64,000 bases of DNA from NCBI GenBank assembly GCA_024696005.1, contig JAILHF010000051.1, forward strand, positions 248,001 through 312,000, given 5' to 3'. Both the position numbers and the translations under genes were made by a program. Under the pieces are notes generated by a model. It was given only the letters and a program-made list of their open reading frames with translations, was not told the DNA's origin and ran no database searches. This document shows, in pieces, positions 1-64,000 of the stretch. Source of the DNA: Lachnospiraceae bacterium (GTDB lineage Bacteria; Bacillota; Clostridia; Lachnospirales; Lachnospiraceae). Position 1 is the first letter of the stretch. Each line of letters starts with the position of its first letter.

Positions 1-762
1 CAGTCCCTCACGGACCAGAACGCGGTTCTCATCCAAAAGCGGCATGACATCACAGACCGTCGCGAAAGCAGCAAGCTGCAGAAGCCCTTCCTTCATCTCC
101 TGCGTCATGTCATCTCCGTAAAGACAGCTGATCAGCTTTTCGGCGATAAACGCTCCGCAGACGGAAGGGTAAGGATAACTGCAATCCTCCTGTTTCGGGT
201 CAACGATCGCCGCAGCTTCCGGCAGGAGATACTGCCGCTCTCCGTCATTTTCCTCATAGGGCACTTCATGGTGATCCGTGATCAGGAGCGTGATCCCAAG
301 CTCTGCGGCACGTTTGGCTTCCGCCCGGGCTGCGATCCCGTTATCACAGGTCAGGATCAGGCCGATCCCGTCTTCCGCGGCCTGTTCGATCATCGAAAGA
401 TTCATCCCGTAGCCGTCACGGATCCGGTGCGGGATCATGGCATCCGCCTCTGCTCCCAGCCCCTTGAGCCCGCGCAAAAGGATCGCCGCCGAACAGACGC
501 CGTCCACATCGTAATCGCCGATCACCCGGATGCGCTTTCCGTCCCGGATCGCTTCCCGGAGGATGCCGGCGCATTTTGTCATGTCTTTCATCCTTTCGGG
601 CGCGTGAAGACACTCGGGGCCGCCGTGCAGATACGTTTCGATCTGCTCATCCGTCTGTACCCCCCGGTTTCGCAAAATGCGTGCCAAAAAGGGAGAAATA
701 TGATGCTGTTCGCCGATCTGCCGGTAGTTTCCCGGCTTCTGAAGCAGGATCCATTCACTCAT
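1..762 (-). CDS. recJ: Single-stranded-DNA-specific exonuclease RecJ, N-terminal part (gene runs off the window)
   Basis: RecJ degrades single-stranded DNA 5' to 3' in recombination and mismatch repair. The 254 residues present read in one frame from ATG at 762 to the window edge, where the rest of the gene is cut off. The DHH-family metal motif DYDVDG lies at about residues 83-88 and the signature TDHHE at about 155-165, both intact. The opening (SEWILLQKPGNYRQIG, then SPFLARILRNRG) matches the usual RecJ N terminus, so the start is probably right. There is no Shine-Dalgarno sequence before this ATG. Instead an extended -10 box ends 7 nt upstream, so the mRNA may be leaderless. It is divergent from the gene at 871. 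RecJ identity is firm; the leaderless reading is inference. Confidence 0.95.
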   Translation of the reverse strand, partial: MSEWILLQKPGNYRQIGEQHHISPFLARILRNRGVQTDEQIETYLHGGPECLHAPERMKDMTKCAGILREAIRDGKRIRVIGDYDVDGVCSAAILLRGLKGLGAEADAMIPHRIRDGYGMNLSMIEQAAEDGIGLILTCDNGIAARAEAKRAAELGITLLITDHHEVPYEENDGERQYLLPEAAAIVDPKQEDCSYPYPSVCGAFIAEKLISCLYGDDMTQEMKEGLLQLAAFATVCDVMPLLDENRVLVREGL

Positions 763-769
763 AGTCTTT

Positions 770-778
770 AGTATAGCA
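770..778 (-). promoter_or_regulatory. Extended -10 promoter of recJ, abutting its start codon
   Basis: Read on the minus strand, the box is TGCTATACT, followed by 7 nt (AAAGACT) and then the recJ ATG. The -35 region is poor, as expected for an extended -10 promoter. A transcript starting at the normal distance would begin at or next to the A of the ATG. Confidence 0.65.
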
Positions 779-817
779 TATTTTCACAAAATGAACACTT
801 TCTTTTTGCACGGATTA

Positions 818-826
818 TGCTATACT
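818..826 (+). promoter_or_regulatory. Extended -10 promoter of the isomerase gene
   Basis: TGCTATACT lies about 45 bp upstream of the ATG at 871, leaving a normal leader with a GGGAGG ribosome binding site. No good -35 hexamer is present at 16-18 bp. Confidence 0.6.
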
Positions 827-870
827 AATAAAGCTTTAAGCGTACTACTGTTATTGGGAGGAAAAAAGAA

Positions 871-2031
871 ATGAGTGAAATGAGCAAATCCAAGCAAAAA
901 AGGCTCGAGCAGGAGCAGGCGCGCAATGCCCAGCACCGAAGCAAAGCGATCCGCACCTTTTGGGCAGTCCTGATCCCTTTGCTCATCGTGGGAGGCATTG
1001 TTGCCGCCATCGTCGTGATGCAGATGAACAAACTCGATTATTCCCGTTATCTTGCCGACAACGGAACGATCAAGGGTGTGAAAGCCACCGAGCTTGCTAC
1101 CGTAAATACCGATGCCATGAGTTTTTCCAGATCCGAGCTCACCCCGAGCGATGATGAGATCGAAAGCGAGATCCAGAAGGAACTGGATTCCAAAAAGGAG
1201 ATTTCCGCCGACGCTTCCCTTGAGAGCGAATACGGCGACGATGTGAGCATCACCTATTCTTCCGCCATTGACGGAGCGGATTTCCTGAGCCAGGCGGAAC
1301 CCGCGAAATACAGCATCGGTTCCGACCAGATCGCTGCCGATTTTGATGATGCCCTTGTAGGGCACAAGGCCGGCGATGACTTTACGGCAGATGTCACCTT
1401 CCCCGCGGATTATTCCGATGAAAAGGCAGCCGGCAAGACCGTGAGCTTCAACATCCACATGGACGGCGTCTACGTTGCGCCCGCCTTTGACGACGCTTAC
1501 GTGGCAGCAAACCATTCCGATGCTGCGACCACGGCCGACGCTTACCGCCAGTATCTGAAAGATGATCATTACAAGACGAACCTGCGGAAAGAAGTTGAGA
1601 AGTCCGTTTCCCTCAACAGCACGATCAGCTCCGTTCCCACGGCCTATTCCGAAAACCTGGTAAAGGTCCTCCAGAGCACCGACCGCAGCAGCCTCGTGCA
1701 GATGTATCAGATGTTCGGCATGGAAGCTCCTACGGATCCCACCTGGAAGCTGATGGGCATGGATTCCGAGGAAGCCTACCTGAGCGATGTCAAAGCGCGT
1801 GCACAGATCCAGGCGCAGGAAGATGTGGAGATCCAGAGCCTGTCTGAAAGCTTCGGACTCTCCGCAAGCAGCGAAGACGCGAAGAGCTACTTCTGCGGAC
1901 CGGAAAAGGGTTATACCGCCGAAAGCTTCGATGCCCTCGTAAAAGAGAACGGAATGGGCTATTACGCACAGCAGTATCTGAAAAAGATCGTGCTGGACAA
2001 GCTCTGTGAAACCGTCAAGGTCACGGATTGA
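871..2031 (+). CDS. Membrane-anchored trigger-factor-like FKBP-type peptidyl-prolyl isomerase
   Basis: A 386-residue protein. It has a basic N-terminal stretch, one membrane segment at about residues 29-51 and a large extracytoplasmic part. Residues about 120-205 resemble the FKBP domain of trigger factor: a DVSITYSSAIDG start, the ALVGHKAGDDF and TFPADYSDEKAAGK motifs, and a closing NIHMDGV strand. The following helical part resembles the trigger-factor C-terminal chaperone arm. Trigger-factor relatives with a membrane anchor in Gram-positive bacteria are inferred to help fold exported proteins, as PrsA does. The start at 871 has GGGAGG about 10 nt upstream. The gene stands alone between a promoter and a strong terminator. 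A paralogue lies at 56188. The exact substrate is unknown. Confidence 0.8.
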   Translation: MSEMSKSKQKRLEQEQARNAQHRSKAIRTFWAVLIPLLIVGGIVAAIVVMQMNKLDYSRYLADNGTIKGVKATELATVNTDAMSFSRSELTPSDDEIESEIQKELDSKKEISADASLESEYGDDVSITYSSAIDGADFLSQAEPAKYSIGSDQIAADFDDALVGHKAGDDFTADVTFPADYSDEKAAGKTVSFNIHMDGVYVAPAFDDAYVAANHSDAATTADAYRQYLKDDHYKTNLRKEVEKSVSLNSTISSVPTAYSENLVKVLQSTDRSSLVQMYQMFGMEAPTDPTWKLMGMDSEEAYLSDVKARAQIQAQEDVEIQSLSESFGLSASSEDAKSYFCGPEKGYTAESFDALVKENGMGYYAQQYLKKIVLDKLCETVKVTD

Positions 2032-2040
2032 GTAAAACGA

Positions 2041-2074
2041 AAAGACCTCCGGCTTGGCCGGAGGTCTTTTTTTT
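2041..2074. terminator. Rho-independent terminator, probably bidirectional
   Basis: A 13-bp perfect stem (AAAGACCTCCGGC with its complement) around a 3-nt loop, followed by eight T on the plus strand and a broken T run on the minus strand. It sits between convergent genes ending at 2031 and 2109. Confidence 0.93.
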
Positions 2075-2108
2075 CCCTGATCTGTTCTCGCTGCGGTTTC
2101 TTCGTTCT

Positions 2109-3071
2109 TTATTTGATCTCGGTACCGCCCCACTCCACTACCGTGAAGCCGTTACGCTCGAAGCCGTCAAAGCTCTGTGCTTCGATCTCGACAGGCGCAT
2201 CCAAAGCCTGCCATACCATCATGACACGAAGCATGGAATCTGCTTCCTCTCCTTCCGAATCCGTAACCCTGAGCGCGCAGGCGCGGTTATAGTCGTCATC
2301 CGGATCCAGACCTTCAAAGCTGATCAGGTTATAGGCATTCGACTGCATCCTGGGCAGCCAGTAAACGATAAACTCGTTATACTCCTTCGGTGTAAGCCCG
2401 ATCTCGGCAAGTTTCCCGCGAAGGAAATCACCCGTATCCTCTCCCGCCACGCAGAAGCCCTGTTCGAAATCGTGAGCGCCGTAATCCGTAGCTTCCCAGA
2501 AAAGATAGGAATACTCATATCCGTCCTTGCCATGGAGCGTTCCGTCCTTTTCGGCGTATACATCCCAGACAAAGCTTCCGTTCTTTTCTTCGGGAGCGGG
2601 CCAGGTCGCGCACAGACGGGAAGGATCCGAAAGCGTGAGTTCCACATGCGCTTCCATCATCGGCTCTTCGCCGTAAAGGTAAACCACGGGCTTTTCCACT
2701 TCATCATCGGGATAAAGATAGATCACGGGCTTGTCTTCGTATATGCCGGGATCGATCGTCGTGGAACTGCCCGATCCGGTGCAGCCGGCTTCGGAGATCT
2801 CGTATACATTGTCGGCGATCTCGTTTATGCGGTCGTTGATGTCTTCGGAAGTATCGGCGAGCCGAACCATTTCGTTCTCAAGCCTGGACAGGCGTCCGCC
2901 GTTTCCGAGCTGAAGAACGGCCAGAACGATCACGCCGGCAATCGCGACGGCCACAAGGCAGATTGAAAGTGCGACCAGCGTCTTTACACCGCTGCCTATC
3001 TTTCTGCAGTCCTCGGCCAGATCGTTCTGCGGTGCCTGGTATTGATTGTTGCTCATGTATCCGTTATCCAT
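2109..3071 (-). CDS. Single-pass membrane protein with KPVIYLYP motif, function unknown
   Basis: A 320-residue protein. It has a Gln/Asn-rich cytoplasmic start, one membrane segment at about residues 31-54, a short coiled-coil stretch (about 58-90, LSRLENEMVRLADTSEDIND) and an extracytoplasmic domain. That domain opens with KPVIYLYPDDE and then repeats the motif as KPVVYLYGEE 13 residues later. KPVIYLYP-type domains occur in uncharacterised bacterial proteins; I know of no assigned function. Further motifs are YSYLFWEAT and a C-terminal VVEWGGTEIK. It is the last gene of the scfA-scfB-secDF run, 32 bp after secDF, with AAGGAGG 6 nt before the ATG. The context suggests an envelope role linked to export, but this is inference only. 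Confidence 0.85.
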   Translation of the reverse strand: MDNGYMSNNQYQAPQNDLAEDCRKIGSGVKTLVALSICLVAVAIAGVIVLAVLQLGNGGRLSRLENEMVRLADTSEDINDRINEIADNVYEISEAGCTGSGSSTTIDPGIYEDKPVIYLYPDDEVEKPVVYLYGEEPMMEAHVELTLSDPSRLCATWPAPEEKNGSFVWDVYAEKDGTLHGKDGYEYSYLFWEATDYGAHDFEQGFCVAGEDTGDFLRGKLAEIGLTPKEYNEFIVYWLPRMQSNAYNLISFEGLDPDDDYNRACALRVTDSEGEEADSMLRVMMVWQALDAPVEIEAQSFDGFERNGFTVVEWGGTEIK

Positions 3072-3103
3072 CTGACGCCTCCTTTCTCTGTCAGTAAAAA
3101 CGT

Positions 3104-5422
3104 TTATTCCTCATCCTCGGCGGGCGGGAATTTCTCACGCAGCACAAACCACAGAGCTCCGGTCACGCAGACGGAGGAATAGGTACCGCAAACGATACCG
3201 ATGATCAGAGGCAGGGCAAACTCCCGGATCGAAGAAACACCCAGGATGAAGAGCATGACGACCATCACGACTGTTGTCAGGGAAGTGAAGATCGAACGGC
3301 TCAGGGTCTGCGTCACGCTCTGGTTCACAACACCTTCGAGGGTCAGCTTGTTCTTGTTCTTCCTGGTCTCGTTTTCCGCCAGGTTCTCACGCACACGGTC
3401 AAATATGACGATGGTCGCGTTGATCGAATAACCGACGATCGTAAGCATGCAGGCGATAAAGGTCGAGCTCACGGAATAACGCACGATCGCATAGAAGGTC
3501 AGCGTAACCAGCACGTCGTGGATCAAAGCGCACACGGCACTGGCACCGAAACGGATGTCGCTGAATCTAAACCAGATGTAGATCAGCATGCAGAGAGCCG
3601 CAACGGCAATGGCCATCAGGGATTCCCTCTTCATCTCGCCCGAGATCGTGGAACCGATGGTCTCGGTCGTGATCTTTTCTTCCGGAACATTGAACTTGGA
3701 CTTCATGACATCGTTGAGCTGCTGTCTCTCATCCACGTTCAGCACGCGGGTCTTGAATACGACCTCGTTGGTATCGTTGACGGTCTGCCACTGCACATTG
3801 GCATCGTTCGTGATCTTCTCGAGTTCGGGGATCACGTCCGCTTCGATCTGCTCACGGCTCATCAGCTCGTTGAACGCGATGGTCGAAGCCGTGCCGCCCT
3901 TGAATTCAAGGCTGTAGTTCAGGGCATCGCCGGTCACGATCTTGCCCACGATCATCGCGATGATGCCGACAACGATCACACCGACGGAAATGCCGAAGAA
4001 CAGTTTCTTTTTGGAAAGGAAATCGATCGTCTTCTCTTCCTTTTCCTTGTCTTTCTCGCTCACGCCGTAAAGCACGGGCGACTGGAGACCGATCGCGAAA
4101 AACGCGTTCACGAGCAGTCTGGTGACCGCAAGGGCCGTAAACATGGAAAGAACGATACCGACGGCCAGGGTATACGCGAAGCCCTTGATGCTTCCGCTTC
4201 CCATGAGCATCAGCACAACGGCCGCGATCAGGGTCGTGATGTTACCGTCGATGATGGCGGAGAGCGCCTTGGCGAAACCGGCCTTGATGGCTTCCTTCAC
4301 GGTACTGCCCGCGCGGAGTTCTTCTTTGATACGCGCGAATATGATGACGTTTGCATCCACGGCCATGCCGACCGAAAGGATGATACCGGCGATGCCGGGC
4401 AGGGTGAGCGTCATCTCAAAGAGATTCATGACCAGGATGACGAGCATGCAGTAAAGGACCAGTGCGATGGAGCTTGCGAAGCCGGGCAGTCTGTAGATCA
4501 CGCACATCATGAGCACGACCAGGATCAGACCGATCAGGCCGGCGATCAGGGAAGTGCGGATCGCGTCGGAACCGAGCTGTGCGCCGACCACGTTGGAACG
4601 CAGTTCCTGCAGCTCCAGCTTCAGTCCGCCGATGCGGATGTTCTGCGCCAGGTTCTGTGCTTCGTTGAAGTCACGCATGCCGGTGATCTGTGCCTGGCCG
4701 CCCGTGATCTTTTCATGAACGTTCGGCACACTCAAAAGCTCGTTATCATAATAAATGGCGATCGTTCCGTAAAGGCCGCTCTTGCCGACAGCTGCTCCGG
4801 TCGCTTCCGCAAATTTCACGGCGCCCTCTCCGGAGAAGGTCAGGCTCACGATGTTCTGGGTCTGGCTGTACTCGTCCGTATACGCCTTTGCTTCGGAAGC
4901 CACGACATCGGTACCCGAGAGGATGGCGCTGCCTTCGGCAACGATGTCGTCGATGGGCTTGGTCAGTTCATAAACCGGCTTTCCTTCTTCGGTATATTCC
5001 TGAAGACCGTCTTCGCCGAGCTTTGCCTGATAGTTCAGCTTTCCTTCCGGATCCGTGGAACGGATGAAGTAAAGGGAACCGGGGCTGCCCAGATCCTTCA
5101 GGATCGCATTGGCATCCGTGACGCCGGGGATCTCGATGCTGATGCGCTTATTGCCCTCCGGATACACATTGGCCTCGGTGGAATACTGGTCGATACGCTT
5201 TCTGAGTTTGAACACCGTATCATCCAGGTCAGCCTTGGAAGGCTCCTCGTCTCCCACCACCTCGTAGGTGATGCTGACGCCGCCGGCCAGGTCGAGGCCG
5301 AGCTTGGTGCGTTTTGCGGATCCCACGCCGGTCTCGTCAACGCCGTACATCACAAGATATCCGAATCCTGCGAGGGCAGCGATCACGATGAGCAGGCTTA
5401 AAAATCCTTGCCACTTTTTCAT
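3104..5422 (-). CDS. secDF: Protein-export membrane protein SecDF fusion
   Basis: A fused SecD-SecF of 772 residues that assists the Sec translocon from the outer face using the proton gradient. The SecD half has a first membrane segment (about 6-27), the D1 motif KLGLDLAGGVSITYEV (about 40-55), the large P1 domain, and a six-helix block with GMAVDANVIIFARIKEEL. The SecF half starts near residue 475, with LEFKGGTASTIAF, then AICMLIYIWFRF-like helices and the second-half motif GYSINATIVIFDRVREN. The start is placed at ATG 5422, which overlaps the scfB stop as ATGA and so implies translational coupling. A 14-residue upstream extension would lie inside scfB and is not needed. Fusion of the two proteins is common in Firmicutes. 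Confidence 0.97.
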   Translation of the reverse strand: MKKWQGFLSLLIVIAALAGFGYLVMYGVDETGVGSAKRTKLGLDLAGGVSITYEVVGDEEPSKADLDDTVFKLRKRIDQYSTEANVYPEGNKRISIEIPGVTDANAILKDLGSPGSLYFIRSTDPEGKLNYQAKLGEDGLQEYTEEGKPVYELTKPIDDIVAEGSAILSGTDVVASEAKAYTDEYSQTQNIVSLTFSGEGAVKFAEATGAAVGKSGLYGTIAIYYDNELLSVPNVHEKITGGQAQITGMRDFNEAQNLAQNIRIGGLKLELQELRSNVVGAQLGSDAIRTSLIAGLIGLILVVLMMCVIYRLPGFASSIALVLYCMLVILVMNLFEMTLTLPGIAGIILSVGMAVDANVIIFARIKEELRAGSTVKEAIKAGFAKALSAIIDGNITTLIAAVVLMLMGSGSIKGFAYTLAVGIVLSMFTALAVTRLLVNAFFAIGLQSPVLYGVSEKDKEKEEKTIDFLSKKKLFFGISVGVIVVGIIAMIVGKIVTGDALNYSLEFKGGTASTIAFNELMSREQIEADVIPELEKITNDANVQWQTVNDTNEVVFKTRVLNVDERQQLNDVMKSKFNVPEEKITTETIGSTISGEMKRESLMAIAVAALCMLIYIWFRFSDIRFGASAVCALIHDVLVTLTFYAIVRYSVSSTFIACMLTIVGYSINATIVIFDRVRENLAENETRKNKNKLTLEGVVNQSVTQTLSRSIFTSLTTVVMVVMLFILGVSSIREFALPLIIGIVCGTYSSVCVTGALWFVLREKFPPAEDEE

Positions 5423-6795
5423 GATTCTTCCTCCATTTCCGCTACTTTGAGCATAATGGCGCATTCCACGCGCTTCCGCTGCAGCTCGCAGCCGATCTCG
5501 TATGCGCCGGTAATATCACCGCTGAAATGCCGGGAATTCGCCATGCAGCCGCCGCTGCAGTAGTACTTGGCAAAGCATTCCCGACATGCCGGTTTCGAAT
5601 AAACATTGCAATCGCGGAACTTGTCCCGCAGGGAGGTGTTAAGGATGCCTTCCTTAACATTCCCGAGTTTGAACTCTTCCTCTCCCACAAACTGATGGCA
5701 GGGGTAGATATCGCCCCAGGGCGTGACCGAAACATATTCACAGCCGGCCCCGCAGCCCGAGAGCCTTTTATACACACAGGGCCCGCACTCCAGATCGATC
5801 ATGAAATGGAAGAAATTGAAATTCTTCCCTTCCTTTCGTCTTTTGAGCATTTCCGCAGCCAGCAGGTCGTACTGTTCAAGAAGAACCGGCACATCCTCCT
5901 GCGTCAGTGCATATTCTTCCGTAGGCTGCGCCACAACGGGTTCCACGGAGATCTGTTCAAAGCCCAGATCCGCCAGATGCAGCACATCCTTTGAGAAATC
6001 CGTGTTAAAATGCGTATAGGTTCCGCGGACATAGTAATTCATCTGGTCCCGGGACTCGGCAGCGTGAATGTATTTCGGAACGATCTCGTCGTAGCTTCCG
6101 CTCCCGTTCCTGTGCGGACGCATGCGGTCGTGCACCTCTTTGCGCCCGTCGATGGAAAGCACCAGATTGCTCATCTCACGGTTCGCGAATTCGAGGATGT
6201 CTTCCGTAAGAAGCGTTCCGTTGGTGGTAAGCGTGAAACGGAAATTCTTGTCGTGTTCCTTCTCGATGCTCCGCCCGTATTCCACCAGCTGTTTCACGAC
6301 ATCCCAGTTCATCAGCGGTTCCCCGCCGAAGAAATCCACTTCGAGATTCCTTCTGTTGCCCGAATGCGCCACCAGATAATCAAGCGCCTCTTTTCCGGTC
6401 TCGAAGCTCATGAGCCCGCAGGGCCCGTAATACTCACCCTCGCCGGCAAAGCAATACCTGCAGCTTAAGTTGCAGGCATGCGCGATATGCAGGCACATCG
6501 CCTTTACGACGGGCTCGCGCTCCGTGTAGGCCGCGATCTGCGCCTCATAATCATCCTTTGTGAAAAGCTGTGAACGGTTTTTCAGTTCCAGGATCTCGGC
6601 GACAGCCTCTTTCCGTTCGATGTCGGCAAGCCCGCCTCCGAAACGGGCAGCGATCTCATCATCGCCAAGCCCTTCTTCGATCGCCTTCTCAATCTGAGGG
6701 ATCAACTCGAAAACGAGATCATCCACAACGTGGACGCTCCCGCTGTCTACATCCAGAACGATATTGTATCCCTGACTTTTATAAGCATGTACCAT
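5419..6795 (-). CDS. scfB: SCIFF peptide maturase, radical SAM/SPASM thioether-forming enzyme
   Basis: A 458-residue radical SAM enzyme that joins cysteine sulphur to threonine carbons in the SCIFF peptide. The N terminus (about 1-90) resembles a RiPP recognition element. The radical SAM cluster motif CNLSCRYC has cysteines at 108, 112 and 115. Glycine-rich FFGGEPLMNW follows, and a cysteine-rich SPASM region fills the last 120 residues (CGPCVYKRLSGCGAGC, PCHQF, CRECFAKYYCSGGC), enough for two auxiliary FeS clusters. The precursor gene scfA is 96 nt upstream with a hairpin between them, and secDF overlaps the stop. The linkage of SCIFF genes with secD/secF is a known Clostridia pattern. Confidence 0.96.
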   Translation of the reverse strand: MVHAYKSQGYNIVLDVDSGSVHVVDDLVFELIPQIEKAIEEGLGDDEIAARFGGGLADIERKEAVAEILELKNRSQLFTKDDYEAQIAAYTEREPVVKAMCLHIAHACNLSCRYCFAGEGEYYGPCGLMSFETGKEALDYLVAHSGNRRNLEVDFFGGEPLMNWDVVKQLVEYGRSIEKEHDKNFRFTLTTNGTLLTEDILEFANREMSNLVLSIDGRKEVHDRMRPHRNGSGSYDEIVPKYIHAAESRDQMNYYVRGTYTHFNTDFSKDVLHLADLGFEQISVEPVVAQPTEEYALTQEDVPVLLEQYDLLAAEMLKRRKEGKNFNFFHFMIDLECGPCVYKRLSGCGAGCEYVSVTPWGDIYPCHQFVGEEEFKLGNVKEGILNTSLRDKFRDCNVYSKPACRECFAKYYCSGGCMANSRHFSGDITGAYEIGCELQRKRVECAIMLKVAEMEEES

Positions 6796-6834
6796 GATAA
6801 TTCCCTAAAATCCCGCAGCAGGGAAAAAGTGCGC

Positions 6835-6862
6835 AAAAACAGAAGCGTTCAACACGCCTCTG
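6835..6862 (-). terminator. Attenuator-like hairpin between scfA and scfB
   Basis: On the minus strand CAGAGGCGT pairs with ACGCTTCTG (9 bp including one G-U) around a 5-nt loop, followed directly by TTTTTGCG. The T run is short, so partial termination is likely. This would yield more precursor peptide message than enzyme message. Inferred from structure alone. Confidence 0.65.
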
Positions 6863-6891
6863 TCTTCGTTCCCCGCGTCTGAATGCGGTTA

Positions 6892-7044
6892 TTATTTCTG
6901 CTTCTTAACCTTTTCGCAGCTCTGGTTTCCTACCGTGCAGCTGGTCTTGCAGGCAGACTGGCAGGAAGTCTGGCACTCGCCGCAGCCGCCCTTTTCAAGG
7001 CTCTTCTTGAAATCTCTGGTGTTCAAAGTCTTAATGTGTTTCAT
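6892..7044 (-). CDS. scfA: SCIFF ribosomal peptide precursor (six cysteines in forty-five residues)
   Basis: A 50-residue precursor peptide. The leader begins MKHIKTLNTRDFKKSLEKGG, which is the conserved SCIFF opening. The core carries exactly six cysteines spaced C-x2-C-x3-C-x3-C-x3-C-x6-C, with threonines nearby as acceptors for thioether bridges (TSC, KTSC, TVG). ScfB, encoded next downstream, is the modifying enzyme. The ATG at 7044 has GGAGGAGAG upstream, and longer in-frame versions have no such site. A promoter at 7088-7116 lies just upstream. The mature product and its role are not established; broad conservation in Clostridia suggests a housekeeping function rather than an antibiotic. 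Confidence 0.95.
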   Translation of the reverse strand: MKHIKTLNTRDFKKSLEKGGCGECQTSCQSACKTSCTVGNQSCEKVKKQK

Positions 7045-7087
7045 GTTTTCTCTCCTCCGCTTGGTTGGTTTCCATAAATCGTTCCCA

Positions 7088-7116
7088 ACTATATCATATT
7101 TCCTCATCGTTTGCAA
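7088..7116 (-). promoter_or_regulatory. SigA-type promoter of scfA
   Basis: TTGCAA, 17-bp spacer, TATAGT on the minus strand. The -35 lies inside the 3' end of the upstream CBS-protein gene. The leader would be about 40 nt. Confidence 0.65.
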
Positions 7117-7966
7117 GTGGACCCTGCCGTCTTTTCACGCTGATGGAACGGATCATCTTGTCCTCCACATCTTCCACGGTGAAATGCCAGTCTCCGATGT
7201 CGGTCTCGAAATGATCCCCTTCCTCGGGGATGTGTTCCATCAATGCGATCAGGTAGCCGTTGATTGTCTCAAATTCGGTATCACCGAAGTCGATGCCCAG
7301 GCGTTCGGACAGATCTTCGAGTTTTGTGAGCCCCTCGATCAGATAATCCTCTCCGGCATCCCCCTCCACGATGTGATCATCCTCTTTGTCATATTCATCC
7401 TGTATGTTTCCGACGATCTCCTCGAGGATGTCCTCCATGGCCACCAGCCCCGAGGTCTGGCCGTATTCGTCTACCACGATGACCATCTGGCTGTGGCCGG
7501 ACTGCATCTCCTTGAACAGGGAGTTGACCGTGCGTGTCTCCGGAACGAATATCGCTTCCCGCAGGGAATCCGAAAGCTCCGCGAGCGTCGGGTTCAGCTT
7601 GGGCGCTTCCTCCTTCAGGCGCACGGCATCTTTCAGATGAAGGATCCCTATGATGTGATCCAGGTCCTCATGATAGACCGGATAACGTGAAAAATTATCG
7701 TTTATGATCTGTTTCAACGCATCTTTGAGCTTGGTCTGATCGTCAAAGGCTTCGATCTTGTTGCGGTGCGTCATGATATCTCCGGCCTCCTTGTCCGAAA
7801 GCTCAAAGATATTCGCGATCATCTCGGCCTCTTCCGGCTCGATCGTTCCGTTCTCCTGTCCCTCATTCACGATCGCGATGATCTCGCGCTCGGTCCCGTC
7901 CTCGGTGATCTCTTTCTTTTTCTTAAACAGTCTTTCAAACCAACTTGGCTTGCCGTCTTCGTCCAT
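7094..7966 (-). CDS. CBS-domain protein with CorC/HlyC C-terminal domain
   Basis: A 290-residue soluble protein of the CorC/hemolysin-C family. There is a charged N terminus, a pair of CBS domains at about residues 65-200 (DIMTHRNKIEAFDD; SRYPVYHEDLDHIIGILHLKD; VVDEYGQTSGLVAMEDILEEIVGNI) and a CorC_HlyC domain at about 210-282 (EDYLIEGLTKLEDLSERLG). It lacks the DUF21 membrane domain of CNNM/YhdP relatives, so it may partner with a separate magnesium or cobalt transporter or act alone. CBS pairs typically bind adenine nucleotides. The AAGGGG ribosome site is close to the ATG. It follows alr by 21 bp and probably shares its transcript. The substrate cannot be told from sequence. Confidence 0.9.
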   Translation of the reverse strand: MDEDGKPSWFERLFKKKKEITEDGTEREIIAIVNEGQENGTIEPEEAEMIANIFELSDKEAGDIMTHRNKIEAFDDQTKLKDALKQIINDNFSRYPVYHEDLDHIIGILHLKDAVRLKEEAPKLNPTLAELSDSLREAIFVPETRTVNSLFKEMQSGHSQMVIVVDEYGQTSGLVAMEDILEEIVGNIQDEYDKEDDHIVEGDAGEDYLIEGLTKLEDLSERLGIDFGDTEFETINGYLIALMEHIPEEGDHFETDIGDWHFTVEDVEDKMIRSISVKRRQGPLANDEEI

Positions 7967-7987
7967 TGTCCCCTTTCTTTCCTCCTT

Positions 7988-9130
7988 TTAACTGTTCCTT
8001 ATGTATACGCGGGGCACGCGTTTTCCGATATCGCATACCGCCTCGTAATTAATGCGCTGTGAAAGCTCGGCAAATTCCTCCATGCTGATGCATTCCTTGC
8101 CGTCCGTCCCGACCAGGGTAGCCAGCTCACCGGGATGCACCATGTCATCTCCCGTCACATCCACCATCATCTGATCCATGCACACCCTTCCGACAACAGG
8201 GAAACGCTTTCCGTGCAGCAGGACGCTTCCTTTATCCGAAAGACAGCGCGGATAGCCGTCTGCGTATCCGACCGAGAGTGTCGCGATCCGGGATGTCCGC
8301 TTTGTCACGAAAACACCGCCATAGCTGATCGGTGTTCCCGCAGGGACTTCCTTCACATGGATCACGCTGGCCTTGATCTCCATGGCCGGGCGCAGGAAGA
8401 ACAGATCTCCCCGTACCTCATCCGAAGGAAGCAGGCCATAGGTAATGATGCCGCTGCGCACCAGATCCAGATGCGTCTCAGGAAGCTCCATGATCGAAGC
8501 GCTGTTCGCACAATGCTTGAGCGGGACATGGATCCCTTCGTGCTCCAGGCGGTCTACAAAATCAGTGTAGCGTTTGATCTGTTCGTGCACCGGCCCCTTG
8601 TCTGCCTCATCCGCCCGCGCGAAATGCGTAAAGATGCCCTCGATCCGGATGCCTTCCAGATCATGCACCTCTTTTATGAAGCGGAGTCCTTCCTCATCGG
8701 GAAAGATGCCGATCCGCCCCATGCCGGTATCCAGCTTGATGTGAACCCTCGCAGGCCGTCCGCTGCGCTTTGCCGTTTCCGACAAAAGATAAGCGCTCTC
8801 ACGGTCAAAAAGCGTGAGGCGTATGCCGTACTCAACGGCCAGCGGGATCGTGGAAGGGAAGGTATAGCCCAGGATCAGCACCGGTTTGCCGATTCCCTGT
8901 TCAATGATCTCAAGCGCCTCATCGATCGTGGCAACGGCATATCCCCAGACGGCATCAACGCCCGAAAGCTCCTGGGCGATGCGTACCGCGCCATGTCCGT
9001 AACCGTCCGCCTTGATCACCGCCATGATCTTGCAGCGTTTCGGAATATGTTCCCTTACCTGCCGGATATTATAATGGATATTGTCCAGATTGACCGTCGC
9101 AAAGACACGTTCCTGGTGTAACATGATCAT
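7988..9130 (-). CDS. alr: Alanine racemase
   Basis: PLP enzyme that interconverts L- and D-alanine for peptidoglycan, 380 residues. The PLP lysine is K40 in AVIKADGYGHG. The catalytic tyrosine is in PISYGGVF at about residue 270, and the C-terminal beta domain includes the CMDQMMVDVTG motif. The ATG at 9130 shares its A with the stop codon of the upstream coiled-coil gene (TGATG), so the two are translationally coupled. A second in-frame ATG two codons later cannot be excluded as the start. Confidence 0.97.
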   Translation of the reverse strand: MIMLHQERVFATVNLDNIHYNIRQVREHIPKRCKIMAVIKADGYGHGAVRIAQELSGVDAVWGYAVATIDEALEIIEQGIGKPVLILGYTFPSTIPLAVEYGIRLTLFDRESAYLLSETAKRSGRPARVHIKLDTGMGRIGIFPDEEGLRFIKEVHDLEGIRIEGIFTHFARADEADKGPVHEQIKRYTDFVDRLEHEGIHVPLKHCANSASIMELPETHLDLVRSGIITYGLLPSDEVRGDLFFLRPAMEIKASVIHVKEVPAGTPISYGGVFVTKRTSRIATLSVGYADGYPRCLSDKGSVLLHGKRFPVVGRVCMDQMMVDVTGDDMVHPGELATLVGTDGKECISMEEFAELSQRINYEAVCDIGKRVPRVYIRNS

Positions 9131-9837
9131 CAGCCTTCCGTTGTTGATTTATTCTCCGCAGACGGCTCGGCCTTTGCCGTGCCGGCAGCTTCCGCAGCCG
9201 CGGGTTTTTCAGCCGGGGGCTTTTCGCCCGCAGGCCTCACCACATGCTCCGATGCGGGATCGTATTTCAGATCAAAGATATCGATCACTTCCGCACCGAA
9301 AATATCGTGCATGTAGGAATACATCTGCTGGTTCTTCAGCTCCGCCTCCTGCTTTCGCACCACGTTCTTTTTCAGCTCCACACGGATGTTCGCGATCCAT
9401 TCCGCGATCTCGGTGATCCGCTGTGTGTTCTGCGCGATCTGCTCATAGCAGATCTCCATGGTGTCGAGCATGAGCTCAAAGTTGACCTGCTCGATCTCCC
9501 GGGGAAGGTCGAGCAGCTCATCCTGATACTGCTCCAGCAGCTCATTGTATTGATTGATCGTCGCGGAATATTCCGCCTGTTTCTTCGCGCCGTCCGCATC
9601 ATCCATAACGCCGACGATGTCTTCCATGATCTTGGCTTTCTTGGCACGGATCTCTTTCGATTCGGTATTGAGCTTTCCCTGTCGTTTCAAAAGCTCCTTC
9701 AGCTTGTCTTCAAGCTGCTGCATTTCGGGCGTGCGATCTATGCCCGCCATCAGCTTGTACCATTTGTTGTCAAGCGAGATGATGGGGATCTTTTTTCCCT
9801 GCAGGGCCGGTTTGAAGATCTCTTCGGTTCTGGACAT
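9130..9837 (-). CDS. Coiled-coil protein of unknown function
   Basis: A 235-residue protein I do not recognise. It has no signal peptide or membrane segment. Residues about 40-175 are heptad-like and highly charged (QQLEDKLKELLKRQGKLNTESKEIRAKK), predicting a long coiled coil. Residues about 185-200 are a short non-helical segment with DIFGAEVIDIFDLKYDP. The last 35 residues are an Ala/Pro/Glu-rich disordered tail. The start is preceded only by a weak GAAGAAG site, 7 nt after the icd stop, so translation probably depends on coupling with icd. It overlaps alr. Its place between icd and alr gives no clear functional hint. Confidence 0.85.
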   Translation of the reverse strand: MSRTEEIFKPALQGKKIPIISLDNKWYKLMAGIDRTPEMQQLEDKLKELLKRQGKLNTESKEIRAKKAKIMEDIVGVMDDADGAKKQAEYSATINQYNELLEQYQDELLDLPREIEQVNFELMLDTMEICYEQIAQNTQRITEIAEWIANIRVELKKNVVRKQEAELKNQQMYSYMHDIFGAEVIDIFDLKYDPASEHVVRPAGEKPPAEKPAAAEAAGTAKAEPSAENKSTTEG

Positions 9838-9844
9838 GGCTTCT

Positions 9845-11053
9845 TCAGTTCAAGGCATCAAAGGTAGCCCGGATCGCCTTGATGAAATCCAGGCTGTTCA
9901 GGATCACAGGTTCTTTGCAGGTGGAGATCAGGGAAAGGGACTTCGTCATCTTCCCGTCTTCCACAGTCTTGATGCAGGCCTGCTCCAGGCGGTCCGCAAA
10001 TTGACATAACTCCTTTATGTCATCCAGCTCACCACGCTTCCTGAGCGCGCCGGTCCAGGCAAAGATCGTGGCGATGGAATTGGTCGAGGTCTCCTCTCCC
10101 TTCAGATGCTTGTAATAATGGCGCTGCACGGTCCCGTGCGCTGCCTCGTATTCATAAACGCCCTTCGGCGATACCAGCACGCTGGTCATCATCGAAAGGT
10201 CGCCGTAAGCCGTTGCCACCATGTCGCTCATCACATCGCCGTCGTAGTTCTTGCAGGCCCAGATGAATCCGCCTTCCGAACGGATCACACGGGCAACCGC
10301 ATCATCGATCAGCGTATAGAAATACTCGATCCCGAGCTCTTTGAATTTGTCGGCGTATTCCGCATCATAGATCTCCTGGAAAATATCCTTGAAAGTATGG
10401 TCATACTTTTTGGAAATGGTATCCTTCGTGGAGAACCACAGATCCTGTTTCGTATCCACGGCATATTTGAAGCAGGCCTGAGCGAACGAACGGATCGAAT
10501 CCTCGGTATTGTGGATCCCCTGCAGGATGCCGGGCCCCTTGAATTCATGAATGGTCTCGCGGATCTCACTTCCGTCCGCTGCCGTGTAGACCAGTTCGGC
10601 CTTGCCTGCGCCGGGAACCTTGATCTCCACGTTTTTGTATACATCGCCGTATGCATGACGGGCGATCGTGATCGGCTTCTTCCAGTTGGATACGTAAGGC
10701 ACGATGCCCTTGACCAGGATGGGTGCACGGAAAACGGTTCCGTCAAGGATCGCACGGATCGTGCCGTTGGGGCTCTTCCACATTTCCTTCAGGTCATATT
10801 CCTTGACCCGGGCCGCGTTGGGCGTGATCGTTGCGCACTTTACTGCCACACCGTATTTCTTGGTGGCTTCGGCACTTTCCACGGTCACACGGTCATCGGT
10901 CTCGTTGCGATTCTTCAGTCCGAGGTCGTAATACTCACTCTTCAGATCCACATAAGGCGTGATCAGCTCGTCCTTGATCATCTGCCAGAGGATGCGCGTC
11001 ATCTCGTCGCCATCCATCTCCACCAACGGTGTCTTCATTTCAATCCTGCTCAT
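9845..11053 (-). CDS. icd: NADP-dependent isocitrate dehydrogenase
   Basis: Oxidative decarboxylation of isocitrate to 2-oxoglutarate, 402 residues. The length and sequence fit the homodimeric, eukaryote-like subfamily II: start [18 protein letters not shown], substrate-binding [16 protein letters not shown], metal site near [22 protein letters not shown], and cofactor loop [11 protein letters not shown], in which the residues after AAHG favour NADP. In an anaerobe this enzyme mainly supplies 2-oxoglutarate for glutamate rather than running a full cycle; that is inference. AAGGAG lies about 12 nt before the ATG. It follows the 510-residue LRR gene by 28 bp with no terminator, so it may be read from upstream. 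Confidence 0.96.
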
Positions 11054-11081
11054 CGTTTCTGCTTTCTCCTTTGTTTTTTCT

Positions 11082-12614
11082 TTAAAGAACGCCGTCTGCC
11101 ACGGTTTTGACTTCAGCCGGCAACACTTCGGGAGCTTCCCCTTTGATCCCGATCAGAATGCCGTCCCCTACGATCAAAAGCTCTCCCTCCTGCGCGCTGT
11201 CCATCCAGTTCCGGTACCAGGGCGTGAAAGTAAAAGCGTTCTTTCCGATGTGAGTGACCGATGCCGGGATCTCTACCTCCGACAGCCGGTCGCAGTGATA
11301 AAACGCACCCTCTCCGATGCTTTTCACACCATCGGGAAGGGCGGCGCGCACAAGCGCCGTTCTCGCAAAAGCAAAATCACCGACGCTCTCCGTCCCTGCA
11401 GGGAAATCGAAGAACGACAGTGTCAGATCCAGATAATGCGCATGATCCGGGATATCCTTGTCCGCAGCCGCCTGAACGGAAGCGTCGTTGACCTTCAGAT
11501 CCCCGGCGTCCACCTGTACATAGGCGCGGTCCGAAACCACAGGAGAGTTTCCGAGCACAACTCCTTCGGCAGTGATGCGAAGCCTGTCGAGTTCGCTTTC
11601 CGAAGAAGCATCCGTGTACGCAGCACTCGTGCTGCCCGGGTTCCGGGCAACATTTCCGGTAGAGGCATACTGTCCGTCATCCGGCACGCCGGCTGCATCG
11701 TTGCTCTGCACAGCGACATAATCGATGCTGTATACCGGCGTTTCGGCCGTCGGGAAAAAGTGGTCATCCGCAAAACGCTGCGCCGCGGAATAGATGCTGC
11801 AGATCACTGCCATGTTTTCCGGGCAGCCTTCAAAAGCCGACTCGTGAATGTTCGCGACCGAATCCGGGATCACGATCTGTTTAAGATTGGAGCAGCCCGA
11901 AAATGCCTTGACGCCGATCTCATTGGTCGGGATCTGCAGCAGGACATTTTCCAGAGCGGTACAATTGGAAAAAGCCTGGTCGGGAATGCGGCTCATGCCG
12001 TTTACGACCAGTTCCTTCAGATTATCACAGCCCCAGAAAGCAAAGGGCGCGACATCGCTTACGTTTGCAGGCGTGGTATAGCTGCCTGCGGGAGCACCGG
12101 CCAGATACTGGAGTATCCTGGTCCCGTCCCGGTTGAGGATCGCGCTTCCTTCCGTGGTTATATAGGGATGATCGGCCGGGATCTCGACGCTGACAAGGCT
12201 GTCGCAATCGGCAAACGCGGCCGTTCCGAGATGGCGCAGTCCCTCCCCGATTTTTACGCTGCTTAGGGAAGAGCAGCCGGAAAAAGCGGAATTTCCCACC
12301 GTTTTGACGGAATCGGGGATCGTGACGCTTTTCAGCGCCTTGCAATCGCGGAACGCCGAATCGCCGATCTCGGTGACCGTACCGGCAAATCCGACTTCCT
12401 CAAGATAAGGATTGCCCTCAAAGGCTCCGGCCCCGATCTTCTCGACCGAAGAAGGGACCGTCACCGAGCGCTCCGTTCCGATATAGCTGTGGAGAACGCC
12501 ATCCGTGATATTATAGCCGTCGCTGACCGCGGCTTTTGTAGAAAGGATCCCGCCGATGACCAGCGTCGCGATGGCCGCCAGCACCGGGATCATCAGGAGC
12601 CGTTTTTTCTCCAT
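11082..12614 (-). CDS. BspA-like leucine-rich-repeat exported protein
   Basis: A 510-residue protein with an N-terminal membrane or signal segment (about 7-27), followed almost entirely by LRR_5 (BspA/Treponema) repeats of the form FxGCxxLxxVxIPxSVxxIGxxAF. One block spans about 45-285 and a second about 375-470. They are separated by a serine-rich region (about 290-370). BspA-type repeats are surface ligand-binding modules. No sorting motif is visible, so the N-terminal helix is the probable anchor. The C terminus stops inside a repeat ([10 protein letters not shown]), which hints at shortening. The ATG at 12614 is chosen over the TTG one codon earlier because GGGAGG sits 6 nt before it. It follows the giant LRR gene by 15 bp. 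Confidence 0.9.
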
Positions 12615-12629
12615 CAAGGACCTCCCGCT

Positions 12630-15600
12630 TTAAGCCTTCTTCTTTTCTTCCGCAAGCACCGGATATTTCTTGTCCTTCCAAAGGAAGAGCACGCAGCTGA
12701 GCGAAAGCATGCCGGCCGAAAGGAACCACTTGGGCGCGATGCCGTCGCCGGTCTTGGGCGTGTTATCCGTAATGCCTCTCACGACATTCTTGGTATCCAC
12801 AAAGATCGTATAAGGCGAGAAGTGGGTCGCCGTAAAGCGCATGCAGGGAACGCCGTCGATCGTGGTATACTGCACCGCAAGCTCCTGAAGCTGTCCGTTG
12901 ATCACGGCACCGGCCTTGTTGTTGCCGCCGTAAGAGACCAGCGCTTCGGGGATCGGCAGGGTGATCGTCACCGCCAGATCATTCGCGTTGCTGACCAGGT
13001 AGGTTCCGGTACTGTCGTAGAGCGAGATATCGAACGCCGCATAACGCAGATCCTGGAAACGGTCGCCGTAGGACGCGCGCAGTGCCGCTTCCACCGCCGC
13101 CGTTGCCGCCGCGGAATCCGTGACCTTTACCACGAAGTTATCCGTGGAGCCTGCCACGCTGGCGGTTCCGAGATTCTTCTTGTTATTGTCGATCGTATCC
13201 GTCGTGATGCGCACCTCGGTCCCGTTGTTGCCGCCGGGGATCGGTGTAGGTGTCACATAAACCGTTCCGGTATTGTCGGTCACGGTGACCGGACGAGCCG
13301 TGTTCCCGCTGGTCGCGATGCTCCGATAGGTAGCGGTCACTTTCACATCATGGCTGGGCATGACAAGTGTCGTGGAGATCGCCTGCACATTGCTGATGCC
13401 GATGTCCGTATTGGAAGTCGTCCAGCGGTCAAAGGTCTTGCCGTCGGGCGGAGCATATGCCGTGATCGTGACCACGCTGCCGGCAGGATAAGAACCGGAA
13501 CCGGAGCCGTTCTCAACGATCGCATAATACATCTTGCCTTCATAGGAACTGTTGTTGCTGGTGGAACTGCCGCCGTTGCCGTTTCCGTTGCCGCCTCCGG
13601 CCGTGGTAGGTGTGGGCGTGCTCGAGCTTCCTCCGTTACCGCTTCCCGGGGTGGGTGTCGGCGTGGTGCCGCTGTCCCCGTTTCCGTTACCGCCGCCTGG
13701 CGTGGGCGTCGGTGTGTTCTCGCTCGCGGTGTTGCCCGAAGGCGAGGACGAAGAACTGGAACGGAATACCGTAAAGATCGACATGTCGCTGGTCACGGGG
13801 CTGCTGTTTAAGTCAAACGTGACTTCCACACCGTCCACGGTCGGGCGCCAGTGATCGAATACCCACTTGTCTTCCTCGCCCGGATGCGCTTTCGTCTTCA
13901 GGCCGCTCTCGCTGGGCACGCCGGGAAGCACTTCCCCGTCGGTGACCAGATGCGTGCGGATCAGGGTAAAGCCGTCGTCATACAGGAACTTGACCGTATG
14001 AACGGTAGGCTGGGTCTTCTTGTATTTTGCCCAGATCTCACGGGTATCCGTGATGTTGTAGAGCACGGAATCGCCTTCCACGGTCTTTCCGTCAATGCTG
14101 CAGCACCAGCATTCGAAATCCGCATCTGCCGAGGTATCAGGCGCATCCACGTTGACGAAAGGCTTCTCTTCGGTCAGCTCATAGTCCTGCTTCGAAAGCG
14201 GGCTGTCATCGTAGAGTACCTTGTTCGCATAGTCCTTGTAGAAGAGCACGCTGATGCGGCCCATCTTCAGCCAGTGGATGTGCTTGTACTTGGATCCGGC
14301 CTCGACCGTGATGGAATAAGCCGTGGAACCCATGGGTGTCTGGATGTAATATTCGTTCTTCTCGTCCTTGTCGTAAGCGTCAAACGCCGTGGGCTGGACC
14401 GTGGAATTCATGTTCGGCACTTTCAGCACCAGACCGCTCGCGCAGCCGAGGAATGCCCCGTCCTGCACATTGACCAGCTGGTCCGGAAGCCTCACATCCT
14501 TCAATACCGTGCAGCCCTCGAAGCCCTTTTCGGGGATCAGGTTGATCGACGTATCCGAAAGATCCACCTTGCGGAGCCACTCGCAGTCACGGAAGGCATC
14601 GGGATTGATCTTGCTTACATTATTCATGTACGTCACATCCCCGTAGTTCGTTCCCACCTCACGCAGGGCGCTGCTGAAGCCGAGATTTTCGTTCTCGAGT
14701 CCGCGGCTGGGCATGCAGGCTACGATTTCCTCATGGCCATCAGACAAATGGTGATAAAGGATCAGGTTTTCCGCTGCGTAATTCGGGTTCTCCACCAGCA
14801 TTCCGGACTCATCAACGGAATCCGTCGCAAGGGAGCTTAAGTTAACGCAGTCCTTGAAGGCATATTCGCCAACATATTCGCACTTCGCGCCGAGGTTCAG
14901 CTGCCACAGACGCTCACAGCCGTCAAAGGCGTGATCCGGGATCTCCTTGACGCCGCCGAAGGAAAGCTGCACGACCCAGTCATTGCCGCGTTCATTCTTG
15001 TGCGTGAAAGTACTGTCACCGTCAAGCATCTTCAGATTGCGGATCGCAGCTTCTTCATCGGTATGATAAGGATAAGAGCCGGAGAACAGGCCGCCCTCTC
15101 TCGAATCGCCGGCCGCATATGCCTCGATGGCAAACAGGCCATGCGTGTTCTTTGCGCTGGGATCCTTGCCGAGATACATCTCCTGCTTGGTAACGCCGTA
15201 TTTCGTCTTGTCGGCATTGTCGATGTAACGCGTGTTCTTCGAGCCGTCCGAGATGAAGAGCTCCACATCGATGGATTCCACAACGGACGGGATCGTCACG
15301 GACCTGGTTGCCGTCACAAGATCCTGTTCGGCCGGCGAAAGGCTCTTGAAGGCCCCGGTCTTCAGCACTTCACGTATGCAGTGCGGAAGCTCCTGGAAAC
15401 GGGGATAATCGATCAGGGTGACCATGCCGTCGTTCGCGATCATGCTCATCGTCTGGAAACGCTCGTGGTTGTCAAACTCGCCGGCGTCGACAAGAGTAGG
15501 CCACAGCTCCTTGTTCCACTCGTCGCTCTTGACAGGCGTCATGTAGCAGATGTTCACGCCCGAGCCGTTGATCTTGTTCGTTTCGGTCATTGCATAACGG

Positions 15601-18494
15601 AAAGGCGCATAACTCTCGCTGTCCGCCAGGCCGTGGAAATAAAGCTTGCCGGTCGCCCCGTCCGCTTCGGTATAAAAGGCATCCTTGCCGATGTTTCGGC
15701 CGATGTTGAGCCAGTCCGCTCCGGCGTCGGCCGGTGCTTCCCAGTACACATCCTCAAGTTTGGTGCAATATTTGAACGCAGCCTCGCCGACATTCGCGAT
15801 GCCGGTTCCGATCGTCACGCTCTCCAGCACGCCGCAGGACTGGAAGGTTGCTTCGCCGATGCTCGCGACGGAATCGCCGAGGGTCACGCCCTTCAGCTTT
15901 GCGCAGCCTTCAAAGACCTTGTCGCCGAGGCGCTTCAGACCGTTGTCCGACACGCTCAGATAGCAGATGTTGTCTTTCACGTTATCCAGGCTCTTCGGCA
16001 GCAGCTCCACCACCTGGAAACCCGCCACCTCGGCCGGGATGCGGAACGGATCCTCACGCGTGCCCAGTTCATCTGCCGTGGTGAGCTTTCCGAGATAGGT
16101 GCAGGTCTGAACGGCCGCTTCGTCGGCTCCGCCCACGCCGGTATCAAGGTCAAAGAGCAGGGAATGCTTCTTCCCGCCGCTCTCCATCGTCTCGCTCACC
16201 TCGTAATGGAGCACATCTCCGTCCTTATAGCAATAGGGGACCGAATCCTTGACCGAGGTATAGCAGCCCCAGGTGCTCATGCGGGGCATCGCGTAATCCT
16301 GGCTGCGGTTCGGCTCCTCGCGTCCGGTCGAACCCTTGTTGGCATTCCGGGGACCGATCACGACCACATCGGAATTCACGTCCCGGAAGATGTTCGCATC
16401 CAGGGCCAGCATGGATTCTTTTCCGACAGTGCTGGTCTCGTCCTGAAGGATCACATTTTCGAGGTTTGCGCAGCCCATGAAGGTGTTCATCGGCAGGCGC
16501 TCCACGCTGCCGCGTCCCAGGACATCCACATATACGTTCTTCAGGCTCATGCGGTTGGCCAGAAGGAAATCACCGAGGATGGATTCGTATTCGCAGGCAG
16601 AAGCCAGTGCCGTGACGGCCGACTGGTTCGTCGTGTCGACCTCGGAGGGGATCGTCGTTCCGTTCGGGGAATTCTTGGCTCCCATCACCTTAGCCGCCGC
16701 ATCGAAGAGGTCCACATCGGCTCCGTAAAGCGTATAGACCTTCTTGCCCTTTGCAAGACGTTTCGGGAAAACAAATTCCACAAGAGCATCACCGCTGGGA
16801 CGCTCCATCGCGAAGCAGGCCTTGCCGAGGGAAATGTCCTTCTCGGCTTTCGAGAAATCGGCTCTCTGAAGAGACTGCGTGTTATAGAACGCATAGTCGC
16901 CGATCGAGCATACCACATTGGAACTGATCGAAATGTCTACAAGGGAGGAACAGTCCGCAAACGCACCATATCCGATCTCCTTGACAGAGTCGGGGAATTT
17001 CACGCTCGCCAGGGCGGTACACTCCGCGAAGGCCTTGTTGCCGATGGTCTGCACATTGCCGTAAAGGTTGATCGTGGACAGCTTCGGGCACTTGTAGAAC
17101 ACTTCCGAACCGATGAAGGTCACGCCTTCCAGCGTAGCCGTCGAAAGCTCGATGTCGCCTTCAAAGGCGTTGTTGCCAACATAGAGGATCTCTTTGTCCA
17201 GCGTGATGGAATTCAGGTGGGTATTGCCCTTGAATGCCTGCTCACCGATGCAGGTGATACGCTGTGTTTTTCGGTAGATGCGGCCGGCCTCGTCCATGTA
17301 GTTCGGCCAGTTGTCGCCGCGATCGGCCTGGGCGCGCTTGTCGGTGATGATGTAAAAACCGGCAGGCATAGCTGCATAGGTCCAGCCGCTCTTTCCGCTG
17401 ACCGGATCACCGGCATTATGTCCGCTGACGTTCGTGTAGCGGAGCTTTTTCGAATCGTCACTGTCGATCTCGATGCCGGAGACGGGCTTCGCCTCGGTAA
17501 GGGTCAGATATTCAAAGGGGATCGCGCTTGCGAACGTGGAGGTGGGCATGTGCTTGCGCACAAAGAGCATGCCCTGTTCCGCCAGCTCCGTTGCGCCGTC
17601 AAACACCTTGTATTCGGGCCAGCCCAGGATCTTCATCTCAGAAAAATCCAGAGGTGCGTCTACACCGTAATAAGCCAGCGTGTCGGGATCCGCCTCATAC
17701 TCGCTCTTTTTCCGGAGATATTCCTCACGGTTTGTGCTGTAGCCCGGGAAAAGGATCTCCATCTCGTCCGTTCCGACGATGTGCTTTCCTTCAGCGTCCG
17801 TGGTCGTGCTCGTTGTATTGGCATCCGTGGGCACCTCGGAAGGCATGATGATATAAGCTTCCTTCGTCGGATCAAAAACGACGAACTTGAAGCTCTTATA
17901 CATGCTGTCCATGTATGTGATGAAATCCGTATCCGAATAGAATTCGTAATTCGCGCAGATCGTGTTGTATACGTTCATCGTGCTGATGCTCGCACCGATG
18001 TCGCGGTTATGGTCGCAGATGACGCCCAGATACTGTGAGCCGCTCTTGGAAGGTGCTTCGTAGTATTTGTACAGCGTCTGAATGTAATTGTTGCTGTCAA
18101 CAAAGAGGGACCAGCTCGTGTCGGTTGTCGTAGTCTGGTTCGGGATCGCGAGCCCCAGATCAGGCGCGTTGGGATCCTCCTCAACGGGCGTGATCACGCC
18201 TTCCTTGTCAAACGCAAGGCCGGTGTTCATGATCTTGTCGCTGTCCGTATAAGATGTGCCATTGGTCTGCACGCCGTTTAACATGTTGATCGCGTCAAAG
18301 ACCGTCGAGGCATCCTCTTTGACCGATGCTTCGGCGTTTCCGGAGCGGTCCGTCGGGATGGCCGCGATCAGAAGGGAGCTGACCAGGCATACACCGGCAA
18401 CAGACTGTCTGAGCACCCGTTTCGTGGACGGGCTCATCCCCTTCTTCTCCTTGTTCTTTCCCGCATCTGTATTCTTTGCTTTCTTTTCCGCCAT
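12630..18494 (-). CDS. Giant BspA-like LRR surface protein with LPXTG-like sorting signal
   Basis: A 1954-residue cell-wall protein. It has a lysine-rich start with signal segment (about 27-48). An N-terminal non-repeat region follows to about residue 405, then many LRR_5 repeats from about 412 to 1365 (motifs IGxxAFxxCxxLxxVxLxxSVxxIG), with a few divergent inserts. A Listeria-Bacteroides-type (InlB_B) repeat lies near 1500-1570, a Gly/Ser/Thr-Pro linker at 1580-1645, and a second beta repeat with DRWTTSN. The C-terminal sorting signal is TPKTGD at 1912-1917, then a hydrophobic helix and a WKDKK basic tail. Sortase B, encoded just upstream, is the likely anchoring enzyme. Role: probably adhesion to host, plant or other cells; ligand unknown. 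Confidence 0.93.
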   Translation of the reverse strand: MAEKKAKNTDAGKNKEKKGMSPSTKRVLRQSVAGVCLVSSLLIAAIPTDRSGNAEASVKEDASTVFDAINMLNGVQTNGTSYTDSDKIMNTGLAFDKEGVITPVEEDPNAPDLGLAIPNQTTTTDTSWSLFVDSNNYIQTLYKYYEAPSKSGSQYLGVICDHNRDIGASISTMNVYNTICANYEFYSDTDFITYMDSMYKSFKFVVFDPTKEAYIIMPSEVPTDANTTSTTTDAEGKHIVGTDEMEILFPGYSTNREEYLRKKSEYEADPDTLAYYGVDAPLDFSEMKILGWPEYKVFDGATELAEQGMLFVRKHMPTSTFASAIPFEYLTLTEAKPVSGIEIDSDDSKKLRYTNVSGHNAGDPVSGKSGWTYAAMPAGFYIITDKRAQADRGDNWPNYMDEAGRIYRKTQRITCIGEQAFKGNTHLNSITLDKEILYVGNNAFEGDIELSTATLEGVTFIGSEVFYKCPKLSTINLYGNVQTIGNKAFAECTALASVKFPDSVKEIGYGAFADCSSLVDISISSNVVCSIGDYAFYNTQSLQRADFSKAEKDISLGKACFAMERPSGDALVEFVFPKRLAKGKKVYTLYGADVDLFDAAAKVMGAKNSPNGTTIPSEVDTTNQSAVTALASACEYESILGDFLLANRMSLKNVYVDVLGRGSVERLPMNTFMGCANLENVILQDETSTVGKESMLALDANIFRDVNSDVVVIGPRNANKGSTGREEPNRSQDYAMPRMSTWGCYTSVKDSVPYCYKDGDVLHYEVSETMESGGKKHSLLFDLDTGVGGADEAAVQTCTYLGKLTTADELGTREDPFRIPAEVAGFQVVELLPKSLDNVKDNICYLSVSDNGLKRLGDKVFEGCAKLKGVTLGDSVASIGEATFQSCGVLESVTIGTGIANVGEAAFKYCTKLEDVYWEAPADAGADWLNIGRNIGKDAFYTEADGATGKLYFHGLADSESYAPFRYAMTETNKINGSGVNICYMTPVKSDEWNKELWPTLVDAGEFDNHERFQTMSMIANDGMVTLIDYPRFQELPHCIREVLKTGAFKSLSPAEQDLVTATRSVTIPSVVESIDVELFISDGSKNTRYIDNADKTKYGVTKQEMYLGKDPSAKNTHGLFAIEAYAAGDSREGGLFSGSYPYHTDEEAAIRNLKMLDGDSTFTHKNERGNDWVVQLSFGGVKEIPDHAFDGCERLWQLNLGAKCEYVGEYAFKDCVNLSSLATDSVDESGMLVENPNYAAENLILYHHLSDGHEEIVACMPSRGLENENLGFSSALREVGTNYGDVTYMNNVSKINPDAFRDCEWLRKVDLSDTSINLIPEKGFEGCTVLKDVRLPDQLVNVQDGAFLGCASGLVLKVPNMNSTVQPTAFDAYDKDEKNEYYIQTPMGSTAYSITVEAGSKYKHIHWLKMGRISVLFYKDYANKVLYDDSPLSKQDYELTEEKPFVNVDAPDTSADADFECWCCSIDGKTVEGDSVLYNITDTREIWAKYKKTQPTVHTVKFLYDDGFTLIRTHLVTDGEVLPGVPSESGLKTKAHPGEEDKWVFDHWRPTVDGVEVTFDLNSSPVTSDMSIFTVFRSSSSSSPSGNTASENTPTPTPGGGNGNGDSGTTPTPTPGSGNGGSSSTPTPTTAGGGNGNGNGGSSTSNNSSYEGKMYYAIVENGSGSGSYPAGSVVTITAYAPPDGKTFDRWTTSNTDIGISNVQAISTTLVMPSHDVKVTATYRSIATSGNTARPVTVTDNTGTVYVTPTPIPGGNNGTEVRITTDTIDNNKKNLGTASVAGSTDNFVVKVTDSAAATAAVEAALRASYGDRFQDLRYAAFDISLYDSTGTYLVSNANDLAVTITLPIPEALVSYGGNNKAGAVINGQLQELAVQYTTIDGVPCMRFTATHFSPYTIFVDTKNVVRGITDNTPKTGDGIAPKWFLSAGMLSLSCVLFLWKDKKYPVLAEEKKKA

Positions 18495-18516
18495 GGCATT
18501 ACTCCTCGTTCTGCAC

Positions 18517-19497
18517 TTACTGTATCTTCTTCGCCACTACGACAAACCTGCCGTTTTCCTCATTATAATCGCAGGTTGACAGGGTTAAAAGCCGGTCGCC
18601 GTAAACAGCGGTCACACCCGTGTCATAATAGGACAGGCGCTTCATCTCCGCCAGGTTGGAGTAGAATTCCTCCTCCGAAGCCGCATCCAGGAACTGGTAA
18701 TACTTGAACACCACCTCGTCCGCATCATAGACGCGCGAACGGAAGGCATACATCACCTGATATCTGCCTTCCTCATAGATCGTGTCAAACAGGATGTACG
18801 GATGTTTGTCATAATATGCCTCCGATTCGTACTCCCCAAGCTTCGAGAACATCCTTCCGCTCTGCAGATGATGCCCGTAAATGATGAAATTGTCATTTCC
18901 CCGGACGATGTCACATCTGCTGTCAAGGAAGAGCGTTCCCGCCTTATCCTCATCGCGGTCAAAGTTATGGGACAGATAATACTCGTTGTCATCTGCCTGC
19001 ATAACGGGCCCGTCTATATTAGTATCGTCAATCTTGAGCCATCCGATAAGGTCTTTATTCAAATAATATAAGGTTTTATATTTTTCGAGCACCTCGAGCT
19101 TCACTTCGAGGCCTTTTTCGTCCACAACAGTCGCGACATACTGCGAGCTGCCGTCGCCCTTGTCAGGCATGTTGGCCAGGACATCATTCCCGACCAGATG
19201 GGAAAGCTCGCCTCCCCGGTCATCGCCCTTGCCGGCATTCATGTAATATAAACCATAAGCGCCGAAGCCTCCCAGCGTGATCAGGACAAGCAAAAAGATC
19301 AGCAGCTTGCGGCGGCGTTCGGCCTTACGCATTTCCGCCAGGATGAGCTTCCTCATCTCGGGATCATAATCATCCAGGCTCTTTTTTCCGAAGCCGGCCG
19401 TCTTCTCTTCCGGCTCCTCTTTTGTTTCCGCAGCCGCGGGCTTTGTACCTCCCGCCGTCTTACGTACGGCAGACGCCTTCGGCCTTACTTCCTTCAT
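18517..19497 (-). CDS. srtB: Class B sortase
   Basis: A transpeptidase that attaches sorted surface proteins to the cell wall, 326 residues. There is a long basic cytoplasmic N terminus (about 1-90), one membrane segment (about 93-113) and an extracellular class B sortase domain. The catalytic His lies in IYGHHLQSGRMF, the Cys in LSTCDY and the Arg in ENGRFVVVAKK, all in the expected order. The class B inserted helix region is visible between them. It is encoded immediately before the giant LRR protein carrying TPKTG. This resembles the PPKTG/SPKTG signals used by the sortase B of Clostridioides difficile rather than NPQTN. It follows leuS by 4 bp. Confidence 0.95.
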   Translation of the reverse strand: MKEVRPKASAVRKTAGGTKPAAAETKEEPEEKTAGFGKKSLDDYDPEMRKLILAEMRKAERRRKLLIFLLVLITLGGFGAYGLYYMNAGKGDDRGGELSHLVGNDVLANMPDKGDGSSQYVATVVDEKGLEVKLEVLEKYKTLYYLNKDLIGWLKIDDTNIDGPVMQADDNEYYLSHNFDRDEDKAGTLFLDSRCDIVRGNDNFIIYGHHLQSGRMFSKLGEYESEAYYDKHPYILFDTIYEEGRYQVMYAFRSRVYDADEVVFKYYQFLDAASEEEFYSNLAEMKRLSYYDTGVTAVYGDRLLTLSTCDYNEENGRFVVVAKKIQ

Positions 19498-19501
19498 CTC
19501 A

Positions 19502-21943
19502 TCAACCCTTTGTCACAATGTTGACGATCTTGCCGGGTACATAGATCTCTTTCACGATCGTCCCGCTCAGCTTGTTGCCGAGGGCGGTCTTTGCGGCGGC
19601 AAGAACGCTGTCCTTATCCGCATCCTTATCGATCACAATGGTCGCCTTCACGCGGCCCGAAAGCTGCACGGCAATTTCGACCGTATTCTGCACCATCTTG
19701 CTCTTGTCCGCAACGGGCCAGCCCGCCGTAAACACGCTCTCGCCATGCCCCAGCTGCTCCCAGAGTTCCTCGGCAATGTGCGGAGCAAACGGTGCGAGAA
19801 GAACGACAGCGCTTTCGAGGGTCTTTTTGTCCACTCCTCCGGCCTTGCTGATCTCGATGAGCTTGTTGTTATACTCCATGAAGCCGCTGATGACGGTATT
19901 CAGGCTGAAATTATTCAGTCTCTGGTCAATGTCGTGTATCATGCAGTTGCGGATGCGGAGCAGTTCCTCCGTCTCCGCCGCATTGCGGTCCTTGTTATCC
20001 TGCACCAGGTTCCAGAAACGGGTCAGGAAACGGTATACACCGTCGATCCCGCGGCTGTCCCATTCGGAATCCAGCTCGGGCGGCCCGACAAAAAGCTCAT
20101 ACATGCGCAGGGAATCGCAGCCGTAATCGAGCACCAGTTCATCCGGGCTGACCACATTCCCCTGGCTCTTGCTCATCTTGACCGGCTTGTCACCCCACTT
20201 TTCGGTATCCGCCGCTTTCTTCAGGATCATGCCCTGGTTGAAAAGGCGGGTGAAGGGCTCATCGAAATCCAATACGCCGATATCCTTCAGGAACTTGGTA
20301 TAGAAACGGGAATAGAGCAGATGCAGCACCGCATGCTCCACGCCGCCCACATACATGTCAACGGGAAGGTACTTGTCCGCCTTCTCGCGGTCCACCAGCG
20401 CTTCCTTGTTCTTATTGTCCACATAACGCAGGAAGTACCAGGAGGAACCTGCCCACTGGGGCATGGTATTGGCCTCGCGTCTCGCGGGCTTGCCGCACTT
20501 CGGGCACGTTGTATTCATCCAGGAATCGATCGCCGCAAGCGGGCTCTCGCCGGTCCCGGTAGGCTCGTATTTCTCGACATCCGGCAAAAGCAGCGGCAGC
20601 TGATCCTCCGGAACGGGCACGCAGCCGCAGTCCGGGCAGTGGATGATCGGAATGGGCTCGCCCCAGTAACGCTGACGGGAGAACACCCAGTCACGCAGCT
20701 TGTAATTCGTGGTCTTGCGACCGAAGCCGGCCTTTTCGATCATCATCGGCGCTTCCTTCTTGAGCACCGCGCTCTCCATACCGTTCCAGTCTCCGGAATT
20801 GATCATAGTACCAACGGCAGCCGTATAGGCTTCCTGCATGTCCGGGATCTCCACACCGTCTTTGGCGATGACCTGGATGATCGGGAGGCCGAACTTTTTC
20901 GCAAAGGCAAAGTCACGGTCATCGTGGGCCGGCACGCACATGATGGCGCCGGTACCGTAATCGGCAAGCACGTAATCGGAAAGCCAGATGGGGATCTTGG
21001 CTCCGTTCAGCGGGTTCAGGGCATAGCTGCCCGTGAACACACCGGTCTTTTCCTTATCCTGCAGGCGGTCCACATTGGATCTGGTGGACGCCTTGTAGAT
21101 ATAATCCTCCACCGCGGCACGGGTTTCATCCGTTTCCAGGCTCTTTGCCAGGGCGTGCTCGGGAGCCAGGACCATGAAGGTGGCTCCGTAGAGGGTATCC
21201 GGTCTGGTGGTGTAGACCGTCAGCTTCTCGTCCCTTCCGTCGATGGCAAAATCCACCTCGGCGCCGTAGCTGCGGCCGATCCACTCGGTCTGCATCTTCT
21301 TGACCTTCTCGGGCCAGTCCAGCTTGTCCAGGTCATCCAGCAGGCGGTCCGCATAAGCCGTGATCTTCAGCATCCACTGCTTCAGGTTCTTCTTGGTCAC
21401 TTCGGTGTGGCAGCGCTCGCACTTGCCGTCCACGACCTCTTCGTTCGCAAGGCCTGTCTTGCAGGAAGGGCACCAGTTGATCGGCATCTCCTTCTCATAC
21501 GCCAGTCCCTTCTTGAACATCTGTACAAAGATCCACTGGGTCCATTTATAGAATTCCGGATCGGTGGTGTTCACTTCCATGTCCCAGTCATAGATGGCCG
21601 CAATCTGGCCGATCTGCTTCTTGATGTTGGACACGTTCTGTGCAGTGGACACCGAAGGATGCACACCGTTCTTGATGGCGTAGTTCTCCGCAGGAAGCCC
21701 GAAGGCATCCCAGCCCATGGGATGGATCAGATAATATCCGTTCAGCAGCTTATAGCGGCTCCAAACGTCCGAGATCACGTAGCCCCGCCAGTGACCCACG
21801 TGCAGACCCGAACCCGAGGGGTAAGGGAACATGTCCAGGCAATAATACTTGGGTTTTTTCCCGTCATTTACGTTGATGGGATGCTCCTCCCACTGCTTAC
21901 GCCATTTTTCTTCGATCTCACGATGATTGTAGCTGCCAGCCAT
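19502..21943 (-). CDS. leuS: Leucyl-tRNA synthetase
   Basis: Charges tRNA-Leu with leucine; bacterial type, 813 residues. The class I HIGH motif is LHVGHWRG (about 40-47). The CP1 editing domain includes the TTRPDTLYGATFMVLAPEH motif, and two zinc-type cysteine clusters are present (CPSCKTG, CPDCG, CPKCGKPA). KMSKS is intact (VKMSKSQGNVV). The start at ATG 21943 has GAGG 8 nt upstream. Earlier ATG and TTG codons lack a ribosome site. A strong promoter lies 60 bp upstream. The leader of about 50 nt is too short for a T-box, so leucine control is not by that route. Confidence 0.98.
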   Translation of the reverse strand: MAGSYNHREIEEKWRKQWEEHPINVNDGKKPKYYCLDMFPYPSGSGLHVGHWRGYVISDVWSRYKLLNGYYLIHPMGWDAFGLPAENYAIKNGVHPSVSTAQNVSNIKKQIGQIAAIYDWDMEVNTTDPEFYKWTQWIFVQMFKKGLAYEKEMPINWCPSCKTGLANEEVVDGKCERCHTEVTKKNLKQWMLKITAYADRLLDDLDKLDWPEKVKKMQTEWIGRSYGAEVDFAIDGRDEKLTVYTTRPDTLYGATFMVLAPEHALAKSLETDETRAAVEDYIYKASTRSNVDRLQDKEKTGVFTGSYALNPLNGAKIPIWLSDYVLADYGTGAIMCVPAHDDRDFAFAKKFGLPIIQVIAKDGVEIPDMQEAYTAAVGTMINSGDWNGMESAVLKKEAPMMIEKAGFGRKTTNYKLRDWVFSRQRYWGEPIPIIHCPDCGCVPVPEDQLPLLLPDVEKYEPTGTGESPLAAIDSWMNTTCPKCGKPARREANTMPQWAGSSWYFLRYVDNKNKEALVDREKADKYLPVDMYVGGVEHAVLHLLYSRFYTKFLKDIGVLDFDEPFTRLFNQGMILKKAADTEKWGDKPVKMSKSQGNVVSPDELVLDYGCDSLRMYELFVGPPELDSEWDSRGIDGVYRFLTRFWNLVQDNKDRNAAETEELLRIRNCMIHDIDQRLNNFSLNTVISGFMEYNNKLIEISKAGGVDKKTLESAVVLLAPFAPHIAEELWEQLGHGESVFTAGWPVADKSKMVQNTVEIAVQLSGRVKATIVIDKDADKDSVLAAAKTALGNKLSGTIVKEIYVPGKIVNIVTKG

Positions 21944-22002
21944 TCTTCTGTCCTCAATTCTTTCCATAATAAACAACACGCATCGCTGCGCGCTATCGCC
22001 TA

Positions 22003-22032
22003 ATTATACTGATTTCCCCTTTGGATTGTCAA
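22003..22032 (-). promoter_or_regulatory. Strong SigA promoter of leuS and probably the sortase/LRR genes
   Basis: Perfect TTGACA and TATAAT with an 18-bp spacer on the minus strand, directly after the terminator of the EF-G-like gene. No terminator separates leuS from srtB or the LRR genes, so the whole block may be read from here. Confidence 0.88.
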
Positions 22033-22040
22033 GAGATAAG

Positions 22041-22070
22041 AAAGCCCCCGGCAGTTTTCCGCCGGGGGCT
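22041..22070 (-). terminator. Terminator of the EF-G-like gene
   Basis: A perfect 10-bp GC-rich stem, AGCCCCCGGC with its complement, loop of 8 nt, followed by the T-rich TTCTTATCTCTT on the minus strand. Confidence 0.8.
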
Positions 22071-22085
22071 GGACGCAGCAAAAAA

Positions 22086-24179
22086 TCAGTCTTCCTTGTT
22101 GTTCTCTGCAACGGCTTCGGCGCGTGCAGCCACTTCCTTCTCCTGAACATCGGCGGGAGCCTGCTCGTAACGGACGAACTCATAGGAGTAGTCTCCGCGT
22201 CCGCCGGTCATGGAGCGCAGATCCGTGTTGTAGCCGTAAAGGCAGCTCATCGGGATCTCGGCTTCCACGGTCTGCTTGCCGTTTCCGCTGGGGTTCATTC
22301 CCAGGACGCGGCCGCGGCGCTTGTTCAGATCACCCATCACGTCACCGGTGTACTGGTCCGGTACCACGACCTTCAGGGAAGCGATGGGCTCCAGCAGTAC
22401 GGGGCCGGCTTCCATGAAGCCCTTCTTGAACGCCTGGATCGTTGCCATCTTGAAGGCCATTTCCGAAGAGTCCACCGGATGATAGGAACCGTCGTAGAGG
22501 ATACCCTTGACGCCCACCACGGGATAGGCAGCCAGAGGTCCCTTGAGGACGGATTCCTGCATGCCCTTCTCCACCGCAGGGAAGTAGTTCTTCGGCACGG
22601 CACCGCCCACCACTTCCTGTTCGAACACATAAGGGGTATCCAGATCGTTGCTGGGCTCGAAGCGCATCTTCACATGACCGTACTGGCCGTGACCGCCACT
22701 CTGCTTCTTATACTTGTATTCCACATCGCTCTTCTTGCGGATCGTTTCCTTGTAGGCGATCTTGGGCTGCACCAGCTCGATCTCCACCTTATACTCATCC
22801 TTCAGGCGGGATGCGATCACGTCGAGGTGCTGGTCTCCCATTCCGTAAAGGAGGGTCTGGCGGTTTTCGCCGTCGTTCACCACCTTGATGGTCAGGTCCT
22901 CATGGCCCATCTTCTGAAGCGCCTGGGAAAGCTTGTCGATATCTCCCTTGTTCAGCGCCTTGTAACGCTTGTAGGTATAAGGCTTGGAAAGCTCCACCTT
23001 ACCGAATTCGATCACGTTGGCCTTGGTGGAAAGGGTATTACCGGTACGGGCAGCCGTCAGCTTCGCAATGGCTCCGATATCACCCGCATGCAGCTCCCTG
23101 ATCTCGGTCGCCTTGCCGCCGGTCAGGATATAGAGCTTGGAAAGCTTTTCTTCGATATCCTTATCCTTGTTGTAGATCATGTCGTCGGTCTTAAACACGC
23201 CGCTCATGACCTTGATCAGCGAATACTTTCCGATGAAGGGATCCACGATGGTCTTCCAGATGTAGGCGCTCTTTGCCTTGGAAAAATCGTAATCCGCCTG
23301 GAAGATCTCGTTGTTCTTCAGGGAGATGCCGGCCACCTTCTTGTTCAGGGGCGAAGGCATGAGCTTGACGATGTCATCCATCAGCGCATAAGTGCCCTGG
23401 CAGAGCACATTGGAGCCCATGGAGATCGGCACGATGTCGCAGGTGTTCACGGAAATGCGGAGCGCGGCACGCACCTCATCCTCCGAGAAGGTCTCGCCGT
23501 TGAAATAACGGTCCATCATGTCCTCACTGGTCTCTGCCACCGCTTCCATCAGGGAATCGTGGTAGGTATCCAGATATTCCTTGCTGTAATCGGGCATTTC
23601 CATGTCCGTCACTTCCTTGCCCTGCCATTTCTGGGCTTTTTGGCTGATTACGTTCACGTAACCCACGAATTTTTCGTTCTCACGGATGGGGAAATGAAGC
23701 GGCGCGATCTTCTTGCCGTATTTCTCGATCAGGGCATCCACCACCTTGCGGAAGGAAGCGTTGTCCACATCCATATCCGTTACGTAGAACATGCGGGGAA
23801 GCTTGAAACGCTCGCAAAGATCCCAAGCACGCTCGGTCCCGGCTTCCACACCTGCCTTGCCGCTTACCACGATGATCGCCGCATCTGCAGCGGAAGCAGC
23901 TTCCTCTGCTTCGCCGACAAAGTCAAACATACCGGGAGCATCCAGGACATTGATCTTGCAGCCTTCCCATTCCATCGGGATCACCGATGTGCTGAGGCTG
24001 ATCTGGCGCTTCTGTTCCTCTTTGCCGTAATCCGAAATGGTATTCTTATCTTCGGTCCTTCCCATGCGGGAAGTCAGTCCCGCCAGATAAGCCATGGATT
24101 CCGCCAGTGCCGTTTTCCCGGCTCCGCTGTGTCCCAAAAGCACCACGTTCCGGATCTTGTCTGTTGTGTAGACATTCAT
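22086..24179 (-). CDS. EF-G-like translation GTPase paralogue (EF-G2 type) with altered G motifs
   Basis: A 697-residue protein with the full five-domain layout of elongation factor G, including the domain IV segment (KQSGGHGQYGHVKMRFEP) and the C-terminal domain V. The P loop is GHSGAGKT (16-23), as in the EF-G2/FusA2 branch, not AHIDAGKT. G2 reads RQISLS instead of RGITIT, and G3 reads DAPGM (80-84), so the catalytic histidine of DTPGH is methionine. G4 reads TDMD (134-137) in place of NKMD. GTP hydrolysis and base specificity should therefore differ from true EF-G. It is unlikely to be the main EF-G. AGGAGG lies before the ATG. It is the last gene of a two-gene unit with the phosphoribosyltransferase. 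Confidence 0.92.
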   Translation of the reverse strand: MNVYTTDKIRNVVLLGHSGAGKTALAESMAYLAGLTSRMGRTEDKNTISDYGKEEQKRQISLSTSVIPMEWEGCKINVLDAPGMFDFVGEAEEAASAADAAIIVVSGKAGVEAGTERAWDLCERFKLPRMFYVTDMDVDNASFRKVVDALIEKYGKKIAPLHFPIRENEKFVGYVNVISQKAQKWQGKEVTDMEMPDYSKEYLDTYHDSLMEAVAETSEDMMDRYFNGETFSEDEVRAALRISVNTCDIVPISMGSNVLCQGTYALMDDIVKLMPSPLNKKVAGISLKNNEIFQADYDFSKAKSAYIWKTIVDPFIGKYSLIKVMSGVFKTDDMIYNKDKDIEEKLSKLYILTGGKATEIRELHAGDIGAIAKLTAARTGNTLSTKANVIEFGKVELSKPYTYKRYKALNKGDIDKLSQALQKMGHEDLTIKVVNDGENRQTLLYGMGDQHLDVIASRLKDEYKVEIELVQPKIAYKETIRKKSDVEYKYKKQSGGHGQYGHVKMRFEPSNDLDTPYVFEQEVVGGAVPKNYFPAVEKGMQESVLKGPLAAYPVVGVKGILYDGSYHPVDSSEMAFKMATIQAFKKGFMEAGPVLLEPIASLKVVVPDQYTGDVMGDLNKRRGRVLGMNPSGNGKQTVEAEIPMSCLYGYNTDLRSMTGGRGDYSYEFVRYEQAPADVQEKEVAARAEAVAENNKED

Positions 24180-24200
24180 TACCTGTAACCCTCCTTATGT

Positions 24201-24839
24201 TTATAATGTGGAATAACCAAAACCGTTGCAGATCGCATCCACGGGGGTGCCTGCCTTGCACATCGGGCAGTCCTCCGCGGTGTAACTCGCGTAATCCGAC
24301 AGATCCTTGAGCGAATAAAGCGCACGGATCTCGATGCCGTCGATCGCAGTCGCTATGGAATAGATCGCAGCGATACCCACCACGCTGCCGCCATAGTATT
24401 TCAGCGTTCCGAGCGCACTCTTGAGCGTGCCGCCGGTGGTCGCCGCATCAATGAGAACAAGTACCTTTTTGCCGCGGACCATGTGCACGATGTTCTCGCG
24501 GAACATCATCTGTCCGCCCGGATTATACTCGGGAGCCGTGATGTACATCGTCTTGTGGCTGTTGGCGGAAATGATCCCGGCCTTGGTCAGCTTGTTGGCC
24601 AGATAACTTCCCACAACCTCCATGCCGTTCAGGCAGAGTATGGTGTCGATCACATCCGATGCGAGATACATCTCTGCGATCTCCTCGCCGGTAGCCCTGG
24701 CTTCACGCTGGCGCGCCTTCATGTCACTCAGATCCATGTAGTAATTGACATGGGAATTGGGTGTGATGAAATGCCCGGGCACATAGCGAAGCACTACGTC
24801 TTTATTCTTGGCGTAGTCGATCTTTTTGTAATCCTGCAT
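24201..24839 (-). CDS. Orotate-phosphoribosyltransferase-like PRTase
   Basis: A 212-residue type I phosphoribosyltransferase. The PRPP-binding loop is VLVLIDAATTGGTLKSA (about 126-142), close to the consensus V-D-D/E-x-x-T-T-G-G-T. The order of elements resembles PyrE, but the N terminus is longer and the C terminus carries a CPMCKAG stretch not found in classical PyrE. It may therefore be a PyrE or another purine/pyrimidine PRTase. It is encoded alone before the EF-G-like gene (21-bp gap), away from other pyrimidine genes, which weakens the case for de novo pyrimidine synthesis. GGGGG ribosome site before ATG. The family is sure; the substrate is not. Confidence 0.85.
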   Translation of the reverse strand: MQDYKKIDYAKNKDVVLRYVPGHFITPNSHVNYYMDLSDMKARQREARATGEEIAEMYLASDVIDTILCLNGMEVVGSYLANKLTKAGIISANSHKTMYITAPEYNPGGQMMFRENIVHMVRGKKVLVLIDAATTGGTLKSALGTLKYYGGSVVGIAAIYSIATAIDGIEIRALYSLKDLSDYASYTAEDCPMCKAGTPVDAICNGFGYSTL

Positions 24840-24873
24840 AAGTGTAACCCCCTTCTCAAAAATATTTTAGTCT

Positions 24874-24882
24874 ATTTTACCA
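24874..24882 (-). promoter_or_regulatory. Possible extended -10 promoter of the PRTase/EF-G-like unit
   Basis: TGGTAAAAT on the minus strand, about 35 bp before the start codon; no clear -35. Low-complexity AT-rich surroundings reduce confidence. Confidence 0.4.
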
Positions 24883-24927
24883 CATATTTTGAAACAGGGA
24901 AAGAAAAAAATTGTGAAATTGCACGAA

Positions 24928-26016
24928 TCAGAGGATCACGCGAAAATTGCTGTTTTCCAGCACGGGGATTGCTGCGCTGCGTCCGGCTTCGTCGTAGAAC
25001 ACGACATAGAGAGCCCCCTCCGCCTGTTCGCGGTTGTGTGTGATCCCGATGTTCTTGATATTGATGCCCGCACGGGCCAGTTCCGTGGCCACGGCAGCGA
25101 TCTGTCCGGCTTCGTCGGGGATGTCCACGAAGAGCCTGAAATCCCGGCGGATCGACCCCCGCCGGTCATAAATGTTGCTGCGATAGGCTCCGCTGTCACG
25201 GAAGAGCTCGGAGATCTTCCCGAAATCCCCTTCCTCCAGCGTGTCGCAGATCGCGGAGAGTCCATCCCGGTAACGCTCCAGAAGACAGCGGATATTATCC
25301 GTATTGCTGCGGCAGATGCTCTCCCACATGGCCGGATCCGAGGATGCGATCCTCGTGATGTCCTTAAAGCCGCCGGCCGCGATCGTGCGCATGAATTCTT
25401 CCTCATTATCGGAGGTCTTGACCAGGCGGACCAACTCCGCCGCGATCAGATGAGGAACATGACTTACCGCGGCCGCCGCATAATCATGATAGGAAGGTTC
25501 GGCCGTAAGCGGGATCGAGCGCAGGCTCTCCACGAGTGCCGTCATCTCCTCCACATATCTTTTTTCGGTCTGTTCCGAGGGTGCCAGGATATAGTAGGCA
25601 TTTTCAAGGATGCGCGTATCCGCGCTCTCGTACCCCGTTGTTTCCTTTCCGGTCATGGGATGGCCGCCCAAAAAGCGCGACGCGATCCCCAGTTCCTCCG
25701 CGCATTTCTGAATGTCGCCTTTTACGGAACCGACATCCGTCACCAGCGTCTCATCCCCAAGCAAAGGAGCGATCGTCCTGAGGTTCTCAATATTGCTGCC
25801 GGTCGGAGCGCACAAAAAGATCACGTCCGCCTTCCCCACATTCGAAGTAAGGCTGTCCGCGATCTCATCCAGCGTATGATCCGCAAGCGCGGGCTCCAGT
25901 TTTTCCCGGCGTCTCGCCCATGCGCTGATATGCACGTCGGGCCGCGCCGCACGTATCCCGCGTGCGATCGAACCGCCGATCAGGCCGAAACCCAGAAAGA
26001 GAAAATTCCGAAACAT
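24928..26016 (-). CDS. tyrA: Prephenate dehydrogenase with C-terminal ACT domain
   Basis: Converts prephenate to 4-hydroxyphenylpyruvate in tyrosine synthesis, 362 residues. The NAD-binding Rossmann start is FLGFGLIGGSIARGIR (6-21). The middle has LGGHPMTGKETTGYESAD with the catalytic histidine, and HDYAAAAVSHVPHLIAAEL. The C-terminal part from about 285 is an ACT domain (RLFVDIPDEAGQIAAVATELARAGINIKNIGI), suggesting feedback by an amino acid, presumably tyrosine. AGGGGG precedes the ATG by 5 nt. It is the last gene of the pilZ-degV-degV-tyrA run, 9 bp after the second degV. No other aromatic gene is nearby. Confidence 0.95.
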   Translation of the reverse strand: MFRNFLFLGFGLIGGSIARGIRAARPDVHISAWARRREKLEPALADHTLDEIADSLTSNVGKADVIFLCAPTGSNIENLRTIAPLLGDETLVTDVGSVKGDIQKCAEELGIASRFLGGHPMTGKETTGYESADTRILENAYYILAPSEQTEKRYVEEMTALVESLRSIPLTAEPSYHDYAAAAVSHVPHLIAAELVRLVKTSDNEEEFMRTIAAGGFKDITRIASSDPAMWESICRSNTDNIRCLLERYRDGLSAICDTLEEGDFGKISELFRDSGAYRSNIYDRRGSIRRDFRLFVDIPDEAGQIAAVATELARAGINIKNIGITHNREQAEGALYVVFYDEAGRSAAIPVLENSNFRVIL

Positions 26017-26025
26017 GAGATCCCC

Positions 26026-26895
26026 CTATGCTCTGTCGGGATTCAGACCGATCCCGCAGCCGGCCGCATTGGGACCGGTATGGCACGCAACACTCAGCGA
26101 CAAGGGATCATAGTAGGTCTCGACATTCGGAAATGCCGCCTGCACCCTGTCCCTCCAGGCCAATGTTTCCGCTTCATCCAGAAAGGAACCGGCGCAGCCG
26201 ATGAGCAGCTGCTCGTCACTGTACTGTGCATAATTCTTTTCGCGCTCCGCTTTCAGCGCATCGATCACCGCCGCACGGGATTTTTCCACCCCCCTGAGCT
26301 TGCTCACGGTATCGAATTTCTCGCCGCGGCATTCCAGGACAGGCTTGATGTTCAGAAGCCCCGCAAGCATGGCGGTGGCAGGTGTCACCCGGCCGCTGCG
26401 CTTGAAATATTCCAGGCTTTCCACCGTAAGATAGATGCAGGACTTGAACGCATTTTCCTCGAGCTTTTCCCGTATCTTTTTTGCGCTTTTGCCCTCGCCC
26501 GCCAGGCGGCAAGCCAGCTGCACGGATTCACGCAGGGTAACGGAAATACGATGGTTATTTGCCACTTCAACCTTTCCGTCATAGTCCTCGGCAAGCATGG
26601 CCGCCGACTGATAAGAGCCGGAAAGCCCGCTGCTCATCGGGATATAGATCAGTTCATCCGCACCGTCCAGAACCAGCTCCCATACATCCATCACCGCTCC
26701 GGGTGAAGGCTGGGAACTGCTCACTTTACGATCTGCCATTTGTGCCTCAAAAAACTGTGCGTGGCTGATATCCTCATTTTCAAAATAGGTATGGTCGTCG
26801 ATGATGACCGGCATGGGAACCACGTGGATCCCCAGTTGTCTGGCTTCCTCGCCGAAAATACCGCTGTTGGAATCGGTAACGACAGCTGTCTTCAT
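26026..26895 (-). CDS. DegV family fatty-acid-binding protein (first of a pair)
   Basis: A 289-residue DegV/FakB-type protein. Such proteins hold a fatty acid and can present it to fatty acid kinase FakA. Visible family motifs are TAVVTDSNSGI at the start, the YIPMSSGLSGSYQSA lipid head-group loop, a VESLEYFKRSGRV segment, and HTGPNAAGCGIG near the C terminus. The ATG at 26895 shares a base with the stop of the upstream degV (TGATG); the TTG one codon earlier is not needed. No fakA-like gene is in the window. The bound lipid is unknown. Confidence 0.92.
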   Translation of the reverse strand: MKTAVVTDSNSGIFGEEARQLGIHVVPMPVIIDDHTYFENEDISHAQFFEAQMADRKVSSSQPSPGAVMDVWELVLDGADELIYIPMSSGLSGSYQSAAMLAEDYDGKVEVANNHRISVTLRESVQLACRLAGEGKSAKKIREKLEENAFKSCIYLTVESLEYFKRSGRVTPATAMLAGLLNIKPVLECRGEKFDTVSKLRGVEKSRAAVIDALKAEREKNYAQYSDEQLLIGCAGSFLDEAETLAWRDRVQAAFPNVETYYDPLSLSVACHTGPNAAGCGIGLNPDRA

Positions 26896-27782
26896 CAATT
26901 TACTCTCTCTTCTCCCCAGAAAAACAGTGCAACGGTCCCCGGCCCGGTATGGCTTCCGATCAGGTTGCCGATATAATTGATCATCACCTTCCCGTCCATG
27001 TTCGGGAAACGCTCTTCGATCAGATCCGCAACCGCGCGGGCATCTTCATAGCAGTCGGATTGCGTGATCAGCACCTTCCCGCTGTATTCCTTCCCGTCCT
27101 CCGCCTTCTCTTCCATGACATCCACGATCCGGTTGATCACCTTCTTCTTGGTGCGGATCTTTTCCCTGGGGATCAGGCGCCCCATGTTGTCAACGTTCAA
27201 AAGCGGGCAGATATTGAGCATCGTTCCCACAAAGCCCGCCGTCTTGGATACACGTCCGCCCTTGATGAAAAACGTAAGATCCGAAGTGAAGAACCAATGG
27301 TTCAGCTTCTTCTTGTGTTCTTCCGCAAAGGAATAAAGCTGAGCAATGCCTTTTCCTTCCTTTTTCATCTCCGCAAGCTTCATCATCAAAAGGCCGTAGC
27401 CGCCGCTGGCTGCGAGAGAATCCACAACATAAAGCTTACGCTCGGGATACTTTTCCGAAAGGATGTCTTTCGCAAGCTTGGCCGAATTGATCGTTCCGGA
27501 GATTCCGGAGGAAAGCGTCAGATGGATCACATCCTTTCCTTCCTTCAGAAAGCTCTCGAAATAACGTTCGAATTCCTCCGCATTGACCTGGGATGTTTTG
27601 GTCTCTTCCCCTTCGGTCATCCTGCGGTAGAATTCAGGGTAAGGAACGGTCTTTCCCAGATCGTCCTCGTAAAGAACACCGTTCAGTTCAAAATGAAACG
27701 GAATGAAGCTGATCCCCAGCTCTTCCATCTGCTCCTTCGTCAGGTCGACTGCCGAACAGCAGCTCAATACATAATCGCCCAT
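26895..27782 (-). CDS. DegV family fatty-acid-binding protein (second of a pair)
   Basis: A 295-residue DegV protein, only distantly similar to its neighbour. Family motifs are VLSCCSAVDLT at the N terminus, TSQVNAEEFERYFESFL, HLTLSSGISGTINSA (the lipid-binding loop), LTFFIKGGRVSKTAGFVG and IGSHTGPGTVALFFWG. The start is ATG 27782, with AAGGAGGGG 3-8 nt upstream; the longer frame to 27824 overlaps pilZ and lacks support. The pair with the following degV may give two lipid specificities, as FakB1 and FakB2 do; that is inference. Confidence 0.92.
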   Translation of the reverse strand: MGDYVLSCCSAVDLTKEQMEELGISFIPFHFELNGVLYEDDLGKTVPYPEFYRRMTEGEETKTSQVNAEEFERYFESFLKEGKDVIHLTLSSGISGTINSAKLAKDILSEKYPERKLYVVDSLAASGGYGLLMMKLAEMKKEGKGIAQLYSFAEEHKKKLNHWFFTSDLTFFIKGGRVSKTAGFVGTMLNICPLLNVDNMGRLIPREKIRTKKKVINRIVDVMEEKAEDGKEYSGKVLITQSDCYEDARAVADLIEERFPNMDGKVMINYIGNLIGSHTGPGTVALFFWGEERVN

Positions 27783-27798
27783 CTTCCCCTCCTTGTAG

Positions 27799-28146
27799 TC
27801 ACTTGTTGCCTTCCAGTTCCTCAAACTCCGAGTATATCTGTATGCGGCTCAGATCCGTTTCGGACATGCCGATGAAGATGCCGCCGTAAAAAAAGAAGCC
27901 GTCCTTCGGGATCACCCGGATGATCTCCACGAAGGTATGGAGTGTTTCTCTCGTCCAGATCGTGAGCAGGCACTCGTATACCGCTCCGTTCGAAAGCTCT
28001 TCGCTGCAGGTAAAGCCGATGCCGGATTTCGACACATCCTTTACGATCACATCCACTTCACGGGCGTTGTTATCTGCCTGATCCAGGCGTTTCAGCAAAA
28101 GCCGGCATTCCAGATCCATCCGCTTGCTTTTTCTCTGCTCTGCCAT
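27799..28146 (-). CDS. PilZ domain protein, probable c-di-GMP receptor
   Basis: A 115-residue stand-alone PilZ domain. Both c-di-GMP contact motifs are present: RKSKR (arginines at 5 and 9) at the N terminus, and DVSKSGIGF (about 41-49), which fits D/N-x-S-x-x-G. The rest predicts a beta barrel with a short C-terminal helix. A promoter at 28202-28230 starts the unit, which continues into two DegV proteins and tyrA. Linking a c-di-GMP receptor to fatty-acid-binding proteins is unusual. The EAL protein at 52723 in the same window is a possible partner in the same signalling network. Confidence 0.88.
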   Translation of the reverse strand: MAEQRKSKRMDLECRLLLKRLDQADNNAREVDVIVKDVSKSGIGFTCSEELSNGAVYECLLTIWTRETLHTFVEIIRVIPKDGFFFYGGIFIGMSETDLSRIQIYSEFEELEGNK

Positions 28147-28169
28147 GGTCCACCTCCGCGCTTATCCTT

Positions 28170-28189
28170 GCAGACCGTTTTTTCGGTCG
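28170..28189 (-). other. Small hairpin in the pilZ leader
   Basis: GACCG pairs with CGGTC around six A in the predicted 5' leader of pilZ. It is too small for a known riboswitch and has no T run for termination. Role unknown. Confidence 0.35.
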
Positions 28190-28201
28190 CACTCACGAGC
28201 C

Positions 28202-28230
28202 ATTGTAGCATACGCTCCCGAAAACCGCAA
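28202..28230 (-). promoter_or_regulatory. SigA promoter of the pilZ-degV-degV-tyrA unit
   Basis: TTGCGG, 17-bp spacer, TACAAT on the minus strand, with an extended TGC before the -10. Confidence 0.75.
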
Positions 28231-28247
28231 GATATAGTCGCAGGGTA

Positions 28248-31200
28248 TCAGTCTCCGCGACCTGCCAGCCAGCTCGCGTTCTTCTTTTTGATGCGGAACT
28301 TGATGCTCTTTTCGCCGCAGTAGACGCCTTTGCCCCGGATCGTGACCGTGGCCGTCCCGGCTTCTTTGTTGTTTTTATAGCCTGTGATCTCGTAATTCTC
28401 GGGTCCGATCATGATCCCGCTCCGGCTCAGCCTGATCTGCGTTTCACTCAGAATGATCTCGCGTCCCGTATAAATCTGGTCATCGACCGTGCCCTTGGCT
28501 TTGCTGATGTCGGGTTTGCCCACCTTGTAGCGCACACGCACCACACCATTATAATTCCCGATGCCGGCCACAGCAATGTGCAGCGCCGTTCCGGGCGGTA
28601 TGATGTCGTCCTGTGAGATGCCCTCACCTGCAAGGCGCTGCACCTTGCTGCCGCGGCACGTGACATAACAATCCTCGTCATAGCGCCAGAAGATCTTGTT
28701 CGCATCGTAATCCTTTCCGGCAGCCAGACGCTTCCCGTTGTCATCCGTAAGAACGGGTGTGCTCTTATAAATGCCGGCTTTTCCGGGATCGGCTTCCTTG
28801 TCCGCCGCATGGGCATTCACGGTGGAGATGTCCCTCTTTTCGATCGTAAAAGGCATGCGAAGCGTTTTCCCCGCATAGCCGCCTTTCCCGATGATCTGGA
28901 GCGTGGGCGGAGCGGACTCCGTGGCTTTTGCTGCTTTGTCATTCGCCTGGTATTTGACCGTATAATCCACTCCCTGCTCAAGGGTGCGCGTAACACCGCC
29001 CTGCAGGATCGTGACACTGACTCCGGGCTTTACCCCTCCCTTCACGTATTTCACGCTTGCGGGATAAACAACCTTCGCCGTGGAGATGTCGATCTTGCGG
29101 ATACGGAAGATCTTCGAGATCGTTCCTCTGTATCCGGCTTCACCAATTCCCGTCACGGTAAGCTTCCCCGTGCCGGCCTTTACGTTGTTCTTGTAGCTTA
29201 CGGTATAGTGCCTGCCTTCCTCCAGGGCCTTCCCGCTGCTCTTCAGCGTAAGACATGCTTCCGGCCGGATCTCGGCCCCCGTGTAATATGCGTCGGACAA
29301 CGGCTGCAGTACGGCAGCCTTGGAGAGCACCGTGCCGCGGATCTTGAATTTGACGCGGCGCACGCCGCAGCAGCGGTCTCCGATACCTTTCAGGATCAGT
29401 TCTGCCTCTCCGACTCTGTCACCCTTTCGGATCACCGCCTCATAATCCGTGCCTTCCTTCAGTTCCTGCCCCTTGACCTTTACGCTGAGGGCAAGGCTCT
29501 GCCCCTTCGAGTCCTTAAGCTGGGAAAGCTCGTGGTAGCCTTCCTCCAGATAATCCTGCGTCGGGATGCGGCGGACCTTTGCCGCCGACAGATCCAGCAG
29601 TTCACCGACTATGGTCAGCTGCGTCTCCAGGCTGTCACGGAAATTCCCTTTTCCGCTTATGATAAGCTTATAGCTGCCGGGCTCCCGAAGCACCTCGTCG
29701 CAGCTGATGTCATAGTCCTTTCCGGGCACAAGCTTTTTCCCGTTCCATTTCACATTAAGCTTTGCCTCGATCACGGATCCTTTGTATTTCACGCTGACCG
29801 GCTCGCAGCTTGCTTCCGAAACGGAGGCCGGAAGGATCGTGAAATTCCGGTACAGCTTTCCGCTGTAATCCCCTTTGAATTCAAAGAACGCAAAGGCGTT
29901 GCCGGCGTCTTTGTTATCACGGTAACTTAAGTTGTAATCCTTTTTCGAAAGCAGCTTCGTGTGGTCATAGACGCGGAAATCCTTCGGCGTCTGCTTTTTC
30001 CCGTTATAAACAAGCTCCGGGATCGAAGCCGCAGCGACCCAGAGTCCGTCGGGCACATCCTCGGGCGACGCCCACTGGCTGCGGTCTTCCTCACAGATAT
30101 CCCCCCAGCCTTCGCGGATCACATGATACTCTTCGATGAGCGTGGCACTCCGGATGCCGTTCTTGTAGGCTACCGCCTTCAGCACGCAATCCTCCGAAAT
30201 GCTGATCGGCCCGCTGTATTCCGTTGCCACACCAGCGTCCGGCTCGCGGCCGTCAAGCGTATAACGGATGCCTGCATCCGGCGTGGGGGAAGAAAGACGC
30301 ACCTGTGTTCCAGCCGGGACATCCCCGCCGGCAGGAGACGCCTGGGGCTTTCCGACCTGGAGCACCATCCTGACCGAAACCGTGCACTGGTCCGTCAGTC
30401 CGTTGTCTACGGTCTTGATCCGGATCACGGTACTTCCGCTCCCGGCCCCTGTCACCTCACCCTTTTCATTCACTGTCGCGACAAGCGGATTGTCACTGGA
30501 AAGCTTCACGCTGCGGTCGTCCGCATCGGCGGGAAGGACCGTCCATTCGAGCTTGGCACTCTCATCCAGATCCAGCTGCAGGCTTTTGACATTGAGCGAT
30601 ACCGAAACAGGATGAACCACAACGTGCAAAGGATAGCTGTAATTCTCCGTATAGTCGCAGGCCTTTGCCTCGGCCTTTAGCGTGCCGTCTCCCCGCGCCT
30701 TCAGTGCTTTGATGGTCTCGCCCTCGATCACGGCAAGGGAACTGTCCTCCACCTTCCAGGTCGTTGCGGTCTTGGCCAGCCTCACCTGGGCTCCGTCGGG
30801 CTTGTGGCCGTCCACCCTGATCCAGGCGCTGATCCTGGGCAGGGGAACACCCTTCTGGTATTCCAGCTTAAGCTTGCTCCCTCCGGCAGGGTTCGACGCA
30901 AAGCTTGCGCCTTTCACATAATCGTCCACGATGATCATCTCATAGTTCTGCACCTTGTCGGTCTCGGAAGTTACCGCAGAGCTTATGGCTCTGTTCGTAT
31001 ATTCCAGGGCCCAGAAATAATGCCCCTCCATGATCACGCAGCCGATGCCGTAGAAGGCATAGTCCGTCGTCAGGATGTCGTTGGCGCTGGCGGAAAACCA
31101 GCGGTTTACGGCCTCCTCACCCTTGGTCAGTTCGTTGAGCAGAAGCTCCTTGGTCTTCGCATTCCGGATATACGCCGTATAGATCGTGGAAAACTCACTG

Positions 31201-31778
31201 GCATCAGGGCGCACGGTGGAATAGCGTACCGCCGCCTCCGTGGCGCGCTGCATCGCTTTCTCCTCCAGACCGTAGTCATAGCTTAAGGTACGTACCTTCT
31301 GCTCCGTGCGGATCTCGTTCACACGGGCGGCAGCTTTCCTGGCTTGTGTGCGGATGCAGTTTACCGAGACCGTGATGGAATTCTGGCTCTCCGTAAGCCC
31401 CAGTACCTCTTCCCCTGTGGCCTCTGCGAAGCTGCCGTCGCTTTCCGCGGAAAGGATCTCCGCGCCTCCTTCATCCACCGCTTCTTCTCCCTCTGCGGGC
31501 TCCTCGCTTCCCTCGCCCGGAACAGCATCTCCGCCTTCGCCGCTTTGGTCCTCTGCACAGGCATCTCCGCCTTCGCCGTTTTGACCGCCCTCTTCACAGG
31601 CTTCCCCGGCTTCGCCGGCCGGGCTTTCTCCCTCATATGCTTCGTCGCTGCTCTCCGCAGCGGCATAAGCCTCGTCCCCGTCGGCCGCATAGACCTGCGG
31701 CAGCGCAACAAGGTTCATCAGCAGGACCAAAAGCAGAAGTCCCGATACAAAGCGTTGCATCCGTCTGATCGATCTCAT
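28248..31778 (-). CDS. Large secreted CAP-domain protein with Ig-like and MBG-like repeats
   Basis: A 1176-residue exported protein. It has a signal peptide (about 1-31, ending QVYAA), a very acidic Gly/Glu-rich stretch (about 35-125), and a CAP/SCP-like domain at about 138-263 (RVNEIRTEQKVRTLSYDYGLEEKAMQRATEAA split over two helices, then YGIGCVIMEGHYFWALEY). These are followed by a bacterial Ig-like domain (BIG2, about 395-470), a chitobiase-type beta sandwich (about 475-555; YTLDGREPD) and at least five later modules around YKNNxxAGTxxVTIxGxG with KFRI-type ends. Most of the protein probably forms a rod displaying the CAP domain. No sorting motif or C-terminal anchor is seen, so release or non-covalent attachment is likely. 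It starts 16 bp after queA with GGGAGG before ATG. Confidence 0.88.
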   Translation of the reverse strand: MRSIRRMQRFVSGLLLLVLLMNLVALPQVYAADGDEAYAAAESSDEAYEGESPAGEAGEACEEGGQNGEGGDACAEDQSGEGGDAVPGEGSEEPAEGEEAVDEGGAEILSAESDGSFAEATGEEVLGLTESQNSITVSVNCIRTQARKAAARVNEIRTEQKVRTLSYDYGLEEKAMQRATEAAVRYSTVRPDASEFSTIYTAYIRNAKTKELLLNELTKGEEAVNRWFSASANDILTTDYAFYGIGCVIMEGHYFWALEYTNRAISSAVTSETDKVQNYEMIIVDDYVKGASFASNPAGGSKLKLEYQKGVPLPRISAWIRVDGHKPDGAQVRLAKTATTWKVEDSSLAVIEGETIKALKARGDGTLKAEAKACDYTENYSYPLHVVVHPVSVSLNVKSLQLDLDESAKLEWTVLPADADDRSVKLSSDNPLVATVNEKGEVTGAGSGSTVIRIKTVDNGLTDQCTVSVRMVLQVGKPQASPAGGDVPAGTQVRLSSPTPDAGIRYTLDGREPDAGVATEYSGPISISEDCVLKAVAYKNGIRSATLIEEYHVIREGWGDICEEDRSQWASPEDVPDGLWVAAASIPELVYNGKKQTPKDFRVYDHTKLLSKKDYNLSYRDNKDAGNAFAFFEFKGDYSGKLYRNFTILPASVSEASCEPVSVKYKGSVIEAKLNVKWNGKKLVPGKDYDISCDEVLREPGSYKLIISGKGNFRDSLETQLTIVGELLDLSAAKVRRIPTQDYLEEGYHELSQLKDSKGQSLALSVKVKGQELKEGTDYEAVIRKGDRVGEAELILKGIGDRCCGVRRVKFKIRGTVLSKAAVLQPLSDAYYTGAEIRPEACLTLKSSGKALEEGRHYTVSYKNNVKAGTGKLTVTGIGEAGYRGTISKIFRIRKIDISTAKVVYPASVKYVKGGVKPGVSVTILQGGVTRTLEQGVDYTVKYQANDKAAKATESAPPTLQIIGKGGYAGKTLRMPFTIEKRDISTVNAHAADKEADPGKAGIYKSTPVLTDDNGKRLAAGKDYDANKIFWRYDEDCYVTCRGSKVQRLAGEGISQDDIIPPGTALHIAVAGIGNYNGVVRVRYKVGKPDISKAKGTVDDQIYTGREIILSETQIRLSRSGIMIGPENYEITGYKNNKEAGTATVTIRGKGVYCGEKSIKFRIKKKNASWLAGRGD

Positions 31779-31794
31779 GATATCCTCCCGTCAG

Positions 31795-32838
31795 TTAAAT
31801 GATCAGCATGGCATCCCCGAAGGAAAAGAAGCGGTAGCGTTCCCGGATCGCCTCCTCATAAGCAGCCATAACCTTTTCTTTCCCGGCAAATGCCGAAACA
31901 AGCATCAGAAGCGTGGATTCCGGCAGATGGAAATTCGTGATCAGCCCGTCCACAACCTTGAAGCGGTAGCCCGGATAAATGAAGATATCCGTATCCCGGC
32001 TGCCTGCCTTTACCGTCCCGTCCTCTTCGCTCATGCTCTCGAGCGTGCGCACGGAAGTGGTTCCCACACAGACCACACGCCCCCCTGCCCTGCGGCAGGC
32101 ATTGATCCTTTCCGCGGCCTCCGCACTGATCTGGCAGAACTCCGTGTGCATATGATGCTCCAGGATATTCTCCGCCTTGACCGGACGGAAGGTCCCGAGC
32201 CCGACATGCAGGGTCACAAAAACCGTCTCAACTCCGGCTGCGCGGATCTGGTCCAGAAGCTCGGGCGTAAAATGCAGCCCGGCCGTGGGTGCCGCCGCCG
32301 AACCTTCCACCCGCGAATAGACCGTCTGATAACGCTCCCGCTGTTCCCTGGGCAGTTTATGTGTGATATAAGGGGGAAGCGGCATTTCCCCGAGCTTATC
32401 CAGCAGTTCCTCGAAGATCCCTTCGTATTCAAAACGGATCTTCCGGTTTCCCTCCTCGAGGATCTCCGTCACCTCAGCCGTAAGAATCCCGTCGCCAAAA
32501 ACGATCCTGCAGCCGGGTCTCGCCTTTTTCCCGGGACGAACCAGCACCTCATAGCAGCGGTCCTCAAGCCTCTTCAAAAGAAGCACTTCGATCGCGGCGC
32601 CGGTATCCTCCTTTGTCCCGTAAAGCCTGGCCGGGATCACACGGGTGTCGTTCAAAACCAGGCAGTCGCCGGGGCGCAGCGAAGAAAGCACATCCGGGAA
32701 ATGACCGTGTGTCACTTCGCCGCTTGCGCGGTCAAGCTTGAGCAGCCTGGATGCGCTCCTGTCCGGAAGCGGATCCTGTGCGATCAGTTCTTCGGGGAGT
32801 TCGTAATGATAGTCCGATGTTTTCAGCAGATCACTCAT
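31795..32838 (-). CDS. queA: S-adenosylmethionine:tRNA ribosyltransferase-isomerase
   Basis: Transfers and rearranges the ribosyl group of SAM onto 7-aminomethyl-7-deazaguanine in tRNA during queuosine synthesis; 347 residues, normal length. Family motifs: [25 protein letters not shown] at the start, [15 protein letters not shown], the [13 protein letters not shown] motif, [23 protein letters not shown] and [17 protein letters not shown]. The ATG overlaps the stop of the upstream TPR gene (ATGA). Partner genes such as tgt are not in the window. Confidence 0.97.
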
Positions 32839-34277
32839 TGTATTTTGATATCCATCTTCAGTGTCATGGTCTTCAGTTTCATCTCGACGCCCGAAAACTC
32901 GCCGAGGTATTCCCCCATCAGTTCCTTCAGCGCCGAATTATCGACCGTAAGCAGCGTGACTTCCACATGCACCGGAAGCCCGGTCTCACGGTTCACATAT
33001 CTTGTCACATCCATCGTAAGGCTCTCGAGCAGCTTTTTGGTGTTTGCATCCAGCACCCCGCCCGGCAGCTTCAAGCTGTAATCTTTCCCGTCCACCACGC
33101 CGTTTGTCACGGCGCAGGTCTTTCCGTTCCAGTCCGCGTCACTGCCGCTTTCGGGCTGTGAAGCTGCGATCTGCTCATATTCCCTGAGAAAATCCCATAC
33201 TTCCCGCTTCAGCTCGCTGTTTGCTTCCGTCCTGGTCTCGCCGCCGGTCTTGATCAGGATGTCCTTGCCGTTCTGCGAGAGCTCGATCGTTTCCGTCTGC
33301 TCCTGCTTCTTGCCGGCCGCACTCACGCTCACCTTTTCGGTAACGAGCATGTATTCCGAACCGCTGTTTCGCCCGTCATAAGAGAGCTTCAGCTCCACGG
33401 TGGCAGGCACATCTATGCTGATCCCGAAATACGAGGCCGTAAGGCCCAGATCGATCACGGCATCGGCCGAAACAAGCTCCGGCCCCGTCTCTTCCTCTTC
33501 TTCTTCGGGAACGACCATTTTCGCAAGGCCATCCTGCGCGCGGGCATTCTCCGGATCGATCTCGAGGACTTTCCCGTAATAGCCCCGTGCCGCATCCCAG
33601 TCATCCGCATCATATGCTTCGTCACCCAGCTGAAGATAAGATTCGACCAGTTTGTGGCGGAACTGCTCCGTATCGACCTTTTCGTTGAGCGGTTCTGCCA
33701 TCGCCGCCTCGAAAAAAGCTGCCGTCGCTTCGGCATCGCCGCTCTCCATGATCGCGGAACCCAGCTGAAGCTTGGCTCCCGTCCAGCTTGCGGCATCTTC
33801 CCGCATCAGCTCCCCGCTTGTTTTGGGATCATCGATCACGCCCGCAAGCTTTTCTTCGGGAATGGTCTCGAGCCGTTCGACCAGCCCATCCCAGTCTTCC
33901 TTCTTTTCAAGGCGCCTTGCTTCGCTCAGATACGCATTCCAGAGCGCTTCTGCCACATCTTCGTCGCGGCATTCCGAAAGCCCCGTTTCCAGGATCTTTT
34001 GCGCATTTTCATAATCCCGGTCCTGCATGTAGATGTCGCCGAGGGCCAGGTAAGCCGGGACATGAACACTGTCATAATCCAGGATGTCTTCGTAGAGAGC
34101 AATGGCCCGTTCCGTCTTATCGGCCTCCAGGCTTTTTTCGGCAAGGTATTCCCGGATCGCGATGCGGCTGTCATGGTTCGCAAAGCCGAAATACCACACA
34201 CATCCGCCGATCAGGATCAACAGGAACAGGAACAAAAACAGGATGAACTTAACGCCGCTTTTCCTTTTCTCTCTCAA
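32835..34277 (-). CDS. TPR-containing membrane-anchored protein, function unknown
   Basis: A 480-residue protein with a basic start and a hydrophobic segment at about 10-32. LIGGC within it resembles a lipobox, but hydrophobic residues continue after the Cys, so a plain membrane anchor is as likely. TPR-like helices span about 40-235 ([57 protein letters not shown]), then an acidic linker and a C-terminal beta-rich domain (about 270-480) with no family I recognise. The start is TTG 34277, supported by GGAGG 5 nt upstream; no ATG or GTG nearby fits. The gene overlaps mscS by 29 bp and queA by 4 bp. Confidence 0.82.
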
Positions 34278-35211
34278 GGCCGCCTCCGTCTGAATTCTCG
34301 GTTAAAAGATGCACATCCAGCTGCCGGTAAGGGATCTTGATCCCTTCGTTTTCAAAGCGTTCCTTCAGTCTCTCGATATAGCTCCATTTTACGTCGAAAT
34401 AATCCTCGTTCATCACATAGGCCCGAAGTCCCATCGTGACCTGTGACTCGTCCAGCGAATCGACATAGACCGCGATGCCGTCTTCCCTGCGGATGCGCTC
34501 GTCCGCCTCGGCCAGCTCCGTCATGACCTGCTTGGCCTTCCGGATATCCGACTCGTACGAAATCCCGAAATTCAGGATCATGCGGCGTCTGGGCGTATGA
34601 TTGATATTGGTCAGCGACGTGTTCGCCAGGGTACCGTTGGGCAGGACCACGGTCTTTTCATCTATGGTCCGCAATTTGGTGTAGAACAGGCCGATCTCGG
34701 TGACAACACCTTCGTTTCCCTTGTTGTCCTCGATGATGTAATCGCCGATCCGGAAGGGCTTCAATACGAGCAGCAGCACGCCGCCGGTCACGTTTGACAG
34801 GCTGCCCTGCAAAGCCAGGGCGATCGCGACACCCGCACTGCCCAGAACCGCGATCAGCGAGGTAGTCTCAAAACCGAACCAGGACGCGATCCAGATGATC
34901 AGCAGCGCATACAACCCCACATTGAGCATCGAATCCAGAAAGCCCTGTATCCCTGCATCGGCTTTTGCCTTCTGCATGGATTTCTTCACGGCCTTGCGGA
35001 CCAGGCGGATCAGCTTGGTGCCCAGCCAGAACAGAAACAGCGCAACGATCAGCCTTACGCCAAAGCGAAGCAGCTTTCCCGGCAGATCCGAGAAGAAATC
35101 CTTTGCCACGCCGAGCGTATGCGATGCTTCCTCCGAGCTGATCCCGACCGCCTCGAGGATGTCATTGGCCGAAACCGCATGTCCGTTTTCCGAAATGCTG
35201 CACGTGATCAC
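34249..35211 (-). CDS. mscS: Small-conductance mechanosensitive channel (MscS family)
   Basis: A 320-residue osmotic safety channel. It has three membrane segments (about 47-67, 92-112 and 118-150), with the pore helix in VLGSAGVAIALALQGSLSNVTGG followed by VLKPFRIGDYI, the MscS signature, and then a beta domain (EGVVTEIGLFYTKLRTIDEKTVVLPNGTLAN) and alpha/beta vestibule. The start is GTG 35211, which overlaps the stop of the GlgB-like gene as GTGA; upstream sequence is purine-rich but without a strong ribosome site, so coupling is likely. The C-terminal tail is highly charged. Confidence 0.95.
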   Translation of the reverse strand: MITCSISENGHAVSANDILEAVGISSEEASHTLGVAKDFFSDLPGKLLRFGVRLIVALFLFWLGTKLIRLVRKAVKKSMQKAKADAGIQGFLDSMLNVGLYALLIIWIASWFGFETTSLIAVLGSAGVAIALALQGSLSNVTGGVLLLVLKPFRIGDYIIEDNKGNEGVVTEIGLFYTKLRTIDEKTVVLPNGTLANTSLTNINHTPRRRMILNFGISYESDIRKAKQVMTELAEADERIRREDGIAVYVDSLDESQVTMGLRAYVMNEDYFDVKWSYIERLKERFENEGIKIPYRQLDVHLLTENSDGGGLEREKEKRR

Positions 35212-37637
35212 TTTTTCTTCTTCCCTTTCGTTTCCGAGCCGGAGGCTATGGCCTGCTCTGCGGCACGGATCTTGCGCGCGAGTTCCTCTTTCAGGCTCTC
35301 ACGCAGGCGGCTCCGCTCAGCAGCCAGGTCCTTCCTGCGTTCCTCTTCTTCCCGGCGCTTTCCCTCGCGTTCCTCTTCCCTTCGCCTGATCTCGGCTTTT
35401 TCCTCTGCCGTGAAAGGCTGGAAAAGATAGACCTTTGCCGAAAGTGCAGGGAGCACAAGGCGGATGCGGTAATCCCTTCCGTCCGTTTTGTTCCTGCGGG
35501 CCGCGGTTGTTGCTCCGTCCACCACGCCGCCGCTCTCGCTCGAAAAGATCTCCTTGTATTTTCCTTCCCGGTCCACACCGAGAAAATACTTGTCGCGGTC
35601 CACGTTCGCAAAGTTGAACACACATACCAGTGTGCGTCCTTTCTTCAAATCCTGCCTGAGAAATGCCAGAACGTTTTCCTCGGCCCCGTCTTCCTTGAGC
35701 CAGACAAAGCCGTTCTCATCGTTGTCGCAGGCATAAAGCGCGCTCTCCTTTGCGTAAAAGCCGTTGAGGCTCTTCAGATACGCGCGGAACACTTCCTCTT
35801 CCAGTTCCTGTTTGTCACAGGGCATCCGGCGTTCCATGTCCTCAAAAGAGGACAGATTCCCGTATTCCTGCCCTTCAAAGACGGCCCATTTTCCGACATG
35901 CAGGCAGAGATATGCATAAAGCAGCTTCAGTCCTTTCCACTGCTCGGCTTCGTCTCCGTGCATGCGCATCCGGAGTCCCCCCTGACGGAAATTGACATGG
36001 GAAAGGCCCACGGGCAGGAGATAATTCTCACAATACTGGTAAAGCATGCTGCCGACAAGAGCGTGATGATAATTGCGGCGCACGATCGGATCCCTGGAAA
36101 GATAATCGATCAGTTCGCGGACGCAATCCGAATCCGCCGTCAGGTCAAAGCCGAGACCTTCGTCACCCTTTTCCGTCACCTTCGGGTAGGAAGAGCTTCC
36201 GGACGCAATGCTGATCAGGCCGCTTTTCGCCTTGTGGAGCAGTACGTTCATCTCCCGCAGGAACGCAATGGCTTCGAGGTTCTCCACGCCGCCGTAGATA
36301 TTGGGGATCCATTCCCCGGGCGCGCGGTAATAATCCAGATACAGAAGCGACGCAACATCCAGCGTCACAAAGCCGTCCAGGTGATACTCCCGGCTCCAGT
36401 AGTTCAAAACGGAAAGCAGATAGCTCTGTACCTGCGTCTTTCCCAGATCAAACTTGAGCATGCCGGTACGGGGCTCCACGCCTCGTCTCGGATCGGCATA
36501 TTCATACAGAGCGCTGCCGTCAAAGCTGCCGGGGCCGAATTCGACATTGGAGAAATCCCCCGGTGCCCATTCCAGCAACACACCGATGTTCTTTCCGTGC
36601 ATGACATCGACAAACGCCATCAGTTCTTCAGGCGAACCGTAACGGCTGCTCGGCGCAAACAAAAGGCTGCTGTGATAGCCTGCGTCCTGATCTCCCGGGA
36701 ATTCCATGAGCGGCATCAGTTCCACATGCGTATAAGCCATGGAGGAAAGATAATCCGCAAGCTCCGCGACCGCCGTTTTGTCCGAAAGGAAGCCCTCCGG
36801 AAGACGCTCGAGAGAAAGCGCATAGATGTTCAAAGGGGAGACTGACGGATCGTATTTCTTTCTGGCATCCATCCAGCGCTCATCCTTCCATTTGCGGGAC
36901 GGCGCACAGAAAACAGAGTCTGCGGAATGCGGCCCGGCCTGGCGGAAGCTGTAAGGATCGGCCTTGCGCATGCTCACGCCACCCTTCATCAGAACATCGT
37001 AAGCATAATGTTCCCCTTCCTCCAGGCCCGGCACGAACAGTTCAAAGATCCCCGATCCCTCCAGGCGGTTCATGGGGCAGCGCCTGGCGTCCCATTCGTT
37101 AAAATCTCCGACAAGGCTCACGCGGACCGCCTCGGGCGCCCACACCCGGAAGATGCAGCCGCGTTTTCCGCGCAGGGTCTTTTTATGCGCTCCCATGTAG
37201 GTGTATGCCCCGGTCTCGGCACCGGAAGCAAAGCGTGTTTCATCCTCTTCCGAAAGATGCGTCCCGAAACCGTAAAGCTCGGGAAAGTCCCTGGAAATGC
37301 TCTCTTTTTTCTTTTTCTTCTTTCCGTCCTCTTCGGGAACGGGATATTCCGCATGATAACGGTATTCCTTCCGCTCGGCTCCGGGCAGGAGCGCCGCAAA
37401 GAATCCCGCCTCATCCGCAAGCTCCATCGGCACTTCTTCCCTGACGGTCCTTCCCCTGCTTCCTTCGCTGCCTTCGACATAGATCGTCACTTTCCCGGCT
37501 CCCGGGAAAAACGCCTGCACGAGCGTCTGACGCCCCTTCGCATGCGCGCCCAGGAAATCATCCGGGCGGTCACATTCCCCGTAAACCAGTTCTTCGATCT
37601 TTGCCCAGTCCATCAGGGCATACAGTTTTTTATTCAT
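35208..37637 (-). CDS. GlgB-family protein lacking all catalytic residues (GH13 pseudoenzyme)
   Basis: An 809-residue relative of 1,4-alpha-glucan branching enzyme. There are two N-terminal beta-sandwich regions, the second a clear CBM48 (FRVWAPEAVRVSLVGDFNEWD, about 163-183), then a GH13 barrel with the GlgB landmarks GEWIPNIYGGVENLEAIAFLRE and EGQEYG, and a beta C-domain. The last 90 residues are a highly charged coiled-coil tail. Aligned with E. coli GlgB, the nucleophile Asp (RVDAVAS) is Leu (VTLDVAS, L426), the acid/base Glu (AEES) is replaced in ASGS (S479/G480), and the third Asp (SHDE) is Ser (GLSH, S546). The region I His is also lost. It is expected to bind but not process alpha-glucan. 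Start ATG 37637 with AGGAG 8 nt upstream. Confidence 0.85.
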   Translation of the reverse strand: MNKKLYALMDWAKIEELVYGECDRPDDFLGAHAKGRQTLVQAFFPGAGKVTIYVEGSEGSRGRTVREEVPMELADEAGFFAALLPGAERKEYRYHAEYPVPEEDGKKKKKKESISRDFPELYGFGTHLSEEDETRFASGAETGAYTYMGAHKKTLRGKRGCIFRVWAPEAVRVSLVGDFNEWDARRCPMNRLEGSGIFELFVPGLEEGEHYAYDVLMKGGVSMRKADPYSFRQAGPHSADSVFCAPSRKWKDERWMDARKKYDPSVSPLNIYALSLERLPEGFLSDKTAVAELADYLSSMAYTHVELMPLMEFPGDQDAGYHSSLLFAPSSRYGSPEELMAFVDVMHGKNIGVLLEWAPGDFSNVEFGPGSFDGSALYEYADPRRGVEPRTGMLKFDLGKTQVQSYLLSVLNYWSREYHLDGFVTLDVASLLYLDYYRAPGEWIPNIYGGVENLEAIAFLREMNVLLHKAKSGLISIASGSSSYPKVTEKGDEGLGFDLTADSDCVRELIDYLSRDPIVRRNYHHALVGSMLYQYCENYLLPVGLSHVNFRQGGLRMRMHGDEAEQWKGLKLLYAYLCLHVGKWAVFEGQEYGNLSSFEDMERRMPCDKQELEEEVFRAYLKSLNGFYAKESALYACDNDENGFVWLKEDGAEENVLAFLRQDLKKGRTLVCVFNFANVDRDKYFLGVDREGKYKEIFSSESGGVVDGATTAARRNKTDGRDYRIRLVLPALSAKVYLFQPFTAEEKAEIRRREEEREGKRREEEERRKDLAAERSRLRESLKEELARKIRAAEQAIASGSETKGKKKK

Positions 37638-37680
37638 CAAAGCATCTCCTTATGCAAAGCTGTCTGAAAATCCCGCGGCA

Positions 37681-38922
37681 TCAGATCCTGTGAATGAACA
37701 GGCCGCTCCTGAGCTTGGGCTCAAACCAGGTCGATTTGGGCGGCATGAGCCTGCCCGCGTCCGCAACGGCAAACAACTCCGAAATGGAAGTGGGATACAT
37801 GGCGAAAGCCGCACCTTCCTGCGGCAGTGCGTCCACGCGGCGTACCAGTTCGCCGAGGCCGCGGATCCCTCCGATGAATTCGATGCGCTTGTCGGTCTTC
37901 GGATCCCCGATGCCGAAAAGCGGCGAAAGCACCTTATCCTGCAGGATCGCCACATCCAGCCCGTCTACGGGATCGCTGTTTAAGAGCGCATCCTTCATGC
38001 AAAGACGATACCATTTCTTCCCGAGATACATCCCGATCTCGCCCTTCTTTGCGGGGTGCACGGGCTCCGTCCCTTCTTCCCGGATGTCAAAAAGCCCGGC
38101 GAGAGCATCCAGAAGCTCCGCGGCACTGTGTCCGTTCAGATCATGCAGAAGACGGTTGTAATCCATGATCATCAGTTCCTCATCCGGGAAGATCACGGAA
38201 AGGAAGAAATTGTAATCTTCCTCGCCGCTGTGCGCGGGATTCTCCGCCCTGCGTTTCTGACCGACGCGCACTGCGGATGCGCAGCGGTGATGTCCGTCCG
38301 CGATATAGAGCGCGTCCATGTTCCGAAACGCCTCACGGATCATGCGGATGTCTTCCTCACCGTTTATGACGAAGACTCTGTGCCTTATCCCGTCATCCGA
38401 GACAAAATCATAGAGCGCTTCCTTCTTTTTGGTCTCGCTCATCACCCTGCGCAGGCTGTCCACCTGACGGTAAGCCAGAAAGATCGGTCCGGTCTGTGCG
38501 CTGCAGGTATCCACATGGCGGATGCGGTCCGCTTCTTTGTCCGCTCTGGTATTCTCATGCTTTTTGATGATCTGCTTCTCATAATCCTCGATGGATGCGC
38601 AGCCGACGATGCCGGTCTGCACACGTCCGTCCATCGTGAGCTCGTAGAGATAATAGCAGGGAGCCTCATCCTGCACGAAGTCCCCTTTTTCGATCCTCTC
38701 GTTCAGAAGCGACGCTGCTTTTGCATATACCTCGTCCGCGTAGGTATCCACGCTGTCATCGAATGAAGTCTCCGCACGGTCGATCGCCAGAAACGACTCG
38801 GGGTTCTTTTCGACCACGACCTTTGCTTCCGCCCTGCTGTACACGTCATAGGGCAGTGCCGCGATCCTGTCTTCTTTTCCTTTTACCGGCCTGTAAGCTG
38901 CAAAAGGTCTGATATCCGCCAT
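37681..38922 (-). CDS. DUF1015 family protein
   Basis: A 413-residue protein of the DUF1015 family. Recognisable segments are IRPFAAYRP at the start, ALPYDVYSRAEA, FLAIDRAE, a central KKHENTRADKEADR, the highly conserved YIADGHHRCASA, and GKWY-like strands, ending in PKSTWFEPKLRSGLFIHR. In Clostridia such genes often accompany serine biosynthesis genes, from memory and unverified. Here the neighbour is ilvA, 13 bp upstream, so a role in serine/threonine metabolism is a guess. GAGGAGG precedes the ATG. Confidence 0.88.
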   Translation of the reverse strand: MADIRPFAAYRPVKGKEDRIAALPYDVYSRAEAKVVVEKNPESFLAIDRAETSFDDSVDTYADEVYAKAASLLNERIEKGDFVQDEAPCYYLYELTMDGRVQTGIVGCASIEDYEKQIIKKHENTRADKEADRIRHVDTCSAQTGPIFLAYRQVDSLRRVMSETKKKEALYDFVSDDGIRHRVFVINGEEDIRMIREAFRNMDALYIADGHHRCASAVRVGQKRRAENPAHSGEEDYNFFLSVIFPDEELMIMDYNRLLHDLNGHSAAELLDALAGLFDIREEGTEPVHPAKKGEIGMYLGKKWYRLCMKDALLNSDPVDGLDVAILQDKVLSPLFGIGDPKTDKRIEFIGGIRGLGELVRRVDALPQEGAAFAMYPTSISELFAVADAGRLMPPKSTWFEPKLRSGLFIHRI

Positions 38923-38935
38923 TTCTTTTTCCTCC

Positions 38936-40159
38936 TCAGATCAGGGTGCGCACTACCTTGGGCAGGTATCCGCCCTTCTCGAGTGCGCCCAAAATGCTCT
39001 CTTTATGTTCGGTGCCGAAAGCTTCGATCGTGATGCGAAGCTCCACGGCGCTTTTGCGGTTGGTGGTCACAAACTGGTTATGCTCCAGCTTGATCACGTT
39101 TCCGTTCTGCTCCGCGATCACGCCGGCCACGCGCTGCAGCTCGCCCGGCTTGTCGGGCAGCAGCACGGATACCGTAAAGATGCGGTTTCTAAAGATCAGT
39201 CCCTGCTGGACCACGCTGCTCATCGTGATCACATCCATGTTTCCTCCGGAAAGGATCGCGACGATCTTTTTCCCCTTCACATCCAGCTGCCGTATGGCCG
39301 CCACGGTAAGAAGGCCGGAGTTTTCGACGATCATCTTGTGGTTCTCGACCATGTCCAGGAAAGACACGATCAGATCCTCATCCCTTACCGTGAGTATGCC
39401 GTCCAGGTTCTCCTGAAGATAAGGGAAGATCTTTGAGCCGGGCGTCTTGACTGCGGTGCCGTCGGCGATGGTATCGACCGTAGGCAATGTCACGACCTTT
39501 CCGGCCTCCAGGGAAGCCTTCATGCAGGCCGCGCCTTCGGGCTCGACGCCGATCACGCGGATCTTCGGATTCAGCAGCTTTGCCAGGGTCGACACGCCGG
39601 TCGCCAGGCCGCCTCCGCCAATCGGGACCAGGATGATGTCCACAAGGGGAAGCTCTTTGATGATCTCCATCGCGATGGTTCCCTGTCCCGTGGCAACGGT
39701 CAGGTCATCAAATGGATGGATGAAAGTATATCCGTGTTCGGCCGCAAGCTCATAAGCCTTTTCACAGGCTTCGTCGTAAACATCTCCGTACAGTACCACC
39801 TCGGCTCCGAAGCTTCTGGTACGGTTCACCTTGATCAGCGGTGTGGTCGTGGGCATCACGATCGTCGCCTTCATCCCGCGGCAGCGGGCCGCATAGGCCA
39901 CGCCCTGCGCATGATTTCCGGCCGAAGCCGTGATCACGCCCTTCGCCCTTTCCTCATCGCTCAGGGTAGACGCCTTGTAATAGGCGCCGCGAAGCTTGTA
40001 TGCACCGGTGAACTGCATATTCTCCGGTTTCAGATACACACGGTTGCCGCTCAGGGTGCTCAGATAATCGCTGTAGACGAGCTTGGTCTCGAGCGTTACC
40101 TCCTTCACCTTTTCGGAGGCCTCCTCAAAAGCCTCGAGCGTGAGCATTTCCTTAGCCAT
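38936..40159 (-). CDS. ilvA: Threonine ammonia-lyase (catabolic or biosynthetic)
   Basis: A PLP enzyme that deaminates threonine to 2-oxobutanoate, 407 residues. The PLP lysine is in the motif QFTGAYKLRGAYYK (about 47-60), with phosphate-binding SAGNHAQGVAYAA and the glycine loop PIGGGGLATG. The C-terminal region from about 325 is a single ACT domain (TVSVLLPDKPGELQRVAGVIAEQNGNVIKLEHNQ). That short single-ACT form is common to many Firmicute enzymes and does not decide between isoleucine synthesis and threonine breakdown. The start at ATG 40159 overlaps the ftsY stop by 8 bp; GGAGG is 11 nt upstream. Confidence 0.93.
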   Translation of the reverse strand: MAKEMLTLEAFEEASEKVKEVTLETKLVYSDYLSTLSGNRVYLKPENMQFTGAYKLRGAYYKASTLSDEERAKGVITASAGNHAQGVAYAARCRGMKATIVMPTTTPLIKVNRTRSFGAEVVLYGDVYDEACEKAYELAAEHGYTFIHPFDDLTVATGQGTIAMEIIKELPLVDIILVPIGGGGLATGVSTLAKLLNPKIRVIGVEPEGAACMKASLEAGKVVTLPTVDTIADGTAVKTPGSKIFPYLQENLDGILTVRDEDLIVSFLDMVENHKMIVENSGLLTVAAIRQLDVKGKKIVAILSGGNMDVITMSSVVQQGLIFRNRIFTVSVLLPDKPGELQRVAGVIAEQNGNVIKLEHNQFVTTNRKSAVELRITIEAFGTEHKESILGALEKGGYLPKVVRTLI

Positions 40160-41327
40160 TCTCTTCTTCTCCTCCTTCAGGGTCCGCGGCTGTCTCCGCA
40201 AGCCCGATCATCGTTTCTTCCTCACCATCCTCCGGACGCTGCACATCAAAGAGCGCTTCCACAAAAGCGTCCGCGTCGAACTTCTGCAGGTCCTCGATGT
40301 GCTCGCCCACGCCGATGTATTTGACGGGGACTTTCAGCTCCGACTGGATCGCCACCGCGATGCCGCCCTTGGCCGTGCCGTCCATCTTAGTCAGGATGAT
40401 ACCGCTCAGGTCCGCGACTTCGTTGAAATCCCTTGCCTGCTGCAGGGCATTCTGCCCGGTCGTGGCATCCAGCACGATCAGGTTTTCCCGGTGCGCATCC
40501 GCAAACTCACGGTCGATCACACGGTTCATCTTTTTCAGCTCTTCCATCAGATTCTTTTTGTTGTTGAGACGGCCGGCCGTATCCACGAGCAGCACATCCA
40601 CGCCCCTGGCCTTTGCCGCGGCTACCGCGTCAAAGAGGACGCTGGAAGGATCGGCCCCTTCCTTTCCGCCGATCAGCTCCACGCCGGCCCGTTCACTCCA
40701 GACCTTCAGCTGGTCGCCCGCAGCCGCGCGGAAGGTATCCGCCGCCGCCATCATGACGCGCTTCCCCTGCGCCTTCAGATGGGATGCGATCTTGCCGATG
40801 GAGGTGGTCTTGCCCACGCCGTTCACGCCGATCACGAAAACGACAGACTGTTTTTCCTCGAATTCGTAGGCTGTCTCTCCCACCATCATCTGTTCCCGTA
40901 TATCCTGTATCAGCAGTTCCTTGCATTCCGCAGGCTTTACGATATGCCGGCTCGCCACCTGTTCCTTCAGGGTATCCAGGATCTCTTCGGTGGTATGCAC
41001 ACCGATATCACCCATGATCAGGATCTCTTCGAGTTCCTCATAGAAATCATCATCGATAGCCTTGGCATCGTTAAAGATGATATCCAGGCTGTATACGAAA
41101 TTGTCGCGGGTCTTGCTAAGGCCTTCCTTCAGACGGGCAAAACGCTGTTTCTTGCGCTCCTCCGCTTCCGCCGCAAGGCGCGCTTCTTCCTCCGCTCTTG
41201 CAGCCGCATCGTTCTCGGGGCGCGCAAAGACCGACAAGTCGATCTCTTCATCCATGTTTACCCGGAAAGGGGTATCCTCAATGATCGGTTCTTCTTCTTT
41301 TTTCTTTCCAAAGGGCCACCAGGCCAT
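40152..41327 (-). CDS. ftsY: Signal recognition particle receptor FtsY
   Basis: A GTPase that docks SRP-ribosome complexes at the membrane, 391 residues. A short acidic A domain (about 1-75), the N helical domain, then the G domain with GVNGVGKTTSIGK (P loop), DTFRAAAGDQL, DTAGRLNNKKNLMEEL and TKMDGTAKGG. The ATG at 41327 has AAAGGAG 7 nt upstream; the longer 12-residue extension is not needed. It lies 16 bp after smc, the usual order in Firmicutes. The C-terminal tail after VEALFDVQRPED is acidic and longer than usual. Confidence 0.98.
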   Translation of the reverse strand: MAWWPFGKKKEEEPIIEDTPFRVNMDEEIDLSVFARPENDAAARAEEEARLAAEAEERKKQRFARLKEGLSKTRDNFVYSLDIIFNDAKAIDDDFYEELEEILIMGDIGVHTTEEILDTLKEQVASRHIVKPAECKELLIQDIREQMMVGETAYEFEEKQSVVFVIGVNGVGKTTSIGKIASHLKAQGKRVMMAAADTFRAAAGDQLKVWSERAGVELIGGKEGADPSSVLFDAVAAAKARGVDVLLVDTAGRLNNKKNLMEELKKMNRVIDREFADAHRENLIVLDATTGQNALQQARDFNEVADLSGIILTKMDGTAKGGIAVAIQSELKVPVKYIGVGEHIEDLQKFDADAFVEALFDVQRPEDGEEETMIGLAETAADPEGGEEENG

Positions 41328-41343
41328 GGCTTTATCTCCTTTA

Positions 41344-44300
41344 CTAATCCGCAAGCTGTTCATCGATCAGATTGACCGAGACCAGCGTGCTCACTCCTTT
41401 TTCCTGCATCGTGATGCCGTACAGGCGGTCCGCCTTTTCCATGGTGCCCCGGCGGTGCGTGATCACGATGAACTGGGTATGTGCCGTAAGTTTGTGCAGA
41501 TACTTCGCATACCGCTCCACATTGCTCTCGTCCAGGGCTGCTTCGATCTCGTCGAGCAGACAGAAGGGCGAAGGCTTCAGGTTCTGTATCGCAAAGAGCA
41601 GAGCGATAGCGGCCAGCGCCTTTTCTCCGCCGGAGAGCTGCATCATATTCCCCAGCTTCTTTCCCGGCGGCTGCGCATTGATCTGTATCCCGGCTTCCAG
41701 GATATCCTCGTCTTCCATCAGCTTCAGCGTGCCCGTGCCGCCGCCGAAAAGCTCCTTGAAGACCTTGTCGAACTCCCTTCCGATCTCGGCAAACTTCTCG
41801 GTAAACTGCTTCCGCATCGCCTCGTCCAGTTCGGTGATGATGCCCTGCAGTTCCTTTTCCGCCTCGATCAGGTCGTCATGCTGGCCCTTCAGGAAGGTGT
41901 AGCGCTCCATCACGGCTTTATAGTCCTCGATCGCGTTGACATTGACATCTCCGAGACGCTTGATGCCGTCCTTCACCTCGGCGATGCTGCGTTTGATGAA
42001 GACCAGATCGGTCAGGGTCTCGTCCTTGAGGGCTGCCGCATCCTCAAGCGTGAGCTCGTATTCGGTCCACATGTAATCGTACAGGCCGTTCATCTCATCC
42101 TGCAGCTTGTCCAGCAGGTTGCTCAGACGGTATGCTTCCTTGTCGAGGCCGCTGATCTTGTCCGAAAGCTCCTCTCTCTGCCCGAAAAAGCTCTTCTGCT
42201 TTTCCGCGAGGCTCTCTTTCTTTTCCTGCAGTTCCGAAAGCTTTGAGCGGGAATCCTCTTCGGCCGTGAACGAAGCAGCGATGGTCTTCGTGATCTCCTC
42301 GATGTCGTTCTCGCGTTCCTTTACGGTCTGCTCGTTGTTTTTGCTGCTCTCCTCGGCCTCCTGCATCTCCTTTGCGATGCGGGCGATCTCGCTGTCGATG
42401 CGTTCCACGCTCTGCGCTTCGAACTCCTGCTTCTGCAAAAGCTTTTCGAGCTCGACCTCACATTCGGTAACGACCATCGCCTGCGCGCTTTCCTTGTCAC
42501 GCTCGGCGTCAAGCTTCTCCTGGACCTCGTCGATGCGCTCCCTGGTCTCTTTTTCGCTGCCGGAGGAATTGCGGAGGATCTCTTCGATCTCTTCCTGTTT
42601 TTCCTTGATGTCCTTGACCTGCGTTTCGATCTCGCTCTGCTCGCTGTTAAGGTCACCGACACCCCGGGCAGTCTCCTCGATCTTTTCCTTTGCCTTCTGC
42701 AGGTTCAGGTTTGCCGTATTCAGGCGGATAAACTGCTGCTGGCTCTCGTATTTGACATCCTCGATCTCCATGCGGAGCTTGTTGCGCTCCCCTTTGATCT
42801 TTTCGATCTCGTCGAGATAAGCGTTGATCTTTTTATGTGCTTCCCTGACTTTCTTTTCGAGCTCGTCCATCTCACGCCGGCGGCTCAGCAGGTTGGAATT
42901 GTTCTTGAACGCACCACCGCTGATGGCACCGCCCGGCACAAGGAGTTCTCCCTCGATCGTGACCATGCGGATGCCGTAATCAAACTTTTTCGCGATCGCG
43001 AGGGCGTGATCCACATTGTCCACCACAACGATGCGCCCCAGCATGCTCTTTGCCACATTCTCGTATTCCGGGTCGGTGGTCACGATCTCGTTGGCCATGC
43101 CCACGACGCCTTTTTCACTGAGGACTTCCGGCGTCTTGAATTCCTGCGGATGGGAAATGCTCGTCAGGGGCAGGAAGGTCGCCCGGCCGAAACGGTTCTC
43201 TTTCAGGAAGGCGATCATGCGCTTTGCGGTCGCTTCATCCTTTGTAACGATATTCTGGATGTTTCCGCCCAGCGCGGTCTCGATCGCGACCTCATATTTT
43301 TTCTCCACACGGATGATGTCTGCGACCACGCCGATCACGCCGGCATCTTCGGTCTTCTTTTCCATGACGCGGCGGATGGAATTTCCGTATCCTTCATAGC
43401 GCTCCGTCATGTTGGAAATGGACTCGAGCTTCGTCTTGTCCTGGTGATAGGATACACGGGTCTCCTGAAGCTTGCGGTCGATCTCGGCAAGCTCATCATG
43501 GATCTCCCCGGTGCGTTCCTCTTTTTTCTTCTGTTCCAGATCCAGTTCCGCTATGCGCTTGTTGATATCCTCGAACTCCTTTTCGAGCCCGGCGATGATG
43601 TTGCGCTGCTCTTCTTCGTCCGTCTTGGCCTGCAGGAAACGGGAGTTGAGCTCGGCCCTGCGGACCTGGCTCTGCTCGAGCATGGTATCGTAACGCTCCT
43701 TGGAACTTCTTACATTCGCCCTTTCGTTCAGAAGCTGGATGATCGTATTCTTGTCCGCCTCAATGGAAGCGGTCATGCTCTCGATCCGCTCCTGGATCTC
43801 ATTCAGCAGCGCGCGCTCCCGGTCTCTTTTGGCCTGCGCTTCGGCAAGGACCTCATCCACGGCATCCTTTCCGCTGTCGATGTTTTCCTTTTCCTTTTCC
43901 TTCTCGGCAAGCTGTTCCTTCAGGTCCTCGATGCGCTTCGCAAAATGCTCCATGCCGGCCTGCGCGGAACGGATCTGCTCCTTGAAGAGCTCGATCTGCC
44001 CTTCCAGCTTCGTGCGGGTGCTGCCGGCATCGCTCAGGTTCGACCTCGCTTCCTCCAGCTGCTGTTCGAGCTGCGCGATCTCCTCTTCCACGGCCGTATA
44101 TTCGGTCTTGATCCCTTCCAGCTTCGCGCGGTGTTCTTCCAGGTCATCATTTACGATCTTGCGTTTTTCCTTCGTCTCGGCGATCACCGAGTTCTTCCGC
44201 TCGCTTTCCTGCAGAAAGTGGTTCACGTCCAGACGCTTGAGTTCTTCTTTTTTGCGCAGGTATTCATGGGCCTTCTCCGACTGCTTCTCCAAAGGCCCGA

Positions 44301-44904
44301 CCTGTTTTTCCAGTTCGGAAAGGATATCGTTGACGCGCGTGAGGTTCTGTTTCTCCTCTTCGAGCTGCTTCACCGCAGCCGCCTTGCGCTTCTTGTACTT
44401 CACGATGCCGGCCGCCTCATCAAAGAGCTCGCGGCGTTCCTCGGGCTTGCCCGAAAGGATGCGGTCGATCTGGCCCTGCCCGATGATGGAATACCCTTCC
44501 TTGCCGATACCGGTGTCGTAAAAAAGCTCGTTTACATCCTTCAGACGGCAGACATTTCCGTTCATCAGGTATTCGCTCTCTCCGGAGCGGTAGATCTTTC
44601 GCGCCACCGTGACTTCATCATAATCCACCGGAAGCTGCCGGTCGGCATTGTCAAGGGTGATCGCCACATAAGCATAACCCAGGGGTTTACGCATTTCCGT
44701 CCCGGAAAAGATGACATCCTGCATGGATGCGCCTCGCAGCTGCTTGATGCGCTGTTCACCGAGCACCCAGCGGACCGCGTCCGCCACATTGGATTTTCCG
44801 CTGCCGTTGGGACCCACGATGCCTGTTATGCCGTTATGAAATTCAAATCGGATCTTATTTGCAAAGGATTTAAATCCCTGTACTTCTATGCTTTTCAGAT
44901 ACAT
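41344..44904 (-). CDS. smc: Chromosome partition protein SMC
   Basis: The ATPase of the bacterial condensin-like complex, 1186 residues. Walker A GPNGSGKSN is at 31-39. A first long coiled coil spans about 165-500, the hinge about 510-650 (GNIQNIVTKDEATAKRMI; GGAISGGAFKNNSNLL) and a second coiled coil 660-1020. The C-terminal head has the ABC signature LSGGEKALAAIALLFA and Walker B FCLLDEIEAALDE. It overlaps rnc by 10 bp. ScpA and ScpB partners are not in the window. Confidence 0.98.
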   Translation of the reverse strand: MYLKSIEVQGFKSFANKIRFEFHNGITGIVGPNGSGKSNVADAVRWVLGEQRIKQLRGASMQDVIFSGTEMRKPLGYAYVAITLDNADRQLPVDYDEVTVARKIYRSGESEYLMNGNVCRLKDVNELFYDTGIGKEGYSIIGQGQIDRILSGKPEERRELFDEAAGIVKYKKRKAAAVKQLEEEKQNLTRVNDILSELEKQVGPLEKQSEKAHEYLRKKEELKRLDVNHFLQESERKNSVIAETKEKRKIVNDDLEEHRAKLEGIKTEYTAVEEEIAQLEQQLEEARSNLSDAGSTRTKLEGQIELFKEQIRSAQAGMEHFAKRIEDLKEQLAEKEKEKENIDSGKDAVDEVLAEAQAKRDRERALLNEIQERIESMTASIEADKNTIIQLLNERANVRSSKERYDTMLEQSQVRRAELNSRFLQAKTDEEEQRNIIAGLEKEFEDINKRIAELDLEQKKKEERTGEIHDELAEIDRKLQETRVSYHQDKTKLESISNMTERYEGYGNSIRRVMEKKTEDAGVIGVVADIIRVEKKYEVAIETALGGNIQNIVTKDEATAKRMIAFLKENRFGRATFLPLTSISHPQEFKTPEVLSEKGVVGMANEIVTTDPEYENVAKSMLGRIVVVDNVDHALAIAKKFDYGIRMVTIEGELLVPGGAISGGAFKNNSNLLSRRREMDELEKKVREAHKKINAYLDEIEKIKGERNKLRMEIEDVKYESQQQFIRLNTANLNLQKAKEKIEETARGVGDLNSEQSEIETQVKDIKEKQEEIEEILRNSSGSEKETRERIDEVQEKLDAERDKESAQAMVVTECEVELEKLLQKQEFEAQSVERIDSEIARIAKEMQEAEESSKNNEQTVKERENDIEEITKTIAASFTAEEDSRSKLSELQEKKESLAEKQKSFFGQREELSDKISGLDKEAYRLSNLLDKLQDEMNGLYDYMWTEYELTLEDAAALKDETLTDLVFIKRSIAEVKDGIKRLGDVNVNAIEDYKAVMERYTFLKGQHDDLIEAEKELQGIITELDEAMRKQFTEKFAEIGREFDKVFKELFGGGTGTLKLMEDEDILEAGIQINAQPPGKKLGNMMQLSGGEKALAAIALLFAIQNLKPSPFCLLDEIEAALDESNVERYAKYLHKLTAHTQFIVITHRRGTMEKADRLYGITMQEKGVSTLVSVNLIDEQLAD

Positions 44905-45605
44905 GTTTTCTTCGGTTCCTTCTTCCAGTATTTGAGCGCTTCTGCCGCAGCGGCTTTTTCCGCGCTCTTTTTATTCTTGCCCTGACCTTTCCCGCAGGGC
45001 ACATCATTCACATAAACCTCGACCGTGTACAGTTTGTCGTGATCGGGCCCACTCTCGGAGACCAGTTCATATCGGATCGGCACGTTTCCGTCTTTCTGCA
45101 GATATTCCTGCAGCTGCGTCTTGGCATCCTTCTCTTCCAGGTGCCGGTCCGGATCCGCCAATACCCAGCGCTCCACAAAACGTTGCGCTTCCTCAAGGCC
45201 TCCGTCCAGATAGATCGCGCCGATCAGGGCTTCATAGGCATCGGAAACAACGGACGCTTTCTTTCTGCCGCCGCAGGCTTCCTCACCTTTTCCGAGCCGG
45301 ATGAGCTCGCCCAGGCCGATCGCTTCCGCACAGGCGGCCAGCGCCCCTTCGCAGACCAGGGATGCCCTGAGATAGGACAACTTTCCCTCCGGAAGCTCCG
45401 GATAGCGCAGAAAGAGATGGCGGCTGCTGATCAGCTCCAGGACAGCGTCGCCCAAAAACTCCAGCCTTTCGTTGCAGGCGGTCTTATTGATCTTTCGTTC
45501 GAAGACATAGGACGAATGCCTGAGCGCTTCCAGCGCATGTTCCTTATTCCGAAACGTGTAGAAGATACGCTCCTCAAGCAGGGCAAGCGCTTCCTTCTCA
45601 GTCAT
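44895..45605 (-). CDS. rnc: Ribonuclease III
   Basis: A double-strand RNA endonuclease for rRNA and mRNA processing, 236 residues. The signature NERLEFLGDAVLELI (about 42-56), with the acidic catalytic residues, and SDAYEALIGAIYLDGG (about 119-134), are intact. A C-terminal dsRNA-binding domain spans about 158-228 (DAKTQLQEYLQKDG; GKGQGKNKKSAEKAAAAEAL). The start overlaps acpP by 8 bp and the end overlaps smc. Confidence 0.97.
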   Translation of the reverse strand: MTEKEALALLEERIFYTFRNKEHALEALRHSSYVFERKINKTACNERLEFLGDAVLELISSRHLFLRYPELPEGKLSYLRASLVCEGALAACAEAIGLGELIRLGKGEEACGGRKKASVVSDAYEALIGAIYLDGGLEEAQRFVERWVLADPDRHLEEKDAKTQLQEYLQKDGNVPIRYELVSESGPDHDKLYTVEVYVNDVPCGKGQGKNKKSAEKAAAAEALKYWKKEPKKTCI

Positions 45606-45837
45606 GGCTCTTCACCTGTTCCAAAAGCTTCTGGGCATCGCCGACGGTCCTGACTTTTTTCCACTCTTCTGTCGGGATCGTGATCGAAAGCTCCTCCTCC
45701 AGAAGCTTGAGGATCTGCGCCATGTCGATGGAATCCGCGCCCAACGCCGTTTCAAACGTGGCCTCGGGCAGGATCTCGCCGGAATATACCTGCAGCGTTC
45801 TTTCGATCGCGTGCTTTAACGCTTCTTTATCTGTCAT
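45598..45837 (-). CDS. acpP: Acyl carrier protein
   Basis: A 79-residue carrier of growing fatty acyl chains. The phosphopantetheine serine is in GADSIDMAQ, close to the DSLDxVE consensus but with an unusual Met-Ala-Gln in place of the usual Val-Glu. The N-terminal helix is more basic and the whole protein less acidic than typical AcpP. Two consecutive ATG codons start the frame; the second (45837) is better spaced from GGGGAG. It overlaps plsX by 11 bp and rnc by 8 bp, the usual plsX-acpP-rnc order. Confidence 0.93.
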   Translation of the reverse strand: MTDKEALKHAIERTLQVYSGEILPEATFETALGADSIDMAQILKLLEEELSITIPTEEWKKVRTVGDAQKLLEQVKSHD

Positions 45838-46849
45838 CATCGCTCCCCAGTTTCATCTTTTCCCGTATTTTCTCATTGATGCGCTGCGCTTTGAACGTGC
45901 GGCACTGCAGAATGGAATTTCGTACCTCCACGGCTTCCGAGGAACCGTGCGTCTTTACGACCAGGCCGTTCAGCCCCAAAAGCGGTGCACCGCCGTACTG
46001 CTTCACATCAAAGGTCCTGAGTGTCTCCTTCAGGGCCGGCTTGATCAGCGCGCCGCCGATCTTGCTGCGCACGCTGCTCATGATCCCCTTCTTGATGGCC
46101 TTCAGGATAAAACTGGCCTCTCCTTCATAAAGCTTCAGGATCACGTTCCCGACAAAGGCCTCGGTCACGATCACGTCAGCCGCTCCAAAAGGGATGTCGC
46201 GCGATTCGATGCTGCCGATAAAATTGATGTCGTCGCATTCCTTCAAAAGAGGCATCGTCTCCTTGACCAGGGCATTGCCCTTTTCCTCTTCGGCTCCGAT
46301 GTTTACGATCGCGACACGCGGCTTCTCGACCCCGAGCGCGTTCTCATAATAAATGCTTCCCATGCGGGCAAACTGCACAAGATGCTCGGCTCTTGCATCC
46401 ACATTGGCCCCGCAGTCGATCAGAAGCGCAGCCCCCTTTTCGGTCGGGATGATCGGCGCAAGCGGAGCACGCTCCACGCCGGGGATCCGCCCCACGATCA
46501 GCTGGCCTCCCACAAGGATCGCACCGCTCGATCCGGCCGAAACAAAGGCGTCACAGGTTCCTTCCTTTACAAGATGGAGGGCCTTGACGATCGAGGAATC
46601 CTTCTTCCGGCGCACTGCCATGACAGGCGGCTCGGCCATCTCGATCACCTCGGAGGCCTGCACCACTTCGATCCGCTTTTCGTCGTATGTGTACTTGGAA
46701 AGCTCCTGACGGATCACATCCTCCTTCCCCACCAGATACACCATCACATCTTCGGCATCCTGCAGGGCTTCCATCACACCCTTAATGATCTCTCCGGGAG
46801 CGTTATCCCCTCCCATGGCATCGAGCGCGATGCGTACCGTCTCACTCAT
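45827..46849 (-). CDS. plsX: Phosphate acyltransferase PlsX
   Basis: Makes acyl-phosphate from acyl-ACP in phospholipid synthesis, 340 residues. Conserved stretches are RIALDAMGGDNAP at the start, VSAGSSGAILVGGQLIVGRIPGVERAPLAPIIPT, DCGANVD, NIGAEEEKGNALVKE, and the C-terminal YGGAPLLGLNGLVVKTHGSS. The ATG at 46849 is supported by AAGGAG 8 nt upstream; the upstream 13-residue extension lacks any. It is the first gene of the long overlapping series that ends with the CAP protein. Confidence 0.97.
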   Translation of the reverse strand: MSETVRIALDAMGGDNAPGEIIKGVMEALQDAEDVMVYLVGKEDVIRQELSKYTYDEKRIEVVQASEVIEMAEPPVMAVRRKKDSSIVKALHLVKEGTCDAFVSAGSSGAILVGGQLIVGRIPGVERAPLAPIIPTEKGAALLIDCGANVDARAEHLVQFARMGSIYYENALGVEKPRVAIVNIGAEEEKGNALVKETMPLLKECDDINFIGSIESRDIPFGAADVIVTEAFVGNVILKLYEGEASFILKAIKKGIMSSVRSKIGGALIKPALKETLRTFDVKQYGGAPLLGLNGLVVKTHGSSEAVEVRNSILQCRTFKAQRINEKIREKMKLGSDDDR

Positions 46850-46893
46850 TATAGAAGCTCCTTCCTGTTTTTTTCCATAAAAATGCACAATAT

Positions 46894-46922
46894 ATCATAC
46901 TAAAAAATCATAAAAAAAGCAA
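46894..46922 (-). promoter_or_regulatory. Promoter of the plsX operon
   Basis: TTGCTT, 17-bp spacer, TATGAT on the minus strand. The -35 overlaps the end of the upstream terminator stem, which may impose interference. Leader about 40 nt. Confidence 0.6.
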
Positions 46923-46942
46923 GGAAATAAGATTTCCCTGCT
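46912..46942 (-). terminator. Terminator of the TPR/glycosidase-like gene
   Basis: On the minus strand AGCAGGGAAAT pairs with ATTTCCTTGCT (one G-U), loop of 3 nt, followed by six or seven T. Confidence 0.85.
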
Positions 46943-46970
46943 TTTTCTTTCGAATGTCGTTTCAGGGGCG

Positions 46971-48800
46971 CTATCGCAGCAGCTGTCCCCAGTCGCTTAT
47001 GCCGATGTAAGCCCTTGCCCAGGCATCGGTCTCGGCCTCGTTCGGCCCTCCCATGCTGTTATACACCTCCCAGGCGCGGTCCGTGAATCTCGCTCCCGTG
47101 GAATCGTCAAAGGAATAGATCATGATGTCCACATAAGGATTGCGACAGGCTGCCTGATAGGAAGCATACAAAGCTGCCGCCTGCACATCCGCGCCCTGGT
47201 TAGATGATATGCCGGTTTCGCTGGCCATCATGTGACGCACGCCGCCGGACGGCGAGCGCAGGGAAGCGCTGGTCATGTAATTGGTGATGACCGACATGTT
47301 CTGGAAGCTTACCATCGCGTTGGTATTCACCATGCGGGCATAGATCGGATCGATCGCTCCCATGTCCCAGAACTTGGCATAGGTCAGGGGAACGGGATGC
47401 GGGTGGAACGAAAGTCCCCAGTCGATGTTTCCTCCGGCACAGATCATGGCGTTGAAGCTGTTGATGAAATCCTTTCCGTCCATGAACCAGTAGTATTCCC
47501 TGTCATTGGCCGGCTTGTTGCGGTCCCAGTTCTGGTCCAGGCAGATGAAGACCCTGGCATTCGCATTCGTGCTCTTGATCGCGTTATACGCGACGCGGAA
47601 GCCCTGCATGTATTCCCTTACATAGGTATCCCAGTCCGTATAGGCGATGTAGCACCATTTCCGGACATTCACTTCGTTTCCGATGATGTAGTCCTGTGTG
47701 CCGCTCATGTTGGCCACGCCCTTCATCGCGGAGGCCAGGGCGTTGACCCCTTCCGCATTGGAGGCATTGAACATGTACTGCAGCGGCCCCTCGTCAACCA
47801 TGTGGCTGTCCGCCTGGTTCGCACGGGGATGCCTGAGCGTCCCGTTGTTTCCGTAATTGTTGACCTGCATGATCCAGGCCGGAATGCCCTGGTTGGTATC
47901 CAGGTTCCAGTTGTAGAAATAATCGGTAAGCCCCTTCTTGGGATAGTTCACACGGGGACGTGTGTTCGTGGCGAGCAGTTCCGGATTCGTGATGTACTGG
48001 GGCTCACCCAGCATCGCCATTGCCCCGTTCTGCCTTGCCGCAAAGACATATTTGCAATACAGTCCGCCCACGGCTCCGTTGGTCAGGGGAAAACTCGCCT
48101 CGGGATTAGCGGATACCGGCGCGGAACCCACTTCCGTAGCTCCGTCCAGGCTGTACTGATAAGGCGCCAGCTGATAGACATGCACCTTCCCGTCATCGGA
48201 AGCCGGCGCACTCGAAAAGCTCATCTTCAGGCGAACGGTAGAAGCATCCGCCAGCACACAGCCGGCAGTATTGGCCGGAACACCGGGCGCCGATGCCATC
48301 TGCTGCTCTTCCATTTCCTCTTCTTCTTCCTCGCTGCCCTCTTCCCCTTCCTTTTCCTCTTCGGGATCGGGCGTGGGCGTGGGCGAAGGCTTGGGAGTGG
48401 GCGTAGGAGAAGGTGTGGGCGTGGGCGAAGGCGCAAGCTTCGCGATCAGCTCACTCTTCGAGCTCTGCATCCCCGCATCCCCGGTCGCTTCATAGCCCTT
48501 GTCCAGGATGATCTCTGCTTCATGATAACGCCCCAGGGCGGTATAAGCCTTGGACATGCCGAGATAGACCTCCCCGGAAGACGGATCGATCTCCAGCGCT
48601 TTCTTGTATTCCTCCAGCGCTGCCTCGGCCTTGGATTCTTCCATAAGTTTTTTTGCGCTCTCGCAGTACTTCTGAAGACGACGTACCGGATCGTTCGCAC
48701 GCACAACACCACCGATGCTTAATGCCAGCACGGCCACCGCGACAACTGCCACCGCGATGATGATGATCAGACGCTTATTGCTCTTGAGCTTTTCCAACAT
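46971..48800 (-). CDS. Membrane-anchored TPR protein with TIM-barrel glycosidase-like domain (DUF5722-like)
   Basis: A 609-residue protein. Membrane segment at 10-33; two TPR-type helices pairs at about 38-115 (AALEEYKKALEIDPSSGEVYLGMSKAYTALGRYHEAEIIL); a Thr-Pro and Glu-rich linker at 122-170. A beta-sandwich precedes (180-285) a C-terminal catalytic-looking domain (about 285-609). That domain has YIIGNEVN (E376) and HMMASETGI (E528) at the spacing typical of the acid/base and nucleophile of clan GH-A TIM barrels. I recall this layout as DUF5722, not verified. No substrate is known. Faces outside, so it may act on wall, host or dietary glycans while the TPR part binds a partner. Terminator follows. 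Confidence 0.83.
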   Translation of the reverse strand: MLEKLKSNKRLIIIIAVAVVAVAVLALSIGGVVRANDPVRRLQKYCESAKKLMEESKAEAALEEYKKALEIDPSSGEVYLGMSKAYTALGRYHEAEIILDKGYEATGDAGMQSSKSELIAKLAPSPTPTPSPTPTPKPSPTPTPDPEEEKEGEEGSEEEEEEMEEQQMASAPGVPANTAGCVLADASTVRLKMSFSSAPASDDGKVHVYQLAPYQYSLDGATEVGSAPVSANPEASFPLTNGAVGGLYCKYVFAARQNGAMAMLGEPQYITNPELLATNTRPRVNYPKKGLTDYFYNWNLDTNQGIPAWIMQVNNYGNNGTLRHPRANQADSHMVDEGPLQYMFNASNAEGVNALASAMKGVANMSGTQDYIIGNEVNVRKWCYIAYTDWDTYVREYMQGFRVAYNAIKSTNANARVFICLDQNWDRNKPANDREYYWFMDGKDFINSFNAMICAGGNIDWGLSFHPHPVPLTYAKFWDMGAIDPIYARMVNTNAMVSFQNMSVITNYMTSASLRSPSGGVRHMMASETGISSNQGADVQAAALYASYQAACRNPYVDIMIYSFDDSTGARFTDRAWEVYNSMGGPNEAETDAWARAYIGISDWGQLLR

Positions 48801-48818
48801 CCTTCTTTTTCCTTTCTC

Positions 48819-49937
48819 TTATCGTACCGTGCAGATTCCCCAGACACCGTCTTTCTTCGCAAAAAACTTCCCATCCGTCACTTCCGAGATCGACTCAAAA
48901 ACACCGAAGGGAACCAGTTCTTCATTATCCCAGCTGTAGAGCGCATATTCACCGTCCCTGCAGAGGGCAACGCAGCCATCCGTACAGGAGGCCGCAAAAA
49001 AATGATCTTTCCAGTAGCTGATATACTCCTCTACCATCTCCGGCGGATAATAATCCGGATACATCTCACTGTTGTACTCGTATAAACGATCCTCATAGTA
49101 TTCCGTAGTCCGGATCCCTTCATACTCGCAGGGGATCCGTTCATTGCCCATATCGTCCACATAGCCCCATTTCCCGTCCCGTTTAACGGCACAAAGACCT
49201 TCCGAAAAAGCCGAGGCATTCTCATAAACAAAATCGGTGACAGGCGAACCGCCCGAAACGATCCCGTAGCCCCCATCACCCGTCGTCCTCCCGCGGAAGG
49301 TCGTACAGGCAAAGCTGTCCTCATATTCCGTCACAAGGCCGTCCATTTCGGACTGGTCCACGTAGAGGATCCTTTCGTTCTCATCATCCCAGTAGAGACA
49401 GCCATCCGGTGAGGTGCCGTTCACATCGTAGTATACCGCATCCTCCGGCAGGGCAAACAATTCACCGTGATCCACGCCATACGCTTCCGCATCGGATTCA
49501 TAGCCGGTGGAGACACAATAATCAAAGGCGTGGTAGACCATAGCGTAAACCGGCTCGGCGATCCAGTTTCCTTCAATGTCGATCAGTCCGAAGGAATCTC
49601 CGTCACGCACCACATAGTAATGCTCTTTCACAACCGTCGGTTCGGTATTGGAGACATCGGAGCCGTAGATGGGGCGCCATGCATAGAGCAGGCCGCACAC
49701 CTCCATCCCGTCCAGCTGCGAAAGCGGTGTAAATCCGTAAAGCTCCTCTTCCACCGGTTCCGGTTCAGGTTCGGGTTCCGGCTCCTCCGCTTCGGTGGGC
49801 GTTGCCTCGGGCTTCTCCCCGGGTTCTTCATCCGCCTCGGCGTCTTCAATGCTGCCGCGCCCGGGCTTTTCCGTTTCGCCGCAGGCCCCCAGGGCAAACA
49901 CCGCACAGAGAAATAATGCGATCACCCTCTTCTTCAT
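48819..49937 (-). CDS. WG-repeat lipoprotein
   Basis: A 372-residue lipoprotein with lipobox ALGAC (cysteine at about 19), then an acidic Pro/Glu-rich spacer (about 25-65). The remainder consists of WG-type beta repeats: FGLIDIEGNWIAEPVYAM, YGIVSGGSPVTDFVYENASAFSEGLCAVKRDGKWGYVDDMGNERIP, and final KKDGVWGI. WG repeats are found in surface or periplasmic proteins of mostly unknown function. The ATG has GAGGGGG upstream. It is followed by the TPR/glycosidase-like gene after 18 bp, so the two form a unit. Confidence 0.9.
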   Translation of the reverse strand: MKKRVIALFLCAVFALGACGETEKPGRGSIEDAEADEEPGEKPEATPTEAEEPEPEPEPEPVEEELYGFTPLSQLDGMEVCGLLYAWRPIYGSDVSNTEPTVVKEHYYVVRDGDSFGLIDIEGNWIAEPVYAMVYHAFDYCVSTGYESDAEAYGVDHGELFALPEDAVYYDVNGTSPDGCLYWDDENERILYVDQSEMDGLVTEYEDSFACTTFRGRTTGDGGYGIVSGGSPVTDFVYENASAFSEGLCAVKRDGKWGYVDDMGNERIPCEYEGIRTTEYYEDRLYEYNSEMYPDYYPPEMVEEYISYWKDHFFAASCTDGCVALCRDGEYALYSWDNEELVPFGVFESISEVTDGKFFAKKDGVWGICTVR

Positions 49938-49958
49938 ACTCTTTCCCCCTCAATTTTG

Positions 49959-49989
49959 AAAAAAAACCGCCTTTGTTTCCAAAAGCGGT
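49959..49989 (-). terminator. Terminator of rpmF
   Basis: ACCGCTTTT pairs with AAAGGCGGT (one G-U) with a 6-nt loop, followed by seven T on the minus strand. It lies 40 bp after rpmF and just before the WG lipoprotein gene, whose own promoter is therefore unclear. Confidence 0.88.
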
Positions 49990-50029
49990 CTTCATCTACA
50001 GGATACAGCTCCAAAAGGGCAGCTTACGA

Positions 50030-50209
50030 TCAGCCCACCTCCAGGATCTCCTTTTTGTTGTACGCGCCGCAAGCCTTGCATACACGATGAGGAACCATCA
50101 ATGCACCGCATTTGCTGCACTTGACAAGAGTAGGAGCGCTCATTTTCCAGTTCGCTCTCCTTTTATCTCTTCTTCCTTTGGAAGATTTGTTCTTAGGACA
50201 AATGGACAT
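50030..50209 (-). CDS. rpmF: 50S ribosomal protein L32
   Basis: A 59-residue ribosomal protein too short for a normal gene caller threshold. The reading is MSICPKNKSSKGRRDKRRAN at the start, then KMSAPTLVKCSKCGALMVPHRVCKACGAY and NKKEILEVG. Cysteines in CSKCG and CKACG form the zinc-ribbon, so this is the zinc-binding form. GAGGTG is 7 nt before the ATG. A perfect consensus promoter precedes it. In most Firmicutes rpmF lies next to plsX; here two genes intervene. Confidence 0.97.
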   Translation of the reverse strand: MSICPKNKSSKGRRDKRRANWKMSAPTLVKCSKCGALMVPHRVCKACGAYNKKEILEVG

Positions 50210-50243
50210 CTTTCACACCTCGCTTTCCTTAACGCACTTTGCC

Positions 50244-50273
50244 ATTATAATCACAATGCATATGTTTTGTCAA
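50244..50273 (-). promoter_or_regulatory. Consensus SigA promoter of rpmF
   Basis: Perfect TTGACA and TATAAT with an 18-bp spacer on the minus strand, leader about 30 nt. Confidence 0.92.
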
Positions 50274-50282
50274 CTGTTTTTT

Positions 50283-51236
50283 TTATTTATCTTTCTTTTG
50301 TGTCTGCGCCTCTTCGGCGAAGCCGCGCATACGCAGATCCCAGACATCACTGTACGCCGGAGTGGTCTCGTGGACCAGCTTGTCACTGCAGTAATCGTTG
50401 CGCAGGGCGCCCTTATCGTTCTTAAGGAAGGTATTCAGCTCCACAAAACCGGTATAGTGCTGCTCGCAACCCTGGCGCAGGATGATGTTGAGAGCATCCA
50501 CTCCTTTGTTGTTCAGGCAGCCCTTGCTCGCCCCGCCGTAAACCGGCACCATGCTGATCAGATTGATCTCCACACCGGGGCACTCCTGCCGGATGCGCTC
50601 CACCAGATTGAAGATCCCGTCCGCGGTGCGCTTCGCGTCAAAGCAGACCAGATCGTTGGTGCCGAGCATGATGAAGACGCGCTTCGCTCCCATCTGCGCG
50701 ATGCTCTTCCATACCGGCTGCGAAACGCCCTGGTACGCAGGATGAAGGTTGTTCTTTTCCTTCAGCGCATGGTACGTAGCATAGGAAGTGGAAGAAAGAA
50801 AGACAGCCTGCGAGGCCGGCGATTCCTTATGTCTCGCAAGATAAAGCTTGTATCCGCTCATCACCGAATCCCCGACAAACGCGGATTCCCTGAAGTAGTC
50901 CTCGAGAGTTGCTGCGGACATCCCGTTTTCGGAAACGGCATGGATGTTCTGCGAAACACTGATCATGTTCCAGGAGACGCCGCCTGCAGGCGCATAGGGA
51001 AGCCTCCCCTCCTTTTTGCCGTACTGCCGGTAATGCTTGTACATCACCGCGGGATCCGTCGTGCCGTACACCGCAACCACATCCGGATAGGCTTTTGCAT
51101 AGAATTCCGCGTCAAACAGCGTCCCGTCCGGCATGACCTCGGGTTCCGCCTGGACCCTGAGCGTGGAAAGAGCGCTGACAAGCGCGAACATGAACAAAAA
51201 CGCAGTCAATACAGAAGCAAGCTTTCTTTTTTTCAT
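50283..51236 (-). CDS. Exported SGNH/GDSL-family hydrolase
   Basis: A 317-residue exported protein with a signal peptide (about 1-30, ending VQAEPE). After a region with DPAVMYKHYRQYGKKEGR, a repeat seen in other Lachnospiraceae surface hydrolases, comes an SGNH fold. The nucleophile block is FVGDSVMSGY (about 117-126), the Asn block MLGTNDL, and a late SDKLVHETTPAY supplies the Asp and His. Likely an esterase acting on cell wall or extracellular polymer acetyl groups; substrate unknown. ATG at 51236 with GGGAG upstream, not the longer frame. It follows the dehydrogenase gene. Confidence 0.88.
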   Translation of the reverse strand: MKKRKLASVLTAFLFMFALVSALSTLRVQAEPEVMPDGTLFDAEFYAKAYPDVVAVYGTTDPAVMYKHYRQYGKKEGRLPYAPAGGVSWNMISVSQNIHAVSENGMSAATLEDYFRESAFVGDSVMSGYKLYLARHKESPASQAVFLSSTSYATYHALKEKNNLHPAYQGVSQPVWKSIAQMGAKRVFIMLGTNDLVCFDAKRTADGIFNLVERIRQECPGVEINLISMVPVYGGASKGCLNNKGVDALNIILRQGCEQHYTGFVELNTFLKNDKGALRNDYCSDKLVHETTPAYSDVWDLRMRGFAEEAQTQKKDK

Positions 51237-51329
51237 CTTTTTATTCTCCCGAAAAGATCCGTCATAAAATGAATGTGAATGGATTTTATCACATCCGCTC
51301 CGAAAATACACTACCCAAAATCAAAAATT

Positions 51330-52388
51330 TCAAAACATTTCTTCCATCTCCCGGTACAGCGCCGAGAGCCTGTTCTCACTCAGATCCGTCTCGCTCAGGA
51401 TCGTATAGCGGTCGGCCCGTGTTGCGGCCGCCTGTTGCCATGCCTTCACGAAAACTTCTTCACTCACCTTCTGGGATGAAGGCTTTACGGGTATCCCGTA
51501 GTTCTTTATGATGCGGATGATCTTTTCCGGATCGCGCCCCTGGAAGATACAGGCCGGATAACTCCCCATGGCTGTTGCGATGCCGTGAGGCACATTGCAC
51601 TCCTCCGAAAAATCCTCTTCCAGCGCATGGCAGAACAGATGCTCGGAGCCCGAGCTCGGCCTGGAAGATCCGGCGATCTCCATCGCAAGCCCGCCCATGA
51701 CAAGGGCGTGGGTCAGACGGATGATGAAATCGCGGCTCTTCAGCTGCTCACCTTCGCCGCAGAGCATGGAATCGAAAGCCATGCGCGAGATCATGCAGGC
51801 AAAATCATCCACCGCGTCTCCGCGCTTTTTCCCTGCCAGCTTCCAGTCAAAAAGGGCCGTATCCTTCGATACCGTATCCCCTATGCCGGCTAGCAGCTGA
51901 CGATCGGGCGCGCTTTTCACCACATTGACGTCGATCACGATGGCATCGGGAATCGTGCAGCGGAAGCTCTTTCTCGCCTTGCCTTCCGTCCCGAGGACCG
52001 CAACAGGCGAGGCCAGGGAATCGTTCGAAAGCGTGGTCGGCAGGGACAGAAGCTGCGTTTTGGATACATATGCCGCAAACTTGGCCAGATCCAGAACGGT
52101 CCCGCCGCCAAAACCGATCACCAGACGGATATCGTTCATCGTGATGTATTTGGCCAGAGCCACGGCGCTGTCATAATCGGCTTTTTGTATCAGATGCAGC
52201 TCGCTTTGGGAAAAATCCCGGAGGATCTCGTCGATCGTCTTTTCAAAGATCCCTTTCAGGTTTTCCTCCGTGACAAGTATGGTCTTTACCGCCCCGGGTT
52301 TCGGAAACGCTTTTCCGATCACGGAAGGGATATCATCAAATACACCCTCTTCCACGACCAGATGGTAAGGCAGTCGAAAACGGTTCAT
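51330..52388 (-). CDS. Glycerol-1-phosphate dehydrogenase-like (AraM/EgsA-type) dehydrogenase
   Basis: A 352-residue member of the iron/zinc alcohol-dehydrogenase-like fold. Features: NAD-binding VIGFGGGTVLDLAKFAAYVSK, LPTTLSNDSLASPVAVLGTEGK, DTVSKDTALFDWKLA, and the metal-binding SSRPSSGSEHLFCHALE with later ECNVPHGIATAMG. These match glycerol-1-phosphate dehydrogenases of the AraM type. In Bacillus such an enzyme makes glycerol-1-phosphate for heptaprenyl lipid or teichoic-type products; here the role is open. GAGG is 11 nt before ATG. Divergent from the small gene at 52426 over only 37 bp. Confidence 0.87.
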   Translation of the reverse strand: MNRFRLPYHLVVEEGVFDDIPSVIGKAFPKPGAVKTILVTEENLKGIFEKTIDEILRDFSQSELHLIQKADYDSAVALAKYITMNDIRLVIGFGGGTVLDLAKFAAYVSKTQLLSLPTTLSNDSLASPVAVLGTEGKARKSFRCTIPDAIVIDVNVVKSAPDRQLLAGIGDTVSKDTALFDWKLAGKKRGDAVDDFACMISRMAFDSMLCGEGEQLKSRDFIIRLTHALVMGGLAMEIAGSSRPSSGSEHLFCHALEEDFSEECNVPHGIATAMGSYPACIFQGRDPEKIIRIIKNYGIPVKPSSQKVSEEVFVKAWQQAAATRADRYTILSETDLSENRLSALYREMEEMF

Positions 52389-52409
52389 CTTTCTGCATCC
52401 TCTTTTCTG

Positions 52410-52418
52410 TGCTATAAT
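52410..52418 (+). promoter_or_regulatory. Extended -10 box abutting the start codon of the small gene
   Basis: TGCTATAAT, then 7 nt (CCTGTTT), then ATG. Same geometry as recJ: the predicted transcript would begin at or next to the start codon. Confidence 0.6.
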
Positions 52419-52425
52419 CCTGTTT

Positions 52426-52713
52426 ATGGAGAATCGTATCTTTCAAAAGGCTCTTGCCGACATGAGCTTCGACTTCGCAGCGGGCGGTGCGATCCGCCAT
52501 CTGCACAGCCTGGGCTATTCCCCCGAAGAGATCGCATCCCGGCTCTCCTGCCCCGTTCCCATCGAACGCATCCGGGAAGAGATCGCGGCTTTCGAAGCCG
52601 AAAAGGAAAGCAACGCGCCCCTGTATGATTACATAAAGGAAACGGATGCGGCCGGCCGCACGTCCTTCCGCCGCGTCCCCCGTCCCGGGCAGGAACAAGA
52701 CCGCTCCACGTAA
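52426..52713 (+). CDS. Small protein of unknown function, possibly leaderless
   Basis: A 95-residue protein. No signal peptide or membrane segment. The first half (NRIFQKALADMSFDFAAGGAIRHLHSLGYSPEEIASRLS) looks like a short helix-turn-helix-type fold. A weak memory of similar Lachnospiraceae proteins with GGAIRHL followed by GY and FPTP-like ends supports reality. The C-terminal part is charged and rich in Arg and Pro, possibly disordered. There is no ribosome site, but an extended -10 box ends 7 nt before the ATG; an alternative start is ATG 52462. It converges on the EAL gene with a 9-bp gap and no terminator. Confidence 0.65.
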   Translation: MENRIFQKALADMSFDFAAGGAIRHLHSLGYSPEEIASRLSCPVPIERIREEIAAFEAEKESNAPLYDYIKETDAAGRTSFRRVPRPGQEQDRST

Positions 52714-52722
52714 TCCCTCCCG

Positions 52723-55700
52723 TCAGGAGATCACATCCCAGGAGATCCCGTTTAAGGTATAATCCGCACGGCAGTTGGCATAGTTCATGTTATCCTGCTC
52801 GAGCAGCGTTTCCCTTCCTTCTTCGTTTCTGAGCCGCACCACCAGATTTGCGTTCTCGGCAAAGAAGCTTCCCAATCCTTCTTTTCCGCCGTAGGCATAC
52901 AGCGCCGCACCGCTGCCGGTAAAATGCAGATCGACGCCTTCGATCCGCACCTCGGAGTGCCCGCCGAAGCTGCCGGCACCGCAGCCCTTCTCCGCGCGGA
53001 TATCCATATTGCAGCCCAGATCCTTAAGCTGCACTTTCGCCCGACTGCCTTTGAGGCTGCCAAAGCCGGTAAAATTCCTTCCCATGAAAAAACAGCGCAG
53101 GAATACATTGCGGATCGACAGATCGGCATCCCCGTTCAGGCTGCCGATCCCGCAGGCCTCGTCACAGGAAAAGCTGAGATCCAGCTCACAGTCGTGGATC
53201 GACATCTCCACATTGCCGTCCAGACTGCCCATCCCCACGCCTTTTTCACCGGAATGCTGCAGGACATAGCGCCCGCGACTGATACGGATATCGGTACCGT
53301 CTTTTCCGCCGATGCCGATCCCCCGGTTCCCGTTACAGTCGATCATGACGGAACCGTCCTGGGCAAATTCGATGGTACCGCTCCTGCCGCTCAGGTTCCC
53401 GATCCCGCAGTAATCATCCTGGTTGAGCTGTATCCGCAGATCCCCGTCTCCCCGCAGGGTCAGGCTCGCCCCTTCCGGCACCAAGATCCCGCCTCTCTTC
53501 AGATTGTTCTCCCCCTGAAGCACGAGGGTGAGCTTCGTGCCGGGCTCCAGGATGATGCAGGGATTGTTCCGCGTGCTTCCGAGATTGACGTTTTCGAAAG
53601 TGATCTGCCCTTCGTAACCGGCGGAAATACGGAGCTGAAGCTCGGTGCTCTGCCCCGGGGTCCCGCTTAGGATATAATCATTATAGGTAACCGCGCCTCC
53701 GCGGCTTTCCAGGATCGTATAGCCGTCCCGGATCAGCGAAGCCGTCGAAAAACGGTCGGCCTTGCCGGTCTCAAAGGTCCGGTAGAAGCTGCCGTCGATC
53801 CGGTCCTTCTGCCAGGTCCTGATCTCTTCCGCGATCTTTTCGTCGATCCCTTCGATCACTTCGGGCCCGGGCCTGCCGGTGTAGTATCCCTGGATCAGAT
53901 CCACGTTCAGGCCGATCACGCAGCGAAGCTCTTCTCCGGTCTCGACGCCCTCCGCAAGCACCTTGATACCGTTATCATGGGAAAAGGTAACGATCTCCCT
54001 GACAAAATGCTGTTTCTGGGGACTGTCCTGTATGCCCGAAAGCAGCGAACGGTCCACTTTAACGTAATCCGGCATGTAGCGGAGCAGATTGGATACGTTC
54101 GAATAGCCGGTCCCGTAATCATCCAGGGCGGAACCGATCCCCATGCGTGCAAAGCGCGCCTTCATCTCCCCAAGCTCACGGTCGTCCATCTCTGTCTGTT
54201 CGGTGAGCTCCACCACGGCCTGTTCGCCCCGCCTCGTCAGCATCTCCTCGATCCGGGCGTGATCTTCCTCCGAAAGCTTCACCCCGGGGATGCTGTTGAT
54301 AAAGATATGCCTGCCTTCAAACGACTCTTCGCTTCCTTCCACCTGGGAAAGGACGTTTAAGAAGGTCGCTTTTTCCACATCCCCCAGCCGGTTCATCATC
54401 GTGGCATATTTAATGATCTGCAGCGGCGAGACCTTCATCTCGCTCCGGGCACGCATCAGCGCTTCGAAGGCATAAATGCTCCCGTCTTCCGCGTTCACGA
54501 TGGGCTGGTAGAAATAGGAAAGCCGGTTTTCGTTGAGGATGCTTTCCACCTCTTCGAGTATGACCCGCTCCTCCTCCGGCAGGGCCTGCTGCTCATTCTT
54601 TTCAAACACGACACCCCCGCGTCGCATATCCGCCAGCTCATAACGGCGCAGGGCCTCCAGGCCGCGGACCGCGGACTGCAGCCACAGACGGTAGGTCTCA
54701 TCGTAACTGCGGGCTTCCCTTCCGTAATTGATCACGGCATAGCCGAAACAGCTGTCTTCAAAATGAAGCGGGCTGAAGATGAACGCTCTGGGCTCGCCCC
54801 TCTCTTCGGAAAGCTCCGGCATAAGAAGGGCAGTATCGAAACGGGTATTGATGCTGAGGCGGTCCTTCCGCCCCTCTTCCCCGTACAATGCCATGGCATG
54901 GATCATGCGCTCCGTATAGCCGTGACTGGACAGGCGCCCCCTGTTCAGGGAGGCCGGTGTGGCCCACTGCTCGGTCAGGAAGATATGAAAACTCTCGTAG
55001 CCCTTGATCTGGTGACGGTACTCGTACATCACATCCAGGGAATTGCGCAGGCTCGTCTGCAGCATAAGATCCTCGGGCATGCGGTTATGCAGGGAGAAAA
55101 AGCTTCCTTCGGAAAGGACCGTCGCCCAGCCGTCGCGCAGGATGCTGCGCGTGGAGACGCCCTTTGCGTCGCAGCCGCAGCTGCCGCCCATGAACAGCTC
55201 CACTTCCGTTTCCGGATCGCGGATCTCCTTTCCTTCCATCAGCAGGAAAATGCTTTTCGCCGCATGCCTCCCCGTAGAACAGGCCGGGATATAGGCGCTG
55301 GTGATCGGGACCGGGCTGGTCCGTCCCTCTTCCACGCTGTCAAAACCGGCGACCGCAATATCCCCGGGTATGTGTATGCCGTTCTCTTCCATGGCCTGGC
55401 AAAAGCCCACAGCCATCTGGTCATTGGCAAAGGCGATCGCTTCGGGCATGTCCTCACGGTTCCGCAAAAGATGCTCCGCGCAGGCACTGCCGCTGCTGTA
55501 CCAGTAATCCCCGTAAAAGATCCTGTCCTCACGGACCGTCAGGCCGTGGGCCGCCATCTCATCCCGGTATGCCTGCAAACGGCTCTGGGAATGGGGATGC
55601 CATTTTTTTCCGGTAAGATAGGCGATATCCTTATATCCGTGTTTTTCGATCAGATGCGCGATCAGCTTCCGAACGGGCGTGTAACTGTCCGTCCATATGG

Positions 55701-56031
55701 AAGGAAAGTTCCGGCTCTTCTGATCCACGACCAGGACAGGTCCCTGAAAGCTTTTTTTGATCTTTTCCTCAAGCGCTTCCAGAACGCCCGGTGTCTGTAT
55801 CGTATCACTGAGCAGCACCACCGCATCAAAAAGGGAGTAATTCACAAGAGAAAAGATATTGGAATCCCCGGTCTCCCGGGCGGGAGTATTCTGGTATTTG
55901 ATGAGCATGGAAAAAATACAGACATCCGTGTCCCTGTCAAAAGCTTCCTGCACAAAGCCCCTGATGAAACGCAGCTGATAATACTCATCCGCCTGCCCCA
56001 TGAGCAGTGCGATCCTCTTGCGGCTCGCCAT
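52723..56031 (-). CDS. LacI-like sensor + EAL c-di-GMP phosphodiesterase + C-terminal beta-helix
   Basis: A 1102-residue cytosolic protein with no HTH, signal peptide or membrane helix. Residues about 5-285 are a periplasmic-binding-like LacI-type sensor (RIALLMGQADEYY; HLIEKHGYKDIAYLTG; AIAFANDQMAVGF; IAVAGFDSVEEG). A linker of about 290-480 follows. The EAL domain (about 495-735) has the catalytic set: FEALMR, FINSIPG, VELTEQT, LDDYGTGYS, VKVDRSLL, LAEGVET and QGYYTGRP. The last 330 residues carry seven repeats of about 29 residues (GIGxLxGxxxxxxI), predicted to form a beta helix. Start ATG 56031 has AGGGAGG 8 nt upstream. Likely a sugar-regulated phosphodiesterase. Confidence 0.87.
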   Translation of the reverse strand: MASRKRIALLMGQADEYYQLRFIRGFVQEAFDRDTDVCIFSMLIKYQNTPARETGDSNIFSLVNYSLFDAVVLLSDTIQTPGVLEALEEKIKKSFQGPVLVVDQKSRNFPSIWTDSYTPVRKLIAHLIEKHGYKDIAYLTGKKWHPHSQSRLQAYRDEMAAHGLTVREDRIFYGDYWYSSGSACAEHLLRNREDMPEAIAFANDQMAVGFCQAMEENGIHIPGDIAVAGFDSVEEGRTSPVPITSAYIPACSTGRHAAKSIFLLMEGKEIRDPETEVELFMGGSCGCDAKGVSTRSILRDGWATVLSEGSFFSLHNRMPEDLMLQTSLRNSLDVMYEYRHQIKGYESFHIFLTEQWATPASLNRGRLSSHGYTERMIHAMALYGEEGRKDRLSINTRFDTALLMPELSEERGEPRAFIFSPLHFEDSCFGYAVINYGREARSYDETYRLWLQSAVRGLEALRRYELADMRRGGVVFEKNEQQALPEEERVILEEVESILNENRLSYFYQPIVNAEDGSIYAFEALMRARSEMKVSPLQIIKYATMMNRLGDVEKATFLNVLSQVEGSEESFEGRHIFINSIPGVKLSEEDHARIEEMLTRRGEQAVVELTEQTEMDDRELGEMKARFARMGIGSALDDYGTGYSNVSNLLRYMPDYVKVDRSLLSGIQDSPQKQHFVREIVTFSHDNGIKVLAEGVETGEELRCVIGLNVDLIQGYYTGRPGPEVIEGIDEKIAEEIRTWQKDRIDGSFYRTFETGKADRFSTASLIRDGYTILESRGGAVTYNDYILSGTPGQSTELQLRISAGYEGQITFENVNLGSTRNNPCIILEPGTKLTLVLQGENNLKRGGILVPEGASLTLRGDGDLRIQLNQDDYCGIGNLSGRSGTIEFAQDGSVMIDCNGNRGIGIGGKDGTDIRISRGRYVLQHSGEKGVGMGSLDGNVEMSIHDCELDLSFSCDEACGIGSLNGDADLSIRNVFLRCFFMGRNFTGFGSLKGSRAKVQLKDLGCNMDIRAEKGCGAGSFGGHSEVRIEGVDLHFTGSGAALYAYGGKEGLGSFFAENANLVVRLRNEEGRETLLEQDNMNYANCRADYTLNGISWDVIS

Positions 56032-56062
56032 CTGCGCAACCTCCCTTACACGATCTTTGTTT

Positions 56063-56091
56063 ATTCTACCGAATTTCACACGATTTCGCAA
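56063..56091 (-). promoter_or_regulatory. SigA promoter of the EAL gene
   Basis: TTGCGA, 17-bp spacer, TAGAAT on the minus strand, about 30 bp before the ATG. Confidence 0.75.
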
Positions 56092-56114
56092 GTTTATCTT
56101 CGGGGTTTTTCTCC

Positions 56115-56143
56115 TTGCACGCAGTCTGTGAGCGTGTTAGAAT
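56115..56143 (+). promoter_or_regulatory. SigA promoter of the second isomerase gene
   Basis: TTGCAC, 17-bp spacer, TAGAAT on the plus strand. It lies back to back with the promoter at 56063-56091; the two -35 boxes are 23 bp apart. Confidence 0.75.
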
Positions 56144-56187
56144 AGCTTGCACAATGTAATGCCATTTACAGGAGGATGAAAAAGCCC

Positions 56188-57576
56188 ATGGATCAGAAAG
56201 AAAAAGACGCCCTTTCCGAAGACGTTGAAAATACCGACGCCACGGAAAGCACAGAGGAAACAGACGAAAAAGAAGCCGTAAACGACGTCGAAAAGGAAGA
56301 AGAAAACGACATCGATGCCGATGATGACTTCGAGACGGAAGTCAAAAAAGAAAGAGAAACAGACAAGGAACCCGCAAGCCCCGAGGCCATCAGGCGCGGG
56401 CGCAACATCATCTTCTTCGAGCTGGCGCTTGCCGCCGTTGCGATCCTGATCATCATCATCTCGATCGCGGTCCGCAAGAACAACGAAAACAAGGAAAACG
56501 CCGCAAACGATCCCGCGACAGCCGCTTCCGAAAATGCGGTCGACAACTCCATACTCTTTACGGATATTCCCGAAGTTCCCGACTTTGAGAAAAATCCTTC
56601 CATTAATTATGAAGCTCTCAGTGCCGAAAACAAAATGCTCAAGCTTTCCGATGACGAAGGCGGCACGATCTATGTTCATAATTACAACAACCGGGAATAC
56701 TTCCTCTCCGAGACCAGCATCTCCGAAAATGACGTGGACGACCTCATCCGTTCCCAGATCCTTGTAAACTATCTGGAAGAGATCCCCGTTGAACGGGAGA
56801 TTGCCGAGATGTACGACAGCGTGAGCATCAACTACACCGGCAAGATCGACGGTGTAGCCTTTGATGGCGGCACGGCCGAAGACCAGTCGATCACCCTTGG
56901 CGTGGATCCTTTCATTGAAGGCTTTACCGAGGGCATCATCGGAATGAAGATCGGAGAGACCAAAGACGTGGTCACCCGCTTCCCCGACAGTTATCCGCAG
57001 AGCCCTGACCTCGAAGGAAAAGAAGCTATTTTCACCATCACGCTCAACGCGATCGAACACGCAAACCGCGTCCCGGAGCTTACGGACGAGATCGCGGCGG
57101 AAGCCAGCCAGGGCGCGTATCCCACCGCCAAAGAAGCCCGCGAGTATTTTGAGGACCAGCTCCGCACCGTAAAGATCTGGAGCTTTATCGATACCGATTT
57201 CTATGTTGAAAAGCTGTCCAAGGATACGGTACTCAAGTATTACAATGCATCCATGAAGCAGTATGACAAGAGCAGCACGGAAAGCGGCATCAGCATCGAG
57301 ACGATGCTTTCGATGTATTACGGTGTCTCCGTAGAGGAATTCAAGGAGGAGCAGATGCGGACGGCTGCAGAGAGCGTCCAGCATGCCGCTCTGTACAATG
57401 CCATCGCCGCAAAGGAAGGGATCACGGTCAGCGATGAGGATTACGCAAAGCTCGCTTCCGATTACGGCTATACAGCCGACAACGTGGATGAATTCAAAGC
57501 CCAGTACGGCGAAGAGATCATTCACGACTATATCCTGCAGGCCAATCTGCTGGAATTCTTCAAGACGATCAAATGA
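56188..57576 (+). CDS. Second membrane-anchored trigger-factor-like FKBP-type isomerase
   Basis: A 462-residue protein with a very acidic cytoplasmic N terminus (about 1-70, many Glu and Asp), one membrane segment (about 78-98) and a large extracytoplasmic part. The FKBP domain at about 210-295 has the trigger-factor core DSVSINYTGKIDGVAFDGG, LGVDPFIEGFTEGIIGMKIGE and FPDSYP. A C-terminal helical chaperone-like arm follows. It parallels the protein at 871 in layout but is only distantly similar. The start is placed at ATG 56188 because AGGAGG directly touches the earlier ATG at 56176. The gene is monocistronic, with its own promoter and terminator. Confidence 0.85.
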   Translation: MDQKEKDALSEDVENTDATESTEETDEKEAVNDVEKEEENDIDADDDFETEVKKERETDKEPASPEAIRRGRNIIFFELALAAVAILIIIISIAVRKNNENKENAANDPATAASENAVDNSILFTDIPEVPDFEKNPSINYEALSAENKMLKLSDDEGGTIYVHNYNNREYFLSETSISENDVDDLIRSQILVNYLEEIPVEREIAEMYDSVSINYTGKIDGVAFDGGTAEDQSITLGVDPFIEGFTEGIIGMKIGETKDVVTRFPDSYPQSPDLEGKEAIFTITLNAIEHANRVPELTDEIAAEASQGAYPTAKEAREYFEDQLRTVKIWSFIDTDFYVEKLSKDTVLKYYNASMKQYDKSSTESGISIETMLSMYYGVSVEEFKEEQMRTAAESVQHAALYNAIAAKEGITVSDEDYAKLASDYGYTADNVDEFKAQYGEEIIHDYILQANLLEFFKTIK

Positions 57577-57633
57577 GTTTCCGACCGTTCCGCCAAAGCG
57601 CCTGCGGGTGATGCCCGGGGGGCGGGCAGATGC

Positions 57634-57668
57634 AAAAAAAGATCAGGGCATGTGCCCTGATCTTTTTT
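57634..57668. terminator. Rho-independent terminator, probably bidirectional
   Basis: AGATCAGGGCA pairs with TGCCCTGATCT around a 2-nt loop, with seven A before and six T after. It sits between convergent genes. Confidence 0.93.
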
Positions 57669-57741
57669 ACTTCCTGTCGTTTTTGTTTCCGCCATGCGGG
57701 ATGTTTCACCCCGCTCTGCCTTTCACATCTTATCCCGGTGC

Positions 57742-59442
57742 TTACAGTTTCTTAACGTAATCGGATTTGATGTATGCTTCTTTTCCGTTATACAGGATCT
57801 TGGTCCAGCCTTCCGTCTCTTCAACCAGGTCAAAGCTCGTTCCGGAATAAGCCGTTCCAAGTATGTCCGAATTGGTATCCGCCTTGGCGCGGATATTGAC
57901 CGTGGACGTTGCCTGCACCTTCCCCTGTGTCTTCACATCGCTTCCACCGACCACAGCGAGGTAATCCGATTTGATATAGGCATCCTTTCCTTCAAAGATC
58001 ACATGACTCCATCCGTTAGCCAGCTGTTCCTTGCAGGTAAGCTTCGTGCCCGGATTCACACTGCCGAGACGGTCAGCGTTCTGGCTGTCGGAGGCGCGCA
58101 CATTGACATAATTCGTCGCTTCCACCTCAAACTCGACCGGCGCAGCGGCAACAATTTCTTCTTCTTCCTCTTCTTCGGTGTTTTCTTCGCCCTCTTTCTC
58201 TTCAGGCGTGGGCGTGGGCTCCTCTTTCGCCGTTGAACCGTCCGACACATCATTGCCTTCCGCAGCAGCTGCAAGGCGCACCCCGACACCGTCCCGGATC
58301 AGCTGCTTCAACGAAGACATGTACTCTTCGTATTCGGGATCGGCATCCATGACCTCCTGGTACTGGGTATCAACATGCTTGAAGAGATCCACCACATCCT
58401 GCTGCGCGGTCACGGTACGGATATATTCCACCACATTCTCATCAAAACTGCCGCTGTACACATACAGCTCCCCCGGCGTCTCACTGCCTTCGGGGACTTC
58501 CTTGCGGCATACGACCAGTGTTTCCAGGGCGGGCGCCGTCTGCTCCCACTCCTTCAGCTTCAGATCATAGGATACGTATACCATCCAGGAGTTGTCGTAC
58601 GGCCCCTTCTTGGTATAGCAGTGCAGGTTACGGTACGCTTCGATGTACTCGCTCTTCGCCTCCAGCTTGGCCTGCTCCAGCGAATCGGTAAAACTTCGCA
58701 TCATGCGGTATGTTTCGATGTCATTTTCTTCCCTGGCTTTGAAATAGCGGGCAATGAATCCGGTCAGCTCGGGATCTTCACTCTCTGTGAGCGGTTCCTC
58801 CATGCTTCCCGTCTCATCGTCCGAGATCGAAGCCACCTGGTCGGTCACACTTCTTTCGTTTGCGCTGAGGCTTGCGCTGCCGCCATCCGGCTTCTTGCCC
58901 TGCATGTTCCCGAAAACCACGATCGCGATGATCAGAAGCACCGCAGCCGCAAGACCGGGGATCAGGACACGCTTGTACTGCCCGAACCATTCTCCGAACG
59001 AGAGCTCACGGCGCTTTTTCCTTGCCGGAGGATTTCTGCGCTCCCTGACAGGCTGCCCGTCTGCCGAATACAGCTCTTCCTCTTCTTCGAGGGAAAACAG
59101 CTCTTCCTCCCTCAGGCCGCCTTCTTCCTTTTCTTCATATTCCAAATGAGAGGATGCGGGGATCTTCTCTTCCCCGCCAAAAAACGAGGACGGTCTTTCC
59201 TCCTCTGCCGGCGCATATTCCTGCTCAGGCACTGCGGCGATCTCTTCCTCGCGCGCCGCTTCAACCGGCAGCGCTTCCTCTTCGGCTTCCGCCTTCCCGT
59301 TCATCTCCCGGCTCACTTCCGAAAGCAGATTGGCTTTCCGGGCACTCAGACTGTTCTCCTCGTATTCCGGCAAAGGAACGGAATAGTTTTCCGCGGGAGC
59401 GGGATTGTTATTCTGTCTGTTCTTCTTTCTTTTTTTACCCAT
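57742..59442 (-). CDS. Membrane protein with two bacterial SH3 domains
   Basis: A 566-residue protein with a long charged cytoplasmic N terminus (about 1-170, basic then very acidic), one membrane segment (about 174-194) and an extracytoplasmic region. The latter has an alpha/beta domain (about 225-390; FIARYFKAREENDIETY), similar to domains that occur before SH3b repeats. A Thr-Pro/Glu linker follows (about 395-430). Two SH3b domains end the protein (about 437-497: NYVNVRASDSQNADRLGSV; and 503-566: STVNIRAKADTNSDILG), both with the YIKSDY ending. SH3b domains bind cell-wall peptides. ATG at 59442. A hairpin and tRNA lie upstream. Confidence 0.88.
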   Translation of the reverse strand: MGKKRKKNRQNNNPAPAENYSVPLPEYEENSLSARKANLLSEVSREMNGKAEAEEEALPVEAAREEEIAAVPEQEYAPAEEERPSSFFGGEEKIPASSHLEYEEKEEGGLREEELFSLEEEEELYSADGQPVRERRNPPARKKRRELSFGEWFGQYKRVLIPGLAAAVLLIIAIVVFGNMQGKKPDGGSASLSANERSVTDQVASISDDETGSMEEPLTESEDPELTGFIARYFKAREENDIETYRMMRSFTDSLEQAKLEAKSEYIEAYRNLHCYTKKGPYDNSWMVYVSYDLKLKEWEQTAPALETLVVCRKEVPEGSETPGELYVYSGSFDENVVEYIRTVTAQQDVVDLFKHVDTQYQEVMDADPEYEEYMSSLKQLIRDGVGVRLAAAAEGNDVSDGSTAKEEPTPTPEEKEGEENTEEEEEEEIVAAAPVEFEVEATNYVNVRASDSQNADRLGSVNPGTKLTCKEQLANGWSHVIFEGKDAYIKSDYLAVVGGSDVKTQGKVQATSTVNIRAKADTNSDILGTAYSGTSFDLVEETEGWTKILYNGKEAYIKSDYVKKL

Positions 59443-59460
59443 AACCCTTTCTCCAAATAA

Positions 59461-59481
59461 GGCAGGGGTGATGCCCCTGCC
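59461..59481 (-). terminator. Hairpin after tRNA-Arg, weak terminator
   Basis: GGCAGGGG pairs with CCCCTGCC around a 5-nt loop, followed on the minus strand by TTATTT. It may end or process the tRNA transcript just before the SH3b gene. Confidence 0.5.
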
Positions 59482-59491
59482 CAAGTTGCCC

Positions 59492-59563
59492 TGCACCCGG
59501 CAGGGATCGAACCTGCATCAATGGCGTCGGAGGCCACCGGTCTATCCATTAGCCTACGAGTGC
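59492..59563 (-). tRNA. tRNA-Arg, anticodon CCG
   Basis: A 72-nt cloverleaf. The acceptor stem GCACTCG/CGGGTGC pairs (one T-G), the anticodon stem GTGGC/GCCAT closes loop CTCCGAC (anticodon CCG, codon CGG), and the T arm is GCAGG TTCGATC CCTGC. The discriminator is A and CCA is not encoded. The D stem GGCT/GACC has a C-A mismatch at the third pair, which is unusual. Confidence 0.9.
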
Positions 59564-59574
59564 AAACATTGATT

Positions 59575-59603
59575 ATATTATCACAGTCCGCACTACTTGT
59601 CCA
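59575..59603 (-). promoter_or_regulatory. Possible promoter of tRNA-Arg
   Basis: TGGACA, 17-bp spacer, TAATAT on the minus strand, with an overlapping TATAAT shifted by 3 bp. Spacing is good but sequence match is moderate. Confidence 0.45.
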
Positions 59604-59666
59604 GCCTAAAAATCCCCTGCCCCGGCCACCTCTTTCGGGCGGATCATCAGCCCCTTTCCGCCCCCG

Positions 59667-60665
59667 TCATGCGCTCGCGGCCATTTCTTCCTCCCGGATC
59701 CGGCGCAGCTCATCCGTCGGCAGGTCATAATAGTAGATCGAGTCTGACAAAACCTCATCGGCAGCCACCTGCGTCTCGTTCACCTGCCTTACCATGTCCC
59801 GGAGCTTTCCCGGTGCTTCCATCCCGTTATCTCCCAAAAGGATCAGCTCGTGGATCGAAGAGGGCAGAATATACAGACTCTTCCCAAGCCGCTCCGCAAA
59901 GGATCGCAGCACACCCGGATACAGCATGCAGGCCGCGCCGTAGTACTTCGCCCGGTTGGTAAGGACAAACATCGGTACGTCACCCCTTCCGTCCATGACA
60001 CTCTCCAGCATTTCCTCCGCGAGCTTTTCCATGCTTTCGCCCGCGTCGCTTTCCTCTTCCGGGATCTCCTTCACCTTCTTTTTGATATCCTCCAGAAGGA
60101 TATCGCGCATCAGCTCCTCCATGCTCTGCAGACTCTCCGGCAGAAGACGCCTGCAATTGGCCACCGCTTCGCTGTAAAGTGCCTCTTTGCTCACTCCCCA
60201 TTGCTCCATGTGCCTTAAGTTGATCAGGATTGAGGCGTTCCCGAAATCCCCTTCTCCGAGGAGATAATAGAAAACGATCGCCATGTCGAGGTAGAGCATG
60301 TGCGGGATCTCTTCCAGCAGTTCCCTGTTCTTTTCGGCATTGACCAGACGATAGGCGATCCGTTCTCTCGCCCGATTCCAGTCCAGAAAAGAGGATACAT
60401 CAAAATGCTTGTCCTCCCCGCTCCGTTCCAGCAGCTTTATGACCTCGTTCATCAGGCTGCCGAAAGGTTCCCCGTCTTCGTATCTGGCCAGATAATCATC
60501 CAGATAGATGGTGGGCGTGATATTGCTCTCTTCCCGGAAAAGCGAGATGCCGGTCAGCAGGATGCCGTTATTCTTTCTGACCTGCGAGATGCGTATCTCG
60601 CACCTTTCTCCCGCATATTCCCCGAGAGCCTTCTTTACCTTCTCAACAAATTCTTTCATATCCAT
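59667..60665 (-). CDS. DUF5688 family protein
   Basis: A 332-residue soluble protein with the DUF5688 pattern common in Lachnospiraceae: MDMKEFVEKVKKALGEY opening, a NNGILLTGISL strand, TIYLDDYLARYEDG, then a helical middle (LLEEIPHMLYLDMAIVFYYLL) and C-terminal SSIHELILLGD and DEVLSDSIYYYD. Function unknown. The start at ATG 60665 is supported by GGAGG 9 nt upstream; the longer frame includes a Phe/Cys-rich stretch unlike the family. It lies between the efp terminator and the tRNA. Confidence 0.85.
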   Translation of the reverse strand: MDMKEFVEKVKKALGEYAGERCEIRISQVRKNNGILLTGISLFREESNITPTIYLDDYLARYEDGEPFGSLMNEVIKLLERSGEDKHFDVSSFLDWNRARERIAYRLVNAEKNRELLEEIPHMLYLDMAIVFYYLLGEGDFGNASILINLRHMEQWGVSKEALYSEAVANCRRLLPESLQSMEELMRDILLEDIKKKVKEIPEEESDAGESMEKLAEEMLESVMDGRGDVPMFVLTNRAKYYGAACMLYPGVLRSFAERLGKSLYILPSSIHELILLGDNGMEAPGKLRDMVRQVNETQVAADEVLSDSIYYYDLPTDELRRIREEEMAASA

Positions 60666-60697
60666 GCTATTTTTCCTCCATGCGTGACAACAGAAAC

Positions 60698-60740
60698 AAA
60701 AAAAGACAACGAAACCGCATTGCTGCGATCGCGTTGTCTT
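60698..60740 (-). terminator. Terminator of efp
   Basis: AAGACAACG pairs with CGTTGTCTT, with a partly paired inner arm, followed by seven T on the minus strand. Confidence 0.85.
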
Positions 60741-60779
60741 ACATAAATACCGGTTCAAACGCCCCGAAGGGCAAAAAGC

Positions 60780-61337
60780 TTATACGCGGCTCAGATATTC
60801 ACCGGTTCTGGTATCGATCTTGATCTTGTCACCGTTGTCCACGAACAGGGGAACCTGCACCTGTGCGCCGGTCTCTACCGTTGCGGGCTTGGAAGCGCCG
60901 GTTGCGGTATCACCCTTGAAGCCGGGCTCGGTATCCGTGATCTCAAGCTCCACGAACAGAGGAGGCTCGATGGCGAACACACTCCCGTTGTGGGAGCAGA
61001 TCTTCACCATCTCGTTCTCCTTGACGAACTTGAGAGCATCACCGACGGTATCGGCATTCAGAGCGATCTGCTCATAGCTCTCCGTATCCATGAAGTTATA
61101 CAGATCACCATCGGAGTAGAGATACTGCATTTCCTTTCGGTCAATTCTTGCCTGCGGGCACTTTTCAGTCGGGCGGAAGGTTCTTTCCACCACGCCTCCG
61201 TTCTTGATATCCTTAAGCTTGGTCCGGACAAAAGCTGCGCCCTTTCCCGGCTTTACATGCTGAAATTCCACGATCTGATATACGCTGTTGTCAAGCTCGA
61301 TCGTCATGCCGTTTCTGAAATCACCTGCAGAAATCAT
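60780..61337 (-). CDS. efp: Elongation factor P
   Basis: Relieves ribosome stalling at polyproline stretches, 185 residues, normal length. The three-domain layout is complete. The tip lysine is in [15 protein letters not shown] (K at position 32), where post-translational modification occurs in many species. The N-terminal [15 protein letters not shown] and C-terminal TGEYLSRV are typical. GGAGGAG is 6 nt before the ATG and a good promoter and terminator flank it, so it is transcribed alone. Several proteins in this window have Thr-Pro linkers that may need it. Confidence 0.98.
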
Positions 61338-61384
61338 CTTTACTCCTCCTGGATTTTTTGTCTTATTAGCGATAATACCCGTGT

Positions 61385-61413
61385 AGTATAACCTAAGGGT
61401 TTCGCTTTTTCAA
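61385..61413 (-). promoter_or_regulatory. SigA promoter of efp
   Basis: TTGAAA, 17-bp spacer, TATACT on the minus strand, about 45 bp before the ATG. Confidence 0.85.
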
Positions 61414-61434
61414 GTTCTTTTTTTGAAAAAACGC

Positions 61435-61468
61435 AAAAATTCCGGCGCCCCTGTTCAGAGCGCCGGAA
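61435..61468 (-). terminator. Terminator of pnp
   Basis: TTCCGGCGC pairs with GCGCCGGAA, loop 11 nt, followed by TTTTT on the minus strand. Confidence 0.85.
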
Positions 61469-61478
61469 CAGTAATTAT

Positions 61479-63575
61479 TTAGTTCTGCTCGACATCCTTC
61501 ATGGAGAAGGTATAGCGTCCCGGATTCTTCGGATCCTTGCCCAGGCAGATGACTTTCACTTCATCGCCGATATTGAGCACTTCTTCCACCTTCTCGATGC
61601 GGCGGTTTGCGATGCGGGAAATGTGCACCATGCCTTCCTTGCCGGGTGCGAATTCCACAAATGCGCCGAAGTCCTTGATGCTCACAACCTTGCCGCTGAA
61701 GATCTGTCCTTCTTCAAACTCGGTAACGATGGTCTTGATCATCTTAACGGCATCGTCCATAGCAACGGGATCCGTGCCGCATACGCTCACGGCACCGTCA
61801 TCCGTGATGTCGATCTTCACACCGGTACGGGCGATGATCTCGTTGATGGTCTTTCCTCTCTGGCCCACAACATCACCGATCTTCTCGGGATCGATGGATA
61901 TCTGGATGATCTTGGGTGCATAAGCGTTCACACTGCTTCTGGGAGCTGCGATGGCCGGCTTCATGCAATTCTCCATGATAAAGAGTCTCGCGTCGCGGCA
62001 GCGTGCGATGGCGCCTTCCACGATGGGTCTCGTCAGTCCGTGGATCTTGATGTCCATCTGGATCGCGGTGATGCCGTCCTTGGTACCGGTAACCTTGAAG
62101 TCCATGTCGCCGAAGAAATCTTCGAGGCCCTGGATATCCGTGAGCAGAACGAAATCTTCGTCGGTATCACCCGTTACCAGTCCGCAGGAAATGCCTGCAA
62201 CCATCTTCTTGATGGGCACGCCCGCAGCCATCAGGGACATGCAGGATGCGCAAGTGCTGGCCATGGAGGTGGAACCGTTGGATTCAAAGGTTTCACTCAC
62301 CGTACGGATCGAGTAAGGGAATTCCTCCTCGCTGGGCAGGACAGGCAGAAGAGCTCTCTCTGCCAGTGCGCCGTGACCGATCTCACGACGTCCGGGTCCG
62401 CGGCTGACCTTGGTCTCACCGACGGAGTAGGACGGGAAATTATAATGATGGATGTAACGCTTCGTCTTTACGTTGTCGTCAAGGCCGTCCACCTTCTGCG
62501 CCTCGGAAAGAGGTGCAAGCGTGGTCACGTTGCAGATCTGGGTCTGTCCGCGGGTAAACATCGCGGAGCCGTGCACGCGGGGAATGATATCCACTTCGGC
62601 AGCCAGCTTGCGGATCTGGGTGATCTCACGGCCGTCGGGACGCTTGTGATCCTTGAGGATCATCTTGCGGACCGTCTTCTTCTCATACTGATACAGTGCC
62701 TCGCCGAGGATGGCAAGCCACTCCTCGTTATCCGCGAGAGCTTCCTCCAGGCGGGTGCGGATCGCGGAGATATTGTCCTCACGCTTCTGCTTCTCGTCGG
62801 TAAAGACCGCCACTTCCATCTCTGCGGGAGGAACGATCTCTTTCATCTTTGCAAACAGCTCCTCGGGGATCGCGCAGCTCTCGTAGCTGTGCTTGGGCTT
62901 TCCTACCTCTGCCACGATGCCGTTGATCCATGCGATGATCTGCTGGTTGATGTCGTGTGCCTTGTAGATCGCTTCGAGCATGCGGGACTCGGGAATCTCG
63001 TTCGCGCCCGCCTCGATCATGATCACCTTCTGTGCGGTGGATGCAACGGTAAGCTTCAGATCGCCGGCTGCCCACTGCTCCTGGCCGGGGTTAACGATCA
63101 GCTCTCCGTCGATCATGCCGATCTGCGTCATGGCGCAGGGGCCGTCAAAGGGAATGTCGGAAATGCAGGTTGCGATCGCGCTGCCCAGCATGGCCACCAG
63201 CTCGGGACGGCATGCGGGATCAACGCTCATGACGAGGTTGTCCAGCGTCACGTCGTTACGGTAATCCTTCGGGAACAGCGGACGCATGGGACGGTCGATC
63301 ACACGGCTGGTAAGAATGGCATTCTCGCTCGCCTTGCCTTCACGCTTGTTGAATCCGCCGGGGATCTTTCCCACGGCATACATCTTCTCTTCATACTCCA
63401 CGGACAGGGGGAAGAAATCGATCCCGTCCCTGGGCTTCTCGGAAGCCGTTGCGGTTGCGAGCACGGTGGTGTCTCCATAGTGCATGAAGGCTGCACCGTT
63501 TGCCTGTGCGGACACTCTTCCGATGTCTACGGAAAGCGTACGACCGCCGATCTCAATGCTGTAAGTCTTGTACAT
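61479..63575 (-). CDS. pnp: Polyribonucleotide nucleotidyltransferase (PNPase)
   Basis: A 3' to 5' phosphorolytic exoribonuclease, 698 residues. Two RNase PH domains (about 5-215 and 310-540), including KREGKASENAILTSRVIDRPMRPLFP, RGPGRREIGHGALAERAL and the SSCGxx-like segment STMASTCASCMSL, then a KH domain (about 550-610; GKTINEIIARTGVKIDI) and an S1 domain (about 620-695; GKVVSIKDFGAFVEFAPGKEGMVHISRI). The ATG at 63575 has GAGAGG upstream; the longer frame runs into the hairpin leader. Follows rpsO, the common order. Confidence 0.98.
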   Translation of the reverse strand: MYKTYSIEIGGRTLSVDIGRVSAQANGAAFMHYGDTTVLATATASEKPRDGIDFFPLSVEYEEKMYAVGKIPGGFNKREGKASENAILTSRVIDRPMRPLFPKDYRNDVTLDNLVMSVDPACRPELVAMLGSAIATCISDIPFDGPCAMTQIGMIDGELIVNPGQEQWAAGDLKLTVASTAQKVIMIEAGANEIPESRMLEAIYKAHDINQQIIAWINGIVAEVGKPKHSYESCAIPEELFAKMKEIVPPAEMEVAVFTDEKQKREDNISAIRTRLEEALADNEEWLAILGEALYQYEKKTVRKMILKDHKRPDGREITQIRKLAAEVDIIPRVHGSAMFTRGQTQICNVTTLAPLSEAQKVDGLDDNVKTKRYIHHYNFPSYSVGETKVSRGPGRREIGHGALAERALLPVLPSEEEFPYSIRTVSETFESNGSTSMASTCASCMSLMAAGVPIKKMVAGISCGLVTGDTDEDFVLLTDIQGLEDFFGDMDFKVTGTKDGITAIQMDIKIHGLTRPIVEGAIARCRDARLFIMENCMKPAIAAPRSSVNAYAPKIIQISIDPEKIGDVVGQRGKTINEIIARTGVKIDITDDGAVSVCGTDPVAMDDAVKMIKTIVTEFEEGQIFSGKVVSIKDFGAFVEFAPGKEGMVHISRIANRRIEKVEEVLNIGDEVKVICLGKDPKNPGRYTFSMKDVEQN

Positions 63576-63615
63576 ATTGCCTCTCTTTCCTGGCTTATCG
63601 CCAAAATGCGGCCCT

Positions 63616-63653
63616 GGGGCCATTGAATGGTTCCCCTCCGGAAAGATGGCCCC
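63616..63653 (-). other. Second hairpin in the pnp leader
   Basis: On the minus strand GGGGCCAT pairs with ATGGCCCC around a 22-nt loop, 40 nt before the pnp ATG. In E. coli a leader hairpin of pnp is cut by RNase III in autoregulation; an equivalent here is inference. Confidence 0.5.
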
Positions 63654-63658
63654 GAAAA

Positions 63659-63695
63659 CACTGAACAACGCTGCACTTTGCAGCCCTCTTCAGTG
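63659..63695 (-). other. First hairpin in the pnp leader
   Basis: CACTGAA pairs with TTCAGTG, with an inner GCTGC/GCAGC stem, then TTTT on the minus strand. Could be an RNase III site or a weak attenuator. Confidence 0.5.
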
Positions 63696-63730
63696 GTCTC
63701 GCTGACGATCTTCCCTTCGGTCATAAAAGC

Positions 63731-63764
63731 AAAAACGGATACGGGAAGCACTCCCCGCATCCGT
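63731..63764 (-). terminator. Terminator or attenuator between rpsO and pnp
   Basis: ACGGATGCGGG pairs with CCCGTATCCGT (one G-U), loop 8 nt, followed by TTTTT on the minus strand. It lies 11 nt after the rpsO stop, so pnp is read through partly or has its own promoter. Confidence 0.8.
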
Positions 63765-63775
63765 CTTCCTTTTTC

Positions 63776-64000
63776 TTACTTACGAAGCCCGAGCTTCTCG
63801 ATCAGTGCACGGTATCTTTCGATATCCTTGTCCATCAGATAATCCAGCAGGCCGCGACGCTTACCGATCAGCATGTACATGCCGCGACGGCTGTGATGAT
63901 CCAGAGGATGGCTCTTGAGGTGAGCGGTCAGCTCCTCGATGCGGGCGCTCAGCACCGCTACCTGTACCTCAGGGGATCCGGTGTCTCCCTCACTGCGGGC
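63776..64000 (-). CDS. rpsO: 30S ribosomal protein S15 (5' end outside the window)
   Basis: The C-terminal 74 residues of S15, which binds the 16S rRNA central domain. Recognisable: [20 protein letters not shown], the rRNA-binding [20 protein letters not shown], and [24 protein letters not shown] at the end. The start lies beyond the right edge. Order rpsO-pnp matches many bacteria. Confidence 0.97.

What the first reader, a model, noticed from the sequence alone, without database searches (positions are those of the whole stretch)
35208..37637. GlgB-family pseudoenzyme with all catalytic positions replaced
The protein keeps the fold landmarks of branching enzyme (CBM48, GEWIPN...GGxENLEAI, the late EGQEYG) over its whole length. 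However, the nucleophile Asp is Leu, the acid/base Glu is Ser/Gly, the transition-state Asp is Ser, and the region I His is Asp. Loss at every site in an intact, well-expressed-looking frame, with a new charged coiled-coil tail, points to selection for a binding or sensing role. Its overlap with mscS (GTGA) suggests joint production with a mechanosensitive channel. Alpha-glucan binding, and any link to turgor or glycogen level, are inference.
Basis: partly seen in the sequence, partly recalled or inferred. Interest (0 to 1): 0.75.

Follow-up and report, generated by a model that had tools for sequence, protein, structure and literature searches.

The report
Repeatedly inactivated glycogen-branching enzyme beside MscS
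A gut-bacterial protein that looks like a glycogen-branching enzyme has lost its catalytic residues yet is kept under strong selection next to a mechanosensitive channel gene, and similar losses have happened repeatedly in related bacteria, which suggests that the protein has a second, non-catalytic job.

Summary
The 809-aa protein (35208-37637, minus strand) is a full-length GlgB fold in which nucleophile Asp, acid/base Glu, transition-state Asp and region-I His are Leu, Ser, Ser and Asp. It is not one decaying copy: all 33 orthologues found in 35 genomes of its genus lack nucleophile and transition-state Asp, and dN/dS of close inactive pairs is 0.03-0.09, as in intact pairs. It belongs to a Lachnospiraceae GlgB clade ('GlgB2', my label) with mscS directly downstream in 146 of 185 loci, against 0 of 42 for other GlgBs. 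Most GlgB2s are intact, but the best tree shows 11 separate clades with altered triads; all 44 other GlgBs on it are intact, among them 18 of 18 scored paralogues from genomes with altered GlgB2. In altered lineages the barrel evolves faster while the N-terminal domain mostly does not. The charged tail is not new. I propose that GlgB2 also has a non-catalytic docking role (N-domain, CBM48, tail) and that its branching is dispensable where other GlgBs exist. Lack of activity, glucan binding, the partner and any link to turgor remain inference.

The parts
35208..37637 (-). glgB2 pseudoenzyme CDS, 809 aa (ATG at 37637; TGA at 35208-35210)
37263..37637 (-). N-terminal domain N1 (residues 1-125; Pfam GlgB_N best stretch 11-100)
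36942..37202 (-). CBM48 (residues 146-232), keeps W182 = E. coli W159 (glucan site IV)
35742..36890 (-). degenerate GH13 barrel (residues 250-632)
36570..36572 (-). region I Asp (Ec D335) replaced by E356
36555..36557 (-). region I His (Ec H340) replaced by D361
36360..36362 (-). nucleophile Asp (Ec D405) replaced by L426; the next residue, D427, is D or E in 33 of 33 genus members
36201..36203 (-). acid/base Glu (Ec E458) replaced by S479
36000..36002 (-). transition-state Asp (Ec D526) replaced by S546
35412..35708 (-). C-terminal all-beta domain (residues 644-742), keeps W646 = E. coli W628 (glucan site VI)
35244..35408 (-). charged C-terminal helix (residues 744-798 helical in the model)
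34249..35211 (-). mscS (320 aa), overlaps the glgB2 stop (GTGA); only PF00924 match found in the genome
37681..38922 (-). DUF1015 gene directly upstream, same strand; frequent upstream neighbour of GlgB2

Best explanation
The protein is a non-catalytic GlgB. In Lachnospiraceae the mscS-linked GlgB2 does two jobs: branching alpha-glucan, which other GlgB paralogues in the same cell can also do, and a non-catalytic job carried by its N-terminal domain, CBM48 and charged tail. Because branching is redundant, catalytic residues have been lost in many lineages, in the window's case in the ancestor of its genus or in an older ancestor shared with the L104-L141 lineage, while the second job keeps the protein. 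The second job is most likely that of a docking or scaffold protein: CBM48 and C-domain surfaces hold alpha-glucan (glycogen), and the N-domain plus the C-terminal helix hold a protein partner, the best candidates being the co-produced MscS channel or a glycogen enzyme. Shown here: loss of catalytic residues, purifying selection, recurrence, linkage, intact other GlgBs, faster evolution of the barrel than of the N-domain. Inferred: lack of activity, glucan binding, the identity of the partner.
For: Catalytic residues: genus 0 of 33 with nucleophile Asp, 0 of 33 with transition-state Asp; outgroup GlgBs 44 of 44 with the D/E/D triad. Selection: dN/dS 0.029-0.089 over the 40 closest inactive pairs printed (several genomes appear under two locus names), 0.032-0.096 over 22 of 25 intact pairs printed, dS being saturated in the other 3. 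Recurrence: 11 maximal clades with altered triads on the careful IQ-TREE tree (catalytic columns +-4 removed), 14 events if a lost residue cannot return; 11 and 13 on the quick tree; 5 clades and 11 events on FastTree. Specificity: 18 of 102 GlgB2s of the family sample altered, against 0 of 44 outgroup rows and 0 of 29 further GlgBs of a class sample, which were the best-scoring loci. Redundancy: 20 genomes with altered GlgB2 searched, 18 gave a full-length other GlgB and all 18 are intact (they are among the 44); the window's genome has two intact GlgBs. Constraint: altered/intact branch-sum ratio 4.56 barrel, 2.52 CBM48, 2.11 C-domain, 1.24 N-domain (48 altered, 23 intact tips); in 8 of 8 altered groups compared, not all independent, the barrel is no better conserved than the N-domain, while intact pairs differ by +0.18 to +0.28. 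Glucan surfaces: W159 equivalent W in 28, F in 3, N in 2 of 33; W628 equivalent 33 of 33. Linkage: mscS adjacent in 46 of 64 altered and 100 of 121 intact GlgB2 with flank, 0 of 42 outgroup.
Against: No activity or binding was measured. 18 of 64 altered loci with flank lack an adjacent mscS (L026, L055-L059, eight of L131-L141, L152, L188, L198, L215), so MscS is not a general partner. The cleft tryptophan W586 is lost in the window, and W628 is invariant in every group and may be structural. N-domain conservation is not uniform: L194 has only 0.29 identity to intact GlgB2s there (intact mean 0.43), and CBM48 is less conserved in the genus (0.48-0.53 against 0.65). In 6 of the 18 altered family-sample GlgB2s only one triad residue differs, so their inactivity is less certain. 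Several nodes that separate the clades are weak.
Confidence: 0.55

Rival explanations
1. Regulatory subunit: the inactive GlgB2 forms a complex with an active GlgB or with glycogen synthase and tunes glycogen structure, as plant ISA2 does with ISA1; the mscS neighbour is incidental.
For: Intact other GlgBs in 18 of 18 scored genomes; the window genome has one GlgA match and two intact GlgBs; the N-domain, which 26 of 42 outgroup rows on the FastTree do not share by this matching, is the part whose branch lengths are least raised; altered GlgB2s without adjacent mscS keep the gene.
Against: It does not explain the mscS adjacency in 146 of 185 GlgB2 loci with flank. No complex was tested.
Confidence: 0.25
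2. MscS-coupled glycogen or turgor sensor: GlgB2 binds glycogen and MscS and alters channel gating or placement when storage polysaccharide changes.
For: mscS directly downstream in 100 of 121 intact and 46 of 64 altered GlgB2 loci with flank, 0 of 42 outgroup. In the window genome it is the only PF00924 protein; of 35 genus genomes 31 have one match, one has two and three have none. The two genus genomes without GlgB2 (G203, G220) are among those three, though both are incomplete (67% and 81%).
Against: Adjacency is not interaction. 18 of 64 altered loci lack it. In the L055-L059 group four of five genomes have their mscS on another contig and the fifth (G206) has no match, yet all five keep glgB2.
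Confidence: 0.15
3. Changed enzyme: the barrel has gained another activity, perhaps using the acidic residue next to the old nucleophile.
For: Asp or Glu at nucleophile+1 in 33 of 33 genus members against 0 of 129 intact GlgB2 rows; Tyr at position 437, Gly in intact ones, is fixed in the genus sample.
Against: In the window no carboxylate lies within two residues of the acid/base or transition-state sites; the barrel is the part most accelerated; of 15 newly conserved columns only one (518) lies in the barrel.
Confidence: 0.07
4. The reading frame is kept mainly so that mscS is translated (translational coupling), and the protein itself is unimportant.
For: GTGA overlap in the window.
Against: dN/dS 0.03-0.09; N-domain hardly accelerated; gene kept where mscS is not adjacent.
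Confidence: 0.05

Closest known systems
Bacterial GH13 glycogen branching enzyme GlgB (e.g. M. tuberculosis 3k1d, Cyanothece 5gqu, E. coli 1m7x)
   Same: Same fold and domain order N1-CBM48-barrel-C (Pfam; Foldseek TM 0.88 normalised to 3k1d; 29-33% identity in the bacterial matches).
   Different: Nucleophile, acid/base, transition-state Asp, region-I Asp and His and region-II Arg all replaced in the window; charged C-terminal helix; mscS downstream.
Plant isoamylase ISA2 (non-catalytic GH13 paralogue that pairs with ISA1)
   Same: GH13 paralogue with catalytic residues including the nucleophile replaced, kept by selection beside an active paralogue (PMC12510319, abstract and passages).
   Different: An isoamylase, not a branching enzyme; [quoted passage not shown] no complex with an active paralogue is shown here.
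Chlamydial GlgA-GlgB fusions with inactive branching domain
   Same: A bacterial case of a GlgB domain reported as inactive (PMC11046441, passage).
   Different: There inactivation follows gene fusion in a defective pathway; here a free-standing gene is kept under strong constraint in many lineages.
MscS mechanosensitive channel family (PF00924)
   Same: The downstream gene matches the MscS Pfam domains and NCBIfam MscS models, the latter below their curated cut-offs.
   Different: I found no description of a locus with a branching-enzyme homologue in the searches made (listings only).

Membership tests
GlgB branching enzyme (GH13_9) | N1/CBM48/GH13/C-domain architecture and fold | tested here: met
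GlgB branching enzyme (GH13_9) | catalytic Asp-Glu-Asp triad | tested here: not met
   L426/S479/S546
GlgB branching enzyme (GH13_9) | alpha-1,6 branching activity | not testable with these tools
   needs purified protein
Pseudoenzyme (non-catalytic member of an enzyme family) | loss of catalytic residues across orthologues, not in one copy | tested here: met
   33 of 33 genus members lack nucleophile and transition-state Asp
Pseudoenzyme (non-catalytic member of an enzyme family) | purifying selection on the protein | tested here: met
   dN/dS 0.03-0.09
Pseudoenzyme (non-catalytic member of an enzyme family) | absence of catalysis shown biochemically | not testable with these tools
   none
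ISA2-like regulatory subunit | coexistence with an active-looking paralogue | tested here: met
   18 of 18 scored, from 20 genomes searched; two in the window's genome
ISA2-like regulatory subunit | physical complex with the active paralogue | not testable with these tools
   no complex prediction offered
Alpha-glucan-binding protein (branching-enzyme surface sites) | aromatic residues of E. coli sites IV (W159) and VI (W628) kept | tested here: met
   W182 and W646 in the window; genus W28 F3 N2 and W33 of 33
Alpha-glucan-binding protein (branching-enzyme surface sites) | aromatic residue of E. coli site I (W586) kept | tested here: not met
   P in the window; W in 127 of 129 intact GlgB2 rows

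The most novel reading that the evidence does not exclude
The mscS-linked GlgB2 is a glycogen-docked partner of the MscS channel that couples carbon storage to osmotic release, a non-catalytic function old enough to precede the losses, so that catalysis has been discarded repeatedly while the sensor is kept.
Probability: 0.15. Interest if true: 0.9.

Novelty: new variant of a known kind. Interest (0 to 1): 0.7.

Why it matters
Non-catalytic GH13 paralogues are known from plants (ISA2). Here a bacterial branching enzyme has lost catalytic residues in 11 separate clades of one family on the best tree, seen only in the paralogue clade that is linked to mscS, while the N-terminal domain mostly keeps its pace. 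That makes the family a natural experiment on what branching enzymes do besides catalysis, in particular what the N-terminal domain is for. It also warns that a gene annotated as glgB in Lachnospiraceae (the window protein passes TIGR01515) may not encode a branching enzyme, and it offers a testable candidate link between glycogen storage and a mechanosensitive channel in rumen and gut bacteria.

Tried and rejected
Decaying pseudogene: rejected. Alignment shift hiding an intact nucleophile: the three pairwise alignments shown are ungapped there and the family alignment agrees; a new acid at nucleophile+1 exists in 33 of 33 genus members but cannot replace the residues lost in the window. New tail: rejected. 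LKx[ED]L tail motif as a universal feature: 25 of 33 genus, 12 of 129 intact and 3 of 45 other altered rows, so only partly shared. DUF1015 as a clue to function: no solved structure at E <= 1, two papers in the library name it (listing only); in three loci examined it follows serC-like and serA-like genes, so it may belong with serine biosynthesis. Literature: no paper holds glgB+mscS+Lachnospiraceae; one for branching enzyme+pseudoenzyme+glycogen+bacteria, one for pseudoenzyme+glycoside hydrolase+GH13 and four for branching enzyme+mechanosensitive channel+operon+glycogen, all judged unrelated from titles and starts of abstracts only; none; three, of which I read passages of one. Passages of PMC10254366, PMC6243121 (plus its section 15) and PMC11046441 were read.
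Full report
What is there. The minus-strand frame 35208-37637 encodes 809 aa starting at the ATG at 37637. Pfam finds GlgB_N, CBM_48 and Alpha-amylase_C well above their cut-offs, but the catalytic Alpha-amylase model only weakly (22.8 bits, residues 290-356). NCBIfam branching-enzyme models cover residues 128-738 and TIGR01515 is passed. The alignments shown against solved branching enzymes have no gap at the catalytic motifs. A predicted structure (24-sequence alignment, mean pLDDT 84.9, pTM 0.82) has a C-terminal helix at 744-798; its best PDB matches are branching enzymes (3k1d: TM 0.88 normalised by target, 33% identity). For the top-ranked Cyanothece entries the rmsd is about 16 A over the whole chain, so relative domain placement differs there.

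The catalytic residues. With E. coli GlgB as ruler (L272; mapping), the window has E for D335, D for H340, V for R403, L for the nucleophile D405, S for the acid/base E458, L for H525, S for the transition-state D526 and H for E527; Y300 is kept. The role names and E. coli numbering are recalled knowledge of GH13; the columns were found by motif in the intact paralogue L001.

Not one decaying copy. The genus search covered 35 genomes; 33 have an orthologue over nearly the whole length (40-69% identity to the window for the other 32), and the two without are 67% and 81% complete. Nucleophile Asp is present in 0 of 33, transition-state Asp in 0 of 33, acid/base Glu in 14 of 33. Over the 40 closest inactive pairs printed, dN/dS is 0.029-0.089; over the 25 intact pairs printed it is 0.032-0.096 in 22, dS being saturated in 3. 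Several inactive pairs repeat one genome under two locus names.

The family. A search of 200 family genomes, a scan of named contigs (80 loci kept of 103), 100 further stretches and paralogues from 20 genomes with altered GlgB2 gave 265 rows with the window. The window belongs to a Lachnospiraceae clade that I call GlgB2. In 233 de-duplicated loci, the window not counted, an mscS homologue lies within 400 bases downstream on the same strand in 100 of 121 intact and 46 of 64 altered GlgB2 with enough flank, and in 0 of 42 other GlgBs; DUF1015 lies likewise upstream in 57 of 122, 49 of 60 and 0 of 40. In the window's genus 28 of 33 have the adjacent mscS (the window's own pair counted). The 18 altered loci without it are L026, L055-L059, eight of L131-L141, L152, L188, L198 and L215; the homologue search used the window's MscS at E 1e-8, so a divergent one could be missed, though in L134 the two next genes are other enzymes. 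In a class-level sample (196 genomes) the 30 best loci were returned; one (L273) is a GlgB2 already held, and the other 29 (three of them from the window's family) show neither neighbour in their short flanks and all have intact residues. They were the best matches to an intact query, so this sample is biased towards intact ones. The window's genome has one PF00924 protein, the mscS of this locus, one GlgA match and two intact GlgBs (L001; L303).

Repeated loss. In the family sample 18 of 102 GlgB2s have an altered triad; in 6 of these 18 (L026, L146, L160, L194, L198, L211) only one of three residues differs, and for them inactivity is less certain. The sample was taken from the listing, which was cut at about E 1e-124 and made with an inactive query, so the fraction is approximate. 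All 44 outgroup rows are intact. From the 20 genomes with altered GlgB2 that I searched for other GlgBs, 18 gave a full-length one and all 18 are intact (they are among the 44); two gave it in pieces and were not scored. On an IQ-TREE tree of 84 rows and 702 columns, with columns within 4 of the catalytic positions removed, altered GlgB2s form 11 separate clades, or 14 inactivations if a lost residue cannot return. The quick tree gives 11 and 13; FastTree on 226 rows gives 5 clades but 11 inactivations, because tips of its large altered clade keep different residues. Four single altered tips have an intact sister with both supports at 80 or more (L194/L195 100/99, L215/L173 97/89, L152/L006 96/93, L189/L007 98/80). 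Other nodes are weak, such as those of L198 and L146 and the one joining the window's clade to L026/L188 (76/55). The window's genus joins the L104-L141 lineage at 100/100 and all of these lack nucleophile and transition-state Asp, so the loss may predate the genus. The direction, loss rather than gain, is inferred from the intact outgroup.

Where the constraint went. With the tree fixed and branch lengths fitted per domain (71 rows: 48 altered, 23 intact), summed branch length in altered relative to intact lineages is 4.56 for the barrel without motif columns, 2.52 for CBM48, 2.11 for the C-domain and 1.24 for the N-domain; tip numbers alone would give about 2. In the four sister pairs the barrel branch is 2.5 to 4.6 times longer in the altered sister; the ratio is 1.0 to 2.1 for the N-domain, and scattered for CBM48 (1.2 to about 10) and the C-domain (0.6 to 3.9). 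In 8 of 8 altered groups barrel identity does not exceed N-domain identity, against +0.18 to +0.28 in intact pairs matched on total identity. Two of the eight groups share a row and others are sisters, so they are not eight independent cases, and the matching exaggerates the effect because the barrel dominates the total. Against intact GlgB2s the N-domain identity of most altered tips (0.36-0.46) is near the intact mean of 0.43, but L194 has 0.29; the genus is lower in CBM48 (0.48-0.53 against 0.65). Of the E. coli glucan sites (residues from PMC10254366, passages read), the site IV and VI tryptophans are kept (window W182 and W646; genus W 28, F 3, N 2 and W 33 of 33), whereas the site I tryptophan is lost. 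That paper says mutation at sites I, IV, VI and VII lowers activity.

What it most likely does. Catalysis seems dispensable for GlgB2 where other GlgBs exist, yet the protein is not. The part least accelerated is the N-domain, then the C-domain and CBM48; in the genus the tail is also conserved (0.47 mean pairwise identity against 0.18 in the broader intact set, groups of different breadth). I therefore read it as a docking or scaffold protein that holds alpha-glucan and a protein partner. Plant ISA2 is the best functional analogue: a GH13 paralogue without catalytic residues that acts within complexes (PMC12510319, abstract and passages). Whether the partner is MscS or a glycogen enzyme is open; altered lineages without adjacent mscS count against MscS as the only partner.

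Against my reading. Activity, binding and partner are untested; adjacency is weak evidence for interaction; W628 is invariant in every group and may be structural; an acidic residue directly after the lost nucleophile is present in 33 of 33 genus members and unexplained; some tree nodes are weak and some altered members differ at one residue only.

Novelty. Full-text searches found no report of a glgB-mscS locus or of bacterial GlgB pseudoenzymes of this kind (listings, apart from passages of PMC12510319). PMC11046441 mentions inactive branching domains in chlamydial GlgA-GlgB fusions (passage). The library holds only openly licensed papers, so this is no proof of absence. I place it as a new variant of a known kind, the non-catalytic GH13 paralogue, unusual for its repeated origin in one gene neighbourhood.

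Noticed in passing
window 36357-36359 (residue 427): The residue after the lost nucleophile is Asp (28) or Glu (5) in 33 of 33 genus members, Ala or Ser in 129 of 129 intact GlgB2 rows; 14 of 45 other altered rows (some genomes twice) also have Asp or Glu there. Unexplained.
   Followed up: partly
L070, L104, L134 (upstream flanks): Order serC-like aminotransferase, serA-like dehydrogenase, DUF1015, glgB2 in three loci, so DUF1015 may belong with serine biosynthesis.
   Followed up: partly
L303:1036-2916: A third GlgB-type protein (626 aa) of the window's genome with intact catalytic residues and a weak GlgB_N match.
   Followed up: partly
L112, L113: GlgB2s with intact triad but region-I His to Gln and the Glu after the transition-state Asp to Asn, possibly an early stage of loss.
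   Followed up: no
window 32835-34277: TPR protein directly downstream of mscS, overlapping its end; a homologue lies downstream in several genus members.
   Followed up: no
window 28248-31778: Large protein with CAP, Big_2 and chitobiase C-terminal domain matches.
   Followed up: no
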